Source: Tetramitus jugosus
Lineage: Eukaryota; Heterolobosea; Eutetramitea; Acrasida; Vahlkampfiidae
Length of the DNA stretch: 64,000 nucleotides
NCBI GenBank assembly: GCA_937625935.1
Contig: OW569355.1
Span: 310,001-374,000, forward strand
Direction of reading: 5' to 3'
The notes under the pieces are model-generated. The model saw nothing but the letters and a program-made list of their open reading frames with translations, made no database searches and was not told where the DNA came from. A program made the position numbers and the translations under genes. This document shows, in pieces, positions 1 to 64,000 of the stretch (positions within the stretch are counted from its first letter, which is position 1; every line of letters begins with the position of its first letter).

Positions 1-879
1 TTGTTGTTGTTGTTGTTGTTGATTGGCTTCGGACAATTCAGGATTGGTCTCTGTTTCTTCAACGACAGTGACTGTAGTGACAGAGTGAGGTTGATGAGAG
101 CTACTGTTGTTACTGTTATTGGGTTCTACATTGGTTTTTTCGTCATCTGCTGCTGTTGTTGTTGATTGTTGAGGTGATGATGGTGATGGTTGTTGTGAAG
201 ATGATGATGACGACGATGGTGAGGATGAAGCTTGTTTGAGACTGTTGCGTCTCTTGTTGACTTTTTTGCCAATCGTGTCGCGAATCGTTCCAAGAACACT
301 AGACTCTGTTACAATGGTCTCTTGTCTCACTGTGATGACCTCTGAGAAACGAACGGAACGAGTGAGAACGTCTCTTGGAGTAGCATTACTACTGGAAGAG
401 GTGTTGGTATCTTGTTGTTGTTGTTGTTCAGCTTCAGCTTCTGTTTCTTCCTTATGAGCTACAACTTTTTCTTCTTCTTGTTCGTTGTTGTTGTTGGAAG
501 AAGTGGTAGCTTCAGCAACAGTAGTTGTAGCTTCAGTTGTTGTTGTTGTTGTAGCTATGGTTGACTCATTGTCATTTGTGTTGGTGGTGGTTGTTGGTTG
601 TTGTTGTTCGTCATTTTCGACTTTTTGTATGGATGGTTGTTCATTACCATTGTTGTTGCTGTTTGAATGTTGTTCCTCATCAGCTGATGGGAGTGGTGGG
701 TCAGTGCTCTGTGGAGCTCCAACATCAGCAGCAGTAGGTGATGATGGAGGAGAATTAGGGTTGAGCGGGCTTAATGGTGGTTCATTGTTGGGCTCAATGG
801 TGGTATGATCGTTGTCATCCAGAGTTGGCTTTTGGGTGGTGTTGTCTGGTGAGTGGTGGTTGGTGGCAGTGTCAGACAT
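1..879 (-). CDS. N-terminal part of a low-complexity acidic protein, runs off the left edge
   Basis: An open minus-strand frame begins at ATG 877-879 and stays open for 293 codons to base 1; I checked every codon and found no stop. The product starts MSDTATNHHSPDNTTQKP and is rich in Thr, Ser, Asn, Gln, Glu and Pro, with a Gln run at the window edge. The only stretch of ordinary composition is at about residues 180-215 (RSVRFSEVITVRQETIV, then GTIRDTIGKKVNKRR), a basic patch that could be a nuclear signal or membrane-proximal segment. No family recognised. The C-terminal part lies outside the window, so function cannot be judged. Plus-strand frames here only read the trinucleotide-rich antisense. 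Confidence 0.7.
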   Translation of the reverse strand, partial: MSDTATNHHSPDNTTQKPTLDDNDHTTIEPNNEPPLSPLNPNSPPSSPTAADVGAPQSTDPPLPSADEEQHSNSNNNGNEQPSIQKVENDEQQQPTTTTNTNDNESTIATTTTTTEATTTVAEATTSSNNNNEQEEEKVVAHKEETEAEAEQQQQQDTNTSSSSNATPRDVLTRSVRFSEVITVRQETIVTESSVLGTIRDTIGKKVNKRRNSLKQASSSPSSSSSSSQQPSPSSPQQSTTTAADDEKTNVEPNNSNNSSSHQPHSVTTVTVVEETETNPELSEANQQQQQQQ

Positions 880-1544
880 GATGTTTTCTTTGTTTGTTGT
901 TGTTGGTGCTGACGGATCTGAATTGTGATGATTTGGTATGGATGTGTCGATGATGTTTTTTTCGAAGGGAATAAAAATCTGACAAACAAAAGGTACTCAA
1001 CACTCGAGTAAAGCAAGTTGGGGTTTTACAAGATTACAACCTTGATTGGATGATGTGTGAACACTACGAGTGAATTTTGCTTGACGGGTGTGGCGGGGCA
1101 CTCAGATATCAAGCTTGGAGAAAGGACGTTGGTAGTTTTCCGTTTGTTTCTACTCGCTCGTCGTTGAGGTTAACTGGATTCTGGGTATGGATTCGGTTCA
1201 ACAACTGTGAAATCCCGATGACAGGTGTCATTTGCGCAATGTCGGAATTTAATCGAGTTTTTCCTGTTCAGGCAATGAATGCTTGGAACACAAGAAAGTT
1301 GAGCGCCAAAACAAACAGTTGAACAACAATGGCGATGGAGAAAGAGCTCGCTGGTTTGAACGTTCCTCTTCTCACTTGTTTCGCTTGTTTTGTCATTGGG
1401 GTGAGGGGAGTGATAGTGCGCATAATTACTGTACAAACTAGAATGATGTTCCGGAGTCAGTTGACCAAAGGATGGTTGATTCGCTTGAGTGTTTTGTTGT
1501 TTTCTTTGATCATTGTTGGTGGCTGATCAAATTTTCTAGTTTCT

Positions 1545-1552
1545 TATAAATA
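1545..1552 (+). promoter_or_regulatory. TATA-like box
   Basis: TATAAATA lies in an otherwise gene-free stretch, about 45-50 bp before the hairpin-forming region that starts near 1592. It is about 780 bp upstream of the next ATG, so it is unlikely to serve the glucan synthase gene directly. It could drive an uncharacterised non-coding transcript. Confidence 0.3.
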
Positions 1553-1591
1553 CGATGAGTATGTATGCCATTAATTAATACTGGAATATTA

Positions 1592-1845
1592 GAGGCGGTG
1601 GTAGAATAGCTGTCTAACTGCAGCCGTCTGCAGTCGGCCTCCGAACGCCAATGTCCCGAGTTGGCACAGCAAATAGCTTTGAGCCAACGAAAAAATCGTA
1701 AAATCAGAGCTAGCACCCCAAAAAAATGAACTGGTCAGGTCTCCAATGTTCCATGCACAGTGGCCAAGAAAAAAAGTCGCGAATGCTTGCTTTTAGCGCA
1801 GGAACATTTTTAACAGCCTAGTTTAAGGGCTTGGTTATCAGCGCG
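1592..1845 (+). ncRNA. Possible structured non-coding RNA
   Basis: The stretch holds several inverted repeats in order: GGCG/CGCC closing 1594-1650, an inner TAGA/TCTA hairpin and CTGCAG-ccgt-CTGCAG, then GTTGGC/GCCAAC at about 1660-1690. Further on, an ACATTTTTAAC motif resembles an Sm site and is followed by an AGCC/GGCT hairpin near 1818-1837. A TATA-like box precedes it. It does not fold as a canonical tRNA and lacks the conserved SRP RNA tetraloop. A U-snRNA or snoRNA is possible but unproven. Confidence 0.25.
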
Positions 1846-2324
1846 TGTGAATGAAGAAAAGCACTTAATTTGGACAATTCCGTCTTACCCGTCCACTTTT
1901 TTCGTAATTACTCATTGTCTAAGTTGCTCAAACTAGTTCTCTGGGTTGATCAGACTCGACTCCAATTTCCTTTTGTTTGCTTCGAAATAGACCTGAATAC
2001 TTAAGCCACAACACACATTGGTTCAAACAGCAATTTCTTCTTTCACAAAAAGAATAACACCAATCCATCATAGCAACACTTGTGGTCACACCAATCCTGA
2101 ATATTAAAGTGTTAACATACCATTGGCAGAATTCGACATTATCAGCAACGACATTTAAAATACTGATCGACGATAAAAAACCTGTTGTCAGCTTAGTACC
2201 CAATTTTTTGCCTAACTTATTAATAGTCACCCAAAGCAAAGGCCTTGACTTACACACCCAACAACAACTCCAAGTAACAAACAACAAAGGATAGGGTCTC
2301 AAGATCGTTTTCATCATAGGGAGT

Positions 2325-5300
2325 ATGTCCGACCCAGAAGAACAGCAACACCAAGAAGAAATGTTGCACCAACAACAACACCAACAACAATCGCAACAAC
2401 CAGAGTTGCCACAGCAAAGTCATCCATCAATGAATCAAATCGAACTTAGACCTCCTCTCCAAAACAGCGTTGTTCAGCAAACACAGGAAATACAGATCGA
2501 AACATTAACGATAACCGATGTGGTGACACCTCAACACGAAGAATATGGACAATATCAACACTCCCAGCAAGACTCGAAACACTTCCATGACATTAGCATA
2601 ACGCCCATATCACCAGACACTCTTCAAGCTGGAAACATGTTCGTTCTGAATCCAATGAGCAGCGACCACACGAGCGAGTTCTTGAAACGCAAGGAGAATC
2701 TGATACAGAATGCACTTCAGTCGATTGACAGTCGGCACTGGAGCTTTCAAAATCAAGTAGACAAGAAGGCCAGAAACCACTTGATGTCTCTCTTGTTGGA
2801 CCATTGGGAACTTCAAAAGAGTCATTCGATATTGTCCTTTGCTTGGTTCCAGAGAAGGGACAATAGCGGAGCGCCGTCATCTGATTCATCCAACATTGTA
2901 TCAGACGAGGAACTGCAAAAACAGTTTGAGTCGAGCGTAGAAAAGACATACAAGGAAATGATGCGAGAATACAAGAGATGGTGCATTGTTGCGAAGGTAC
3001 CACCTCAATCCACGCCCAATGATACCATTCAAGAGCGAATTGCAGCTCTATTGTTACTGTTAATGATATTCGGAGAAACAGATATTGTTCGAAGTCAAAA
3101 CCATGTGTGCTTCATGTTATTGCACATAGGTTTGCGCATGGCGTTTTCGGATGAACACAAGGCAAAGATGCTGCAAGGTATGCCTCCTGCGATGCCAGCA
3201 ATGGATTACAATCCATATCACAGTCCTATTCAGAGCATACTACCAGAGTTTGAGAGCAGTGATGATTCCATGTCGACAATGGATCAGAACCAGCATCCGA
3301 CAATTGGAGGATTAGTACGAAGAGAGGCTAGATTAGTTTATAATCTAATGTCTCTCATGTTCGATTCCAATAAGAGAAATGACCAATTTTTCGATTGGGA
3401 CGATTTGAATGACTTGTGCTGGACAGAACATTTCGTAAGAAAGTTCATTGTGCCCAGCAAGAAGAACAGAGAACCGATTGAAAGATATCACATTGATCCA
3501 TTAACAAAAATCAATCCATTCTTTATCGGTGGGTTTGAACGTGCTCTGGGCTTAAAAAGGTATCCATTGATGCAGAAGGTGATATCAATGCATCAGGAAG
3601 AGATGCCTCCCTTCATCAAATCAGAGGAAATTGAAAAGAATCTCGGCAAAGAAAAGTTCTGGTTCATGAACAGATGGAAGACCTACTTTGACAGGGCGGG
3701 AGGTATATTAGGATGGAAAGGATACATGACATACTTCTTAAATTGGAGTGCACCAGTGTACTATCAATTGTTCTGTCTAGCAATTGGTCTCGGATGGATG
3801 TTTAACTTCCAGTTCGGTGGAGGCATTGCCAATTATGTGTACGCGGGTATTTCTGCTTTTCCATTGGCACTCATGGTTGTATACTTTGTGTTGAAACATG
3901 TTGTGTTCCGGTGGTGGACATCACCACTTGTTCATCATCCTCATTATTGGAGTATTCCGAGAAGAGATACGATGAGCAGGGGCTATGAGATGGAGGGACT
4001 CGGTATCACAAGTTTCTTCATCGGTCATATTCGCAAGTATCTTCATTGGCGTCATTTAGTATCGATTCCACTCGTAGTGTTAGTAACTGCTTCCTATATT
4101 GCATTCATGAGATGGGTATTGTTTGAGACAGTGAGACAAATCACCTATGATACTATTGAGATAACTGTGAGGTTGGGTACAGGTGCAATAGCTGCTAGTG
4201 TCCTCACTGGTGCAGACTATGCAAACTTGATCCTCACTTACATGGTGTTTGCGCTACTCTGGACATCTATTTTGTTCATGTGCGTGATCATTGCTCCTAT
4301 TCTGCTCCAATGTTGGGTAGGTGTTTTTGGTTTCATCAGAGGTATCCAATTGCAAGTGAATAGAGTCAACTGCTGGGCTGATTTAAGAAGATGCTTCATG
4401 GACAAGAAATTGATTCTGAGCAACTTTAGAAGGAAGATGTTAGCTGGAGTGGATTACAATGACAATGACTTGATCGAATGTTCCTTTGCAACTGTTTGGA
4501 ATGCTATTCTTGACGACTTTTATGAGAACCACCAGCTATCAAAGTCTGAGAGGGATCGATTGTCATACACTTTCAGAACTGGAACCTCGGTACAAATTTC
4601 AAAGCGACCCGAACTTGATACGAGACCCGTCAACAGTCAAGTAAGGCACCACTTGATCAAGTTTGTAAATAATCTATACATGAGAAGTATGCCATCGGAG
4701 AACATCCGAATTATTGATATGAAGAGATTGTGTGTCTTCACGCCAGTTTTCAAGGAGAAGATTTACTATAGCTGGGAGGAGTTAGTCAGACCAGGTAACA
4801 CCAATTCAAGTTTCCTCAAGGCACTTATTCTCAAGTATCCAGAGGATTGGAAGAATTTTAAGGAGAAGGAGTTCCCTAGTGGAAATCGTCTTCGAATCAC
4901 AGTTGATTACATTGAAGCCAAGGTGTTGGCAGGTATTGACATTACAGCTCACAAAGTACATGCATCCACAACTACTCACTTTATGAAGGCCATGATTCGT
5001 TCTTGGGCCTCACAACGTTTCCAACCTGTCAGTAGAACTGTTAAGGGATTCATGAAGGTTCCAAAAGCAATGGCTATTCTATTGAGATTGCAAAATCCAG
5101 AGTTAAGTGATGAACAAGTGAGGTCAATTGTGAGACAAAAGTTCTCCTATGTTGTTGGTGCCCAGTTGTATGATAAGAAGGTTTGGAATCAAACAACGAG
5201 ACACGACACCCTCTCGACCAGTGATCAGAAGAAGAACATTCAAGAGCATAGAGAATACGTTGAAGGTCTGGATGAGTTATGCAAATCAATCGGGGATTGT

Positions 5301-8300
5301 ATGTTAAAGATTGCGTTTGTGAAACAGACGAAAACACCCAGCAAAGTTGACCCAAATGTTGCCCCGAAATACACCTCCGTTCTAAGAACCTTCAATGGTG
5401 ATAGATCTGAAGATGTTTATCAGATTGAATCCTTTGGTAACTTTAGTAGAACCGGTCAAGGAAAGCCAACAAATCAAGCTTTCATGATGCAATTCTTCGA
5501 TGGTAGTTACTGTCAAACTATTGATTGTAATATGGATTCTACATTGAGTCAGTCCTTGTTCGTACCTAACGTTCTCAAGGAGTTTGACAGGGACAGCAGA
5601 GTTAAGATTGTCGGTTGCAGTGAATACATTACAACGAAAGCTTGGTCAAAGGCCGGTTATGCTGCAGCATTTACTGAGAGAGTATTCGGCAGCATGGTTC
5701 AAAGAGTCTGGTACATGATTGGCTTAAGATTCCATTATGGTCATCCTGATTTCATGAGAGGCTTGCACATCATGTTTACGAGTGGTCTATCAAAGTTGAG
5801 TTACATTTCAGAAGATATCTTTAACGGATTCGATTGCTTGTTGAACAATGGCATTTCCAAGCATATTGACTACTTTGAAGTCGGAAAGGCCAGAGATGTG
5901 TGTATGATTTCTACCACAAAGTTTAACAGAAAGATTGCTGGAGGTGGTGCTCAGATTGCATGTAGTAGATATGCCAAGCTCATTCTGACTTCAAGACACT
6001 TGACCTACATTGACAAGCTTCTTTTCTGCTACTCTGTGATTGCTCATTATGCCAATACGACACTGACTATAGCATCTGCTTTTGTCTTGTACTTCTCGAG
6101 ACAAATTATTCTCTTGGCCATCTATATTTATATTAGAGCTACACCATTTGACAGAACAACCATTACAGGATCCGCTATTGGATTAGTCACTCAATCTCTG
6201 AGACTTGTTTCTGATTCAATGTTCTTGTTCCAGGTTGGTATGGCTCTATCATTCCCAGGAATTCTACAAAACGTGTTAGATAGGGGTATCTTGAGAGGTC
6301 TCTATGAGTATATCACTAACTTTGTTTGGTTACTCATCTATTCCATGTTCCAACTGTTGAACACTGCCTTCTATTTCCATAATGGTTTCAATCAATCGGC
6401 CAAGTACATTGCTTCTGGTAGAGTGACAGGTCTAGAACACACTACTATCATTGACACATGGAGAACATTCAAGTCTACTCACTTCATCCCTGCCATTATC
6501 ATGATGTTGTTGTTGATTATTGGATTAATTACAACAACCAATTGGGGATTCGTTGTGTACCATTGTCTCATGATTTTCATCTGGTTCTTTAGTCCTTTCC
6601 TGTTTAACACAGGTGCATTGCCTTATGACGTCAGTGTTTCAGTGTGGAAGCAGTTGTATGCCGAAGATTTGTTCAGAATTAAGACTTGGATCAGAAATAA
6701 TTGCAAGGCACAAGACGTCGAGAAAATCATGTTGAAGAATAGAACTGAGAGACATTTGGGTCTAGAATATGAATTCTATGCTGAGAAGACGCAGGTAGAT
6801 CACTTGGAACTTGATTTAGAGATGGGATACGATAAGAAAGATCAGTTGAAGAACAATCGAACAGAACAACCTCAACTACCGATGATTCAACTCCAATCCA
6901 ACATGCAACATAGAAAGATAAATTGGAAGGGCTCAAGAAAGAACTTTGAAGACAGAGAAGCCCCGACAGCCAACGAAACTCTGGTTAGGTATGGAAAGCG
7001 CAGAAGAGGATTCCACTTCATATTTGTCCAGCCATTCATCTTGATCAAGTTCTGTGTCTTCCTTATACCCAAGCTGTTCTTGTTGTTGATTCTGTATGTC
7101 ACAAAGCTCCTTTCCTACTTGATTTTGCTGTACAAGATTCTCGCTCCATGGACAAGTCCTCCAGACTACCTATCAGCCTATCAAGAACAATATCATGTCA
7201 AGATTACTGAGAGCAGATTGCTCAATATTCAAAGATTGTTCGGCAAGTTCAAGGAAGAGATGACTAGTGGATTGCCTCAGAATGAGTCAAAGATGGGAGT
7301 TGGTTTCTTGGAAGCAAAGAGAAGAAGAGATACAAATTCGAGTGCAACTAACTTGCTGAAACACTCGTCTATATCCTCGGTGAACAGATTTGATAATGCA
7401 ATTCCATCAGCACCGATACTTCCAATTACATCCAAGGACCTTATTACAAGGTTAGAACAGATTAGAGGCCATGACACTATTATCTACCAGGAGCTCTGTA
7501 TCCTGTCCAAGGAAGTTTCCGTTGAGCAAAGCAAGTCAGCTCAAACCACAATCTATCTAACTGCAGTGAAGACAATGAATATGAGAAAGAATGGTCTCTA
7601 TTCTAACAGAGACTTGTTACTCCTATGCGAGCGATGTAGTGATTACACATTCAATCCGAATCACAATGTGAGAGGCTCCATGTCAGTCAAAGAGATCGAA
7701 AGACTACAGCTCATCCATAGTATGGCTATGCTCTATCTCTTCTACCAGTTAGAACAGTTCAAGGTTGAAGTGAAGAGAGTTATTCAGACTGTTGACATAC
7801 TATTGAAGAACAAGGACTCGAGAAAGTTCGAGAAGGCAGCTCAAATTGTTGTCCAAGCTGGAACCAATTTCTTCACGAGAAATCGCACTGCTTATTACAA
7901 TATTCTGATATCTGACAATCCTCAGAGAAAGAAGGTGAATAACATGATGAGAGATCAATTGAATTTATTGCTTGGACAGTTGTGCAAGATTTCACAGACT
8001 CAAATGAAGGAAGCAAAGTCATACTTTAGAGCTTTCAGTATCAAGGAGAATCAGTTGGACCTATTCCAAGTGAAAACTCCAACTATTGGAGCCCCAAGAC
8101 AGCAGTGCTCCACTTGTCAACAAGGTAAGAGATTGATGAAGGTGAAGAATCTCATGGAAAGAACGTTGAACTTCGTCACAAGAATCACTGAGAACAGACC
8201 TTCTTACTCTCATAGAAAGCAATACCAATCCGCCAATGTGACCAGTATTGCTGAATCAAGTGTCTTTGAGAGTGACAATGGCTTCTCCTTGTTCGATCAA

Positions 8301-8669
8301 ATTTTCCCAATTTATGCAGATGAGACACTAGATGTCAAGTACACCGATAGAATTGTGGAAGTGAACAAGGGTTTGTTGTTCGACGATCTTTACCGTCGAA
8401 TGCTCGAACACTTCAATGCCAAGATCTTCTCCATGCTTGAGAATGATTGCTATGACATGCTGGCCTACTTACAAAAGAGAAAGAACGAGCTCGTGTGCAC
8501 TACATGTCAAAGACCTTATGTGAGTAAGGCATTCAACAAGACACCTGTCATTGGTAACGACAAGAATGGATCGGACACTGACAACTCGGATGACGACTCC
8601 TCACCAAGTAATTCAAACGTACATCCGAGAGCTTTTGGTTCAGTTGTCTCTCTATCCTCCAATTCATGA
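2325..8669 (+). CDS. 1,3-beta-glucan synthase (callose synthase / FKS family, GT48)
   Basis: A 2114-residue multi-pass membrane glycosyltransferase expected to make beta-1,3-glucan from UDP-glucose. Residues 1-100 are Gln-rich. A first group of membrane segments lies at about 467-530, 577-605 and 622-673. The cytosolic GT48 core spans roughly 780-1230. It includes KYTSVLRTFNGD, the NFSRTGQGKPTNQ segment (callose synthases have GEGKPENQ there), QTIDCNMD, RFHYGHPDFMRG at about 1133-1144, ISEDIFNGFD, and VGKARDV. A second membrane cluster follows at about 1233-1480 and 1560-1605. The C-terminal tail has CSTC and CTTC pairs and an acidic Ser-rich end. Length fits the family (about 1800-2000) with extensions at both ends. 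The core is intact. A role in the cyst wall is an inference. Confidence 0.93.
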   Translation: MSDPEEQQHQEEMLHQQQHQQQSQQPELPQQSHPSMNQIELRPPLQNSVVQQTQEIQIETLTITDVVTPQHEEYGQYQHSQQDSKHFHDISITPISPDTLQAGNMFVLNPMSSDHTSEFLKRKENLIQNALQSIDSRHWSFQNQVDKKARNHLMSLLLDHWELQKSHSILSFAWFQRRDNSGAPSSDSSNIVSDEELQKQFESSVEKTYKEMMREYKRWCIVAKVPPQSTPNDTIQERIAALLLLLMIFGETDIVRSQNHVCFMLLHIGLRMAFSDEHKAKMLQGMPPAMPAMDYNPYHSPIQSILPEFESSDDSMSTMDQNQHPTIGGLVRREARLVYNLMSLMFDSNKRNDQFFDWDDLNDLCWTEHFVRKFIVPSKKNREPIERYHIDPLTKINPFFIGGFERALGLKRYPLMQKVISMHQEEMPPFIKSEEIEKNLGKEKFWFMNRWKTYFDRAGGILGWKGYMTYFLNWSAPVYYQLFCLAIGLGWMFNFQFGGGIANYVYAGISAFPLALMVVYFVLKHVVFRWWTSPLVHHPHYWSIPRRDTMSRGYEMEGLGITSFFIGHIRKYLHWRHLVSIPLVVLVTASYIAFMRWVLFETVRQITYDTIEITVRLGTGAIAASVLTGADYANLILTYMVFALLWTSILFMCVIIAPILLQCWVGVFGFIRGIQLQVNRVNCWADLRRCFMDKKLILSNFRRKMLAGVDYNDNDLIECSFATVWNAILDDFYENHQLSKSERDRLSYTFRTGTSVQISKRPELDTRPVNSQVRHHLIKFVNNLYMRSMPSENIRIIDMKRLCVFTPVFKEKIYYSWEELVRPGNTNSSFLKALILKYPEDWKNFKEKEFPSGNRLRITVDYIEAKVLAGIDITAHKVHASTTTHFMKAMIRSWASQRFQPVSRTVKGFMKVPKAMAILLRLQNPELSDEQVRSIVRQKFSYVVGAQLYDKKVWNQTTRHDTLSTSDQKKNIQEHREYVEGLDELCKSIGDCMLKIAFVKQTKTPSKVDPNVAPKYTSVLRTFNGDRSEDVYQIESFGNFSRTGQGKPTNQAFMMQFFDGSYCQTIDCNMDSTLSQSLFVPNVLKEFDRDSRVKIVGCSEYITTKAWSKAGYAAAFTERVFGSMVQRVWYMIGLRFHYGHPDFMRGLHIMFTSGLSKLSYISEDIFNGFDCLLNNGISKHIDYFEVGKARDVCMISTTKFNRKIAGGGAQIACSRYAKLILTSRHLTYIDKLLFCYSVIAHYANTTLTIASAFVLYFSRQIILLAIYIYIRATPFDRTTITGSAIGLVTQSLRLVSDSMFLFQVGMALSFPGILQNVLDRGILRGLYEYITNFVWLLIYSMFQLLNTAFYFHNGFNQSAKYIASGRVTGLEHTTIIDTWRTFKSTHFIPAIIMMLLLIIGLITTTNWGFVVYHCLMIFIWFFSPFLFNTGALPYDVSVSVWKQLYAEDLFRIKTWIRNNCKAQDVEKIMLKNRTERHLGLEYEFYAEKTQVDHLELDLEMGYDKKDQLKNNRTEQPQLPMIQLQSNMQHRKINWKGSRKNFEDREAPTANETLVRYGKRRRGFHFIFVQPFILIKFCVFLIPKLFLLLILYVTKLLSYLILLYKILAPWTSPPDYLSAYQEQYHVKITESRLLNIQRLFGKFKEEMTSGLPQNESKMGVGFLEAKRRRDTNSSATNLLKHSSISSVNRFDNAIPSAPILPITSKDLITRLEQIRGHDTIIYQELCILSKEVSVEQSKSAQTTIYLTAVKTMNMRKNGLYSNRDLLLLCERCSDYTFNPNHNVRGSMSVKEIERLQLIHSMAMLYLFYQLEQFKVEVKRVIQTVDILLKNKDSRKFEKAAQIVVQAGTNFFTRNRTAYYNILISDNPQRKKVNNMMRDQLNLLLGQLCKISQTQMKEAKSYFRAFSIKENQLDLFQVKTPTIGAPRQQCSTCQQGKRLMKVKNLMERTLNFVTRITENRPSYSHRKQYQSANVTSIAESSVFESDNGFSLFDQIFPIYADETLDVKYTDRIVEVNKGLLFDDLYRRMLEHFNAKIFSMLENDCYDMLAYLQKRKNELVCTTCQRPYVSKAFNKTPVIGNDKNGSDTDNSDDDSSPSNSNVHPRAFGSVVSLSSNS

Positions 8670-8809
8670 ATTGTGCAATAAATTGAGCCAATTAGTGACA
8701 TCAGCTGTTTATTTGTAAATAAATTATCTGGCATGTCGGAAGCTTACAAAAAAATGAACTTGTATTTCTCTTCTTCCATTTGCTCAACAACAGCACACTG
8801 TGCATGTGT

Positions 8810-9145
8810 TTAGGCTGTGTTCTTCTTGACAAAAAACTTGACATAGCTCAAGTAACCAACAACAACCAACAATGGGGCAGCAAAATAAAAACTGGCCTTC
8901 ATTCCGATCAAGTACAAAAATCCAAGAGAGAACGCAGCATTGCTACCAATAGAGACACAACTTGTCAACAACTGCATCTTTTGTTGATCAGCTGAAGCAG
9001 CAGGAGTCTTCTTCTTTTGATCAGCAGTTGTTTTTGCAGCAGCAGGAGGGTTCAAATGGTTGATCAATAGACCAACGATCAATCCAATAAAACCACCCAC
9101 GATACCAAAGCCAAAAAGTCGCACGAGAAAGTCAAAGACGGCCAT
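8810..9145 (-). CDS. Small membrane protein, unknown family
   Basis: A 111-residue protein, convergent with the glucan synthase gene, 140 bp from its stop. A glycine-rich hydrophobic helix (about residues 8-28, GFGIVGGFIGLIVGLLI) has a GxxxG-like spacing that suits helix packing. A polar Ala/Lys/Gln linker follows (31-56), then two hydrophobic stretches (about 58-78 and 83-102), ending in a basic tail KFFVKKNTA. The lysine-ended tail would suit an ER or organelle membrane protein, but this is a guess. I do not recognise the family. The plus-strand frame over the same bases has biased composition and is taken as its shadow. Confidence 0.65.
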   Translation of the reverse strand: MAVFDFLVRLFGFGIVGGFIGLIVGLLINHLNPPAAAKTTADQKKKTPAASADQQKMQLLTSCVSIGSNAAFSLGFLYLIGMKASFYFAAPLLVVVGYLSYVKFFVKKNTA

Positions 9146-9486
9146 CGTTATTATTCTTATTATATTTTTTTGATTGTTTCACGTGTGATCAAGTTCTTGT
9201 TTTTTAATGAGAGCTTTTCGTTGCGTGAAGCCAAAAAAGGGAGACATTTGACAACTAAACGAGAAGAAGACTACAGTTTATGACTGGTGTTAAACTCGAG
9301 GTAGCTATTCACCTGCTCTGACAGACTCAAGAGTCTGCTTCTTGTGCTTCAACATACGACGTGTGATTGCGGCCAAGCGAAAGTACCTTCTAATTATAAC
9401 TCATCAATCTGCCATCCAATACCCAAATAAAAAACAAAAACACAAAGATCCTTCTTTCAAGAACACACAGTTTACTAAGATCCATC
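9146..9486. promoter_or_regulatory. Divergent intergenic region between small membrane protein and aldo-keto reductase
   Basis: About 340 bp lie between two divergent start codons, so it must contain both promoters. It is AT-rich near each ATG. A plus-strand frame that overlaps the reductase start in another frame is not supported. No clear TATA box or repeat was seen. Confidence 0.4.
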
Positions 9487-10362
9487 ATGTCTGCTGTTGC
9501 CAACAAACTTTCCATCAAGACCGTTGTTCAACTCCACAATGGGATCTCAATGCCACTCTATGGCCTGGGAACATACAAGTCCATCAACACTATTGAACAA
9601 GCCATTCAGACTGCTTATTTCACATGTCAGATGACTCATTTGGACACTGCTGCCTTTTATCAGAATGAAGCTGAGATTGGTTCTGCGATCAAAAATCTAC
9701 AAATTCCACGCCAAAATCTCTTCATTACAAGCAAGTTGTGGTACACGGAGCACGGGTATGAGAAGACGTTGGCTGCGTTCAAGCAAACGATTGAAAAGTT
9801 GGATACGAACTACTTGGATCTCTATTTGGTTCATTGGCCAGGTACAACGGACGAGTCAAACAATGCACAGCTCAGAAGAGAGACCTGGAGAGCCATGGAA
9901 GAGCTGTATCAACAGGGAAAGTGTAAAGCTATTGGTGTGAGCAATTACACGGAGAAGCACTTGAGGGAAATGTTGGACAATGATAGTCCTTCCAAGGTCA
10001 ATGTCGTACCCATGGTCAACCAATTCGAGCTCCATCCCAAGCTCACTCAGAAACCTCTGATCCAGTACTGTAGGGATCACGGTATTGTTGTGGAGTCGTA
10101 TTCACCATTTGCCAAGGGCAAGTTGTTGTCCGATACCAAGTTACAAGAGATTGCCAACAAGTATCAAGTGAACATTCCACAGCTCATTATTCGATGGTTG
10201 TTGCAACAAGAGATTGTCTGTATTCCAAAGAGTGAAAAACCAGAGCGTATCATCGAGAATGCCAATGTTTTCCACTTTGAGATCTCAGAGGAGGACATGA
10301 AGAGAATTGATAACATGAATGAAGATTTCCACTGCACATGGAATCCATATGAAATCGAATAA
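9487..10362 (+). CDS. Aldo/keto reductase (AKR superfamily)
   Basis: A 291-residue NADPH-dependent carbonyl reductase, close to the normal AKR length of 280-320, single exon. The TIM-barrel signature order is present: GLGTYKSIN near 20-28, the catalytic Asp and Tyr in LDTAAFYQNE (about 51-60), the catalytic Lys in ITSKLWY (about 80-86), and the catalytic His in LVHWPG (about 116-121). Then come AIGVSNYTEKHL, VNQFELHP, and the NADP-binding tail IPKSEKPERIIENANVF. All four catalytic residues are present, so it should be active. Substrate cannot be told from sequence; sugars, aldehydes and lipid carbonyls are all reduced by members. The start has AKR-like spacing to the first strand. Confidence 0.93.
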   Translation: MSAVANKLSIKTVVQLHNGISMPLYGLGTYKSINTIEQAIQTAYFTCQMTHLDTAAFYQNEAEIGSAIKNLQIPRQNLFITSKLWYTEHGYEKTLAAFKQTIEKLDTNYLDLYLVHWPGTTDESNNAQLRRETWRAMEELYQQGKCKAIGVSNYTEKHLREMLDNDSPSKVNVVPMVNQFELHPKLTQKPLIQYCRDHGIVVESYSPFAKGKLLSDTKLQEIANKYQVNIPQLIIRWLLQQEIVCIPKSEKPERIIENANVFHFEISEEDMKRIDNMNEDFHCTWNPYEIE

Positions 10363-10689
10363 ACTAGTTCTGATCAGAACGTAACTCTTCACACAAAAAC
10401 ATGGGTTGACTCTAGGATTCGTAGCATGTCTATGTGCGACTATTCTCCAGCCACAACTCAGGTTTGGACAACGAATCACAGTGTATGTTCACGGTTTGGA
10501 CTCTCCTGGGGTGGTATTCACTAAGCCGTGAGGCAAAGTGTCATTCCAAGTGAAACGCGAGTGAAGTTTAATAGCTTGTGTGGAACATGTGTATTTTTCG
10601 TTCAAATCGATTTCGAGCGCAAAAGTCAAGAAAGAATATGGGTAATGATTCTGCATGAAAAAAATTTAATGCAAAGGTGTCGTTAAAGG
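10363..10689. other. Convergent intergenic region
   Basis: The 327 bp between the stops of the aldo-keto reductase and the pseudo-amidase genes should hold two 3' untranslated regions. AAATTTAATG-like A/T-rich sequence lies near 10660-10675. No gene, repeat or RNA was recognised. Confidence 0.5.
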
Positions 10690-12006
10690 TCAGACCGATT
10701 CGAGACTGACTGTATCGGTTGCCTTTGCCTGTGTAGCCTTTGCCTTATTCTTATTATAGTAAAATATGATGGAAATGACTAACAAGGTCGCTCCAAGCAA
10801 GGAACCAATCACAATTGGAACAGTGGTCGTTGTCACTTCTTCCACCTTGGTCACGGCCTTCTCATCTTTAACGAGGCATCCCGTGATCAATACGGCCCAC
10901 GTTTCAAAGTCCAAAATCGCTGATTTGGTGTCTGTTAATCGATTCGAGCTCGATACATGATCAATCTTGAACTGTTTCAGAGCAGCCATCGTCTTCTTAT
11001 CCATCTTTCCCGTGATCAACTTTGGATCAATATCATAGAATCGCTCGGCCAGCAAGTACTGCAACAATTGAATCCGAACATCCAAATCACCCACACGAAC
11101 AATATTGTAACCTCTCAACATTTCACTCCAATTCTCGGGCATCATGACACCATACGACGCAATATAGTTATTCAATTGATACTCAAACAACACTTCTGCA
11201 GTTTCATTGTCAAACACTCCTGAGCGAGTCACATTCAACAAGTATTGTGCCACCAATACTGTGCGTCCCACATCATCCTTTTTCAAACCCGTGAAGGCAC
11301 AGTGGTGATTATACGCGTTACGCACCAGAGACATGAATAGATCCCAGTCCCAATTCGCACCTGGACCCCTCTTCTTGTTCTCCTCCAACAACAGTTCATC
11401 CCTACCAATAATGTGTTGTCGATCAATTGGTACACTGTACTTTTGGCATAAATGAGCCACTAATTGAGCTGATTTTTGATACATTTCAAAATCGAAGCCT
11501 CCATTGACTTGATACGACACTGTACCATTGTTGCTATTGACGATCAAAGCACTTTCATGACTCACGAATAAGCTCTTGCTGTTTGTAGGATTCGCCGGCA
11601 GTACGATATCCTTGTCTTCAATCATTTGGACAATGACATTGTCATACTGGTTCTTACTGTTGGTCGTCGTAGTGGCTGACCAGGGACTCTTCTTGTTCGC
11701 AATCATGTAATGAGTAACATCCATGTTGGATTGAGCTTTGGCACCAGTAGTCGCTTCAATGGAAGAGCTCATTGGGTTCAGTGTGAGTTGCAAAACGATT
11801 TGAGAGATCTCGCCGGAGCTACGAGTCGATTTCTGGTACTTGCTCTCGTGAGCGGGAATCCAAAGGGCGGTCGGTTTTTTGACAGATGAAGCCGTAGTTG
11901 TCGTTGCCTTGAAAAAGAGGAGGAACGATATGAAGAGCAACATTGACACGGCGTAACGCCTGCTCAGCCGGAAAGAGCGTTCGGAACAAGAAGACCTTGG
12001 TATCAT
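10690..12006 (-). CDS. Membrane-anchored amidase_2-like protein with two peptidoglycan-binding domains; catalytic residues apparently lost
   Basis: From ATG 12006 the protein is 438 residues. An upstream in-frame TTG is not a likely start. A hydrophobic segment at 18-32 after Arg-rich residues is a signal peptide or anchor, and a second membrane helix lies at 386-407. Residues about 68-217 follow the N-acetylmuramoyl-L-alanine amidase_2 pattern: IVLQLT, THYMIA, MIEDKDI, KYSVPIDRQHIIGRDEL, and GPGANWDWDLFMSLV. Residues 238-272 and 300-337 read as PG_binding_1 repeats (e.g. VRIQLLQYLL, then TGKMDKKTMAALKQFK). The family's three zinc ligands appear replaced: His to Gln 72, His to Arg 192, and Asp/Cys to Gly 204. 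This suggests a binding protein rather than an enzyme. The domain origin is probably bacterial (inferred). Confidence 0.7.
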   Translation of the reverse strand: MIPRSSCSERSFRLSRRYAVSMLLFISFLLFFKATTTTASSVKKPTALWIPAHESKYQKSTRSSGEISQIVLQLTLNPMSSSIEATTGAKAQSNMDVTHYMIANKKSPWSATTTTNSKNQYDNVIVQMIEDKDIVLPANPTNSKSLFVSHESALIVNSNNGTVSYQVNGGFDFEMYQKSAQLVAHLCQKYSVPIDRQHIIGRDELLLEENKKRGPGANWDWDLFMSLVRNAYNHHCAFTGLKKDDVGRTVLVAQYLLNVTRSGVFDNETAEVLFEYQLNNYIASYGVMMPENWSEMLRGYNIVRVGDLDVRIQLLQYLLAERFYDIDPKLITGKMDKKTMAALKQFKIDHVSSSNRLTDTKSAILDFETWAVLITGCLVKDEKAVTKVEEVTTTTVPIVIGSLLGATLLVISIIFYYNKNKAKATQAKATDTVSLESV

Positions 12007-12203
12007 TTTTTCGTTGTTGAGTGTGGAAAACCAATAATAATGCAAAGTTCGAATTCAGAGAGAAGATTCTTTCGACAAGATTTTTCTTGACGGTATAACA
12101 CATTGCCTTTTTCAGAATTTTCGCGCCATTGAAACGACCCTTCGCTCATTGCACAATGATATGAATTTATCAAGCTAGCTTTCAAAAGCACTACACGTAT
12201 GTA

Positions 12204-13450
12204 TTACTTCTTGTTGACAAGAGGGAAGGCAACAAGTTGGTTGATACCACACTTGGACTTTCCTCTCACAAGCTCAAAGTATCCCTTCATTCCCCATGCT
12301 TCTGCCCATGAATTCTTCACAATCCAGTACTTTTGTTTCTCGCCCAACCAATTGGTTCTGACACCGAAGCCAACCAACAGTACAGCATGATCCAAGCTAT
12401 CCAAGTCACCTGGACAGTATGCAGGATCTGATACACCAGAGTGATAGAATTGAAGCCTAAAAAGAATAGAAACAGATAGGTTTAGCTCAATCTGATCTCT
12501 AAAAAGAACATGTAAAATCAACGAAACAACTGAAGTACATACCACATGGCATTCAAAGCAACAGACAGAGGACCATGCTCGACCAGATGTTGAGCAATGA
12601 CATCTTCATCCTGAGACGTAACATTTTGATAGCCAGAGATGAATGCAGAGAGAGTAACATTTGCTTTGCATGTTGTGTTACAGAAAGTTTGTTCGCCACA
12701 GAGTGCAGTGTTAGCAACACAAGGGAAACAAGTACCAAGTGGTGGTATGCAATATCTGTAGTCCCTTTCTGCTGCGATACCACCCTTTGTATTCGCTAGC
12801 AAGTATTCCCATCCATGGAAGTACCATCCACCATAACAACCACAATCCCTATTGTCACAATCGACCAATTGTTGTGGAGCCAACTCAGTCAATGGATTAC
12901 CAGCCAAAAACCATGCACCTTCAATTGCTTGAACTGCAGAGAATGCCCAACAACTGCCACAAGATGCTTGATTCTTCACTGGTGTCACCGCACCATGATC
13001 TCTCCAATCGAATGCATCAGGCAGAGCACCAATTGATGATTTCTTCGTTGGTGATTGATCCTTGGATCTGTTCCACACAGAAGAAGCCAACAAATCACCC
13101 TTGTTTGCAAAGTGCTCTGGTTTCATCAGATAATGTGCCTTGAACTCTTGAACAGTCAAATCCATGAATGGGGTCAAATGACTGTAGACACGAACTTCCC
13201 CATTTCTCTTCTCATTCTCTTCGTTCATCATTTGGACAAGCTTCAAATTCTGAGCAAAGATGGCAGCTCTCTTTGCATGTTCTTGTGAGCTTTCATAGTG
13301 CTTGTTGAACTGGGATTTGAATTCAGAAAACTGAGTCAATTCTTGGTCAGTCAATGAACTCATCATGGACATGCCACTTGCGATCATGCATGCTGTGAAC
13401 AACAACAACACAACGAATAGTGTCGTCTGTAATCTGTTTCCTCTCGGCAT
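12204..13450 (-). CDS. Papain-family (C1A) cysteine protease, cathepsin L/F type, two exons
   Basis: Exons at 13450-12543 and 12456-12204 join in frame (386 residues). The intron has a GTATGT donor and TTTTTAG acceptor. A signal peptide (about residues 8-26) is followed by an I29 propeptide with an ERFNIN-like run (EHAKRAAIFAQNLKLVQMMN). The mature enzyme begins near LPDAFDWRDHGAVTPVKNQ. The oxyanion Gln and nucleophile Cys lie in NQASCGSCWAF, the catalytic His in SLDHAVLLVGFG, and the catalytic Asn in YWIVKNSWAEAWG. The enzyme should be made as a zymogen and act in the phagolysosome or be secreted. An upstream in-frame extension without a signal peptide was rejected in favour of ATG 13450. 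Confidence 0.93.
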
Positions 13451-13567
13451 TTTTTTTTGTCTTTTTGCTGTGAGGATGTCGTTGTTGCAATCTTCCATAA
13501 TCCAACGAGATTTGGTGAAAATGGTCCGACAGGGAAAAACAAGAGGCACAGCAAACATCGAAAAACA

Positions 13568-14083
13568 ATGGTCAACCCACTGCACTGGATTTTCACAAAA
13601 GATATCATTGGAATATTTATCTATCCTCGGATCTTCCTGCATGGCGTTTTTTCTACGATCCGGAATCGTTTCAACAGAGATCCCTTCTTCAATGACTTCC
13701 GGTTCCAACCTCACGATGTAGTGGACTTCAAAATCGAAGAATTAAAGGTCATTAAAAGTCTCAACGATTCAAAGTGGGCCTCTGAGCTTGAAAGCAAGGA
13801 CCAAAAGGTCAGCATCCAAGATGTCAGAGCCACCCTGGAGGAACTCAGAAGATGTGATGTCAATTATGTAGGCTTTGTTCCCCGTGCGGATTCGATTCTC
13901 ATTCTCAAGCTCAAGGATGGAAGACTGATTCATCTGGCCTTGAGTTCCCATGGTCGATCTATTGGTCACGTCGTACCAAGAAGTGCATTCAGCCACTGGT
14001 ATTTCAAGAAAAATGAACCTAACTTGGACTCGTTCTGCACCCTTGTGTCCCATGATCCAAAACAATCTGATTTTGAACAGTAA
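13568..14083 (+). CDS. Small protein of unknown function, with a broken duplicate downstream
   Basis: A 171-residue protein if ATG 13568 is the start. The frame is open from 13457, but that would nearly abut the divergent protease start at 13450, so the internal ATG is preferred. It has a hydrophobic N-terminus (WIFTKDIIGIFIYPRIFL) and a C-terminal module with LKLKDGRLIHLALSSHGR, VVPRSAFSHWYF and CTLVSHDPK. The same module recurs in the adjacent pseudogene, so it is probably a real, once-duplicated coding unit. No family recognised. Divergent from the cysteine protease with about 117 bp between starts. Confidence 0.6.
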   Translation: MVNPLHWIFTKDIIGIFIYPRIFLHGVFSTIRNRFNRDPFFNDFRFQPHDVVDFKIEELKVIKSLNDSKWASELESKDQKVSIQDVRATLEELRRCDVNYVGFVPRADSILILKLKDGRLIHLALSSHGRSIGHVVPRSAFSHWYFKKNEPNLDSFCTLVSHDPKQSDFEQ

Positions 14084-14178
14084 AGCGGTTGTAGTACAAC
14101 TCAAATTGAAATACAATTGAGAGAAACAGCTCTTGAGCACTCATGACCTCTATCAGGATTCAAAGAAGTTTTAGCGGA

Positions 14179-14387
14179 AATGGCCATCTATCCTCGTTCT
14201 GGGTGGTGTCTAAGAAAGCTCAAGGATGGAAGAAGATTCCATCTGGCCTTGAGTTCACATGGTCGTTATACTGGCCACGTCGTACCAAGAAGTGCATTCA
14301 CCGAGTGGTACTGCAGACAACAGAGCACCCTTAAACTCCTTCTACTCCCTTGTTTCCCACGATCCCAAGTCTACCACAATAAAGTGA
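14179..14387 (+). pseudogene. Truncated, frameshifted duplicate of the preceding gene's C-terminal module
   Basis: The frame encodes LRKLKDGRRFHLALSSHGR and HVVPRSAFTEWYC, nearly matching the module at the C-terminus of the upstream gene. After CRQQST the similarity moves to another frame (LNSFYSLVSHDPKSTTIK, stop at 14385-14387), which shows a single-base indel near 14330. Most of the N-terminal part is missing. It is best read as a decaying tandem duplicate. Confidence 0.65.
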
Positions 14388-14653
14388 TAACATTGTTTCG
14401 TTTTTGTGTCTCCACAACAGGTCTTGCGATTTTAGACACCAACCCACCGATCTCTAGAGGTACCACAAAGAATGGTCTTTTCTATTAGATTTTCCCTGCA
14501 TTCTCCTATCTTAAAGTAAGCATTAATGTGATTCAAGTAGTTAAAGGAGTATCTGATTCACCAATTTATTCAAGTGCTGACCTTTTTCTCGTAGATCAAA
14601 GGCAAAGATCGGGGAAGGATGTGGGAACAGAGGTTTGTATAAGTTAACTAAAA

Positions 14654-17284
14654 TTAAAGGGAGGCCAGATTTTCGAGTTGCCCCAAGAGGTCTGCGGGTG
14701 TTTGGACAGCATAATGAGCTCGGCTATAGTTGGCGTGGGTTGAGCCAACTACTATCGTGACAATATGCTTGGCTGCCACTTGAATATCTTGGAGGGATGG
14801 AGAGCGCTTTGGAAGTTGGTGAAGAGAGATTGGAGAACCTGGTGAATCAGCATGAGCGCTATGTGGATGAGAACCAAACTTTTCAGCCTCCTCAAACATT
14901 TCTTCATCAGTGTTATCATCACCAGCACAGAATACAAAGTCTGCTCCACTGGATCTGATCAATCTTCTTGCAGCAATACCCTTGCCAACGTTTGTAGGGC
15001 GAATCTCAATCACTTTCTTTCCCTTGATGATGTCCATTGGTTGAGAACCAAAGCTCTCCTCCAAGTGCAACTTTAGCTCATTTGCTTGCCAATTACCATA
15101 ATCAGGGTCAGAGTTTCTGTAATGGAAAACAAGACTAGATTCCTTGATTTCTGGGAATGATCCAGGTGTTCTTGCAGCTATTTGCTCGAGAATTGGTTTT
15201 ACGTGCTTCATCCATGTGAGATCTACTTCATCAAACTTGTACAGTGAGGTCCATTCATGTTCTCGAGGATGAAGAGTTCTCATACCATGTTCGCACGCGA
15301 AACCCAAACCCTTGATGTGACCCAAAAAGTTTGACATTGTCTCCTTGTCTCTGCCAGTCATGACATAGACTTCATTCTTTGGATCAGAGCACAACTTTGT
15401 CAGTACGTCTTCCAAGTGATTCGTAGGCAATGCAAGAGTTGGATACTTGTGTAACTCAACTATTGTACCGTCATAGTCCAATAATATGAGTCTCTTTTGT
15501 GCACTCTGGTATTGACTTTGGATACTTGAAAAGTCAGAACCGGACTGATTGGCTGTTTGATGGAACAAAGTAGATGCATATTGTACACGGCAGGACTTTT
15601 CAAACTCCTTCATAAAGTTGGAACCCCAGTATGTGGCAGTATTGGTCGACACGATTCTAAAGTTTTGTTCGTGTCTAGCCATTCTTTCAGAGTGACGCAT
15701 CTCAAGTGAGTCAAACATTGCCTTAGCTGTCATTTCAATATCGTAGGGATTGATGATAATAGATCCACCAAGTGATGTAGCAGCGCCAGCAAACTCACTC
15801 AAGATCAGCACACCAATATCCTTGTCACTCAATCCCAGCTTCTTGACTTCATCTTGACACACAACAAATTCTGATGATACCAAGTTCATACCATCACGAA
15901 TCGATGTCACAATCAAAGCATCAGCTATCGAATACAATGCGCACAAATCAGGAAAAGGAACAGACTTGTTGATATAGTGAACAGGGAATCCGTCCAATGT
16001 TCCAAAAGTACTATTGATTCTACCCACGAGTTCATTGACTGTGCATGCCAAGTCTCTGTACTCTTGCACATCTTGTCTTGTGGGCACACCAACCTGAATT
16101 AATACAGTATTCTCCTTGTACTTCGGATATGTGGATAAGAACTTTTCATAAGCCAGAAATTTCATATCAACACCCTTGGTGTAGTCCAATCGATCCACAC
16201 CAACAATTATTCTCTTTCCCTTGTACTTTTCCTGTAAAAAGTATCGGATACGTTCACGACAAACTTGACTCTGGACACCCTTTTGGAACTGAGTAGGGTC
16301 GATACCGATTGGAAAGGCCTTTGTGTTCACATATATTCCATTGTGAATGAAGCCCTTAGGACTCGTATCAATACCCAATGTTCTCGTACATGCACTCATG
16401 AAATGTCTTGCAAAGTTGTGCGTATGGAAAGCGATGAAATTACAGGCCAAAATACCTTCGAGTAACTGTTCTCTCACTGGCAACACTCTATAAATTTCAC
16501 TGCTAGGGAATGGAATATGCAAGAAGAAGGCAATATTGGCATTTGGTCTCTTTGCTCTCAACATTTGTGGCAACAGCATCAAATGATAGTCATGAACCCA
16601 AATCATGTCACCTTCCTTACAATTCTGCAAAATGACATTTGCAAACTCTTGATTCACCTTCTGATAGGCCAACCACTGTTTCTCATTAAACACACTATTC
16701 TTTTCGAACAAGTAGTGAAATAGTGGCCACAGAATTCCATTTGAAAATCCATTGTAATAGTCATCGGCATCCTTGTCTCTCAAGAACACTGGAACACAAT
16801 TGTATTGACTCTCCAAGTCTTTTGTCATGGTTTCACGCTCCTGTGGATCCAATACCTCTGCTCCTGTCCATCCAATCCACTTGAAATCTCGACCGCCCAT
16901 TCCGGTGAGTGCAGTCACGAGACCGCCAGAGCTCTTCTTGTACTGGAACGCACCTGTCGTTTCATCTTTGGATATAGTCATGGGCAACCGATTGGAAACA
17001 ATGATCAAATCACCGAATTGAACATTTTGCACATTCTTCTCATACATGTCATCTTCTTCTTCACCATAGTTGAGTTGTGGATCATTGTGTTCATGATGAC
17101 GATCGTCACTGCTGTTACGACTACCATCGAATGAAACTTGTCTGTGGCTATCGTTGCTACTACTCGTACTGCCGATACAGTTTTGATCTTGTTGTTTTAG
17201 CTTTTGAAGCAACTGGTTTTGTTCTTCGTGTGAGAGGTAAGCTGACGACGTTGGTTGAGGTGCACTGTTGGTAGAGGGATTCAT
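14654..17284 (-). CDS. Bifunctional trehalose-6-phosphate synthase/phosphatase (TPS-TPP)
   Basis: The product is 876 residues from ATG 17284; the frame's upstream start is TTG. It joins UDP-glucose and glucose-6-phosphate to trehalose-6-phosphate and then removes the phosphate. After a Ser/Gln-rich leader of about 90 residues comes the GT20 domain: VVSNRLPMTI, SSGGLVTAL, HIPFPSSEIYRVLP, GVDRLDYTKGVD, IQVGVPTR, and SIRDGMNLVSSEF. The HAD-type phosphatase domain starts at about 600 with LLDYDGTIVE (nucleophile DxD), TGRDKE, GFACEHGMRTL, IEIRPTNVGKGIAARRL and CAGDDNTDEEMF. Both active sites look complete. Trehalose commonly protects cysts against drying (established in other protists); the role here is inferred. 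The C-terminal linker before HIVTIVVGS is Ser/Pro-rich. Confidence 0.96.
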   Translation of the reverse strand: MNPSTNSAPQPTSSAYLSHEEQNQLLQKLKQQDQNCIGSTSSSNDSHRQVSFDGSRNSSDDRHHEHNDPQLNYGEEEDDMYEKNVQNVQFGDLIIVSNRLPMTISKDETTGAFQYKKSSGGLVTALTGMGGRDFKWIGWTGAEVLDPQERETMTKDLESQYNCVPVFLRDKDADDYYNGFSNGILWPLFHYLFEKNSVFNEKQWLAYQKVNQEFANVILQNCKEGDMIWVHDYHLMLLPQMLRAKRPNANIAFFLHIPFPSSEIYRVLPVREQLLEGILACNFIAFHTHNFARHFMSACTRTLGIDTSPKGFIHNGIYVNTKAFPIGIDPTQFQKGVQSQVCRERIRYFLQEKYKGKRIIVGVDRLDYTKGVDMKFLAYEKFLSTYPKYKENTVLIQVGVPTRQDVQEYRDLACTVNELVGRINSTFGTLDGFPVHYINKSVPFPDLCALYSIADALIVTSIRDGMNLVSSEFVVCQDEVKKLGLSDKDIGVLILSEFAGAATSLGGSIIINPYDIEMTAKAMFDSLEMRHSERMARHEQNFRIVSTNTATYWGSNFMKEFEKSCRVQYASTLFHQTANQSGSDFSSIQSQYQSAQKRLILLDYDGTIVELHKYPTLALPTNHLEDVLTKLCSDPKNEVYVMTGRDKETMSNFLGHIKGLGFACEHGMRTLHPREHEWTSLYKFDEVDLTWMKHVKPILEQIAARTPGSFPEIKESSLVFHYRNSDPDYGNWQANELKLHLEESFGSQPMDIIKGKKVIEIRPTNVGKGIAARRLIRSSGADFVFCAGDDNTDEEMFEEAEKFGSHPHSAHADSPGSPISLHQLPKRSPSLQDIQVAAKHIVTIVVGSTHANYSRAHYAVQTPADLLGQLENLASL

Positions 17285-17804
17285 ATTGGTGTGGTATGTA
17301 ATGTCTGGTTCAGTATGGTTCTCTTTTTTGCAAATGTTCAACAACGAGCACCCAACTAACGACTACTAACAATAAATATTTTGTAGGAATTCAGATGTGT
17401 GGTGGTGTTTGAATTTTTTTCATCTCTGTGGAAAAGGAAAATGTTTTTTCGCGGAGGGATGCTTCAGAGATCTGAATCTATTTTTGACTGTCACACGACA
17501 GAATGAGATCGGGCATATGAGGAAACTGCCTTGTCACATGTGAAAATCAGGGAGAAATTCTTGACCTTGGTTGGTATTCGTGGGGTTCATGCAAGGTGCT
17601 AAATCAGTTGGTGATTGGGTTCGAGTGCAATAACCTCGAAAGTATACTGAGACGAAGCTTGGTGTATTCTCATTCCCCTCAACAAGGATGCTTTTTCACT
17701 TGCAACTATAAATACTCGAACGAGTCAACCCTGATCTGAGTTGGAAAATAAATCACTGACAAAATACAATCAATACAAACAACTGAAAATAGTTCAAAGA
17801 AGCA
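17285..17804. promoter_or_regulatory. Divergent promoter region between TPS/TPP and the tetraspan protein
   Basis: This 520-bp gap separates two divergent starts. A TATA-like box, ACTATAAATACTCG, sits at about 17704-17717, some 90 bp before the ATG at 17805, in the right direction for that gene. No open frame of protein-like composition was seen. Confidence 0.45.
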
Positions 17805-18584
17805 ATGTCTCACAACTCTCCCAACAATCACAATCCCAACATTCAATCACAATTTCAACCCTATGTTCAACTGTCGGTTCCTCCTTCGAACAATGGCCAC
17901 ACGACCCAAGGACCCTACCAGAGTTACTATGATCCATCCATGGGTCAGAGTGAAGGTGTGAGTCAGAGCAGTTTCAATCAAGGATATCAATCCACATCAA
18001 GCTTTGCTCCTTCAGCTTCCCTTGCGTCTGATGACGGTTATCCCTATCAATCTGGACACATGTATGCACCTGAACAAAAACAGTACACAATCGTCAGTGA
18101 GTTACATCTCCAGAATCAAATGCACAATTTAGATATGCTCGTAGGTGTAATCTCTCTCGTCCTATTGTTGGTTTCTAGCATTAATCTCCTGTATATCATT
18201 GTGACGATGAGTGTTAGAGCTTTTTGGTCTCACGATAGAGGAATCAAAGTCGCGAGCAATATATTTGGCTCGTTTGTCGCTGTTCTGTTGTTTTTGGTTG
18301 CTGTTCTGGGTCTGGTGAGCCTCAAGGCCAAAAGCATGAGGAGAAAGAGAAGCGCAGCATTTATGCAACTCGGTCTGTTTGCTGTGTTAATACTCGTGAA
18401 CTTGATCCAAATCTGTCTTCAATCGTCTCTCTATTTTGTGACTGCTCATGTCGTGTCTGGATTGTTTTCTCTTTGCTTTGGTGCATGTTGCCTCGGTCTC
18501 TGCTATGGAACGTGTTCTGGAATCGTAGGTTATCGATACTATAAGCTCAAGAACCTTCCAAGTGAAGAGCCGCAATACTTATAA
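17805..18584 (+). CDS. Four-helix membrane protein with a Gln/Asn/Ser-rich N-terminal tail
   Basis: A 259-residue protein. Residues 1-100 are Asn/Gln/Ser/Tyr-rich and disordered (SHNSPNNHNPNIQ). Four hydrophobic helices follow at about 110-137 (MLVGVISLVLLLVSSINLLYII), 150-172 (IFGSFVAVLLFLVAVLGLVS), 184-205 (FMQLGLFAVLILVNLIQIC) and 213-240 (VVSGLFSLCFGACCLGLCYG). A short tail ends LKNLPSEEPQYL. The topology resembles tetraspan proteins, but the CCG motif and large extracellular loop of tetraspanins are absent, so the family stays open. The gene has its own TATA-like box upstream. Confidence 0.7.
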   Translation: MSHNSPNNHNPNIQSQFQPYVQLSVPPSNNGHTTQGPYQSYYDPSMGQSEGVSQSSFNQGYQSTSSFAPSASLASDDGYPYQSGHMYAPEQKQYTIVSELHLQNQMHNLDMLVGVISLVLLLVSSINLLYIIVTMSVRAFWSHDRGIKVASNIFGSFVAVLLFLVAVLGLVSLKAKSMRRKRSAAFMQLGLFAVLILVNLIQICLQSSLYFVTAHVVSGLFSLCFGACCLGLCYGTCSGIVGYRYYKLKNLPSEEPQYL

Positions 18585-18669
18585 ACTACTTTGAATCAAT
18601 ACAAACTGTCAAGATGTCGATCAGTTTTTCCCGAGAATCCCCGACCTGGTTACAGTATAAACAACACAA

Positions 18670-19188
18670 ATGAGTGAGAGGGATCATCCGAACATCTCTC
18701 GGATAGAAACACCTCTTCGTTCGCCAGTATACACGCGGGTTTATGACTCAACTCAGAGATTAGACCTGAGTCCTCCTAAGGGTATCTCACCCGTGAAGAG
18801 ATTGTTGAATGATAAGCAAAAGGAAATCATCAAGAACCGAATACGAGAAATGCTCATGCAAGAAACCAAGTATCCAGAAAGGCACGAACAACAGTCAATC
18901 CGGCAGAGAAACGTGGCAATACTAGAAGCTATACTCAGTGAGATAAAGAGTAATCCAACACTCTTGAAGTGTACGAGTCCCCGGAAAGGAACTCCTGGAT
19001 TACGAACTCCAATGCAAGAAGGAAGTAGGATCGATATCAATTCCTCCCTCAAACCAACAAACCCCTTATCACCAACCCTGCGACATGAAGACCCGGATGA
19101 CGTCTATTCATCATCGATCGAGAGTGAAATGAACCAACTTGACCAACAATTAGAACGATTAAGAAAGAAATTTAACGTACAGAAGTAG
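18670..19188 (+). CDS. Unknown protein rich in proline-directed phosphorylation motifs, C-terminal coiled coil
   Basis: A 172-residue protein starting 85 bp after the previous stop. It is basic and holds many Ser/Thr-Pro sites: TPLRSPVY, LSPPKGISPVKR, TSPRKGTPGLRTP, and NPLSPTLR. The site spacing with nearby Lys/Arg resembles cyclin-dependent kinase targets. The middle is helical (DKQKEIIKNRIREMLMQE). The last 25 residues form a short coiled coil (ESEMNQLDQQLERLRKKF). A cell-cycle or cytoskeletal adaptor is possible, but no family was recognised. Confidence 0.6.
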   Translation: MSERDHPNISRIETPLRSPVYTRVYDSTQRLDLSPPKGISPVKRLLNDKQKEIIKNRIREMLMQETKYPERHEQQSIRQRNVAILEAILSEIKSNPTLLKCTSPRKGTPGLRTPMQEGSRIDINSSLKPTNPLSPTLRHEDPDDVYSSSIESEMNQLDQQLERLRKKFNVQK

Positions 19189-19524
19189 TGGTCACAGGAA
19201 ATTCTGACGCTTTGATCCGAATCATATCTTTGTTATCTTGGTTTCAAACTAACAACACTTTTTCGAGGAATTCAAACCTCTGAATCCAAAACATGAGTGT
19301 ACTGTTACTACTGAGGTTGAATTTTGTATCCGATTCCATGTCGATGTCTATCTGTTGTAAAGTTTTTGGGAACTGATAAAAATTTCCTGACTTACAAAAT
19401 TCCATAAGCTCCGACAGAAAAGAAGCGGGAAGGAAACCAACAAGAAAAGCACGCAACATATTTGATCATTGGCGTTCTTACACACACCTAAATACATCAA
19501 CCAAAAAACAACTGAGACAATAAA

Positions 19525-21347
19525 ATGGCAAACGCAGGAGCACCAGTGCAAATCTTGAATGAAGGTGGTTTCGAAGAGAAGGGAGAATTGGCCCAAATGG
19601 TATATATCACACAATCAAAATCTATCACCCACAAATCATTTTTTTGTGATGTGTGAACCACCAAACACACGTGAATCACATGCTAACAAAAAATTCTATC
19701 CATTCTTCTTGTAGAGTAACATTGTTGGTGCCATGGCTATCGCTGATTTGGTCAAAACAACCCTTGGTCCAAAGGGTATGGATAAAATTTTGCAAAGTCA
19801 AGGAGGTGGCAAGGTTGAAGTAACAAACGACGGTGCTACTATCCTTAAATCAGTCATGGTTCACAACCCTGCTGCACGTATTTTGATTGAAATTTCAAAG
19901 ACACAGGATGACGAAGTTGGTGATGGTACAACCTCTGTCTGTGTTTTGGCTGGTGAGCTCTTGAGAGAAGGTGAAAAGCTTTTGCTCCAAAAGATTCATC
20001 CTCAAACAATCATTTCTGGTATTGTATCGATCACGTGCTGTGAATACTACAACTTTTTTGTCCAACTGATTGGATCATGAATCATTTGAGCTAACTCTAT
20101 TTTTTTATGTGCTCTACCACTGATTATTCTGCTGTATAGGTTGGAGAAAGGCTTCTGCTGTTGCCTATGACACATTGGTTGCTAGTGCAGTTGACCACAG
20201 CGCTGATCCAGAAAAGTTTAGAAATGATTTGTTGAATATTGCAAGAACTACATTGAGTTCAAAGATTTTGCAACAAGAGAAGGAACACTTTGCTCATTTG
20301 GCCGTTGATGCTGTCTTGAGATTGAAGGGAAGTACCAATCTAGATTCTATTCAAATTTTGAAGAGAGCTGGTGGTTCAATGAGAGACTCCTTCTTGGCTG
20401 AAGGTTTCATCTTGAACAAGTCTATTGGTGTCGGTCAACCAACCTTGATTGAAAATGCAAAGATTTTGGTTGCCAACACTGCTATGGACACTGACAAGAT
20501 TAAGATTCATGGTATGAAGGTCACCACCAGTTCCATCAACTCTATGGCTGAGATTGAAGAAGCTGAAAAGAAGAAGATGAGACAAAAGTGCGAGAAGATT
20601 ATCAATCACGGAATCAATGTGTTCATCAACAGACAATTGATCTATGATTACCCACAAGAGTTCTTTGCTGATCACGGTGTTATGGCCATTGAGCATGCTG
20701 ACTTTGAAGGTGTCGAAAGATTGGCTCTTGTTCTAGGTTCAGAGATTGTTTCTACTTTTGATCATCCAGAACAAGTTCAATTGGGAGGAGCTGCTAGAGT
20801 TGAACAAATCATGATTGGTGAAGACAGATTGATCAAGTTCTCTGGTTGCAAGCGTAACGAAGCATGTACTATTGTGTTGAGAGGTGCCAACTCTCATTTG
20901 CTCGAAGAAGCTGAGCGTTCATTGCACGATGCGCTCTGTGTGTTGTCTCAAACTGTCTTGGAAACAAGAACTGTCTTGGGTGGTGGATGTTCTGAAATGT
21001 TGATGGCTAAGGCTGTTCACGAAGCTGCAAAGAAGACTGCAGGCAAGGAATCCATTGCTATGGAGGCATTCGCTAATGCACTGAAGCAAATCCCAACCAT
21101 TATTGCTGACAATGCTGGTTTGGACTCTGCTGAACTTGTGTCCATCCTCGAAGCTTCTCACTACCAAGATAAGAAGACCACTGGTATTGATGTTGTAAGA
21201 GGTGATGTTGGTGATATGATTGAACTTGGCATCACTGAATCATTCAAGGTGAAGCAACAAGTCCTTTTGTCTGCTTCTGAAGCTGCAGAAATGATTATTC
21301 GTGTCGATGACGTGCTAACTTCTGCTCCTCGTCGTCGTCAAGCTTAA
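19525..21347 (+). CDS. CCT2: T-complex protein 1 subunit beta (CCT2), three exons
   Basis: Exons 19525-19599, 19715-20018 and 20140-21347 join in frame to 528 residues, close to the usual 535. Introns have GTATAT and GTATTG donors and GTAG/ATAG acceptors. The first exon is only 25 codons. Group II chaperonin motifs are present: the [18 protein letters not shown] loop, [17 protein letters not shown] with the catalytic Asp, and [27 protein letters not shown] and the C-terminal [20 protein letters not shown] match beta subunits specifically. CCT folds actin and tubulin in the cytosol, and an actin gene lies 370 bp downstream. That proximity is probably coincidental. Confidence 0.95.
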
Positions 21348-21716
21348 ATTGTATAGTGAAACATGCATTTGTCAAAAACAATAATAAAACAAACAATCAA
21401 AGAAGCTTCGGGATTTGTAAAAGTTTCACTCACCAACGGGCAATTTTGTTTTATCGGCGACAAATTTGAGACATCCTTGTCACACGTCAATCACTGTATG
21501 TTCAAGTTTAATCAGAATTGACGAATTATTGATTCGTTGATGACGTAATTGACGTGTGTGATCAACTCAGTTGACTTGCAGTGATCATTTTTCACATTCT
21601 CCACCCAACCACCTATTTAACAGAGCATTTTCATTCGAGCTGTCCTTCTAGACAAACACAAACAAACCCCTGTAAACAAAAACCCTTTGTAATTTAACCC
21701 TCTCTAAATAATAATA
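21348..21716 (+). promoter_or_regulatory. Actin promoter region (left copy)
   Basis: The 369 bp between the CCT2 stop and the actin ATG includes a CCTATTTAACAGAG segment about 110 bp before the start that may act as a TATA element. An A/C-rich leader follows, ending TTGTAATTTAACCCTCTC. The same stretch recurs just upstream of the right-hand actin gene, so the duplication includes at least part of the 5' leader. Confidence 0.45.
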
Positions 21717-22844
21717 ATGTGTGACGACGTTCAAGCCCTAGTTGTTGATAACGGATCTGGTATGTGTAAGGCTGGCTTTGCCGGTGATGACGCACCAAGA
21801 GCTGTCTTCCCTTCCATCATTGGTAGACCAAAGCAAAAGTCCATCATGGTCGGTATGGGTAACAAGGATGCCTATGTCGGTGATGAGGCTCAATCCAAGA
21901 GAGGTATCTTGACCTTGAAGTACCCAATTGAACACGGTATTGTGACCAACTGGGACGATATGGAAAAGATCTGGCATCACACCTTCTACAATGAGTTGAG
22001 AGTTGCTCCAGAAGAGCACCCAGTCTTGTTGACTGAAGCTCCTTTGAACCCAAAGGCCAACAGAGAAAAGATGACTCAAATCATGTTTGAGACCTTCTCC
22101 GTCCCTGCAATGTACGTTGCTATCCAAGCTGTCTTGTCCTTGTACGCTTCCGGAAGAACCACTGGTATCGTCTTGGATTCTGGTGATGGTGTTTCCCACA
22201 CTGTCCCTATCTATGAAGGTTATGCTTTGCCTCACGCCATTTTGAGAATTGATTTGGCTGGTCGTGACTTGACTGACTACATGATGAAGATTTTGATGGA
22301 AAGAGGTTACTCATTCGGAACTACTGCCGAAAGAGAAATTGTCAGAGATATCAAGGAAAAGCTTTGCTACATTGCTCTTGACTTTGACGAAGAAATGAAG
22401 AAGGCTGCAGAGTCCTCTGTCGTTGAAAAGTCCTACGAATTGCCTGACGGTAATGTCATCACTGTCGGTAACGAAAGATTCAGATGCCCTGAAGTCTTGT
22501 TCCAACCAAACTTTATCGGTATGGAAGCTGCTGGTGTCCATGAGACCACCTTCAACTCCATTGGTAAGACTGATATTGATATCAGAAAGGACTTGTACGG
22601 AAACGTTGTCTTGTCCGGTGGTACAACCATGTTCGAAGGTATTGCTGAGAGATTGACCAAGGAATTGACCAATATGGCTCCTGCTTCCATGAAGATCAAG
22701 GTTGTTGCTCCACCAGAGAGAAAGTACTCTGTCTGGATTGGTGGCTCCATCTTGGCTTCCTTGTCCACTTTCCAACAAATGTGGATCTCCAAGGAAGAAT
22801 ACGAAGACTCTGGTCCAGGTATTGTCCACAGAAAGTGCTTCTAA
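21717..22844 (+). CDS. Actin (left copy)
   Basis: A 375-residue conventional actin, single exon. It has the [33 protein letters not shown]-type opening, including the ATP-binding [50 protein letters not shown] and the C-terminal [20 protein letters not shown] follow. The protein appears identical to the right-hand copy at 62805-63932; only silent nucleotide changes were noticed. Codon choice is strongly biased to C-ending codons (TTC, GTC, ACC, CTTG), unlike neighbouring genes, as expected for very high expression. It forms filaments for amoeboid movement and phagocytosis. Confidence 0.98.
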
Positions 22845-22853
22845 ATCTTTTCA
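22759..22853 (+). repeat. 95-bp actin 3'-end segment, parent copy of the scar repeats
   Basis: The last 86 bases of the actin coding sequence plus the first bases after its stop (CCTTGTCCACTTTCC to AATCTTTTCA) recur base for base as a direct repeat at 24278-24372. They also occur inverted at 61479-61586 and inside the second actin gene. Confidence 0.9.
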
Positions 22854-23361
22854 TAAACAATTTTCTTACATACAACTTCGATCCCTTTTTTATGAGATGC
22901 TCATCTTTGTCAGTTTGGGTTCAAGTACTTCTACTGTCACACCAGAAATCATTTATTGCTATTGTTCTGCAATTCCATCATCCCAAAGCTTATCACTTTT
23001 CAATGATGCGCAAACCTCATCCAAGCTGGAACCAGAGTTTAAACTCTCGACTTCAGCTTGATCACTCAACACAAAGCCCAAGTGGTCAAATTCTTCCAAC
23101 TTTGGGTATTTTCCCTCATATCACTCCCAACTTTGTTCATAACTCCATAGAAGTGCAGAGCAAGGAAGAGAAACAGAGGAAGATGAGTTGATTCGGCTCA
23201 TTTGTGAGTTTTGATTTTCTTTTCTTTCCGTAGACAGAGTCCGGCGCCACACCGGAGTAACCAAACACTGTCCAGGTGCAAGCTCTTGTACAGTTCTACC
23301 AAGGTCTCGTACCAGTTATCAATCAATTCAAAGTTTGAAAAACAGAGTAAGAACTATCAGG
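22845..23361 (+). other. Actin 3' flank and upstream region of gene X
   Basis: The first 80 bp resemble the 3' flank of the right-hand actin. The middle (about 22925-23170) is unlike the right copy, and homology returns at about 23175. Both copies here share an in-frame-looking EEDELIRLI segment, then TTTCTTTCCGTAG, which resembles a 3' splice site. A short 5' exon for gene X is therefore possible, but no upstream ATG could be fixed. The frames printed across the middle are not convincing. Confidence 0.4.
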
Positions 23362-24201
23362 ATGATAATCCGCTCACCAGCGAAAGAGGACAATAAGGAA
23401 GTTTGGAAGCTAACAAAGATTTCCTTCACTGTTGACTCCTATGATTATGAACAATTAAAGGGAATGAAGACAAGAGCCATGCGGGCGGTCGAAGAAAACT
23501 CTATGGACAAAGGGGCCGATATTCTCTTCGGAACAAGAGAGGATCGCAAGGAATACTTTGCCATCATCCAAGGTCAAGATGAAGAACATGATGATAAAAT
23601 AGCTCTCTTTATTGAAAACTTCTTCCTTTTGAATGAAGTCTTCAACAAAACTGTGGTGAGATCAAAGGTCAGTAAGTTCTTGAGAGAAGGGATGAACATT
23701 CAACAGGTCAAGCTGGAATACGAAGATCCTGACAATCAGTACATCTCTGGGGAGGTAGCCTCCCAACCAAAATTTGATGCTGTTGTCTACAAGGAAGCGA
23801 CTAAAAACAGCCTTTTGGCTAAGAAACGAAGGTTGAAAGAGATTTCCGTGAGTGACAGTGCCCCTTCGGAGCAAGAAGCAAATGTGACTCCACCCCAGAA
23901 GAAGCTCAAACCTCAGTTTCCCTTCAACATTGATAGGGGACGTGGGACTAGTTCAATGAGCCATGATAGGCTTGTGGAGAAATATCAAGAAAGGATAGCT
24001 CAGATGACGAGTGAACATCGTGCGGAAGTAGCCCAGTTGAGAAATGAGTACAAGCAGCTTATCAAGGAACACCAAGCGCAGATCTCGGAGTTGACCAATC
24101 AACACCAATTGAAGATTGACGAGATGATCGAGGAACAATACAAGAAGATTGACAAGCTTACCGAGGAACATCGCGAGGAAATGAGAAATATGAAGGAATG
24201 A
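23362..24201 (+). CDS. Gene X (left copy): unknown protein with a C-terminal coiled coil
   Basis: From ATG 23362 the protein is 279 residues; an upstream exon is possible. An N-terminal domain (about 1-140) includes KISFTVDSYDYEQLKGMK, FGTREDRKEYFAIIQGQD and DDKIALFIENFF. A Lys/Arg cluster (LAKKRRLKEI) that could be a nuclear signal follows, then a Ser/Pro segment. Residues about 195-279 form a heptad-like coiled coil built from repeats of EEHREE/EHQAQISELTNQHQ type. No family recognised. It lies between actin and a scar of the actin 3' end, and a related inverted copy lies at 61618-62331. Conservation of the N-terminal frame between copies supports coding. Confidence 0.65.
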   Translation: MIIRSPAKEDNKEVWKLTKISFTVDSYDYEQLKGMKTRAMRAVEENSMDKGADILFGTREDRKEYFAIIQGQDEEHDDKIALFIENFFLLNEVFNKTVVRSKVSKFLREGMNIQQVKLEYEDPDNQYISGEVASQPKFDAVVYKEATKNSLLAKKRRLKEISVSDSAPSEQEANVTPPQKKLKPQFPFNIDRGRGTSSMSHDRLVEKYQERIAQMTSEHRAEVAQLRNEYKQLIKEHQAQISELTNQHQLKIDEMIEEQYKKIDKLTEEHREEMRNMKE

Positions 24202-24277
24202 AGGGTTTAAAAACCGATTCAACCAGATCCAGGAACATTCAATAAATACGTCTTTTATTGAGGCATTCGGTGCTGTG

Positions 24278-24372
24278 CCTTGTCCACTTTCCAACAAATG
24301 TGGATCTCCAAGGAAGAATACGAAGACTCTGGTCCAGGTATTGTCCACAGAAAGTGCTTCTAAATCTTTTCA
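24278..24372 (+). repeat. Actin 3'-end scar (direct repeat of 22759-22853)
   Basis: This 95-bp segment matches the end of the upstream actin gene, stop codon included, but no actin coding sequence precedes it. It starts right after the 3' region of gene X. It is a relic of a lost tandem actin copy or of recombination into actin. The matching scar in the inverted unit has the same junction on its gene X side, so the junction predates the duplication. Confidence 0.9.
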
Positions 24373-24403
24373 ACGAATTCAACAAGTGCACAAAACAATC
24401 AAC

Positions 24404-24420
24404 TTAAGGTGGCGGTCTAC
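24404..24420 (+). repeat. Left terminal inverted repeat of the Fanzor element
   Basis: TTAAGGTGGCGGTCTAC is an exact inverse match to 27160-27176. The outer TTAA may be a target-site duplication, leaving a 13-bp repeat GGTGGCGGTCTAC. On the minus strand it closes the 3' end of the omega-RNA-like fold. Confidence 0.8.
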
Positions 24421-24511
24421 TGTCCATCAAGCCATAATAAAAACATTATGGTTTCCCGATAAGACACCTTAACGCTCCTACATAATCGGGACTTACATAG
24501 CAGCTTGATGG
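24404..24511 (-). ncRNA. Omega-RNA-like fold at the 3' end of the Fanzor gene
   Basis: Read on the minus strand, CCATCAAGC (24511-24503) pairs with GCTTGATGG (24432-24424) in a 9-bp outer stem. Inside it are CCCGAT (24490-24485) with ATCGGG (24460-24455), and CCATAAT (24451-24445) with ATTATGG (24438-24432). The outer and last stems share base 24432. The fold begins inside the end of the Fanzor coding frame (stop at 24493) and runs into the terminal repeat. This is the position and plan of known TnpB/Fanzor guide RNAs. The guide would then be the flank beyond 24404. Confidence 0.6.
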
Positions 24512-26050
24512 AGTGAGCCTTGGAGGTGTTCCACCATTTTGATTAATTCTTTTGCGACCTTTTTCTTCCTCTTGAAGGCATCGGGACGTGACTGTCCATC
24601 CATTTCTGTTCTCAGTAGATGGAGCATGTTCTTGGCCGCATTGATGTCTCTGTTGTGAGTCACTAAACATTTAGTGGTTGCACACTGTTTAACTCCTCGG
24701 ACGACAGAGACATTCAACGTTCCATTCTTGTCTATTCTCTTATGCTTGACTGGCTTCATGTGAGAATGGCAATGATGACATTTCTGACTTGTCATGAACT
24801 CGTCGATCATTTTCACTTTGAAGTGCTCATTCAACTTTTTCAATAGCTTTCCTTTTGGTGTTGGAGCATGTCCTTTGTAACAATGACCAAAACCAGCATT
24901 GCCCATCCCAATTAACATGGTTCTTCCATTTGTTCTCTTTCGAAAGTCATTCATATCATTGGCAATCGTCTTATCTCTCATTATACAGCTATCCCAATTC
25001 AGTCTCTTCACCTTTGGGGTGCAATAAAAATTCAACAAATCATCCTCGACTTTCAATACAGAATTGATGTGTTCAAGGAACAGACCACTTGTTGGTACAC
25101 CGGCCTGTTTGATTGAGTTATGGAGTTCATCCAAGTTCTTCATTTCGTTCCATTCTGCTTTGTATTTCAACAATCACTTGGAGTTTTTTGAATGGTGGGA
25201 CAGATGTCTATATGTTTTGTTAGAAAACACCCACTTCTTGCCATCTGAATCAGCACAACTCACCAATGTAACAATACCCGGGTCAATCCCAACCAAATAT
25301 TCAGCACCTTCGTTCATACTTGCTTCTTTCTTTCTCTTCTTTGCTTCTTTCTGGCCCTTGGATTCCTTTGCCTTATTGTTCTTGTGATTGCCAACGAGTT
25401 TATGTCTCAAGTGTTTGAATATCGGAACAAAGAAGATTCAAATCGACTCTATCAGAACTGACGGTATTTAGGCCTCTGTTGTATTTCAATTCAATGGTTC
25501 AATAACTTGTACATTACCCTTCTTTTGTCCTCCTGGTTTCTTCTTCTGTTGGAGCATATCTGTCAGTTCCGTTGTACCAATCTCCATGCATCTACATTTG
25601 AAGTGGGACAAGGGCAACAATGCAAATGATTTCGTATCATTGCCAATCAGAAACTGTTGAGCATGCCAGTAAAACTTCAGCATGTTATTGGTGTTGTTGT
25701 TCACAAATGATTCATCAATTACTTCGTCAGTTTTAGCACCACCAAGTGTTCGAACCTCTCGGATCAACCCAGGAACGATCTCAATCAATTTCTTTGGAGG
25801 CAGTTTGACAAAATCATAAACTGGAGTGGCAAATGTCAACTTTCGGATGATGCATTCTATGACTCTTCTGTATTCAGACCTTGGGATTGCTTGGTCATTG
25901 TACAATTGATTCATCCTCACTCAAATACTTTCTCAGTCTTTGTTCCAATGTGAACTTGAGCATGTTAGAAATATTGACATTGAGAGACTTGGCAACGTAA
26001 TTGATGGATTTGGAAAATTTCTCATAAATCTTCCTTAGCTTGATTATTAC
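24493..26050 (-). pseudogene. Fanzor (Fanzor2/TnpB-like RNA-guided nuclease), decayed
   Basis: About 520 codons, matching Fanzor2 length. The N-terminal part (VIIKLRKIYEKFSKSINY) is in one frame to about 25895. The next part (25920-25489) is shifted and holds FALLPLSHFKCRCMEIGTTEL, a typical pre-RuvC segment. About 25490-25415 reads in a third frame (RGLNTVSSDRVDLNLL). From about 25440 the RuvC half follows: GIDPGIVTLV (RuvC-I Asp), TMLIGMGNAGFGH, IDEFMTSQKCHHC (Glu plus zinc finger), QCATTKC, and HNRDINAAKNML (RuvC-III Asp). An in-frame TGA lies at 25176-25174. At least three frameshifts and one nonsense codon make an intact enzyme impossible. Fanzor2 is known from Naegleria lovaniensis, which fits the host. 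Confidence 0.85.
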
Positions 26051-26056
26051 GTCATC

Positions 26057-26480
26057 CATGTTGATTGCATGCTCGGCCAGGTGCTTTGCAATCATTCCTG
26101 GATGTTGTTTGGGTAGCCTCTTCTTGATAAATTCACACACTTCTATTCCGTCCAAGCTTTCAAACAGTCCATCACAAGCAACGACAATAAATTGTTCCTC
26201 ATTCGTTTCTGAAGATTTTTCTTGTGATGACACTTTTTCCAACGAAAGAGGTCGTAGATCTGGAGTAACAATCAGAGGTTGTTGTTGAGGTGAAACTCCA
26301 TGCACTTGCTTGTCTTCAAAATCTCCGAATGCTCTACTCATTGCTAAATGACCATCAAGTCTGCTCCGACGAACAAAGCCACCATGAGTCTCTATTCTCT
26401 TCTTTTCCAATGGATCGGTCGGTTTGTGATCCTTTGACAGACCCGTTGATGAGGTTGACATTATCGTCTCTTGTCGGGAT
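26057..26480 (-). pseudogene. PP2C-type protein phosphatase fragment
   Basis: The frame holds late PP2C motifs in order: LSKDHKPTDPLEKKRIETHGGFV, LDGHLAMSRAFGD (the G-x-L-A-x-S-R-x-x-G-D motif), VTPDLRPLSL, and FIVVACDGLFESLDG (metal-binding Asp). It then breaks off at LAEHAINM, where PP2C enzymes continue with DNxT. Without a stop it runs straight into the Fanzor N-terminal sequence. The amino-terminal metal-binding motifs are not found upstream, where frames are broken. It is a gene fragment inside the element, either captured or an older insertion target. Confidence 0.75.
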
Positions 26481-26485
26481 AACAC

Positions 26486-27159
26486 AATTGTTCTCCAAGT
26501 GGCTCAAAACGAATATGTTTATAAATCTTGTGAGTCGAAGAGCAATCCTTTTCATCTCCAGAACTTGAGTTTGTATGATTAGTAACAGAGTTGGATGATG
26601 TAACAACAGAGACTTCAGACCGACCTTGACCACGTAATGTGATGAGTGTTTGTCCTTTTCGACAGCTTTTAAACCGAGGTAGATGGCCCTTTCCGTTGTA
26701 AAGACAGTCTCAACGGAAAATTTTACAACTGCACCAATTCCGCAGCTTAGAGGAAACTCACATTTATTGTTGAAGCTACTTGAAGCTTCTACTATCAATG
26801 AAAGTGCTAGCCGCATCAAAACTGGTTTCGTTGAAGTATAATCGTGTTGGAATATTGAACTACATCTTTTGCACTTTAGACAACAGAAAGATGACGTTAC
26901 TCGTTAGGCAAATGCTTTTTTTCTTCTTGGGTGGTGGTTCAATCTCGCGTGGTAGCTCTTGAAAGAAAACGTGTATTGTTGATATCTAGTCAATGTTTTG
27001 TGTGAGGCTTAAAAATCGGCAATGTTAATCATCGTTATTTCCGTTAGACGTAAAAATGTTTATTGGTGATTGTATGTGGAGTTTTATCATCTATTGTGGA
27101 TGATTAACACTTGTGTATGGATTCTGATGTTTTTTGATCGACCCAATTACGAGGAGTTG
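26486..27159. other. Right part of the element, no intact gene
   Basis: This stretch between the PP2C fragment and the right repeat has short overlapping minus-strand frames that may be the decayed start of the PP2C gene. A 9-bp inverted repeat, TTTCCGTTG/CAACGGAAA, lies at about 26689-26718. From about 26960 it is AT-rich with no feature recognised. Confidence 0.4.
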
Positions 27160-27176
27160 GTAGACCGCCACCTTAA
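27160..27176 (-). repeat. Right terminal inverted repeat of the Fanzor element
   Basis: GTAGACCGCCACCTTAA is the exact inverse of 24404-24420. It is followed by AAATCAAAAAC; the left repeat is preceded by AATCAAC, a loose resemblance too weak to be a longer target duplication. Confidence 0.8.
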
Positions 27177-27337
27177 AAATCAAAAACTTCTCTTGGTGTT
27201 GTCTCTTTAAAATTGCCCAGATTGCTTGTTCTTGCATTCTTTCAATACAAACAAGATGATCTTCAATACAATGCAATTTAACGGTACTTGCTTATCAAAG
27301 TGTGCTCTGCAATTTGACCATTTATTCTTGTCTTTGA

Positions 27338-29239
27338 TTACTCGTACCTGTTGATCAACCAAGATGATTCCTTTGTCTTTTGCAACCTGTTCATTGCCTT
27401 GTTGATGTAGAAGAGGAAAAGAGCAATACCAACAATGGGTGAGATCACACCCAGGTAGTAATAACCATCGGACATTGTTACACAACTCTCTCCGCTCACG
27501 CAAGACTTTGTCATATCAGTTGTTGAACAACTCCAGCGAGTAACGGATTCAGAAGTGGCGGGAGTGCCAGTTGGGACACAAGCCTTGCTCGTCATTAGAT
27601 CAATAAAGTAGTAGCCAAAGAATCTGGGGTATGTTCCACCCAAGTTGGCCAAAGTATTTAAGAATGTCATGTACGTTCCGCCAATTCTTGGATCGGCAAT
27701 CTTGGCAAAGAAACTGCCTTGTGCGACAACCATAAAATTGGAGCACAGAGAATACACGAGAAAGATGAGTAACACCAGTGCATAATACCCTAATGAAACT
27801 TCTCCTCCGTGTGGGAACGTGTACACGAGTAAAACACCGGCCAGAGCAATAAATGCTCTCATCACATAACCGAGCTTCCAAGGCTTCAGTGGCTCTCCTT
27901 CTCTAGATAGTTTGCCAGCTAGAATCGCAAACAGGAACTCGAATGGAAATGCAATGGTGACCAAAACTGCAAGATTATCCTTTCTGAATCCCTTTTCAAC
28001 TAATTTAAGTGGTGTAATCGAATCGGCAACTACAAAACCGAGTCTGCAAATCATGAGAACAATCATGTACGTTTGCATTGCTTTAATATTTCACATCAGA
28101 TAAAATATAGAATTACGGGTGAGTGTTACTATCATTGTTATCAATATCATGAGGTGAATTCACACAAATCAAACATACCTGGTAACTTGATAATAGATAA
28201 AATATGACGATAGACACTCGCGACATCCAAATCAGCAGCATCTAGTTCAATTTCTTTCTCGTGCTTGAACAGAGCCAACAACATCGTAAATACAATGTAG
28301 ACAATTCCCCAAAAGGCCAAATAACCACCAATGGACAAAACTCCAGTGCTCTGAGGCACAGATCGAAGATAGGCATTCGAAAACTCTGGTGAGTTCAATG
28401 CCAAGAATATCGTGTACGACATAAAGTATCCAATACTAAGTCCAATGGATTGACACGTCGAAGCATATCCAATATTATTCTTGTGCAGAATCTCAAGCGC
28501 CCATCCATCCACAGCAATATCCTGAGTAGCAGTCAACAAAATCACCACAAAGAACAACCCTGTCAAGTAGCTAATTTGAATGTGTTGTGCATGAAAAATT
28601 TCGTCCACGTGACTAGAGATGTACAAGAACAAGAAGCCAACAATTAATTGAATGGGAACAATCCATGATTTTCTACGGCCAAATGATCGAATAAACACAG
28701 AGTCAACAATTGGCGACCACAGCAATTTCAAGCTATAGGGATACGAAGCAAAGGAGAAGATACCTAGATCAGTGTAGCTCGAATTTTGTTGAATGAGAAA
28801 CGGAATGGAGCCAAACACCAAACCAATTGGCACACCTTGAATCGTGTCTACACATGATTACACACAAAAAGCAAAAAAGTAACCAATCAAGTCAATTATT
28901 AATGAGTCGATGATGCGCACGTGTCAAAAAAACAAAATCAACCCATAATAAAGAATGCAATCAACCATAAAACTTACACAATGAAATGAGCAATATCATA
29001 TTGTACAAATCATCTCGCATTGCAACTGCAAAACTTGGTCTTCTTTTTCTTGTCGTAGAATCTTGCTGTTCTTCATCTTCTCTCTTTTGAATCGATACAT
29101 TTTGATGATCCACATTGTCCTTTGCAGTGAGCAACGAAGCATCACTAGAAAGCTGCGAGTGTTGTTTTCGCTTGTTGATGGCTTGCGCACTACCACTTGA
29201 TTGTGGTGGAGGAAGATTTTCCTTGTTCTTGGATGACAT
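27338..29239 (-). CDS. Acetyl-CoA transporter, SLC33A1 (AT-1) family, three exons
   Basis: Exons 29239-28978, 28847-28179 and 28080-27338 join in frame to 557 residues. Donors are GTAAGT and GTATGT; acceptors TGTAG and TTAAAG. The Ser/Gln/Lys-rich cytosolic start is followed by a many-helix MFS-like domain. QGVPIGLVFGSIPFLIQ, LGIFSFASYPYSLKLLWSPIVDS, GRRKSWIVP, TATQDIAVDGWALEIL and GFVVADSITPLKLVEKG match AT-1 proteins, as does the late MVVAQGSFFAKIADPRIGGTYMTFLNTLANLG. Members move acetyl-CoA into the ER or Golgi lumen for acetylation of proteins and glycans. Length is normal (about 550). The stop is 162 bp from the Fanzor element. Confidence 0.9.
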
Positions 29240-29508
29240 AATTCTTGTTGTGTGAACAGCTGTTCATTTACTTTTTGACTGTGGTTGTGGATGTTTTGAT
29301 TGACTTGTGGAAAACAAAACGGGATCTGAATGGGAATAAGTCGGAGGTTTTACTGGTTAAGATTCCGGTTGTTGTGCGAGGGAAACGTGGTTGAGAGGTC
29401 AAATTGCCCGCGCACCAATCCTCGAGATCCTTAAGTGTGATTGCACACCTGAAAGAAAACAAAGGTGCCTTTTGTGTCCGATTGGGAAAGTAGACTCTTG
29501 TTTCATCA

Positions 29509-30618
29509 TCAAGTGTAGCCCTCAGTCAATGCACTATAGTATCGATCATAAATTTCATTCTTGTTGCTGGCACCTGCGAAATGCACCACAAAGTCACCTT
29601 GTTCGAATCTGCCCTGCTTGCACCTTGGTTCCTTTGTTGTCTCCTCAGGATACGAGTTAAATGTCTTTTGGTGAACAATCTTGAATCGATAATCTCGGTC
29701 GTGCTGTTCCTTGAATCGACTGTAGAGATAGGCAATTGCTGCTTGTTCCCACAGTTCTTTGACACCTGGAACAAAATCAGCATCGTTTGTTCGATATACG
29801 AGATCCAAGAATTGATCCACCCATATGGTATTCTGAAACAAAACACTACCAGAGTTCAATCCATTGCAATCCTCACTAATGATAATGTCATAGGATGGAT
29901 CTGCAATCGATTCCAGTGTTACATTGGGGTTCATTATAATCGTGTCCAGATCCAGTAACCAAATCCAGTGACGCGTCGCCTTTTCATCGTACAAGTGATT
30001 TTGAACGAGTTGAACCTTTGACCATGCATGATCTCTCGTCGGGTCCAAATCCACAGTCTGTACAATCAATCCATACCCATGCTTGATTGCATAATTCTGT
30101 TTTTCTTCCAACGAGCGCCGATAATAATAAGAGTTCCATCGATTTTTCACAGCCATCACCACAATGGTAAAGCTCGTACTGACCCAACTCGATGCATCTT
30201 CAACCGATTCAATGGCAGACACACCATTCGCATCCTTCACTTGATTGCTACTACTACTACTGCTACTGCTACTACTACTACTACTACCGTGTTCCACCAA
30301 TTGTCCAAACTGAGCATCATTCTTGTCTCTTATCCGATATGCATTTCTCTTCTTGACCAGAGAGACCAATGATGACGATGATTGAGGCAATTGCTTAATC
30401 ACTGTATTGTGCATGAGAAAGGTGGATGGAAGATCATTTTGTTCATAGGATGCAACTTCTGTGGCATCCAATCTCTCCGTAATCACAAACACATAGAAGA
30501 ATGTGTACAGTAGAATGATACATGTGCAGCTAATAACGAGAAGACGAGTAATCTTGGATTTGCGTGACATGACACTTCCACCTGGTAAGCCTCCTGGTGA
30601 TAATGTTCTCAAAGTCAT
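29509..30618 (-). CDS. Golgi glycosyltransferase, GT34 (galactosyltransferase GMA12/MNN10 type)
   Basis: A 369-residue type II membrane protein. A short basic cytosolic tail precedes one helix at about 24-46 (LLVISCTCIILLYTFFYVFVI), then a stem with a 13-residue Ser run. The catalytic domain begins at about 155 with FTIVVMAVKNRWNSY. It contains GYGLIVQTVDLD, WSKVQLVQNHL, WIWLLDLDTIIMNP (the DxD metal site at about 221) and DIIISEDCNGLNSGSVLF, and ends with FVVHFAGASNK. All hallmark segments are intact. It would add galactose, mannose or xylose to glycoconjugates; the donor cannot be told. It shares strand with the upstream fucose-salvage gene, 185 bp away. Confidence 0.9.
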   Translation of the reverse strand: MTLRTLSPGGLPGGSVMSRKSKITRLLVISCTCIILLYTFFYVFVITERLDATEVASYEQNDLPSTFLMHNTVIKQLPQSSSSLVSLVKKRNAYRIRDKNDAQFGQLVEHGSSSSSSSSSSSSSNQVKDANGVSAIESVEDASSWVSTSFTIVVMAVKNRWNSYYYRRSLEEKQNYAIKHGYGLIVQTVDLDPTRDHAWSKVQLVQNHLYDEKATRHWIWLLDLDTIIMNPNVTLESIADPSYDIIISEDCNGLNSGSVLFQNTIWVDQFLDLVYRTNDADFVPGVKELWEQAAIAYLYSRFKEQHDRDYRFKIVHQKTFNSYPEETTKEPRCKQGRFEQGDFVVHFAGASNKNEIYDRYYSALTEGYT

Positions 30619-30802
30619 GACCTATATGTGTGTGTGTTTGTTTTCCCAGGAGATGTTACTGTTGTTGTTGTTGATGTGTTTGGGTTTGTTTCTGGTTCGA
30701 TTTGGTTTTTGTTTCGGAAAGACCGAATCAGATGCGAGTGATGGAAGCAGCTAAAAGCAAAGCGCGGAATTTATGGTTGGGTGGGGTGAATGGAATAGCA
30801 TT

Positions 30803-33800
30803 TTACAGCGAGGCCTGACAGAGGCTCACATTGGGGAATTCGATGACCAGATGGTCCATCAGTGTTTGTTTGGAGATGTGTGGTTTTAGTATGGCAATGA
30901 TGTAGCCACCGGATCCAGCACCAATCATGCATGTGCCGTACGTCATATCTTGCATCCGATTGAACAAGGGTTCCATGCTGTGCGATGTTGACATGGACAG
31001 TTCGATATTCAAATCTCGGACTTGTGTCAAGCGATTTCCGATTTGCTCCAGAAGGGTTTCATTGTGTTCTGTGTTTGAGAACCATTCTTGCATGTGAAGG
31101 AACATTTGTTGAGTTACATCTTTCAGTCTAGACAATGTCTCATCAGTGCTTCCCAGAGATACAATATGATTTTCCACTACGTTTGTCAGTACTCCCTTGG
31201 CCAATCTTTGTTTACCAGTAAAGACAACAAACATTCGATCATTAAAGTGTTGTTGCTTATTGGGATTGAGGTCGACATGACTCACACTGTAGGAAAGTGA
31301 AGCAGCATGTGAGGATGGGTCAATGGCGTTACTTTGAATAAGTTTAATGCCTCTAGTCATACCTCCGATCTGATCCTGCCAACCTCCACCAGTCGAGAGC
31401 ACTTGTTCAATTGCTAATCCCATATTCACAGCATCATCAAAGTGTTTGTGTTTCTCTGTGCCAACGATAGATTCATAGAACTTTGGCTTAATGTCGATTG
31501 CAGAGGTTGAGTGGCTCACGAGATATTGTCTTATAGATTCAACACATGCCACGATTAAGATTGATGAGGTTCCAAGACCAGATCCTCGAGGAATTCCTGT
31601 AACCTTTGTGCACAATTCAAAAATAACTGGTTTGTCAGCTAGTTGCAAGAAGAACATATCGGAGAGAGAGTTCCAGTCTAGCTCTGACAGTTCCTGCTCG
31701 TTCATCACACAAAGATTGGGGAATAGAGTGAAGGAAACAACTGCTTTGTGCATTCCAAAGTGTTCTTCTGTTGATATTGTAAACAAGTCTTGCAAATTCA
31801 TGATTGCACTTTCGATCTTATCATCATCATCCTCAATGACAAATACAAATCCACATCTATCGCTCGAGCGAAGTTTGATAGTCGCCTTGACAGGGTGTTG
31901 TCCAGCAATATCTATTGACATATTAAGAACTACACCTCCATGTGTTAGGCAGTAAGGTGGTGTGTCAGTCCATCCACCTGCGAGGTTGATTCTGACAGGT
32001 AATTGAACTGATGAATAAGATGGACGATGTGCTTGCTTCTCGAATCCACAGAGGATGGGAGGCACATGATACTGATCCATACTGAAATGTGGTACCAAAT
32101 AAGGTTGACATATCACTCGCTTCAATATGGATTCAGAGTCTTTTGTCAGGAGGAGTGCCGTTTGGTGTATGTGAGTTGGTTCGAAATGGTTGTTGAGTAT
32201 GTTTCTTATCAGGTAGGCTACACATCTCTTTAACCTCATTAAATCGAGTTGGTTTAATCGAGAGTGAGTTCGAATTAACCCTGATTCAATGAATTCATAC
32301 AATTGAATGGGTCCTTCAGTAACGAGCTTACGCTTGAGAGTAGCAAAAACGTGAGGACATCTTTCTCCCCATTCTGTAACATCAACACGCTGATTAAATA
32401 GCATATTAAGGTCAGTCATGGAAATGGTGTTGTTAAGATCGAGCAATCGTTCAACTTGTTGAACAGAGTCACAGTGTAGTAGAGCCTGTCCAAAGGATAT
32501 TCTTTGTATATCTTTTAAGTTGATCGAGCAATGATGCTTCTCTTGCTTTGATAGACTTGAGATAAAGAGTGCGTAAAATAAACTCTCTGCAGGAGAATCG
32601 GTCAAGATATACAGATTAGCATTCCAAATACTGCATTTCTGATTCAAAACATTCTCTGTACGCCATATTTCATGCGGCAACAAGTACGGAGAGAGTGACT
32701 CTACGATATTTGATGTTCCAAAATACTGTGCCCTATCAGCAGCTGATTCTTTCTTTAAATCATCACCTGTTCCAATTACGAATGTAATATACTTTTTCTT
32801 GCTATTGATCAATAAAGGAATCGTTTGAATAAATACTCGATCTGGGAGATGTAAAATCGTATCGCTGACGTTATGTTTGTGACACATTTCAATTAGTTCA
32901 GATTCTGAAACATCAATTGAGCTAATAATCGAATGCTCGCCAAAGTGTAATCTTTTCTCTTCGTTCGAGAAAACAATTGTCGAGTGTTCTATCACAGTGC
33001 ATTGTTCGAAGCGCTCTGATATCGGAGCACCATTCTTCACTATTGTCTGTATAAAATTACAATTCTTTGGCATCGGGAGATGCATCAAGTGAGATAGTAT
33101 ATTTTGGAAACCGCCAATCTCATTCAAAAACGAATTGTTATCAATGTCTGTTGCTAAATGTTCTATGTACTCTCCCATTGTTCCAATATGATAAAAGAAG
33201 GAAGGTTTGCAGCATATGACCTGGAATGAAATCTTATGCAACACATTAAACAGTTGCTGTTGCATAAAGGACCTGCTCGATGTTTTGTCAATATAACTAT
33301 TTTCGGATTTCAATCCAAGGGCACTCAAGAAGTCTCCATAACAATCCAACTCACACTTAATAACTGGATGATCGTATGCAAATTGAACTAGGACATGTGA
33401 TACATCAGGGAAAAAGAAATAGGAGCTATCTGTATATGCATGGTCTCCATTGATGATTGCTCCATATTCTTTCATTCGCTCCATCGATGGCTTATGAATA
33501 AAGTGATTGCAATCACAGATACAATTTTCGCTCGTATTCATTTCTTCATTCACGTTCTGCGGAAGCACAAATACACCATGTGTCAATCCAATCTCAACAG
33601 GAGAAGGATGAGCAAACGCAACTACTCCTTCATTTCGCTTCAACTTGTGCTTTGCAATGCTCTGAAAGACAAACGAATGATCAAATATACAAATATCATC
33701 GGCACAAGTCACCATGACTCCACCGCCCAAGCAACCTTCCCTCAATCCCTCACCCACACATGCAAACATGGCCAATTTCATCTCGAGCATACTCCACATG

Positions 33801-34267
33801 TTGCATCCATCTGAATGAAACGGCAATGGTGCAAACAGTTTACCCAGGGTCGAATGATTAGGCAATCGCTTACTAAATCCTCCACAATGAATCAACAAAA
33901 TCCTCTGTTGATCCATCCGTTCAAAATCACGTGCAAAAACATGTTCATACAAGTGCTGCATCACATAAATCGTAGCTGAACCACTTCCCATTGTTCCCTC
34001 ACGATCACAAATGACAATAAACTGTAAATCAGATGGAATTGTACCCATTTGCTTCTTGACTTGAACCTGATACTCAAAAATGGACTTTTGAAGTGGGTCT
34101 CTCGCTGTTAGCACACACAGATCAAACGGATATGCACCATTTTCATGAAGATTCTGTGCTTGTTGTTCGTGATTGGGTGTGCTTGCAATGTAACGAGCAT
34201 AGTGATCAATGGCGAATTGATGATATGATTTGAGTGTGTTACTACTAGTACTGTTTGGATTCGTCAT
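30803..34267 (-). CDS. FKGP: Bifunctional L-fucokinase / GDP-L-fucose pyrophosphorylase
   Basis: A 1154-residue fusion. The N-terminal pyrophosphorylase half contains ICDREGTMGSGSATIYVM and LIHCGGFSKRLPNHSTLGKLF (nucleotide-sugar binding loop). The long middle linker (about 480-740) is less conserved. The C-terminal GHMP kinase half has LPVRINLAGGWTDTPPYC at about 755, GIPRGSGLGTSSILI (ATP loop) at about 892, and GGGWQDQIGGM. This order matches plant FKGP and bacterial Fkp. It makes fucose-1-phosphate and then GDP-fucose from salvaged fucose. Both halves look complete. Intron-free. The divergent DNAAF1-like start is 183 bp away. Confidence 0.95.
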   Translation of the reverse strand: MTNPNSTSSNTLKSYHQFAIDHYARYIASTPNHEQQAQNLHENGAYPFDLCVLTARDPLQKSIFEYQVQVKKQMGTIPSDLQFIVICDREGTMGSGSATIYVMQHLYEHVFARDFERMDQQRILLIHCGGFSKRLPNHSTLGKLFAPLPFHSDGCNMWSMLEMKLAMFACVGEGLREGCLGGGVMVTCADDICIFDHSFVFQSIAKHKLKRNEGVVAFAHPSPVEIGLTHGVFVLPQNVNEEMNTSENCICDCNHFIHKPSMERMKEYGAIINGDHAYTDSSYFFFPDVSHVLVQFAYDHPVIKCELDCYGDFLSALGLKSENSYIDKTSSRSFMQQQLFNVLHKISFQVICCKPSFFYHIGTMGEYIEHLATDIDNNSFLNEIGGFQNILSHLMHLPMPKNCNFIQTIVKNGAPISERFEQCTVIEHSTIVFSNEEKRLHFGEHSIISSIDVSESELIEMCHKHNVSDTILHLPDRVFIQTIPLLINSKKKYITFVIGTGDDLKKESAADRAQYFGTSNIVESLSPYLLPHEIWRTENVLNQKCSIWNANLYILTDSPAESLFYALFISSLSKQEKHHCSINLKDIQRISFGQALLHCDSVQQVERLLDLNNTISMTDLNMLFNQRVDVTEWGERCPHVFATLKRKLVTEGPIQLYEFIESGLIRTHSRLNQLDLMRLKRCVAYLIRNILNNHFEPTHIHQTALLLTKDSESILKRVICQPYLVPHFSMDQYHVPPILCGFEKQAHRPSYSSVQLPVRINLAGGWTDTPPYCLTHGGVVLNMSIDIAGQHPVKATIKLRSSDRCGFVFVIEDDDDKIESAIMNLQDLFTISTEEHFGMHKAVVSFTLFPNLCVMNEQELSELDWNSLSDMFFLQLADKPVIFELCTKVTGIPRGSGLGTSSILIVACVESIRQYLVSHSTSAIDIKPKFYESIVGTEKHKHFDDAVNMGLAIEQVLSTGGGWQDQIGGMTRGIKLIQSNAIDPSSHAASLSYSVSHVDLNPNKQQHFNDRMFVVFTGKQRLAKGVLTNVVENHIVSLGSTDETLSRLKDVTQQMFLHMQEWFSNTEHNETLLEQIGNRLTQVRDLNIELSMSTSHSMEPLFNRMQDMTYGTCMIGAGSGGYIIAILKPHISKQTLMDHLVIEFPNVSLCQASL

Positions 34268-34450
34268 GATGCAGAGTCACTTTTGATTTGGTGTGTTTAG
34301 TTTCTATTGGATGGGAGTCAATCCATCTCTCTCTTGTTCATGTTGGGACTATTTTTGCTCATCTGGTGTCAGGTGCGCGCTAAAAATGTGAATCTACGGA
34401 AACTAGGCAAAAAAGTATCAAAAGTTATCATCGCAAAAGTTGGTTGGATC

Positions 34451-35318
34451 ATGTCGCAAATAACACCTCAATACTTGAAACAGCACTGCAGGGAACAAAA
34501 ATTGTACAGTACGCCCTATTTAAATGAAAAATTGTTCTTGCATTTTAAGGGTTTCACAAAGATTGAGAACTTGGAGGAATACACGGGGTTGAGAGTGTTG
34601 TGGTTAGAAGGAAATGGTTAGTTTTCTTTTGTTTAATTGACTATGAGGTTGTGTTCATTTCTTTCTGACTCTTTTCTTTGCAGCAATCAACAAGATTGAA
34701 GGATTAGAGAATCAGAAGGAGCTTCGGTGTTTGTATCTCCATCAGAACTGTGTGGAGAAGATTGAGAACATGGATCACTTGGAATATTTAGATAATTTGA
34801 ATTTGAGTGAGAATTTTATCAAGAAAATTGAAAATTTGAAGAATTTAAGCAAGTTGACCACTCTTTGTATTCAGAACAATAGTTTGACATCATTAGAGGA
34901 TGTGATAGAGCTTGCCGAATGCCAAAACATATCTGTTTTGGATCTTAGTAAGAATAAGATTAATGATCCAGAAATTTTAAATCAAGTGCTAAGTAAGATG
35001 CCAAATTTAAAGGTATTGAAGTTGGAGGGTAATCCAGTTGTTCGAAGTATTCCAAACTACCGAAAGAATATGATTTACGAGTTAAAATCTTTAACATACC
35101 TCGATTCTATGCCTGTGTTTGACGACGAGAGGAGACTCGTGGACGCCTGGAAGAGAGGAGGGATTGAGGAGGAGAAGAAGGAACGACAGATAATTCGAGA
35201 TGAGAAGCGAGAGAAGGAACGACAAAGTTTTATCTCTTTCGAGGCATTGATTCAGGAAGCGAGAGATAAAAGAGCTGACATGAGATCGGATACCTCTATT
35301 GTTGATAGTGTGGAGTGA
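34451..35318 (+). CDS. Dynein axonemal assembly factor 1-like LRR protein (DNAAF1/LRRC50/ODA7), two exons
   Basis: Exons 34451-34616 and 34684-35318 join to 266 residues (donor GTTAGT, acceptor TTTGCAG). The start [19 protein letters not shown] lines up with the vertebrate start; the longer upstream frame is a poor match. Six leucine-rich repeats follow: [42 protein letters not shown], and so on. The LRR cap includes [38 protein letters not shown] and AWKRGG. A helical tail ends soon after, so it lacks the long C-terminus of vertebrate DNAAF1. It helps preassemble axonemal dynein arms in the cytoplasm and marks a flagellate-capable cell. Confidence 0.93.
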
Positions 35319-35354
35319 TTCATTTCTGAGACAAGCGATGAGTGGATGAATTGC

Positions 35355-36898
35355 TCAGAGATTCGCTTCCATAAACATGGGGGATTTCAATAATTCCTCT
35401 TCCAATCTATATTTCTTTCCAATCAAGTTTTCCTCCTTCAGGTTGTATTCTCCTTGGATGGCATCTATTTCTCTCAGAAATTTCTGATAGTCCTGTGATA
35501 GTCGCAAGTCGAGAATCCTACTCTTGGTTGACGATTGCGAGGGTGGTGGATTCCTTCCAACTTCTTGGAACTCCTTACTGTAATTTCTCAACATTCGCAG
35601 AAGATTCCTTAAATTAGTTTCTGTTGCCTCACTATCAAAGTTCGCAAAGACATTCATGATATTTGTCAACATTGAATCATTGGACCCAGAATGATTTCGA
35701 CCGCTAGAAGCTTCAAAATTTCTCAAGAACTGTTGGATTGCTTGCTCCACTTCCTTGATCATTGACCTGCTGTACTGGACTTGAAAATCATGGGATTGCT
35801 TGTAAAAGTTTCTTTCTTCCATTAATGCCTCCTTCTCAATCGTCCATATATTCTTTTGAACATGAAAAGCCCGAACAAGTTCCCGTATGGCTTTCTCACA
35901 GGCTGATTTGTTGCGAGAGAAAGAAGGGAGTCTTGCTAATACTTCGTTCGATGTCAGACTGAGCTCATAGTGTACGTGATTCTCCACTGCAAAATCCACT
36001 TCGTCAGATCGAGCTTGAGATGTTGACGAGTAATGATTCTTGGAGGGAACGATCATTGATAACTCTACCAGATCAGTACTCAATCGGTCGATCATGTTTG
36101 TGGCATCTTGAATTTGTTTCAGTGATTTTGTCTTGGTTATGTTTTCAAAGTTCACAACATTGGGCTCTATTATCGATTGCAAGGAAAGGTGGAGCTTGCT
36201 CAGATGGCGGTATAGGCCAGAAATCTTGTCTTCCAACATCGATACTTGGGATAAGTTCATGTAGGCTAAATCTTGCATCTTCCCTTTGCACATTTCCTGA
36301 ACAGTCATTTCTTCGCTACTGCTCACGAAATCAGACTTCATATAGTATGTTTGGTTCTCGGCCTGCTTTGTGTACACTAGATACTGTTTGATCTTGTTGA
36401 TAACACTGTCAGCCCACCTTTTCACAGACTGTATTCATATCAGGTCAGCAGATGTTCATTGAACACAAGGAAAACCCTGATATTGATGACATACACTAGC
36501 ATTGCTGTCCTCTGAGACCATCTCTTGCAACTGAAGGGCGTAATTTTCGACTTCATTGATTATTTCAGCTCTCATATCAGAGGCAGAAATCAAAAGTTGC
36601 ACCTGTCTCTCCAATTGATAGTTCTTTGCTTTCAATTGCATCATTCTTCGATGTTCAATTTCCGTGTCTTGGTCATTGGTCAGGTTCTGTTGACGAGCAA
36701 GAGTGAACAATGTGAATGAACCAAAATACTCAGGGAATGAAAGGGAAATTTTACCTCGTATAGAGCTTTAAGATCATCTAAACTCTGTTCTAAGGACGCA
36801 TTCTGCTTTTCGAGCTCTGCAATGCGGCTGTCTGTACTAAATTCTTCATTGAAGGTCGACGAGAATGAACGAGACGCAGTGAGTTTTCTCTTTAGCAT
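35355..36898 (-). CDS. Coiled-coil protein of unknown function, three exons
   Basis: Exons 36898-36755, 36686-36495 and 36428-35355 join in frame to 469 residues. Donors are GTAAAA and GTATGT, acceptors ACAG. After a basic Ser-rich start (MLKRKLTASRSFSSTF) the protein is largely helical with coiled coils: RIAELEKQNASLEQSLDDLK, RRMMQLKAKNYQLERQVQLL, and late IMNVFANFD... then IDAIQGEYNLKEENLIGKK. Glu, Lys and Leu dominate. No catalytic motif. A flagellar, basal-body or cytoskeletal role is plausible from its type and its convergence with the DNAAF1-like gene 36 bp away, but unproven. Confidence 0.7.
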
Positions 36899-36950
36899 TC
36901 TTTACTTTTTGTTTGAAGTTTTGTGTGCGATGTTTGTTTTCGAAACAGCT

Positions 36951-39900
36951 TTAGATAACTTTCCACTCGGTTGAGTCTTGAATTTCGGCAGGAATTTCAG
37001 TTTCGACACCTAGTATAGCAGTTGATCTCAAAGGGTTTTCCTTGCTCAGATACTTGTTGCAGACCTCGACAATATCGTTAGGAGTGGTAGCAAAAATGGC
37101 ATCTCTTCTTTGTTGTCTCATCTCATCAGATATTCCATTGGTGAACAACGAAGCTGCTCTGGAATGTGGAGAAGATGGAGCATCAAGACCTTGGAACACT
37201 TGAAGCTTGGCCTCTTGCATCTCCAAATCAGTAAACTTCTTCTGGTTGACCCAATCGCAAACATTGTTGAAAATATTGACCGTGCGCACTGCGTTTGGAT
37301 CGCGATAAGAAGTGAAGGAAAAGACACCGTTCATACTTTCGTTAGCACTAGATCCATAGGCACCACCCTTCTCTCTGATTTCTTGATGCAAATACAGTGA
37401 ATTGATTAAGTTGGCCGCGATTCTTAACTTGATTGAATCTGGATCACCAAAAGGAGCTGCCACCAATGACTGAGCAACAAAATTGACTGATCCAGGCAAC
37501 TTGACATAGGATTTTTGGCTGTATGGTTGGAACTGAGCTCCTCCATTTCCTTGAATTAGTTGAGCGCTATGTGGAATAGAACCATAGAATTGGTCAAAGG
37601 CCTTACTGGCCTTAGGGACAAAGTCACTCTCGCTTGTGAACAAAATCTTCATATCCTGCTTCACTAACAAATGGTCCTTCATCTGTTGTAATTGGTGTGC
37701 AACTGAAGACACATCATCTGTCGATGCCAATGAATTTAAGAAGTTCAATCCTTGCAAGCCAGAGAACTTGTCCTCCCAGTCGTCATACTGGGTCAGTGAG
37801 GAAGAAGCATACTTCTTCGCAAAACGATTGCCATTCTGAACGATAGAGCTTTGGAACTCCATTGCTGATTGGTCAATCAATGATTTCAAGAAAGCTGGAT
37901 TGCTATCGAGCTTGGGTTCTGTGTAGATAGCATGCATGAGGTCCAGCATTTTCTCAACATTTCTCTCCAAGCACAAGGAGTGGATCTTGAAAACAGGTGT
38001 CATCTTTGTAACATCGTTCAGACTTGGAACCAGACAGAATGATGCACTAATACCACCAGTGTACAATTCAATCTGTTCAATCAACTTTTCACTATCCATA
38101 TCTCTGGCACCCATCTTTACCAGTGCACCTCCAAAAATTGGCAACAGTGGATGTAACTCTTCAGGAATGGCATCAAGTGACAATGGAACTTGAATGGAGG
38201 CATACACAATACCATTGGTCACCTCTCGACTCACATGAATTGGTGAGTCACCCAATCGCTCAACATTAACTGGATCAACAATCTTCTTTGGAATATCAGA
38301 CAGTGACAGAGATGGCAGCAAGTGCTTGTTCTTCTCCAGTTCCTTCTTTAACTCCTCGACCTTGATAGAGTTATTGACAATTTCTTGTTTATCAGCTTCA
38401 GTTAGAGTTGCCTCAATCTTTGAAACCTTTTGTTGTTCAAACTCTTTCAATTTCTCACCGTACTTCTCATCAGGGTTCATCACCACAGTTACCTTGTGGG
38501 AATTTCCAATAAAGTACTTCTTGGCTAAATTCTTCAAGAAATTGCTGTCAGCCAACTTTGACTTCAATTCATCTAACTGTCTGTTGATGTGCAAAACGTT
38601 TGATGGATCTTGAGCATGAATCCAGTTGGATACAATAGGATAACATAGTTCAACACCAAAATTTGGCGATTTCTTCTTCAACGACAATTCAAAGGAATGC
38701 ATAGCGGTGTTGATCAAAGATTCGGAGATACCTTCTCTAGCTACTTGCTCAAATGTTTCTTCGATTACTTTCTCAACCAATGCAACATTCTCCTCCTTAA
38801 TTCCTTGGAATCCAACTGTAAAGGTCGTATCTCTGTGACTTGATGAGTAGCCAACTCCTGGTGCAAAATCAGGTGCGATGCCCTTCTCAATAATATTCTT
38901 GTAGAATGGACCTCTAGGATCATCCAACAGCAGACTACTGAGGAACGACATGGCAATTGTTTCGTCTGAATCAGCACAATCATTCGTCAGGAATGATATT
39001 GCTACCTTTGTTTGTCTTGTAGGCTCGGCAGTCATTGGATCAGGTGGTCCATTCAGATACACTCTCTGAGGCTCAGTGAATCGTGTTACACGATCAATTG
39101 GATGCAATTCAGGCAAAGGCTTAAACTTTCCAAACCCATTCTCGTTCAAGAACCGCAGATGCTTATCCATTGGCAAATCACCATAGGTGTAAATGTACGC
39201 ACGACTAGGGTGATAATGAGTTTCATGAAACTGCTTCAGTTGTTCATATGTAATATTTGGAATGTCTCTTGGTTCACCACCGCTGTTATGCGCATAGATT
39301 GTGTTTGGTAAGACAGCAGCCTGCAAATTTCTCCAAAAGAATTGTGCAGGATCACTCATTGCACCCTTCATCTCATTATAGACTACGCCTTTGATCCTGA
39401 GAGGAGTAGTGCTGTCGTGAGCTTGATCAAACTCCAATCGATGACCCTCTTGCTTAAAATCAGTTTCCAACAATCGAGGGAACAATGTGGCATCCAAGTA
39501 CACAGACATGAGATTATAGTAATCTTGTTCATTTTGGGTAGCAAACGGATAAGTCGTATGATCAGATGCCGTATAAGCATTCATATATGTGTTCATACTG
39601 CGCTTGTACATGTTGAAAAACAAGTCTTGAACCGGGTATTTGTCACTGCCACACAAGGTTGTGTGCTCTAGGATATGAGGTGCACCTGTACTGTCATCCG
39701 GTGGTGTCTGAAACGAGATTGAAAAGGAATTGTTCTTATCGGATGGTGCCTCAACGTGAAAGTATTGCGCACCAGTGGAATCATGAGTCAAATGATAGGT
39801 GTTGACGTGGAATGAGGGAACTTGATCAACCTTGATCACACTCCATCCATCAATCTTATCACCTGTCTTGTATTTCAATGGAGGAAGTGGCATCACTGTC

Positions 39901-40169
39901 GCTGCTGCTTCATATGACATGTTGTTGTTGGTATGAGTGGTGGTGGAATAGGAAGAAGAAGCAAATGACTTGGATTTCATCATCATCATCATCATGTTAT
40001 GATTGTTCATTCTAGTAGTAGAATGTGTGCTCTGCTTTGCGAATGAAGAAGGAACATTGGTGAGTTTAGTGTGATGATGATGGCGATGAGTGATCGCATG
40101 CGTTGATGATGCTACGCATTTCTTTACTTGTTGTTGATGAGCTGTTGTTGACAAGAATTGCTTGAGCAT
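36951..40169 (-). CDS. Mitochondrial presequence protease (M16C, PITRM1/Cym1/PreP family)
   Basis: 1072 residues from ATG 40169. The upstream part of the frame is not included because MLKQFLSTTAHQQQVKKC begins a good mitochondrial targeting peptide, followed by His/Ser/Asn-rich sequence. The inverted zinc motif HxxEH is in APHILEHTTLCGSDKYPV at about 165, with the later Glu in GVVYNEMKGAM. The long body shows the M16C halves: VAISFLTNDCADSDE, the helical linker KQEIVNNSIKVEELKKELEKNKHLLPSLSLSDIP, and the C-terminal IREKGGAYGSSANESMNGVFSFTSYRDPN. It degrades cleaved presequences and other short peptides in the matrix. Length fits the family (about 1000-1040). Confidence 0.94.
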   Translation of the reverse strand: MLKQFLSTTAHQQQVKKCVASSTHAITHRHHHHTKLTNVPSSFAKQSTHSTTRMNNHNMMMMMMKSKSFASSSYSTTTHTNNNMSYEAAATVMPLPPLKYKTGDKIDGWSVIKVDQVPSFHVNTYHLTHDSTGAQYFHVEAPSDKNNSFSISFQTPPDDSTGAPHILEHTTLCGSDKYPVQDLFFNMYKRSMNTYMNAYTASDHTTYPFATQNEQDYYNLMSVYLDATLFPRLLETDFKQEGHRLEFDQAHDSTTPLRIKGVVYNEMKGAMSDPAQFFWRNLQAAVLPNTIYAHNSGGEPRDIPNITYEQLKQFHETHYHPSRAYIYTYGDLPMDKHLRFLNENGFGKFKPLPELHPIDRVTRFTEPQRVYLNGPPDPMTAEPTRQTKVAISFLTNDCADSDETIAMSFLSSLLLDDPRGPFYKNIIEKGIAPDFAPGVGYSSSHRDTTFTVGFQGIKEENVALVEKVIEETFEQVAREGISESLINTAMHSFELSLKKKSPNFGVELCYPIVSNWIHAQDPSNVLHINRQLDELKSKLADSNFLKNLAKKYFIGNSHKVTVVMNPDEKYGEKLKEFEQQKVSKIEATLTEADKQEIVNNSIKVEELKKELEKNKHLLPSLSLSDIPKKIVDPVNVERLGDSPIHVSREVTNGIVYASIQVPLSLDAIPEELHPLLPIFGGALVKMGARDMDSEKLIEQIELYTGGISASFCLVPSLNDVTKMTPVFKIHSLCLERNVEKMLDLMHAIYTEPKLDSNPAFLKSLIDQSAMEFQSSIVQNGNRFAKKYASSSLTQYDDWEDKFSGLQGLNFLNSLASTDDVSSVAHQLQQMKDHLLVKQDMKILFTSESDFVPKASKAFDQFYGSIPHSAQLIQGNGGAQFQPYSQKSYVKLPGSVNFVAQSLVAAPFGDPDSIKLRIAANLINSLYLHQEIREKGGAYGSSANESMNGVFSFTSYRDPNAVRTVNIFNNVCDWVNQKKFTDLEMQEAKLQVFQGLDAPSSPHSRAASLFTNGISDEMRQQRRDAIFATTPNDIVEVCNKYLSKENPLRSTAILGVETEIPAEIQDSTEWKVI

Positions 40170-40414
40170 GATGACTATGTTGTTGTTTTGTTTTTTGATG
40201 TTGTTTGCGGAGGTTTTTGTTTGGGAAGCTCTTTTCTTTTCCGCTTGAAAGAGGAAGATCAAACCGGAGAAATGCTAATTATTACGCCGAGGAACAAAAC
40301 ACTGAGAAGAGAACGAAGAATCTCTCACTTCAGCTGCAAATAAATCAAATAACTGCATCTCGGTGCACACCCTGTGGATGAAAAAACAAAATCACTCAGC
40401 ACACAAAAAAAACC

Positions 40415-41554
40415 ATGTTCGCTGCTCTACAATCCCGTGTCTCTGACCTTGTCTCCAACATTAACGACAACTATATCAACAACACTACTGGCCAGATCAC
40501 CAACAATAGTAGTAGTGGTAGCTCTGCAAACAACAATATCAATAATAGCAGCCGAACACATGAAAATCGATCTCTCATGCAATATTCTTCCGAATTTTCA
40601 AGTGAAGAAGAATATGAAGACGATGATGATGAATTCGGTCGTCACCATCACCATCACGCGATTTCAATTGTTGACAATCGAGTCTCTGCAGAGACGACAA
40701 CATCATCGGCAGGTGATACTTTTAAAAATATTACGAATCAGTTGGGTTCTGTTGCTTCCAATGTCGGTGGTTCAATTGCAACCAATGTGAGTCAATGGCG
40801 TCAAAATTGGTTCAATAATGATGCTACTACCACTACTACTACTGCTGCTGCGAATGACTCTATACTACCAGTAACGACAACTACTACCACTACTACCACT
40901 ACTACCATGACAACTGCACCAAAATCAGCAACTGTTACTACTAGTAATAGTGCAAATAACAATACTAGTGAGAGTGGTGAGAGTAGTGGTGCGATTGCCT
41001 ATCTATCTTCTTGGAAAGACACTGCAAACAAGCAATTGGATGATGTATGGGTTCGAATGAGACCAGTGGAACCAGTCAATGAACCCAAGGGCTGGTTCGA
41101 CAGTGTGACAAGCGAGTTGGATCAGTATACGACGATGAGTCGGACGAATCGAATGTACGGTTTTGGGATTACGTTGGGCATTGGAGTGTTGTTTATTGTG
41201 ATTGCCATGGCGTTTTTACCATCGATACTTGTTGCTGCGCGCGCCTTTGGATTGTTTTATACGGTTGGTAATTGTTGTTTGATTGCGAGCACGTTTTTCC
41301 TGGTTGGACCCATGAAACAACTGGGAATGATGTTTGAGAAGGATCGGTTGATACCTAGTGTTTGTTTCTTGTCCTCTCTGTTCTTGACACTGTTTGCGGC
41401 CATGGTTCTCAAGAGTGCACTGCTGGTGTTGATATTGTTGGTTGTGCAAGTCATCAGTTTGGCTTACTATATTCTGTCTTACATACCATTCGGTCAGAAG
41501 ATTGTTGGTGTGTTTGTGAGTTCAATATCAACCGCAATCAGAGCCATGTTCTAA
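40415..41554 (+). CDS. SFT2-like vesicle transport membrane protein with a long low-complexity N-terminus
   Basis: A 379-residue protein. Residues 1-220 are Ser/Thr/Asn-rich with His and Thr runs and acidic patches. The C-terminal 140 residues hold four helices: ITLGIGVLFIVIAMAFLP, FGLFYTVGNCCLIASTFFLVG, SVCFLSSLFLTLFAAMVLKSA, and LLVLILLVVQVISLAYYILSYIPFGQ. GFGITLGIGVLF and VGPMKQLGMMFEKDRLIPS followed by YYILSYIPFG are typical of SFT2 (Got1/Sft2) proteins, which act in endosome-to-Golgi traffic. The N-terminal extension is far longer than in yeast or human SFT2. Divergent from the protease gene, about 245 bp between starts. Confidence 0.88.
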   Translation: MFAALQSRVSDLVSNINDNYINNTTGQITNNSSSGSSANNNINNSSRTHENRSLMQYSSEFSSEEEYEDDDDEFGRHHHHHAISIVDNRVSAETTTSSAGDTFKNITNQLGSVASNVGGSIATNVSQWRQNWFNNDATTTTTTAAANDSILPVTTTTTTTTTTTMTTAPKSATVTTSNSANNNTSESGESSGAIAYLSSWKDTANKQLDDVWVRMRPVEPVNEPKGWFDSVTSELDQYTTMSRTNRMYGFGITLGIGVLFIVIAMAFLPSILVAARAFGLFYTVGNCCLIASTFFLVGPMKQLGMMFEKDRLIPSVCFLSSLFLTLFAAMVLKSALLVLILLVVQVISLAYYILSYIPFGQKIVGVFVSSISTAIRAMF

Positions 41555-41653
41555 TGGGATGGTCCACAGTGTAAAAGAATTCTGTACAGTTAAATGTCAC
41601 ATGTGTCGATACGTTGTAATTAATAAACACGAAGATGGATGCTTTATTCTTTG

Positions 41654-42418
41654 TCAAAATTTGGTTTGTTGCTGCTGCTCTTGCTTGTGCAAGATTCGAG
41701 CCAAGTTCAAGTCTACATAGCGGAATGTCAATGAGATTCGTCTATAATTCTCATCTCTGATGATATAGTCGTCAGTTGAACCTGGCAAGAGTAGTTTCTT
41801 GGAGCTCTTGATACCATGCTTCCATTGATACCGCGCTTCTCCTCTGAAAACGTATAGACTACACGGTTCCAACAACACTGAGAACTTTGATTTTTCTCGC
41901 TGTTGCAACTCTCCTGCGTTCTTGTCATTCGCTGCTGCCGAAATAGGACTAAATGTCATCACACTCGGCTCCAACAGACTCAATCCAACAATTGTATCAC
42001 CAAACACTTGATCATTGTCCATGTGATCTGCAATATTCTGATTCGACACGTACTCGTTCACCAAGCACTGATTTGGCATATTCCCTTCATGGAAGAAGCC
42101 ATCTTGAATAAAACGATCCATCAAGAATTGAACTTTGGATAATGGATCAACTTCATAATAGGTCTCTGGTTGCACCTCTGGAAGATGATGTCTCGTGTAG
42201 TAATACACCGGACCGTAGAATTGTATTCGCCGCCGAATGGCGGTAAACCATTTCCCCGCATTTACCAGGTCCACAATATTTTCTTGTTCTTTTCGTGAAA
42301 TGTAGTTGGGTATGTATTGGAGACCATCAATGGAGGGTTGATGGCTCGATGTTTGGAAGTGTCTTCGCACAAACTTGAGTGTAGCATTCAACTGGAGTTT
42401 TCGAGCATTTCTTTGCAT
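41654..42418 (-). CDS. AlkB-like 2-oxoglutarate/Fe(II) dioxygenase
   Basis: A 254-residue enzyme, intron-free. It opens with a basic, possibly organelle-targeting N-terminus. The core includes IPNYISRKEQENIVDLVN, PNQCLVNEYVSNQNIADHMDND (the HxD iron ligands at about 133-135), IVGLSLLEPSVMTFS, the distal His in RYQWKHGI at about 201, and the RRISLTFR pair of Arg that bind 2-oxoglutarate. All iron and co-substrate ligands are present. AlkB relatives repair alkylated bases or demethylate RNA or proteins; the subfamily (ALKBH4/7/8-type likely) is undecided. Its tail is convergent with the SFT2-like gene, 100 bp apart. Confidence 0.85.
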   Translation of the reverse strand: MQRNARKLQLNATLKFVRRHFQTSSHQPSIDGLQYIPNYISRKEQENIVDLVNAGKWFTAIRRRIQFYGPVYYYTRHHLPEVQPETYYEVDPLSKVQFLMDRFIQDGFFHEGNMPNQCLVNEYVSNQNIADHMDNDQVFGDTIVGLSLLEPSVMTFSPISAAANDKNAGELQQREKSKFSVLLEPCSLYVFRGEARYQWKHGIKSSKKLLLPGSTDDYIIRDENYRRISLTFRYVDLNLARILHKQEQQQQTKF

Positions 42419-42731
42419 TTTTTGTTCGTGATAAACTTTTGACGGAGTTTCTCCACAGATGTTGCTACCTCAAGAACTTGACAGGGTTGTCTCAGCGAAC
42501 TGAAAACCGCGGGAAAAAGCAGCGCGCTTTCACAAAATGTCTGCTAATTCTCAACTAATTTTCTCAGAGTTTTTGTATCAATCCTAAATGGCATGTTGTA
42601 TCGTCGATGTAAAGGAAAGAAGAGCACAAATCGAAATATATTACCAGCAAGTGTTGGAAAACCTCCTGAATCATGGGTCAATGGTGTTCATTTTGTTGAT
42701 ACTGAGGTGAGAGAAGAGAAAGAAGGTACTG

Positions 42732-43749
42732 ATGACTAAGGAAGAAGCGATTGATCTTGTTCGAGCAATGAACCAGGTTAATGGACATTGTGGTCGCGAT
42801 GCTTTAAGAACACTCATGAAGGAACACTACTACTATGGTATAGATAAGATCATTTCATCCAACTCTCAATGCGACGAATGTGATCGACATAAACCATTTG
42901 TAGCCGATGAACAAACATATACTCCAATCATTACCACTTATCCACTGGAAAGATTACAGATGGACGTAACATATCCCAAAGAACTGAGGACAAATGGTCA
43001 TCAGGATATGTGGTTGGCAACAGCAAGGGATCATTTTACAGGTTATTGTTGGGTAAAGGTTATTGAGAATAGATCATCTGAAACCATGGCCAATTTCTAT
43101 AATGGAATCCTCAATAACATTTTGATGATGACAAGTATTGCATTAGTACCAACTATTGTCCAGTACGACCAAGGAACAGAAGGTAGAGGTCTGTTCGAAC
43201 AAGCGGTTGTGAATAGTGGTGCTCGTCTCGTTCGCAGTGGTGTCACTCATCCTCAGAGCAATGGAGGGATAGAGCAGTTTCATGGGAAAATCAAACCACT
43301 AGCAACAATAGTCATGAATGGTAATGGTGGTATGATAGTGCTATTGTTGAGGCAATGAGAATATATATAATCATCGACCATCCAGTGTCACACAGATCTC
43401 CCCATATCACATGTTCATGAATTTGTTGATTTACAATCCAACATATTGGACAACAAGAGGAGCGACCATCAATGAGTCGTTGAGAGCGACTGCGTCACTA
43501 ATTCATAGTTCAGTTGTTAGTTGCAAGGCTAAAAGAAGAAAGCTTGATGCCAAGAAGAGAACAAGGATGGTGAATGATCAGAGGATAAAGGAGGGTGATG
43601 TTGTATAGGTGAAAGATAGAAAGAAAACAAAGTATCTTGGAGAAGTTGTATCTAGATATGACAATGGACGAGTGAAGATTAAATTCACAGATGCGAATGG
43701 TGGACCAAAGGGTGAGACGCATGGAACTGGGCTTGTATATGGCAAGTAA
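42732..43749 (+). pseudogene. Retroviral-type (rve) integrase, frameshifted
   Basis: The first frame (42732-43358) has an HHCC zinc binding domain (GHCGRDALRTLMKEHYYYG ... CDECDRHKP). The catalytic core follows with all three acidic residues: QMDVTYP, VQYDQGTEG, and NGGIEQFHGK. A frameshift near 43340-43410 moves to the frame ending at 43608 (YNPTYWTTRGATINESL ... INEGDVV-type tail). A TAG at 43606-43608 interrupts it, then GEVVSRYDNGRVKIKF continues to TAA at 43747-43749, a small beta-barrel-like C-terminus. The domain order is the full integrase order. It is decayed by at least one shift and one stop. The short stretch before ATG 42732 may hold more coding sequence in another frame. Confidence 0.8.
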
Positions 43750-44026
43750 TTGTCAAAAAAGAGAAACAAGTGAGAGTCAGCTTTCTCGATTAGGTGACAA
43801 GCAAAATGAAGCAAGCAACGATCAAGAGCAAAGTCCTGAAACAATCACTATGGAGTGTAATGAAGAGACATCATATCCAAGTCACCCAGTACGCTCTAGG
43901 AAGGAGATCAAAAGAAGGCGAAGACAAATGGCAGAGAATAACAAGACGTTTTTATTGGCCAAAACTAAAAGTTACACTTTAGTGATTCACAATCCGTTTC
44001 CATCTTTTCCCTCACAGGGCTTATGA
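43691..44026 (+). pseudogene. Basic open frame downstream of the integrase, possible C-terminal extension
   Basis: This 111-codon frame overlaps the end of the integrase in another frame. It is polar and basic (SRKEIKRRRRQMAENNK) after an acidic Glu/Gln-rich segment. Integrase tails in Polinton-like elements are often similarly charged, so it may be the natural tail after a shift. No motif allows more. Confidence 0.35.
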
Positions 44027-44404
44027 TAATGTGGCCAGCATGGCACCTATCTCTCCAACAGGGAGTGGCTACCAGTCCCAGACGAATGTCGCCTTGGACC
44101 GCAATGGGAACTGGTGTCGTTACCCTGTTGTTGACATAGCCATCTGTGACACATTATCAATGACGCCTTACAGCATGCGATTTAAGAAGGGCGAAACGGG
44201 ACGGAGTAAAAAAATGTGTTTTTTTTCCGCTGGAACGGTGAAGCTTGGCGCTGTTTCAGGGCGCAGAAATACATCCGGAGAGAAACAGGGTAAGGGTCGT
44301 GGCTTTTTTTCCATACAACCAGAGTGATATCATTCATGATAACGACTGGTGTCTTGTGCACTGCTGGAGGTGGTGGAATTGGCGTAGGTAAACTTGAGAG
44401 TTAA

Positions 44405-44683
44405 AAAACTCCTCCCACAATCCAACCCATCAGATGGTTCAGCACTGGTGAATATACTGAACTAAATATCTGCAGCATCCAGACTGGGTATAAAAGATTA
44501 ACTTCAATGCTCTTGATCACAGAAGGTCAGTTGCATTATGAACCAATCATTCGAGAATATGCAATAATCTGCAATGGTGAATTATCGTTGCTTGTGACTA
44601 ATGATACTGAAAAAGTTCTCTATCATTATAGTGCCAAGGTGAGAGAATCTGATCTTCTGGGGTCTGTTCTATCAGATGTATGA
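44405..44683 (+). pseudogene. Unidentified open frame, about 92 codons, without start
   Basis: The frame has normal protein composition (WFSTGEYTELNICSIQTG, HYEPIIREYAIICNGELS). It is preceded by an in-frame TAA at 44402-44404, upstream of which the same frame reads on in a Gly-rich stretch. It looks like the middle of a broken gene. No family recognised. Confidence 0.35.
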
Positions 44684-44781
44684 TGTTGCCAATATTGCAG
44701 ATTATATGTCGACGAGTGTCCTTCGACAACAGCTTAACCCTAGTGTTAAAGAAGTGTCTTCATTCTTTCAGCTTCTGCTTC

Positions 44782-46001
44782 CTATGATCCCATGTCAATA
44801 TGTTGTGGTGGAATGCATTGTATTGCTTCTTCATGTACCGAATATACTCTCCTAACTCCTAATGCACGTAAATGTAGATCTTCCTGCTGGAGTAGCAACT
44901 TGATGTTGGTAAGCATCAGATCCTTCACTGGTTTCCACTTCAATGTACATTTAATCTTGAAAAAGAGGATGTATACTAGTACAGGGAAGGTTCAACCCCC
45001 TTGCAGTCAGTTTCTGATATGCTGTGATCAGTGTATTCACACTGACCATCTGGTCGTCAACAACGAGTAGTATGATTCTGGTGTTCTTGATGAGGTGATC
45101 ACAATTGTACAGATGCTCAATGCTTGAATAGCGAGATGCTGCATTCGATCCATCTATATATGAAACAAAGAAAGGCCACATATTCTGTCTGATCTCTTCT
45201 TCACTCATCTGTCCTAGTTCATCTGCGAGTAATAGCTTCTCAAGACCAGAAATATCGACTTTGCCATCCTGCTGTAACTTTTCAAGTCCTCTCATAGGAT
45301 CCACTTCATCCCATTTGATCATGACCGGAATCTTCTCCTTATCAAGTGGTACATCTGGTACCGTATGCCAGAAATCATCTTCCATATGGGTGTATATCGT
45401 TGCAGAATTCTATTGTCACATTCTGAAACAATCTTCCCAGACACTGAACAAGGAATGATCCCTCTTCCCAATTCTCACTGCTTTTGATTGCCTTACGTCA
45501 TACATCACCAACAGGTGACTTGTCTGTATGTAGATCTATAAATGCTATGAGTAATAGTTTAGATTCATCACCTGGAAACACTTATCCTTGCGCAATACGG
45601 CCTCTAGAATAGACCTCTGCATTGAATAACAATGATACCATCAATCGCAGACCCTGTCTGACATTCATTACAGACTTGAACTTCATTTCACAGTTGCTGC
45701 CGACTATCTGAACAATGTCGTTTAGAATTACAAATATACAACACACCAGCGTGACAATCTACACTGTATAATACCCAATAACTGAAGCAGTATGGCATCA
45801 ATACTAAATCACAGGTAACTGTTTCACAATCCCTGATATCTGGTAGAAATCGATTAATGTTAATGCTTCAACTCTCTGCGTTACACTGATGAGTATTGAT
45901 AGAAATTGTGAATCAACTAGAATGTGTGGAGAGTAACTGTACAACACACTGCGCATATAGTGAAGACTCGCAAAGAATAAATCGTTGATCAACGAGAACA
46001 T
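44782..46001 (-). pseudogene. Unidentified long gene, broken into at least five frames
   Basis: Reading the minus strand from 46001, protein-like stretches follow one another across stops and shifts. A first piece lies at 46001-45804 (LINDLFFASLHYMRSVLYS). Then come about 45720-45590 (CEMKFKSVMNVRQGLRL), about 45590-45395 (ESKLLLIAFIDLHTDKS, one TGA), 45385-44951 (KIPVMIKWDEVDPMRGLEK) and about 44970-44782 (LKWKPVKDLMLTNIKLLL). Together they would be about 400 residues. The consistent strand and quality suggest one ancestral gene. I do not recognise it. Confidence 0.45.
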
Positions 46002-46319
46002 CGTTGACAGTGAACAATGGGTACATCGTCAGAAGTATACTTGATGTTATGCAGTTGATTGGTTTGTTTGCATAATGTCAAGAATTCGCATCATGATGAT
46101 CATCATCGCAGCTATTTTTTTCGATTATAAAGTGTAACGGAGAATTGATTTTGACAAAATTTGAGACACCTTTTGATTTTTTTTTCATTTATCATTTGTT
46201 GCCACTTTATGTGACGTGTTGTCGCTCAGAACTGCAGATGTGTAACACATCTTCGCTACTGAGTCTCTCGGTAGTTACGTAACCGTTTGATGCAATACCT
46301 TCATCAATACATTCGGTCG

Positions 46320-47090
46320 TTTTTTAATACAACGAATGGTGCTCACGCACCACGTTGCGGAACTTTTATTTTTCTTTTGCGTGAGAGTAGGCTTACCTTC
46401 TCTGAACATGATCATGTTCAGTGGAGTGGCAGGTCTACGCAACAGGATTCATTCTCTTCTTGGAATGTTGTTTTGTTCCCTTCTTCAGGGACTCGTTGCG
46501 AGGGCTTCCACTACCATCTGGAGCACCACTGGTGAGATCAGATGGCTCCGTAGTCCTACACAGCCTTGACAGAATCCCGTGGGTGTGGAAGGAAGCGCTT
46601 TGCTTCCATCTACACTGGCATGGATTTAACGTCCCGAAGCAAAGCTTCGGCATATGTTTCGGTCTCCATCACAACAAAGGCGGTGTTGTACTTCTTGAGC
46701 ACGTTCTTGACCTTTGTTGTGCCGAGCACGGCGTTGATGTCGTCCTCCGACTTACCTTTGACACCATGGAGGACGACCTTCTTGGCACAATCAACGTTGC
46801 TTGAGTGCGGCCTTGCAGCCACTCACCTTCTTGTTACGGTTGAAGGTTTCAACAAATGAGTAAATGTTGTCATCAACAACAGTTACAAACGCAACAAACC
46901 TCTTGGAACCTGGTGAGCCATTCACCAAAATCCGAGTCATCACACTTTCCGGTGATGATGACCTCCTTGCTGCTTGGTGCAGTCCCCCTTGGGTTCTCAT
47001 ACGCACGAACAACAAATCGTTCGTTTTTTCGTCGGTTTTTGTCGATTTTTTTTTGTTCCATACAACCGTGTTTGCTTGCGCAGCAAACAT
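46320..47090. repeat. Cluster of short hairpins upstream of tRNA-Ser
   Basis: Within 770 bp are: GGTGC/GCACC (46338-46351); the perfect palindrome CTGAACATGATCATGTTCAG (46402-46421); GGAAG/CTTCC near 46590-46606; CCGAAGC/GCTTCGG (46634-46650); GTCGTCCTCC/GGAGGACGAC (46739-46777); and GTTTGCT/AGCAAAC near 47070-47089. GC content is higher than in the flanks. Such density is not seen elsewhere in the window. Confidence 0.55.
46610..47090 (-). pseudogene. Possible RRM-like protein remnant, frameshifted
   Basis: Two adjacent minus-strand frames read as one protein with a shift near 46800-46820. The first has SKRFVAFVTVVDDNIYSFVE. The second has KKVVLHGVKGKSEDDINAVLG, then NTAFVVMETETYAEALLRDV, whose strand/helix order (VVLHGV ... 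KVKNVLKKY ... TAFVVME) resembles an RNA-recognition motif fold. Basic Thr/Lys-rich sequence leads in. The similarity is only in pattern. Gene fragment of uncertain origin in the hairpin-rich stretch. Confidence 0.35.
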
Positions 47091-47113
47091 TCAAAAACCG
47101 ACACCCAATATCT

Positions 47114-47196
47114 GCACTCTTGTCCGAGCGGTCAAGGAGCCTGACTAGAAATCAGGTACGGGAAACCGTGCGTAGGTTCAAATCCTACAGAGTGCG
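47114..47196 (+). tRNA. tRNA-Ser(AGA)
   Basis: GCACTCT (47114-47120) pairs with AGAGTGC (47189-47195), and base 47196 is the discriminator G. The D-arm region reads TTGTCCGAGCGGTCAAGGAG. The anticodon stem CCTGA/TCAGG closes the loop CTAGAAA, giving anticodon AGA. A long variable arm (TACGGGAAACCGT) is diagnostic for serine. The T-arm has GTAGGTTCAAATCCTAC (B box). A T-run (CTTTTTTAT) follows at about 47200 as Pol III terminator. No intron. Confidence 0.95.
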
Positions 47197-47306
47197 AAGT
47201 CTTTTTTATCAAATAATCTTCGACTTTCGGAATAACAAGCCGAACCCCTTTGCCCAATCTGATTAGCAACGAATTCAAACAGACCTCTCCATAACTTTCT
47301 GTGGTG

Positions 47307-48654
47307 ATGGGATTGGTAGTTAAGGAGACGATCATGAACCACGAGCAATTATTCCTTTCTCTTGCTAGTCCCAGTGCCAATCAAAACAACACAATTTGGG
47401 ATTTCACAAAAACCCAGAATGACGTGCTGACGGCCACAAAAGCTTCTGTTGCAGCCATCTCCATTGCATTTTCACTCTGTTTTCTGGTGTATGTATTTCT
47501 GAGGAGTACCATTGGATTGCTGTCCTTCTTTGTCAACAACAGAAAGCTGAGAGGTCAAAATGGCACTGTTGGTGTGTACGACAATGAAACATGGAAGCAA
47601 TACTTTTCTCGGATGCAATACAGTTGCTATATTCTATCGAATCCCATTACTCGCGTGCTCGTCTGTGTTCAATTGGCTGAATTGATGGATGACGCTCAAG
47701 TGATGATTGAAGTGTTTGATCTTGCACAGTACGATTGGGTTTGCACACTGCAAGCAATCATGTTTCAGTACTTTGGCTTTGCAAAGATTACGTGGGGCTT
47801 TATGGTGTCCATTTGGATGATTTGGATTCTGGTCCTGAGAAAGACATCGACCCTTCTCATGTAAGTTTTCACTTTTTAGTTTATTTTAACAATTGCAAGT
47901 AGACACACACGCAACTGCGACTTACACTCAAAATCTGAATTCATTGTTTTGCTGCAGTCTGGAAATCATTTCTCATATTATTGGATGGGGCTTGCCAATT
48001 ATTGTGACAATCGTTCCAATTTTTACGGATTCCTATGGTGATTTGGGACGCTTTTGTTGGATAAAAGGTGATAGAGTTGGTACCTGGTTACGGTTTGCAC
48101 TCAACTATATTCCGTTGTGGGTCATCATTTCAGCTGTTGTACTCATGTACATCTTTACAATCAGTTGCTTGGTTCGGATTCAGTATTTTTCTTATCGGTC
48201 ACTGACATCCACGGCTCGACGTGACAAATTGTCTGCTAGTTTGAGTCTATACATGAAATTGGTATGTGAACAATTGTAAGCTCGCTATTTGAGTACTTCG
48301 AACAAATAGAACTAACCCTGTCACCAATGTTAATAGCTCGGATTACCTCTAATATTCGTATTATTGTGGGTGTTTCCTACTGTAACAAGAATTGTGGAAA
48401 CAGCCACAGGCAGAAAGTACTTTGTGCTCTTCTTTATGATGAATCTGACTCGTTATGGTCACGGATTCTGCAATACTCTGTTACTTGTGTTCTGTGCCCT
48501 CGTGACATCCATCCTGGAGAAAATGAAGCGTGGAAGAAGGAAAGAGTTTGTCGATGCAACTGAACTCGGCGACAAACGAACAATCAATGACGATGATATG
48601 TATGATCAATTCTTGGGTACTGAATTCGAGTTCAACGAGGACGAATACCAATAA
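47307..48654 (+). CDS. cAMP-receptor-like seven-helix GPCR, three exons
   Basis: Exons 47307-47860, 47958-48261 and 48337-48654 join in frame to 391 residues (donors GTAAGT and GTATGT, acceptors CTGCAG and AATAG). A second in-frame ATG at 47334 is an alternative start. Seven hydrophobic helices can be counted, beginning with AAISIAFSLCFLVYVFL, then YSCYILSNPITRVLVCVQLAE, VCTLQAIMFQYFGFAKITWGFMVSIW, IISHIIGWGLPIIVTIVPIF, FALNYIPLWVIISAVVLMYIF, LGLPLIFVLLWVFPTVTRIVE, and a last one with FCNTLLLVFCALVTSILE. The CTLQAIMFQYFGFAKITWGFMVSIW and GWGLPIIV pieces recall class E/cAMP-receptor-like GPCRs of Dictyostelium. Ligand unknown. The tail is acidic. Confidence 0.82.
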
Positions 48655-48816
48655 CTTCAGACCTTCGACATTTGCTCAACCAACCTTGTAACCACTTGTT
48701 CATTATTAAACATTATTTATCACCATCGGAATCGATTGAGATTCATGGTAGGAAGAATGCACGAGTCCTCTTTTTATTGTTCGACTTGGATAACTTGCCA
48801 ATGTGAGATAAATAAT

Positions 48817-49176
48817 TTATTCCCAACCGAGCAACTCAACTTCAAACAACAGTGTAGCTGAAGGTGGAATCAAACCAGGATAACCTTCTCTTCCATAGGC
48901 ATAGTCATGAGGACACGACAAGATGCACTTCTCACCCTTCTTCATCGACTTGACACCAATGTCCCATCCTCTGATCACTTCACCCACACCAAGCATAAAC
49001 TCAAAAGGTTCCTCTCTGTCTCTAGAGCTATCAAACTTTTTACCATTGGACTCCAATGTTCCTACGTAGTGAACACTGACCATTGTGTGCAGTGGGGGAC
49101 TATCACCAGTACCTTCCTTGAGCACCTTCTTTTTCAATTGACCGTCCTTTGAGACTGGAATCCACTCGTCTGACAT
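48817..49176 (-). CDS. FKBP-type peptidyl-prolyl isomerase
   Basis: A 119-residue single-domain FKBP. The typical core reads [85 protein letters not shown]. The aromatic and Asp residues that line the FK506 pocket in FKBP12 (Tyr, Phe, Asp, Val-Ile, Trp, Tyr, Phe) are at their expected places. It should be an active cytosolic prolyl isomerase. Convergent with the GPCR gene, 162 bp between stops. Confidence 0.96.
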
Positions 49177-49344
49177 GATTCGTTGTTTGTTGTTTAGCTT
49201 GTTGTTTCTTGATTGTCCGTTCGCTTGTTGGAAGAATAAAAAAGTTTTTTGGCACCCAAGTCAACACAGCACATCATCAAACCAACAAAACCAAACCACA
49301 ACACCTACATCAACAACAACAACAACAAATAGTAACACACACAC

Positions 49345-51846
49345 ATGTTTATGCAATGGATTCGACGGTTCACATCTGATACTCATTTGGATGCAAACCA
49401 ACAACAACAACAACAGCAACAACAGCAACAACAAATAGACGAAGAAGATGTCGATGTCAATGCAGATGACATTCTGAGTAAAAGTAGTAGTAGCAGTAGT
49501 AGTATGCTCAGTGATAGTGGTGACAATAATAATGACATTAGTGGTATATTGAGTGGTGGTGGTACCAATCATCATCCTCAACATCACACAAGAAAGCAAC
49601 AGAAACAACAACGAAAATCAAATGTGGACGTGGAGCACGAGGTCAATGTCACTGATTCCAGAGGCCGAAATTTTGTTCAATTGACAGACTTTTATGATCC
49701 ACAGTATCAGCAACAGTACACTCAGAATTTGAATCATCCAATGCACAATCAACAACAACAACAGCTTCATCATCATTCACATCACCGTCACTCTTATGGA
49801 TATCACTCTTCAACATCTTCTCCTTCGTTTCAAAACAATAATAATACTCCTGTCATGATGAGAAAATCAAGTAGTGCCATGTCTCTTCCACAACTGCATC
49901 ATCAGCAACATCACTCTTCTGCGACTACGCCACTCTCGGCTCAGACACTTGAGAGACAGAGACCAAGAAGTACTTCGAACACATCGGCTCACTCGGATGA
50001 ATCGACTTCTACTACTACGACTACGACAACAACGACGACTACGACTACTACGACAACAACAACAACAACAAGTGCATCCAATGCTTCATCCAATGCAATC
50101 AATGGAGGTATTAGTTTAGAAGGCGCAAGATTGAAGAGTAATCCATTTACTGAACTCAATGTGTTGAATGAGGATCGAAGCATTCATAAGGATACGGTGA
50201 GAAAAATGGTTCCCTTGTTTGATGAGATGGATTCATTTTATAGCATGTCTATTCCATTGGCTAACCATCATTCGGAGCAGAGTGGGTGCTTGATTGCATC
50301 GGCGAGTGATGATGGATCTATTGCTGTTTGGGACATGGCATACAATCGCCTCGTTTTCAACTGTATAGGGCATCAAAGGCCAGTCACTTGCCTCAAGTGG
50401 CTCAAGTTTAATTCTAATGGTGATGGAGAGAACAAAGCAAAAGAAGAAGAACAATATGACGATGAATCATTGCAATTCTCCAGCCATCGCAATACGAGAT
50501 CCAACAAGAAACATGATAACAACCTGGATCGAACATTTTTGGGCTATTCAGACCACAAAACAAATTTATCATTGAATAGCGTATTAATCAGTGGAAGCAA
50601 CGATAAAACGATCAAAATGTGGAATTTGGCGGACGGTTCATGCCTTCGAACTCTGCAAGGACATTCATCAAGTGTGAGATCAATATGTGTTTTGGATGAA
50701 AATCGATTCTGCTCTGCAGGTAATGACCCCTTTATTCATGTTTGGGACAATAATGGTCAGTTGTTAGGCACGATTGAGCGTAAAGATGACGAGAATATAC
50801 ATCAACTGCTGCCCTTATCAAACAATCGTATAGTCGTGGCGTCTGACAATGCAGAGAGACTGTTATACGTGTATGATACCGAGAACTTTTCACGGATTGA
50901 TGTTGAGCTTTCAGGACATCAAGATTCAATTCAATGTCTCATAAAGATCAATGAGAACGTGTTTGCCAGTGCATCTATCGATGGTGTAATCATGTTGTGG
51001 GACAGCAAGAATCTTCAATCCTTGCGCACAATAGATGAATCGATTCACAAAAACTTGCCTGAGAATGATGAGTCATCCCATAGCAGAGACAGCGAAGTCA
51101 AAGAAAATGGTAGCGAGTACATGGATGTTTTGGATGCCAGTCGGTCTCCACTTCGCTATGTGAGCCACATGAGTGTAATTAATGTACGATATCTGTGTGT
51201 TGCTATAGGAAAGGGTATCTGTGTTTTTGATATTGATACTGGTGATTGTGTTTTGCGGATACAAGATGCACACGAAGCTAATGTGGTCAAGGTAATATCT
51301 TTGCACAATGGAAACATCCTCGCCAGTTGCTCCGAAGATACTGTGATAAAGATATGGAATACATACAATAGGTTCCCGGTTGCTCCATCTTTAGCAACGA
51401 AGGTCCTCAAAGACTCCTCTCCACGAAAGAATTCCTCCTCACATCTAACCAAGAGCGGTCGCAAAAAGAAGGAAAAGACACATCCAGAGTTTTTGGGTGA
51501 ACTCCCATTCCATTCAGCAGTCGTCCATGATATAATACCTTTATCTCCATACTCGTTTGCGACCTGTGGAGCTGATTGTATGATTATAGTCTGGAAAGAC
51601 AACAGAATTGAGAAAAGAATTAGGAGCTTCTATGCCTTCAAATACCAGGGTCTCTGTTCACACAAGACACGGAACGTTCAAAAGCATAGTAGCAGTGGAA
51701 ATCAACGCTCACCTCCAGCATCACCCAGATATATTGCGCCATTCACTGTGGGTGGAGAGCCATGTCTTGAATCAAAAAAGATTCCTTCTGGTCGTACGGT
51801 TGTCAACTTGCAAAACATCAGGCCAGTGTCAGAAGAGTCTTACTAA
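49345..51846 (+). CDS. WD40-repeat protein with a long low-complexity N-terminus
   Basis: An 833-residue protein. Residues 1-270 hold a Gln run near 18-30, Ser, His and a Thr run of about 20 near 225-245, encoded by ACT/ACG/ACA repeats. From about 305 there are WD40 repeats: CLIASASDDGSIAVWDM, VLISGSNDKTIKMWNL, NRFCSAGNDPFIHVWDN, NVFASASIDGVIMLWD, NILASCSEDTVIKIWNT, and FATCGADCMIIVWKD. That gives about seven blades, with a variable Ser/Asp insertion at 560-590. This makes one beta-propeller for protein binding, with no catalytic motif. The partner is unknown. Divergent from the FKBP gene, 168 bp between starts. Confidence 0.85.
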   Translation: MFMQWIRRFTSDTHLDANQQQQQQQQQQQQIDEEDVDVNADDILSKSSSSSSSMLSDSGDNNNDISGILSGGGTNHHPQHHTRKQQKQQRKSNVDVEHEVNVTDSRGRNFVQLTDFYDPQYQQQYTQNLNHPMHNQQQQQLHHHSHHRHSYGYHSSTSSPSFQNNNNTPVMMRKSSSAMSLPQLHHQQHHSSATTPLSAQTLERQRPRSTSNTSAHSDESTSTTTTTTTTTTTTTTTTTTTTSASNASSNAINGGISLEGARLKSNPFTELNVLNEDRSIHKDTVRKMVPLFDEMDSFYSMSIPLANHHSEQSGCLIASASDDGSIAVWDMAYNRLVFNCIGHQRPVTCLKWLKFNSNGDGENKAKEEEQYDDESLQFSSHRNTRSNKKHDNNLDRTFLGYSDHKTNLSLNSVLISGSNDKTIKMWNLADGSCLRTLQGHSSSVRSICVLDENRFCSAGNDPFIHVWDNNGQLLGTIERKDDENIHQLLPLSNNRIVVASDNAERLLYVYDTENFSRIDVELSGHQDSIQCLIKINENVFASASIDGVIMLWDSKNLQSLRTIDESIHKNLPENDESSHSRDSEVKENGSEYMDVLDASRSPLRYVSHMSVINVRYLCVAIGKGICVFDIDTGDCVLRIQDAHEANVVKVISLHNGNILASCSEDTVIKIWNTYNRFPVAPSLATKVLKDSSPRKNSSSHLTKSGRKKKEKTHPEFLGELPFHSAVVHDIIPLSPYSFATCGADCMIIVWKDNRIEKRIRSFYAFKYQGLCSHKTRNVQKHSSSGNQRSPPASPRYIAPFTVGGEPCLESKKIPSGRTVVNLQNIRPVSEESY

Positions 51847-51960
51847 AGTTGAATTATTTTGGCGCCCTTTTTCTGACTCTTTTTTCTACGACGAAAAATT
51901 AGCCAAAAGAAAAGCTCAAGTGCGCACGCATGGGCAATGCAACACCATTTGTTGAACAAT

Positions 51961-53302
<1,342 letters not shown>

Positions 53303-53333
53303 AATTGAACACAATAAGTTCATTTTTATGGAA

Positions 53334-54818
53334 TTATACACTTAACTGGAAGGAGTTATGATCAATTATGCTTTGATACTTTTCCAAGACAGGATCAACT
53401 TCCTCTTCTATGAATTCAACAACTTGTTGAGGTGATCTGCCAACGAATTTAGCAGGATCGACCATGGAGTCCAATTGATCCAAAATAGGAGCAAAGTGTT
53501 CTTTGTCATCTCTAATGCGATCCAATAAATCATTGCTCTTTCCTTCTTCTTTGACACCCTTTGCAGCTTCCATTGACATTTGTCTAATGACTTCATGTAA
53601 CTCTTGACGGTCACCACCAGCCTTGACACAAGCCATCAAAATATTTTCAGTTGCCATGAATGGCATCTCCTCCATGACGTGTCTGTGGATCACCTTTGGC
53701 CAAACAACAAGACCATCGATCACATTGTTCACAACATTGAGAATGCCATCAGTGCACAGGAATATCTGGGCAAGTGTTAAACGTCTATTGGCAGAGTCAT
53801 CCAAAGTTCTTTCGAACCATTGATTGGCATGTGTATGGGCAGTGTTATCAACCAGAGATATGACAAATCGACTCAGAGAACAAATTCTCTCACATCTCAT
53901 TGGATTTCTCTTGTAAGCCATAGCACTGGAACCAATCTGATTTCTCTCAAATGGTTCATCAATCTCCTTCAGATTCATCAACAAACGAATATCGCATGCC
54001 ATCTTGTGTGCAGAATGAGAGATTTGTGAAACAGCAGAACAAACCTGATAATCAATCTTTCTAGTGTATGTCTGACCAGAGACACCCACACTTCGCTCGA
54101 ATCCCATCTTCTCAGTGATCAATCGATTCAATTGCTTCACTTTTTCGTGATCTCCATTGAATAGCTCCAAGAAGGATGCTTGCGTACCAGTAGTTCCTCT
54201 CTCTCCTCTCGCTGGCAATCGATCCAACTGATACGTAATGGCCTCAAAATCGTACAAAAAGTCCTGAAGCCACAAGCAAGCTCTCTTTCCGACCGTAGTC
54301 AACTGAGCTGCCTGATAATGTGTGAAACCAAGCGTAGCAAGCTCACGATTCTCCAATGAAAACTTGCGCAACAAACTCAACGTCTTCAACAACTTTTTCT
54401 GCAACAATTGCATGCCTTGTTTCATCTGAATGAGATCCGTGTTGTCACCCACGTAACAACTAGTTGCACCGAGATGAATAATGGGCTTGGCCAATGGACA
54501 ACAATCACCAAACGAGTGCACATGAGACATGACATCGTGTCTAAACTTTTTTTCATATGCTTCCGCACGCTCAATGTCCTCTGCAGTCACACGTTCAAAT
54601 TTTTTCATTTCAGAGATTTGATCCTGAGTAATCTGACTCAATCCCAACTCCATTTCACTCTCTGCCAGAATGATCCATAGTTTGCGCCATGTGGAGAACT
54701 TGTTGGACGGAGAAAAGATGAAGCTCATTTCTTTGCTTGCATACCTGTTGACAAGTGGATTGTCATACACATTGATCATGTTGTTATTGTCGTCTTGTTG
54801 TTGTTGTTGTTGACTCAT
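53334..54818 (-). CDS. Adenylosuccinate lyase (purine synthesis)
   Basis: From ATG 54818 the product is 494 residues; a second in-frame ATG at 54914 would add 32 residues that do not match the family. After a Gln/Asn start comes NPLVNRYASKEMSFIFSPSNKFSTWRKLW, as in yeast Ade13. HSFGDCCPLAKPIIHLGATSCYVGDN, TSCYVGDNTDLIQ, FTHYQAAQLTTVGKR and GTQASFLELF are followed by the fumarase/lyase signature GSSAMAYKRNPMRCER at about 296. The enzyme cleaves adenylosuccinate and SAICAR, releasing fumarate. All key signatures present. Convergent with the TTLL gene, 31 bp between stops. Confidence 0.96.
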   Translation of the reverse strand: MSQQQQQQDDNNNMINVYDNPLVNRYASKEMSFIFSPSNKFSTWRKLWIILAESEMELGLSQITQDQISEMKKFERVTAEDIERAEAYEKKFRHDVMSHVHSFGDCCPLAKPIIHLGATSCYVGDNTDLIQMKQGMQLLQKKLLKTLSLLRKFSLENRELATLGFTHYQAAQLTTVGKRACLWLQDFLYDFEAITYQLDRLPARGERGTTGTQASFLELFNGDHEKVKQLNRLITEKMGFERSVGVSGQTYTRKIDYQVCSAVSQISHSAHKMACDIRLLMNLKEIDEPFERNQIGSSAMAYKRNPMRCERICSLSRFVISLVDNTAHTHANQWFERTLDDSANRRLTLAQIFLCTDGILNVVNNVIDGLVVWPKVIHRHVMEEMPFMATENILMACVKAGGDRQELHEVIRQMSMEAAKGVKEEGKSNDLLDRIRDDKEHFAPILDQLDSMVDPAKFVGRSPQQVVEFIEEEVDPVLEKYQSIIDHNSFQLSV

Positions 54819-55167
54819 AATGATACGTTCGTTGATGAATGTGGTTCGTTGTTGTTCGTTGTGTGATCGCAAAAGTTGACAGGATTGAATTTTGTCAGCA
54901 AGGTGTCGGGGCATCCAATCAAGTTCCGTCTGATTTTCCTCCTCCAGAGAAAAAAAAAGATCAGTTCTTCTTTTTGTTGTTGTATGAAGGCAAGGTGGGT
55001 GTAAGTATTGGGTTCCACGTTGAGTCCATCCTGCTGCGGGTGGGTGATTCCAGCTGAAACAGACAAAAAGCTCAAAACAACCTCCATCACCTCATCGCTA
55101 ATCATCATCGTATCTCTCCTTGCTTTTGTCGCCTGACATTATCAATTGTGATAAGTACGCACTCCAC
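54819..55167. promoter_or_regulatory. Divergent region between adenylosuccinate lyase and phospholipase D
   Basis: About 350 bp hold the promoters of two divergent genes. Short frames here have poor composition. The upstream lyase ATG at 54914 falls inside. No clear TATA box. Confidence 0.35.
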
Positions 55168-58100
55168 ATGACAATAGGAGACTGGTTTCGCAGGAAATGG
55201 GATCACCATTTTCATCATGAGAGCTCAGTGTTGCGCAAGAAACGATTCCTGGCTTACATGAGAAAAAGAAACTACATGAACAACAAGGAGAATCACAATA
55301 CAGTGATGATACCTCCGCCACCCATAATTGGAAATGCGACTACGACTAGTAAAATTGATGTCTATCTCACAAAGCACATGACAGATCACGACATGATGAT
55401 TCTGTTGCCAAGGACTCACTTTTCTCCCATTGAATTCAAACTATTGAAAGAGTATTTTACGCTCATGAGTGAATCCTTGTTGTTGGACATGGAACAGAGC
55501 AAGTGGTTGTTTTTTGCAGAGAGATATAAGCGCAGTGGTGCAGAGTATGCGCAGTACGTGCCCTTTTCGAACGAGGATGAATTTGTGTTGGCACGTATTT
55601 TTAATGCAGTGAATTTGGATCGCGATGGCTACATTTCATTTGCAGAGTTTGTTCAAGCGTTGAGTGTGGCGATACATGGTACGTTTGAGGAGAAGGCTCA
55701 ATTCTCGTTTCGGATATATGATGCGAATCAGGATGGAAGAATTTCGAGACAGGAGATGATCACCTATGTGACACAGTTGCACAGGTTGGGTATTTTGAAG
55801 ATTAGTAGTCGATTGCAGAGAAAACAGACGAGAGGAGATAAGGAGCAGCAACAGCTGGAACGAATGGCGAGTCACAACTCCATGAGTCAATTTAAAGAAA
55901 ATTTGCCAAAGACAGTGTTTGGAGTAGGAGAGCTGGAATTGCAACACGAGATGGCGCCTGATAAGTATCCCATAGCAACAGGTATCCGTAGCCAACAACA
56001 AACGCCACAAAGCGACGCCCAACAAGTCAATTACTCTGATGCTCCATTTGTGCATGTACCGAGCAGAGAGAGTGGAGTGATACCAGTTGCGACAACATCT
56101 CAACTCTCAATACCTGCATCAGCATATCTAAACGAAGAGGTGATTGTGGCTACTGGTATCGATCTATCTCTTTTAGGCGAACCTCAAGTGACGGGCCAAG
56201 AGATTGAAACGCCCAGGATCAACAATAACCTAACTACAGAATCAGATATATCGGACAATAGCTTCATTATTCCAGATATTGAAGAAATTGTGTGTTCAGT
56301 TTCCGAATTTTTCGACGATCGCGAAGAACTAACGTATGAAGATTATTTACGAAAATCAATTGAATACAATTATTTGGTAGAGGGATTAGGTGTCTATGAT
56401 TATGTGTTCTATCCATTTTGGAAAACGATTCATGACTTTCTCTCTGGTCCAGATCCTAAGAGTAAACAGGGTCTGCTTCAAACTGAAGATGAAACCATAT
56501 ACTTTGCTCAGATTAAGGATGGATACTTTTATCTCAAAGATACTGTGACTCAGGAGACCATACAGACAGTTTCACTATCTTCTGTGACTCAGGTATCCTC
56601 TCCGGGTAAGAACAGTTTTTCAATATGCTCCAAACGAAGATGGATACGATATTATTGTCCAATAGGGGACGATGTTCAAGCTTGGATTTTTTGTATAATG
56701 CTCTATTTGATTTCCGAGAAGGACAACAGATTTGATTCATTTGCTCCCGTCAGACCAAATGTTCATGCATATCCGCTCGTCGATGGTGAAGAGGCATATG
56801 AGGCAATCGCTCACGCCATGCTGCAAGCCAAGGATCACATTTATATTACTGGTTGGTGCGTTTCGCCTCACATTTTCCTAGTGCGCAATCGAGATGTCAA
56901 AAATTTGGTCTCCTACCGATTAGACAATATTCTTCAGACAGTAGCCAAGAGAGGTGTCATGATATATTGCATATTGTGGCACGAAACTACCCTCGCTGGA
57001 ATGAATTTGAATACTGTATTGACTCATAAGCTTCTACAATCTCTCCATCCGAATATTCATGTGATCTTACATCCTCCTTCAACGCCATTCATGTGGACGC
57101 ACCACCAAAAGAGTGTTATTGTGGACGATGTTGTTGGATTTTGTGGAGGTCTTGATCTTGCATGGGGGCGATACGATAACTCCAATCATACCCTGATAGA
57201 TAACAATCAATTGATGATGACATGGCCAGGTAATGACTATTACAATGGAGCTGTTAACAGATGTGTAGTCTGCAAGAACAAAACTGACTCTTTTCGTGAT
57301 GGATTTGATAGAGATCGATATCCAAGACTTCCATGGCACGATATTCACTGTGTTGTGACAGGAGCATTAGCACGCGATTTAGCCAGTAACTTCATTGGGC
57401 GTTGGAATCATCACAACTTATCTCCGTTGACATTGAAAATTGGTAACGACGAAGAAGAAATTTTAAGTTTGAGAGGGGGATTGACTGATAACACCAATCG
57501 GTTAAAACTCTATCATTCTTATCTGCCCTCGTGGATCAATCTGGTCAATGTGAAAGGACAGGTCATCAGATCCATTAGCTCCTGGAGTGGTTCGATGAGA
57601 ACGGAGCAGAGTATCCATAATGGATTCATTCGCTTGATACAACAGGCGCAATACTATATCTACATTGAGGTATGTTTGACTTTTGAATATGGGTTTGAAT
57701 GTTAGTTTCAAATAGATCCTAATCCCACTTAATTCAGAATCAATATTTCTGCTCGCATACGGAACTAAGTCACAAGAACCAAAATCTGGTTGCAGCAGCT
57801 TTGATTGAGCGCATCAGCAAAGCAATTACAAATAATGAAGTATTTCGAGTGTATGTTGTGATTCCCATGCATCCTGACGGTGACCCCTTGGACTCCAGCA
57901 TTCAACAAATTATCAAGTATCAGAATAGGACAATACGTGGCATCTATGACGCACTCACATCTCAGCATCCCGATTCCAATCCAGAAAATTACATTTCGTT
58001 CTTCTCTCTGTGCAATTATGGTTATCTCAATGGAATTGCTCACTATAACCAAATTTATGTTCATTCTAAATTGATGATTATCGATGATAAAATAACCATG

Positions 58101-58796
58101 ATTGGATCTGCAAACATTAACGACCGGAGCTTGAATGGTGATAGAGATAGCGAGATTGCTGTTGTGATAGAAGATAATGAGAACACCCAAACGATAATAA
58201 ATGGCAGGATTAGAAGAACTGGAAAATTTGCAAAGAATCTAAGAAAGAAACTATGGAGAGAACACACTGGTTGGAACCCTAAAGAGACAGAGGACAAGAG
58301 ACTGCAGACAAACAATCCAGCTGTTAACCCTGTAGAATCAATCAACCGAGCTCCCATGAGTCCTACAACACTTCGGAACTTTATTCACGGATCTATCATA
58401 CATAACAAACCATCTATGAAGGAACGAATACAGAATCAACGACGGATGATCGGACAGAATGTGAACGAAGCTCTGCTCAAGGATCCAGTATCGGATGTTG
58501 TCTACAACTCGTTTCGAAGGAGAGCAGCAAAGAACACTCGAATTTATGAGCAGGTGTTTGCTCACTATCCAGGCGAGAAACATCCAACCATTGCAGACTA
58601 TAAAAGAGCTCTCGAGCTATTCGACGAAACTGTCGTTGCGAATCAGAGAGGGGAGACAATACCCATTAATTTAAATGAGCAACTTTTGCCTAATATTAAG
58701 GGGCATTTGGTGGAATACCCTCTGTTATGGCTTAACCAGGATCCTTTCAAGAAGGACATAAAATTGAAGGTACTCGATACGAGTGTCTTCTATTAA
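55168..58796 (+). CDS. Phospholipase D with EF-hands and a PH-like domain, two exons
   Basis: Exons 55168-57669 and 57738-58796 join to 1186 residues (donor GTATGT, acceptor TTCAG). Two EF-hands lie at about 150-165 (VNLDRDGYISFAEFVQAL) and 184-199 (YDANQDGRISRQEMITYV), each with Asp at loop positions 1 and 3. A PH-like fold follows at about 447-515. HKD1 is THHQKSVIVDDVVGFCGGLD at about 645; HKD2 is VHSKLMIIDDKITMIGSANIN at about 941, with NDRSLNGDRDSEIAV. Both His-Lys-Asp sets are intact, so it should hydrolyse phosphatidylcholine to phosphatidic acid. Calcium sensing through the EF-hands is inferred. A Gln/Ser-rich linker separates the domains. Confidence 0.9.
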
Positions 58797-58822
58797 GGAA
58801 CCAACATAAAGCTGATCACGCT

Positions 58823-60286
58823 CTACACACCAGATATTTTTCGTTCAAGTGATTCAACTCTCTTCAACAAGCTTGCAACTCGCTCTGAATCTGGATGATC
58901 AAGAGATTTCAGTTCTGGTCTTACTTCATATATGGCCCGAACAACGCTTGCAGCACTGTTTAGTTTTATGTTCACTTCACTTTCTGTTGTAGATTCCTCG
59001 GCCCAATCGAGATCTTGTGTCACACGATCCAAGACACGGTCCAGGAAATTTGAATATAGTACAGTTCGAGCTCGAAGCATTAAATCAGCGACCTTCAGAT
59101 TATAATCTCGCTTGAATTGAATAAATTCACTCTCATCCTTAAATTCATTTTGTTCATCGTTCACTTGCTCCAATGCATGCTCCATCGAGCACACGATATA
59201 TTCTGGTTCAGAATTCAAAATCTGCTCGGATGCTTCTAACGCATATGTGAAATCACCCATAAATTGCTGCAACTTTCTTTGTGTCAGTTTCGTTTGCATC
59301 TCACTACAAAGAACTTGAATTCTCTCTTCACTGTCACTCAGAAACAATTGCAATTCATCTATTGAAAAGTAATTCTGGACAATATTCTTCATCATACGAA
59401 TGGCTCTCTTGTAGTCTCGTAAAATTTTTGTAATCTCGTCTACATAATCACTAGAGCTACTATCTGTATCGCTCTCTATCCGCTGATAGATTGCTTGTGT
59501 CATGTTTCTCACATTCTGAATCTGTAATCGATCAATTGCTAAAATGACTCTCTGTTGCTTGTCGTTCATATCAGTAGCCTCGAAGGTAAAATAAGAGAAA
59601 CTATCGATATTGCCGAATGAAAGATCCTGATCAGATTGATCCTGCACTGTTGCTCCAGTGTTCCATGGTGGCCATAACTTTGTCAATAGTTCCCATGTCT
59701 CATTCTTTCTGTTCCTATACTTGATATCACTCTCACGGCATGGTTGTTTCGCTAAACTTTTGGCCTGCATCAACGCTTTGATCCACTCGCACCTTTGATC
59801 CTCAGACTCTGCTCTCAGATACAGTGTATAGTACTTGTTGCTCATGGGTTTTTGGTAAATGATTGCAAAATCATAAGAACAGCCCTCGTTCGTGCAATCC
59901 TCTGGTACACGATCTGCTATGGACCCAAACTCACCATCATCATCATCGTGTCCTTCCAGCTTCAATGAAAATTCTTCCTTAGTTCTGGCCAGAATACCAA
60001 TCGAATAGACATGAAACATGTCAATGGCACCTTGAGCTCCATCTTGTTGTTGCTGTTGCTTATGATAAGTGAGACAACAAGAGTCATCTTCAGTCATGTG
60101 CTTCAACAGAAAGTGACGATTTCTCCAGGACTTGAAATGTGAGCCTTGCTTGGTCAAGTGACCCAGTTTGAGAAATTGGACCTTGGAAGATGTGGTTGTT
60201 GTTGTTGTTGTTGTTGTTGGCTTCTGTTGACTGTTGTTGCTGTTATCCAACAACGTTGTTGTGCCTTTCCACACCAACCAATTCAT
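58823..60286 (-). CDS. PH-domain protein with a helical C-terminus
   Basis: 487 residues from ATG 60286; the longer frame begins at GTG. A Thr run and Gln run frame the PH domain: FLKLGHLTKQGSHFKSWRNRHFLL at about 38-60, and NKYYTLYLRAESEDQRCEWIKALMQA at about 150-175 with the conserved Trp. The insert between strands contains acidic repeats (GHDDDDGEF). The remaining 290 residues are mostly helical with no catalytic motif. It probably binds phosphoinositides. It is convergent with the phospholipase D gene, 26 bp apart, but no functional link is shown. Confidence 0.78.
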   Translation of the reverse strand: MNWLVWKGTTTLLDNSNNSQQKPTTTTTTTTTSSKVQFLKLGHLTKQGSHFKSWRNRHFLLKHMTEDDSCCLTYHKQQQQQDGAQGAIDMFHVYSIGILARTKEEFSLKLEGHDDDDGEFGSIADRVPEDCTNEGCSYDFAIIYQKPMSNKYYTLYLRAESEDQRCEWIKALMQAKSLAKQPCRESDIKYRNRKNETWELLTKLWPPWNTGATVQDQSDQDLSFGNIDSFSYFTFEATDMNDKQQRVILAIDRLQIQNVRNMTQAIYQRIESDTDSSSSDYVDEITKILRDYKRAIRMMKNIVQNYFSIDELQLFLSDSEERIQVLCSEMQTKLTQRKLQQFMGDFTYALEASEQILNSEPEYIVCSMEHALEQVNDEQNEFKDESEFIQFKRDYNLKVADLMLRARTVLYSNFLDRVLDRVTQDLDWAEESTTESEVNIKLNSAASVVRAIYEVRPELKSLDHPDSERVASLLKRVESLERKISGV

Positions 60287-60397
60287 TTTTTTTTCTCTGA
60301 TGCTGCACACGTTCCCAGGGAGGGAACAAAACAGCCAACATCAAGCTCACACGACCAACCAAAAAGCAAACTCCACTCACAACAACAACAAAAGACA

Positions 60398-61270
60398 ATG
60401 TCATCGCCATCGCCATCGTCAGACGTCAACCACGAAAACGAACACCAAACAAGAGTATTGTGTCTCCATGGCTGGCTCCAATCCAAGCAACGCTTCACTG
60501 AAAAGACTGGTGGTTTCCGCAAGAATGTGCGCAAGTATGGAATGGCACTAGAGTACATTGATGCACCCATTGTCGTAGATGCCTCTACTCTGGAACAGCA
60601 CAACATTCGTCCTCCAACAACTCCAACAACAACGAATGCAACCAAGCAAGAGCTACAACCAGATCCCTATCGTTCGTGGATTCACACAACTTCGAAGGAT
60701 TTCTCCGACTATCAGTTCTGGAAGGAAAGTGTAAAGTATGTGTTGCAATACATGAAAGACAATGGACCATTCCATGGATTGTTGGGCTTTTCGCAAGGTT
60801 GTCTCATTGTTCAACTGATTTGTGTCCTAGTGAAATGGGAGGACATTATGAAAGAACATGGGAGCAGTAATCCGGAAGACCTTCAAGTATTGAATGAGCT
60901 GCACCAAGAATTGACAAAAGAAGATTTGTTGCCTGATCTCTCAGTTTTTCAGTTTGCCATCTTCTCTGGAGGTTTCTTGCCAAATGATTTGCAATTGAAG
61001 CGAATTACGCGTCGTGTTCGAGTGCCACAATTTAACTCGTTGCACATTATTGGTGAGTTGGATCAAGTGATTGAACCACAGAGAAGTGAAGAGCTAGTGG
61101 GTCTCTTTGCAACCAGTGATGGTGATGAATCTAGTGGAAGTGGATCACTTGTGCATAAGCATGTTCATAAAGGAGCTCATTTGTTGCCTCACGACAAGGG
61201 CACTGCCACAGCTGTCAATGAATTTATACGAGCTGTAAAGTCTCAACAGCAGCCAAGTAATAAACAATGA
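60398..61270 (+). CDS. FSH1/OVCA2-like serine hydrolase
   Basis: 290 residues from ATG 60398; the frame opens earlier, but the upstream part is a Cys/Trp-rich shadow of the PH gene. The alpha/beta hydrolase core opens with TRVLCLHGWLQSKQRF. The nucleophile Ser is in HGLLGFSQGCLIVQL at about 131, the Asp in IIGELDQVIEP at about 221, and the His in HKGAHLLPHDKG at about 260. FAIFSGGFLPNDL is the family's conserved strand. The full triad is present, so it should hydrolyse an ester or thioester; the physiological substrate of this family is poorly known. Divergent from the PH gene. Confidence 0.9.
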   Translation: MSSPSPSSDVNHENEHQTRVLCLHGWLQSKQRFTEKTGGFRKNVRKYGMALEYIDAPIVVDASTLEQHNIRPPTTPTTTNATKQELQPDPYRSWIHTTSKDFSDYQFWKESVKYVLQYMKDNGPFHGLLGFSQGCLIVQLICVLVKWEDIMKEHGSSNPEDLQVLNELHQELTKEDLLPDLSVFQFAIFSGGFLPNDLQLKRITRRVRVPQFNSLHIIGELDQVIEPQRSEELVGLFATSDGDESSGSGSLVHKHVHKGAHLLPHDKGTATAVNEFIRAVKSQQQPSNKQ

Positions 61271-61478
61271 TTTAAACTATTCATTAAGGTGTTGTATTAG
61301 CTTGTTAAGGAGAAGTATCGAATACAATCAACATTAACTCAGTGAGTTGTTGCAGAAAAAATCCAGCAACATGGTTTAGCACAGAATTCAGCCAGGACAA
61401 TCGGAGCAAATAGATAAGAATTGATTTTCAAGTTGAATGTTGTTATAAAGTTGTTGAATTACGATGATATTTGTGTCA

Positions 61479-61586
61479 GAAAATTGTTTATGAAAAGATT
61501 TAGAAGCACTTTCTGTGGACAATACCTGGACCAGAGTCTTCGTATTCTTCCTTGGAGATCCACATTTGTTGGAAAGTGGACAAGGC
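61479..61586 (-). repeat. Actin 3'-end scar (right, inverted copy)
   Basis: On the minus strand this matches the actin end from CCTTGTCCACTTTCC through the stop and into ATCTTTTCATAAACAATTTTCT. It keeps about 13 bp more of the actin 3' flank than the left scar. The junction with gene X sequence (GGTGCTGTG next to CCTTGTCC) is the same in both units. Confidence 0.9.
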
Positions 61587-61617
61587 ACAGCACCGAATGC
61601 CTCAATAAAAGACGTAT

Positions 61618-62331
61618 TTATTGAATGTTCCTGGATCTGGTTGAATCGGTTTTTAAACCCTTCATTCCTTCACGATGTTCACTCTTCATCTGAGCTATCT
61701 TTTCTTGATACTTCTCCTCACGTCTATCATGACTCACTGAGCTAGTCCCACGTCCCCTATCAATGTTGAAGGGAGACAGAGGCTTGAGCTTCTTCTGGGG
61801 TGGAGTCACATTTGCTTCTTGCTCCGAAGGGGCACTGTCACTAACGGAAATCTCTTTCAACCTTCGTTTCTTAGCCAAAAGGCTGTTCTTAGTCGCCTCC
61901 TTGTAGACAACAGCATCAAATTTTGGTTGGGAGGCTACCTCCCCAGAGATGTACTGATTGTCAGGATCTTCGTATTCCAGCTTGACCTGTTGAATGCTAA
62001 TCCCTTCACTCAAGATCTTACTGACCTTTGATCTCACCACAGTTTTGTTGAAGACTTCATTCGAAAGGAAGAAGTTTTCAATAAAGAGAGCTATTTTATC
62101 ATCATGTTCTTCATCTTGACCTTGGATGATGGCAAAGTATTCCTTGCGATCCTCTCTTGTTCCGAAGAGAATATCGGCCCCTTTGTCCATAGAGTTTTCT
62201 TCGACCGCCCGCATGGCTCTTGTCTTCATTCCCTTTAATTGTTCATAATCATAGGAGTCAACAGTGAAGGAAATCTTTGTTAGCTTCCTAACTACCTTAT
62301 CGTCCTTTTTAACTGGCGAGCGGATTATCAT
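61618..62331 (-). CDS. Gene X (right copy): shortened and shifted C-terminus
   Basis: Read from ATG 62331, 237 residues. The N-terminal 200 residues are nearly identical to the left copy (KISFTVDSYDYEQLKGMK, FGTREDRKEYFAIIQGQD, LAKKRRLKEI). After MKSEHREGMKGLKTDS the repeat-rich coiled coil of about 50-60 residues is missing. The deletion runs between GAACATCG repeats and leaves a different frame through the same 3' bases to the stop. Upstream, two indels (8 bp and 1 bp) relative to the left copy put a stop into a possible 5' extension. It may be a decaying copy. Confidence 0.55.
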   Translation of the reverse strand: MIIRSPVKKDDKVVRKLTKISFTVDSYDYEQLKGMKTRAMRAVEENSMDKGADILFGTREDRKEYFAIIQGQDEEHDDKIALFIENFFLSNEVFNKTVVRSKVSKILSEGISIQQVKLEYEDPDNQYISGEVASQPKFDAVVYKEATKNSLLAKKRRLKEISVSDSAPSEQEANVTPPQKKLKPLSPFNIDRGRGTSSVSHDRREEKYQEKIAQMKSEHREGMKGLKTDSTRSRNIQ

Positions 62332-62804
62332 CTTGATGGTTCTTACTCTGTTTTCCAAACTTTGAATTGATTGGTTACTGGTATGAGACCTTGGTACAAG
62401 AGCTTGCACCTGGACAGTGTTTGGTTACTCCGGTGTGGGCCGGACTCTGTCTACGGAAAGAAAAGAGAATCAAAACTCACAAATCAGCCGAATCAACTCA
62501 TCTTCCTCGGTTTGTCTCAATAAAATAGAGAACTGTGGTTAGTTCGGTCTCTGTTAAATTGTTTTAAACTTTCTCACTGCCACATCATGGACTCGTTCAT
62601 ACGCCAAGGAATTCGCTGAATCCAATAGCCATAATGACATATTGTGCTGGAACGTCTTGTTCTCCTCTATTTGTTGAATGGGGATGAAATTGAAACCGAG
62701 TAATCATGTTAAGTCAGTCTGATCTCAAACAGAAACTGACAAACATGAGCATCTCATAAGAAAGGGATCGACGTTGTATGTAAGAAAAATGTTTATGAAA
62801 AGAT
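62332..62804 (-). other. Region between right actin and gene X
   Basis: Homologous to the left unit at both ends (gene X upstream part with TTTCTTTCCGTAG, and the actin 3' flank) but unrelated in the middle, about 62540-62730. No gene recognised in the unrelated part. Confidence 0.5.
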
Positions 62805-63932
62805 TTAGAAGCACTTTCTGTGGACAATACCTGGACCAGAGTCTTCGTATTCTTCCTTGGAGATCCACATTTGTTGGAAAGTGGACAAGGAAGCCAAGAT
62901 GGAGCCACCAATCCAGACAGAGTACTTTCTCTCTGGTGGAGCAACAACCTTGATCTTCATGGAAGCAGGAGCCATATTGGTCAATTCCTTGGTCAATCTC
63001 TCAGCAATACCCTCGAACATGGTTGTACCACCGGACAAGACAACGTTTCCGTACAAGTCCTTTCTGATATCAATATCAGTCTTACCAATGGAGTTGAAGG
63101 TGGTTTCATGGACACCAGCAGCTTCCATACCAATAAAGTTTGGTTGGAACAAAACTTCAGGGCATCTGAATCTTTCGTTACCGACAGTGATGACATTACC
63201 GTCAGGCAATTCATAGGACTTTTCAACGACAGAGGACTCTGCAGCCTTCTTCATTTCTTCGTCAAAGTCAAGAGCAATGTAGCAAAGCTTTTCCTTGATA
63301 TCTCTGACAATTTCTCTTTCGGCAGTAGTTCCGAATGAGTAACCTCTTTCCATCAAAATCTTCATCATGTAGTCAGTCAAGTCACGACCAGCCAAATCAA
63401 TTCTCAAAATGGCATGAGGCAAAGCATAACCTTCATAGATAGGGACAGTGTGGGAAACACCATCACCAGAATCCAAGACGATACCAGTGGTTCTTCCGGA
63501 AGCATACAAGGACAAGACAGCTTGGATAGCAACGTACATTGCAGGGACGGAGAAGGTCTCAAACATGATTTGAGTCATCTTTTCTCTGTTGGCCTTTGGG
63601 TTCAAAGGAGCTTCAGTCAACAAGACAGGGTGCTCTTCTGGAGCAACTCTCAACTCATTGTAGAAGGTGTGATGCCAGATCTTTTCCATATCGTCCCAGT
63701 TGGTCACAATACCGTGTTCAATTGGGTACTTCAAGGTCAAGATACCTCTCTTGGATTGAGCCTCATCACCGACATAGGCATCCTTGTTACCCATACCGAC
63801 CATGATGGACTTTTGCTTTGGTCTACCAATGATGGAAGGGAAGACAGCTCTTGGTGCGTCATCACCGGCAAAGCCAGCCTTACACATACCAGATCCGTTA
63901 TCAACAACTAGGGCTTGAACGTCGTCACACAT
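62805..63932 (-). CDS. Actin (right copy)
   Basis: 375 residues with the same protein sequence as the left actin as far as I could compare; nucleotide differences noticed are silent. Same C-ending codon bias. ATP-binding [23 protein letters not shown] and the C-terminal HRKCF are intact. Its 5' leader shares TTGTAATTTAACC with the left copy, but the sequence just before the ATG differs (TTTAAATATAAAAC there). Functional. The upstream region is cut by the window edge. Confidence 0.98.
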
Positions 63933-64000
63933 GTTTTATATTTAAGAGTTTTGGAGAGAGGTTAAATTACAAGTTTTTGTTTTGTTTTGTTTTTGGAGAG

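Follow-up and report, generated by a model that had tools for sequence, protein, structure and literature searches.

The window, a 64,000-nucleotide stretch of DNA, carries an element at positions 24404–27176 that is delimited by a pair of exact inverted 17-bp repeats and encloses a broken Fanzor gene on the minus strand, in agreement with the initial annotation of the locus. The 17-mer has only these 2 matches in the whole window, even at up to 3 mismatches; shuffled windows contained a mean of 0.04 matches, and none of 100 shuffles had 2. The Fanzor motifs that had been read from the translations are real, with a Pfam match above the cut-off in the C-terminal frame. The features of the locus are listed here.

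24404..24420, plus strand: terminal inverted repeat on the 3′ (gene-end) side, starting with TTAA; exact match
27160..27176, minus strand: terminal inverted repeat on the 5′ side, ending with TTAA; exact match
24493..25173, minus strand: C-terminal part of Fanzor with the zinc finger and RuvC-III (NRD); PF07282, E = 1.7e-10, and protein search
25174..25437, minus strand: RuvC-I part of Fanzor (GIDPG); PF01385, E = 0.0025, below the cut-off, and protein search
25486..25920, minus strand: middle part of Fanzor, frameshifted; reading frames and protein search
25895..26064, minus strand: Fanzor piece from the frameshift to the PP2C insert; protein search and reading of the boundary
26065..26433, minus strand: PP2C fragment of 369 bp from a host gene, inside the Fanzor gene; PF00481, E = 1.3e-28, in frame 25895–26503
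26436..26666, minus strand: N-terminal piece of Fanzor, residues 17–93 of the intact relative; protein search (C12:336436-336666)
24404..24495, minus strand: candidate omega-RNA scaffold of 92 nt, from the stop codon to the terminal TTAA; sequence letters
24384..24403, minus strand: predicted guide, the first 20 nt outside the element past TTAA; placed after Saito et al. 2023 and Yoon et al. 2023

A whole-genome protein search aligned the window copy, with 90% identity, to residues 158–640 of an intact relative, reading through four TGA codons and one TAA codon, and recovered the N terminus as short pieces only. The gene is thus broken, as first described, but the extent of its decay had been understated, as the copy also has internal deletions and the PP2C insertion. 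The window copy is a fossil, a dead member of its family. Intact relatives, the existence of which had been suggested, are present in the same genome: 19 of the 66 rows of the protein search span residues 1–640 without a stop.

To place the element in its genomic context, we searched the host genome (G000; 26.3 Mb in 56 contigs), in which each locus is represented by one sequence, so that a filled homologous allele is invisible. Whether further copies of the repeat exist had been set beforehand as a test of the claim, and the claim stands: the boundary GGTGGCGGTCTAC, a 13-mer, occurs 26 times in the genome as an exact match, including the pair in the window, and TTAA directly precedes every one of these 26 type-A ends. 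Once mismatches are admitted, the type-A pattern and its reverse occur at similar frequencies (40 matches versus 33 for the reversed pattern at up to 1 mismatch, and 48 versus 75 at up to 3), and we therefore counted only exact or near-exact matches that border family sequence. Five one-mismatch hits that lack TTAA (C29, two on C30, C39:136807 and C43:195522) were left out of the 13-mer count, and C31:454994, with 3 mismatches, was excluded from all counts.

The ends of the family fall into three types, TTAAGGTGGCGGTCTAC (A), GGTGGCGGTCCAC/GGTGGCCGTCCAC (B) and TTAAGGATGTAGTTCGGTG (C); all three share the Fanzor gene and, for the most part, the sequence from its stop codon to the terminus. Eight type-A pairs, that of the window among them, delimit elements of 2.55–4.08 kb, and type-B ends are paired at four places, 3.2–4.6 kb apart. 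Type-C ends (TTAAGGATGTAGTTCGGTG/TTG; 23 matches versus 9 for the reversed pattern) form pairs at eight places by coordinates. One of these pairs bounds a compact element of 2,182 bp on C32, the frameshifted Fanzor of which matches the query at 40–45%; the type-C element C24:244k has TTGG on one side. Genome-wide we found 40 family 3′ ends, of which 20 belong to elements with both terminal repeats, one to an internally deleted copy (C8:461k) and 19 to copies without a matching 5′ end. The reverse case, a 5′ end without a 3′ end, is limited to two copies (C12:183k and C45:176k). These copies form a real and young family of DNA transposons, the two ends of which carry TTAA and short inverted repeats. 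The long elements contain a chromodomain-like stretch that received no support from Pfam. Outside the host genome, exact matches of the 17-mer number seven, in contigs of bacteria and archaea. A scan of viral contigs and a search of plasmids with a close relative, one of each, gave no match.

The intact family protein is 640 amino acids long, with GIDPG at residue 374, GMGNAGF at 503, DEFMTS at 538 and NRD at 588. The RuvC D, E and D residues are present and invariant in five homologues, an assignment with a rearranged glutamate that we take to be a Fanzor1 trait. The zinc finger is made up of a CX2C half (CHHC, residue 546) and a CX4C half (CATTKC, residue 578). Fanzor2 proteins are of TnpB-like size and have a compact CX2C..CX2C finger, a definition that the family protein does not fit, and its length lies inside the range of 600–700 amino acids of most Fz1 proteins (PMC11423790). 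Among solved structures, SpuFz1, a Fanzor1, is the only significant relative (E = 5e-14 with a single sequence and 2.7e-22 with a five-sequence profile). The other profile matches up to E = 10 are two chains of LaTranC (E about 0.07, over 27–28 residues), presumably a TnpB relative, and a hexokinase; no chain named TnpB appears among the matches to that limit, and GtFz1 and PpFz1 are likewise absent from them. The locus had been labelled Fanzor2. Size, finger and the SpuFz1 match instead favour Fanzor1, and the family Fanzor looks Fanzor1-like, and is unlikely to be a Fanzor2, on a comparison that took in solved structures but no Fanzor2 reference or tree. In the protein collection the relatives are seven records, drawn from jgi and ena; one of them shows 98% identity along part of its length. 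Pairwise dN/dS values among 16 intact genes range from 0.13 to 0.33 with dS up to 1.89 (one pair with a dS of 0 was omitted), which indicates that the Fanzor protein has been maintained.

The ends of the element had been called piggyBac-like. The resemblance holds for the insertion boundaries, with TTAA on both sides as in piggyBac, and for the inverted repeats, and piggyBac-type genes are present in the host genome. It does not extend to a transposase: Pfam searches of chosen frames recognized none in the family elements examined, family ends are missing from the surrounding 1.5 kb or so of all 12 match rows for PF13843 (about 10 loci), and of the type-A and type-C ends found genome-wide none lies near a PF13843 locus. 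The family ends also begin with GG, unlike those of piggyBac, which begin with CCC. A genome search with the joined flanks of 13 of the 20 elements with both repeats revealed no empty site. The best lead was an actin paralogue on C17, which was rejected because its similarity is lost no more than about 13 nt from the junction.

The candidate omega-RNA scaffold contains a hairpin (CCATAAT..ATTATGG) and an internal TTAAGG that is complementary to the terminal CCTTAA and occurs in 29 of 34 family ends. For types A, C and D, the predicted RNA folds improve little on those of shuffled sequences (z = −1.07, −1.19 and −1.83, respectively), and that of C32 alone is convincing (z = −4.70). Folding an alignment of four types gave a different structure, with no compensatory change. 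We considered a pseudoknot between the internal TTAAGG and the terminal CCTTAA and give it little weight, in view of the alignment fold and because, when single strands are folded, the pairing is an ordinary closing stem in A, C and C32 and is absent in D. The position of the predicted guide follows from the two published studies together with duplications in the truncated copies, as described below.

We read the left junctions of 18 of the 19 5′-truncated copies, which represent 17 events, as C47 and C52:91k share their flanks and were counted as one. The remaining copy, C3, lies outside the 17 events and was classed as truncated since no 5′ end matched. At 4 of the 17 events, the left side repeats TTAA and the first 9–22 bases of the right flank, the region in which the predicted Fanzor guide should lie. 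The repeats comprise TTAA plus 20 nt at C24 (2 mismatches), TTAA plus 21–22 nt at C25 (1 indel), where about 38 bp of the element is left, TTAA plus 11 nt at C52:269k and TTAA plus 9 nt at C48. By eye, the four junctions show 1–3 nt of microhomology. Smith–Waterman scores of the left flank against the right flank of the same copy are 20 for C24, 23 for C25, 15 for C52:269k and 13 for C48, compared with 4–11 for the other 13 truncated events. As a control, 272 mismatched left–right pairings scored at most 13, with a single pairing reaching that value; C48 ties with it and is therefore borderline on its own. Full-length copies gave scores of 4–8, TTAA included, in all 14 scored of the 20. Two further candidates were discarded: C2:615k, as a fifth duplication, since its 9-nt match lies inside the element and away from the junction, and C39 (score 11), since its match is AT-rich.

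The reading that we favour, with a probability of about 0.64, is that this is a TTAA transposon family whose Fanzor keeps the element by cut-and-copy at empty sites, and that truncated copies with a duplication are products of aborted repair. A TTAA-specific transposase supplied in trans would move the element to new TTAA sites. The candidate omega-RNA, ending in the terminal repeat and TTAA, would read into the right flank, which would serve as the guide, and the Fanzor, using TTAA as its target-adjacent motif, would cut within the guide region of an unoccupied allele or sister site, at a distance of up to about 20 nt from TTAA. Repair of the break by copying the filled site would keep or regain the element, much as cut-and-copy has already been proposed for bacterial TnpB. 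The right broken end, which is homologous to the filled site up to the break, would prime copying before the left end, which would carry about 20 nt that mismatch the filled site. Should copying stop early and the new strand be joined to the left end, the product would be a copy that lacks its 5′ end and has TTAA and the guide repeated on its left. The presence on the left of TTAA and up to 22 nt of right flank calls for a break that falls within the right flank of an empty site, and the same predicted asymmetry, homology at the right end and mismatch at the left, may account for the excess of 3′-anchored copies.

Published cut positions bear on this reading. Cleavage by GtFz1 is lost when any base of its TTAA TAM is changed (PMC11423790), and reported Fanzor1 cuts lie at 14–17 nt for GtFz1 and at 16–21 nt for SpuFz1, with 20–21 nt on one strand of the latter (PMC10432273). 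The two longest scars (20–22 nt) fit the SpuFz1 cuts better than the 14–17 nt of GtFz1, the sole TTAA enzyme measured in the published work consulted. Several observations count against the cut-and-copy reading: duplication is seen in only 4 of 17 events, C48 does no better than the best mismatched pairing, the GtFz1 cut is shorter than the longest scars, the joined flanks of 13 of 20 elements revealed no empty site, and most of the RNA folds are weak. Whether the scars record the Fanzor cutting its own empty site in vivo, so as to keep and multiply its transposon, and constitute a general signature of motif and cut position, which would cover TTAA plus 9–22 nt in the present family and TTTT followed by 7–19 nt in Chlamydomonas, we put at slightly below an even chance.

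The same junctions bear on the alternatives. The family could be a non-autonomous piggyBac-type TTAA transposon that carries the Fanzor as a passenger, with truncation resulting from aborted gap repair after excision by the transposase. Truncated copies are known to arise from gap repair, the 13 of 17 truncated events without a duplication would be expected of it, and TTAA, the inverted repeats and the piggyBac-type genes of the host are all in keeping with it. Excision at TTAA, however, would leave a left end that stops there, so that the 9–22 nt of right flank in four events go unexplained, and a passenger would not account for the constraint on the Fanzor coding sequence; we consider this explanation unlikely. 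We give still less credence to the truncated copies being LINE-type insertions of Fanzor transcripts by target-primed reverse transcription, with duplications that start at TTAA by chance. Truncation at the 5′ end, intact 3′ ends and variable duplications of 9–22 bp are LINE hallmarks, but the four scar copies have no poly-A, their 3′ junction is the transposon end and their duplication starts at the terminal TTAA. Moreover, the sequence retained by C48 reaches a TATA-like motif that is 44 bp away from the end of the element and probably lies upstream of any transcript start.

A different kind of alternative concerns the nuclease itself, which might be a Fanzor2 that belongs to an IS607-like or captured element. 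The host is presumably akin to Naegleria lovaniensis. That species carries Fanzor2 (PMC10432273), and some Fanzor2 genes are held in inverted-repeat elements (PMC10711439). The protein comparison runs the other way, with SpuFz1 as the sole significant solved relative, LaTranC at E about 0.07, a length of 640 amino acids and a CX2C..CX4C finger, and we regard a Fanzor2 of this kind as very improbable.

Of the known systems, the Fanzor1 elements CRe-1, CRe-2 and CRe-3 of Chlamydomonas resemble the present family in their frequent 5′ truncation, intact 3′ ends and duplications in truncated copies. Copies with the consensus 5′ end show no target duplication, and most other copies, especially 5′-truncated ones, have duplications of 7–19 bp downstream of TTTT or a T-rich tetranucleotide; the copies keep intact 3′ ends and have internal deletions and, in some cases, captured sequence (PMC3627910). 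Duplications occur in about 70%, 57% and 10% of three Chlamydomonas families, compared with 1 of 200 copies of a related Helitron without Fanzor (PMC3627910). Bao and Jurka (2013) attributed this to rolling-circle transposition of the one-ended kind and did not decide whether Fanzor1 brings it about (PMC3627910). The Chlamydomonas elements differ in having Helitron-type ends, in place of inverted repeats and TTAA, and some of their duplications are 44–443 bp long (PMC3627910), for which a guide-length cut gives no explanation. If the scars of the present family have been read correctly, they would supply a reason for the Chlamydomonas pattern.

Spu-1, which encodes SpuFz1, likewise combines a Fanzor1 with inverted repeats, has ghost copies and has no transposase flanked by the repeats (PMC10432273). 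Its scaffold of about 75 nt ends in the repeat and its guide reaches 14–15 nt into the flank (PMC10432273). Its motif is CATA, as opposed to TTAA in the present family, and the sections of PMC10432273 examined describe no cut footprints for it. GtFz1 of Guillardia theta is a Fanzor1 with a TTAA TAM (PMC10432273 and PMC11423790; one sentence of the latter interchanges the GtFz1 and SpuFz1 motifs), but its locus is reported to be without inverted repeats and it cuts at the shorter distance given above (PMC10432273). The TnpB of IS200/IS605 would be alike, under the proposed mechanism, in its right-flank guide, insertion-site motif and retention by cut-and-copy; the transposition chemistry differs, and the present family encodes a eukaryotic Fanzor1-like protein.

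The biological role of Fanzors remains unknown according to Saito et al. (PMC10432273). If the scars are what we propose, genomes preserve a record of Fanzor cleavage at empty insertion sites; such cleavage would be a role for it within its transposon, and scars would allow the motif and cut position of uncharacterized Fanzors to be predicted before biochemistry. Our literature search, mostly of titles and abstract openings and with few subscription papers, returned no recognized account of a TTAA and inverted-repeat partnership with Fanzor, nor of truncated Fanzor copies read as cut scars. The association of TTAA and inverted repeats with a Fanzor1-like gene and the scar reading of truncated copies are the new points, and the scars are the most worth pursuing.

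Family elements also contain fragments of host genes. A 4-bp repeat, TCAA, flanks the PP2C insert of the window copy. Elsewhere in the genome the insert matches a single place, the donor at C4:144006-144374, which is reported as 100% identical with a match score slightly under that of the self-match. A fragment of VPS35 (645 bp) has 22 matching places, 21 of them in Fanzor elements or remnants. The remaining one is a near-full-length match at C22:82336-84489, presumably the host VPS35 gene, in which the three stops that were read through are perhaps introns. Nine other copies of the fragment are 97.5–99.1% identical to that of C22:243k, among them the fragments in the D-type elements C19:169k and C6:359k, at 98.4 and 98.9%, respectively. 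The Fanzor gene of C19:169k is only 69–70% identical to those of types A, B and C (69% to that of C22). These mosaics are most simply explained by recurrent recombination between elements or by template switching among them; near-identical VPS35 fragments beside divergent Fanzor genes suggest that sequence has been copied between elements, as expected of copy-based repair.

The window element carries a 369-bp PP2C fragment (window 26065-26433) within its dead Fanzor gene. A search of the host genome assembly (G000) placed this fragment at one other locus, G000:C4:144006-144374, with a reported identity of 100%; the copy in the element is a patch of host sequence acquired recently. The flank of the element is a partial actin duplicate. 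Copies of the actin gene 3' end lie in the window at:

24254-24372, actin gene 3' end copy
22759-22853, actin gene 3' end copy
61491-61609, actin gene 3' end copy
62796-62890, actin gene 3' end copy

More such matches occur in other parts of C12 and on C17, C20 and other contigs of the host genome.

Among the Fanzor family elements, G000:C34:437609-441689 is a mosaic: its ends are of type A, its Fanzor core most resembles type C copies, at a dS of about 0.03, and its candidate omega-RNA region is shortened. At a type C element (G000:C24:244713; paired 5' end at C24:248274), the 3' TTAA is changed to TTGG. Long B-type elements contain an additional host-like reading frame (L078:1009-1815, minus strand, in one extracted locus), which looks F-box/chromodomain-like by eye, with all Pfam matches sub-threshold.

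A separate PF13843-type transposase element is present in two copies with 99.9% identity over about 1.93 kb:

G000:C18:38735-39766 (L063), PF13843-type transposase element
G000:C39:393561-394592 (L064), PF13843-type transposase element

The inverted ends are TTCGGCCAGATTTTACC, TTAA is absent at the ends of both copies and the flanks differ between them. This is an element of another kind, which moved recently.
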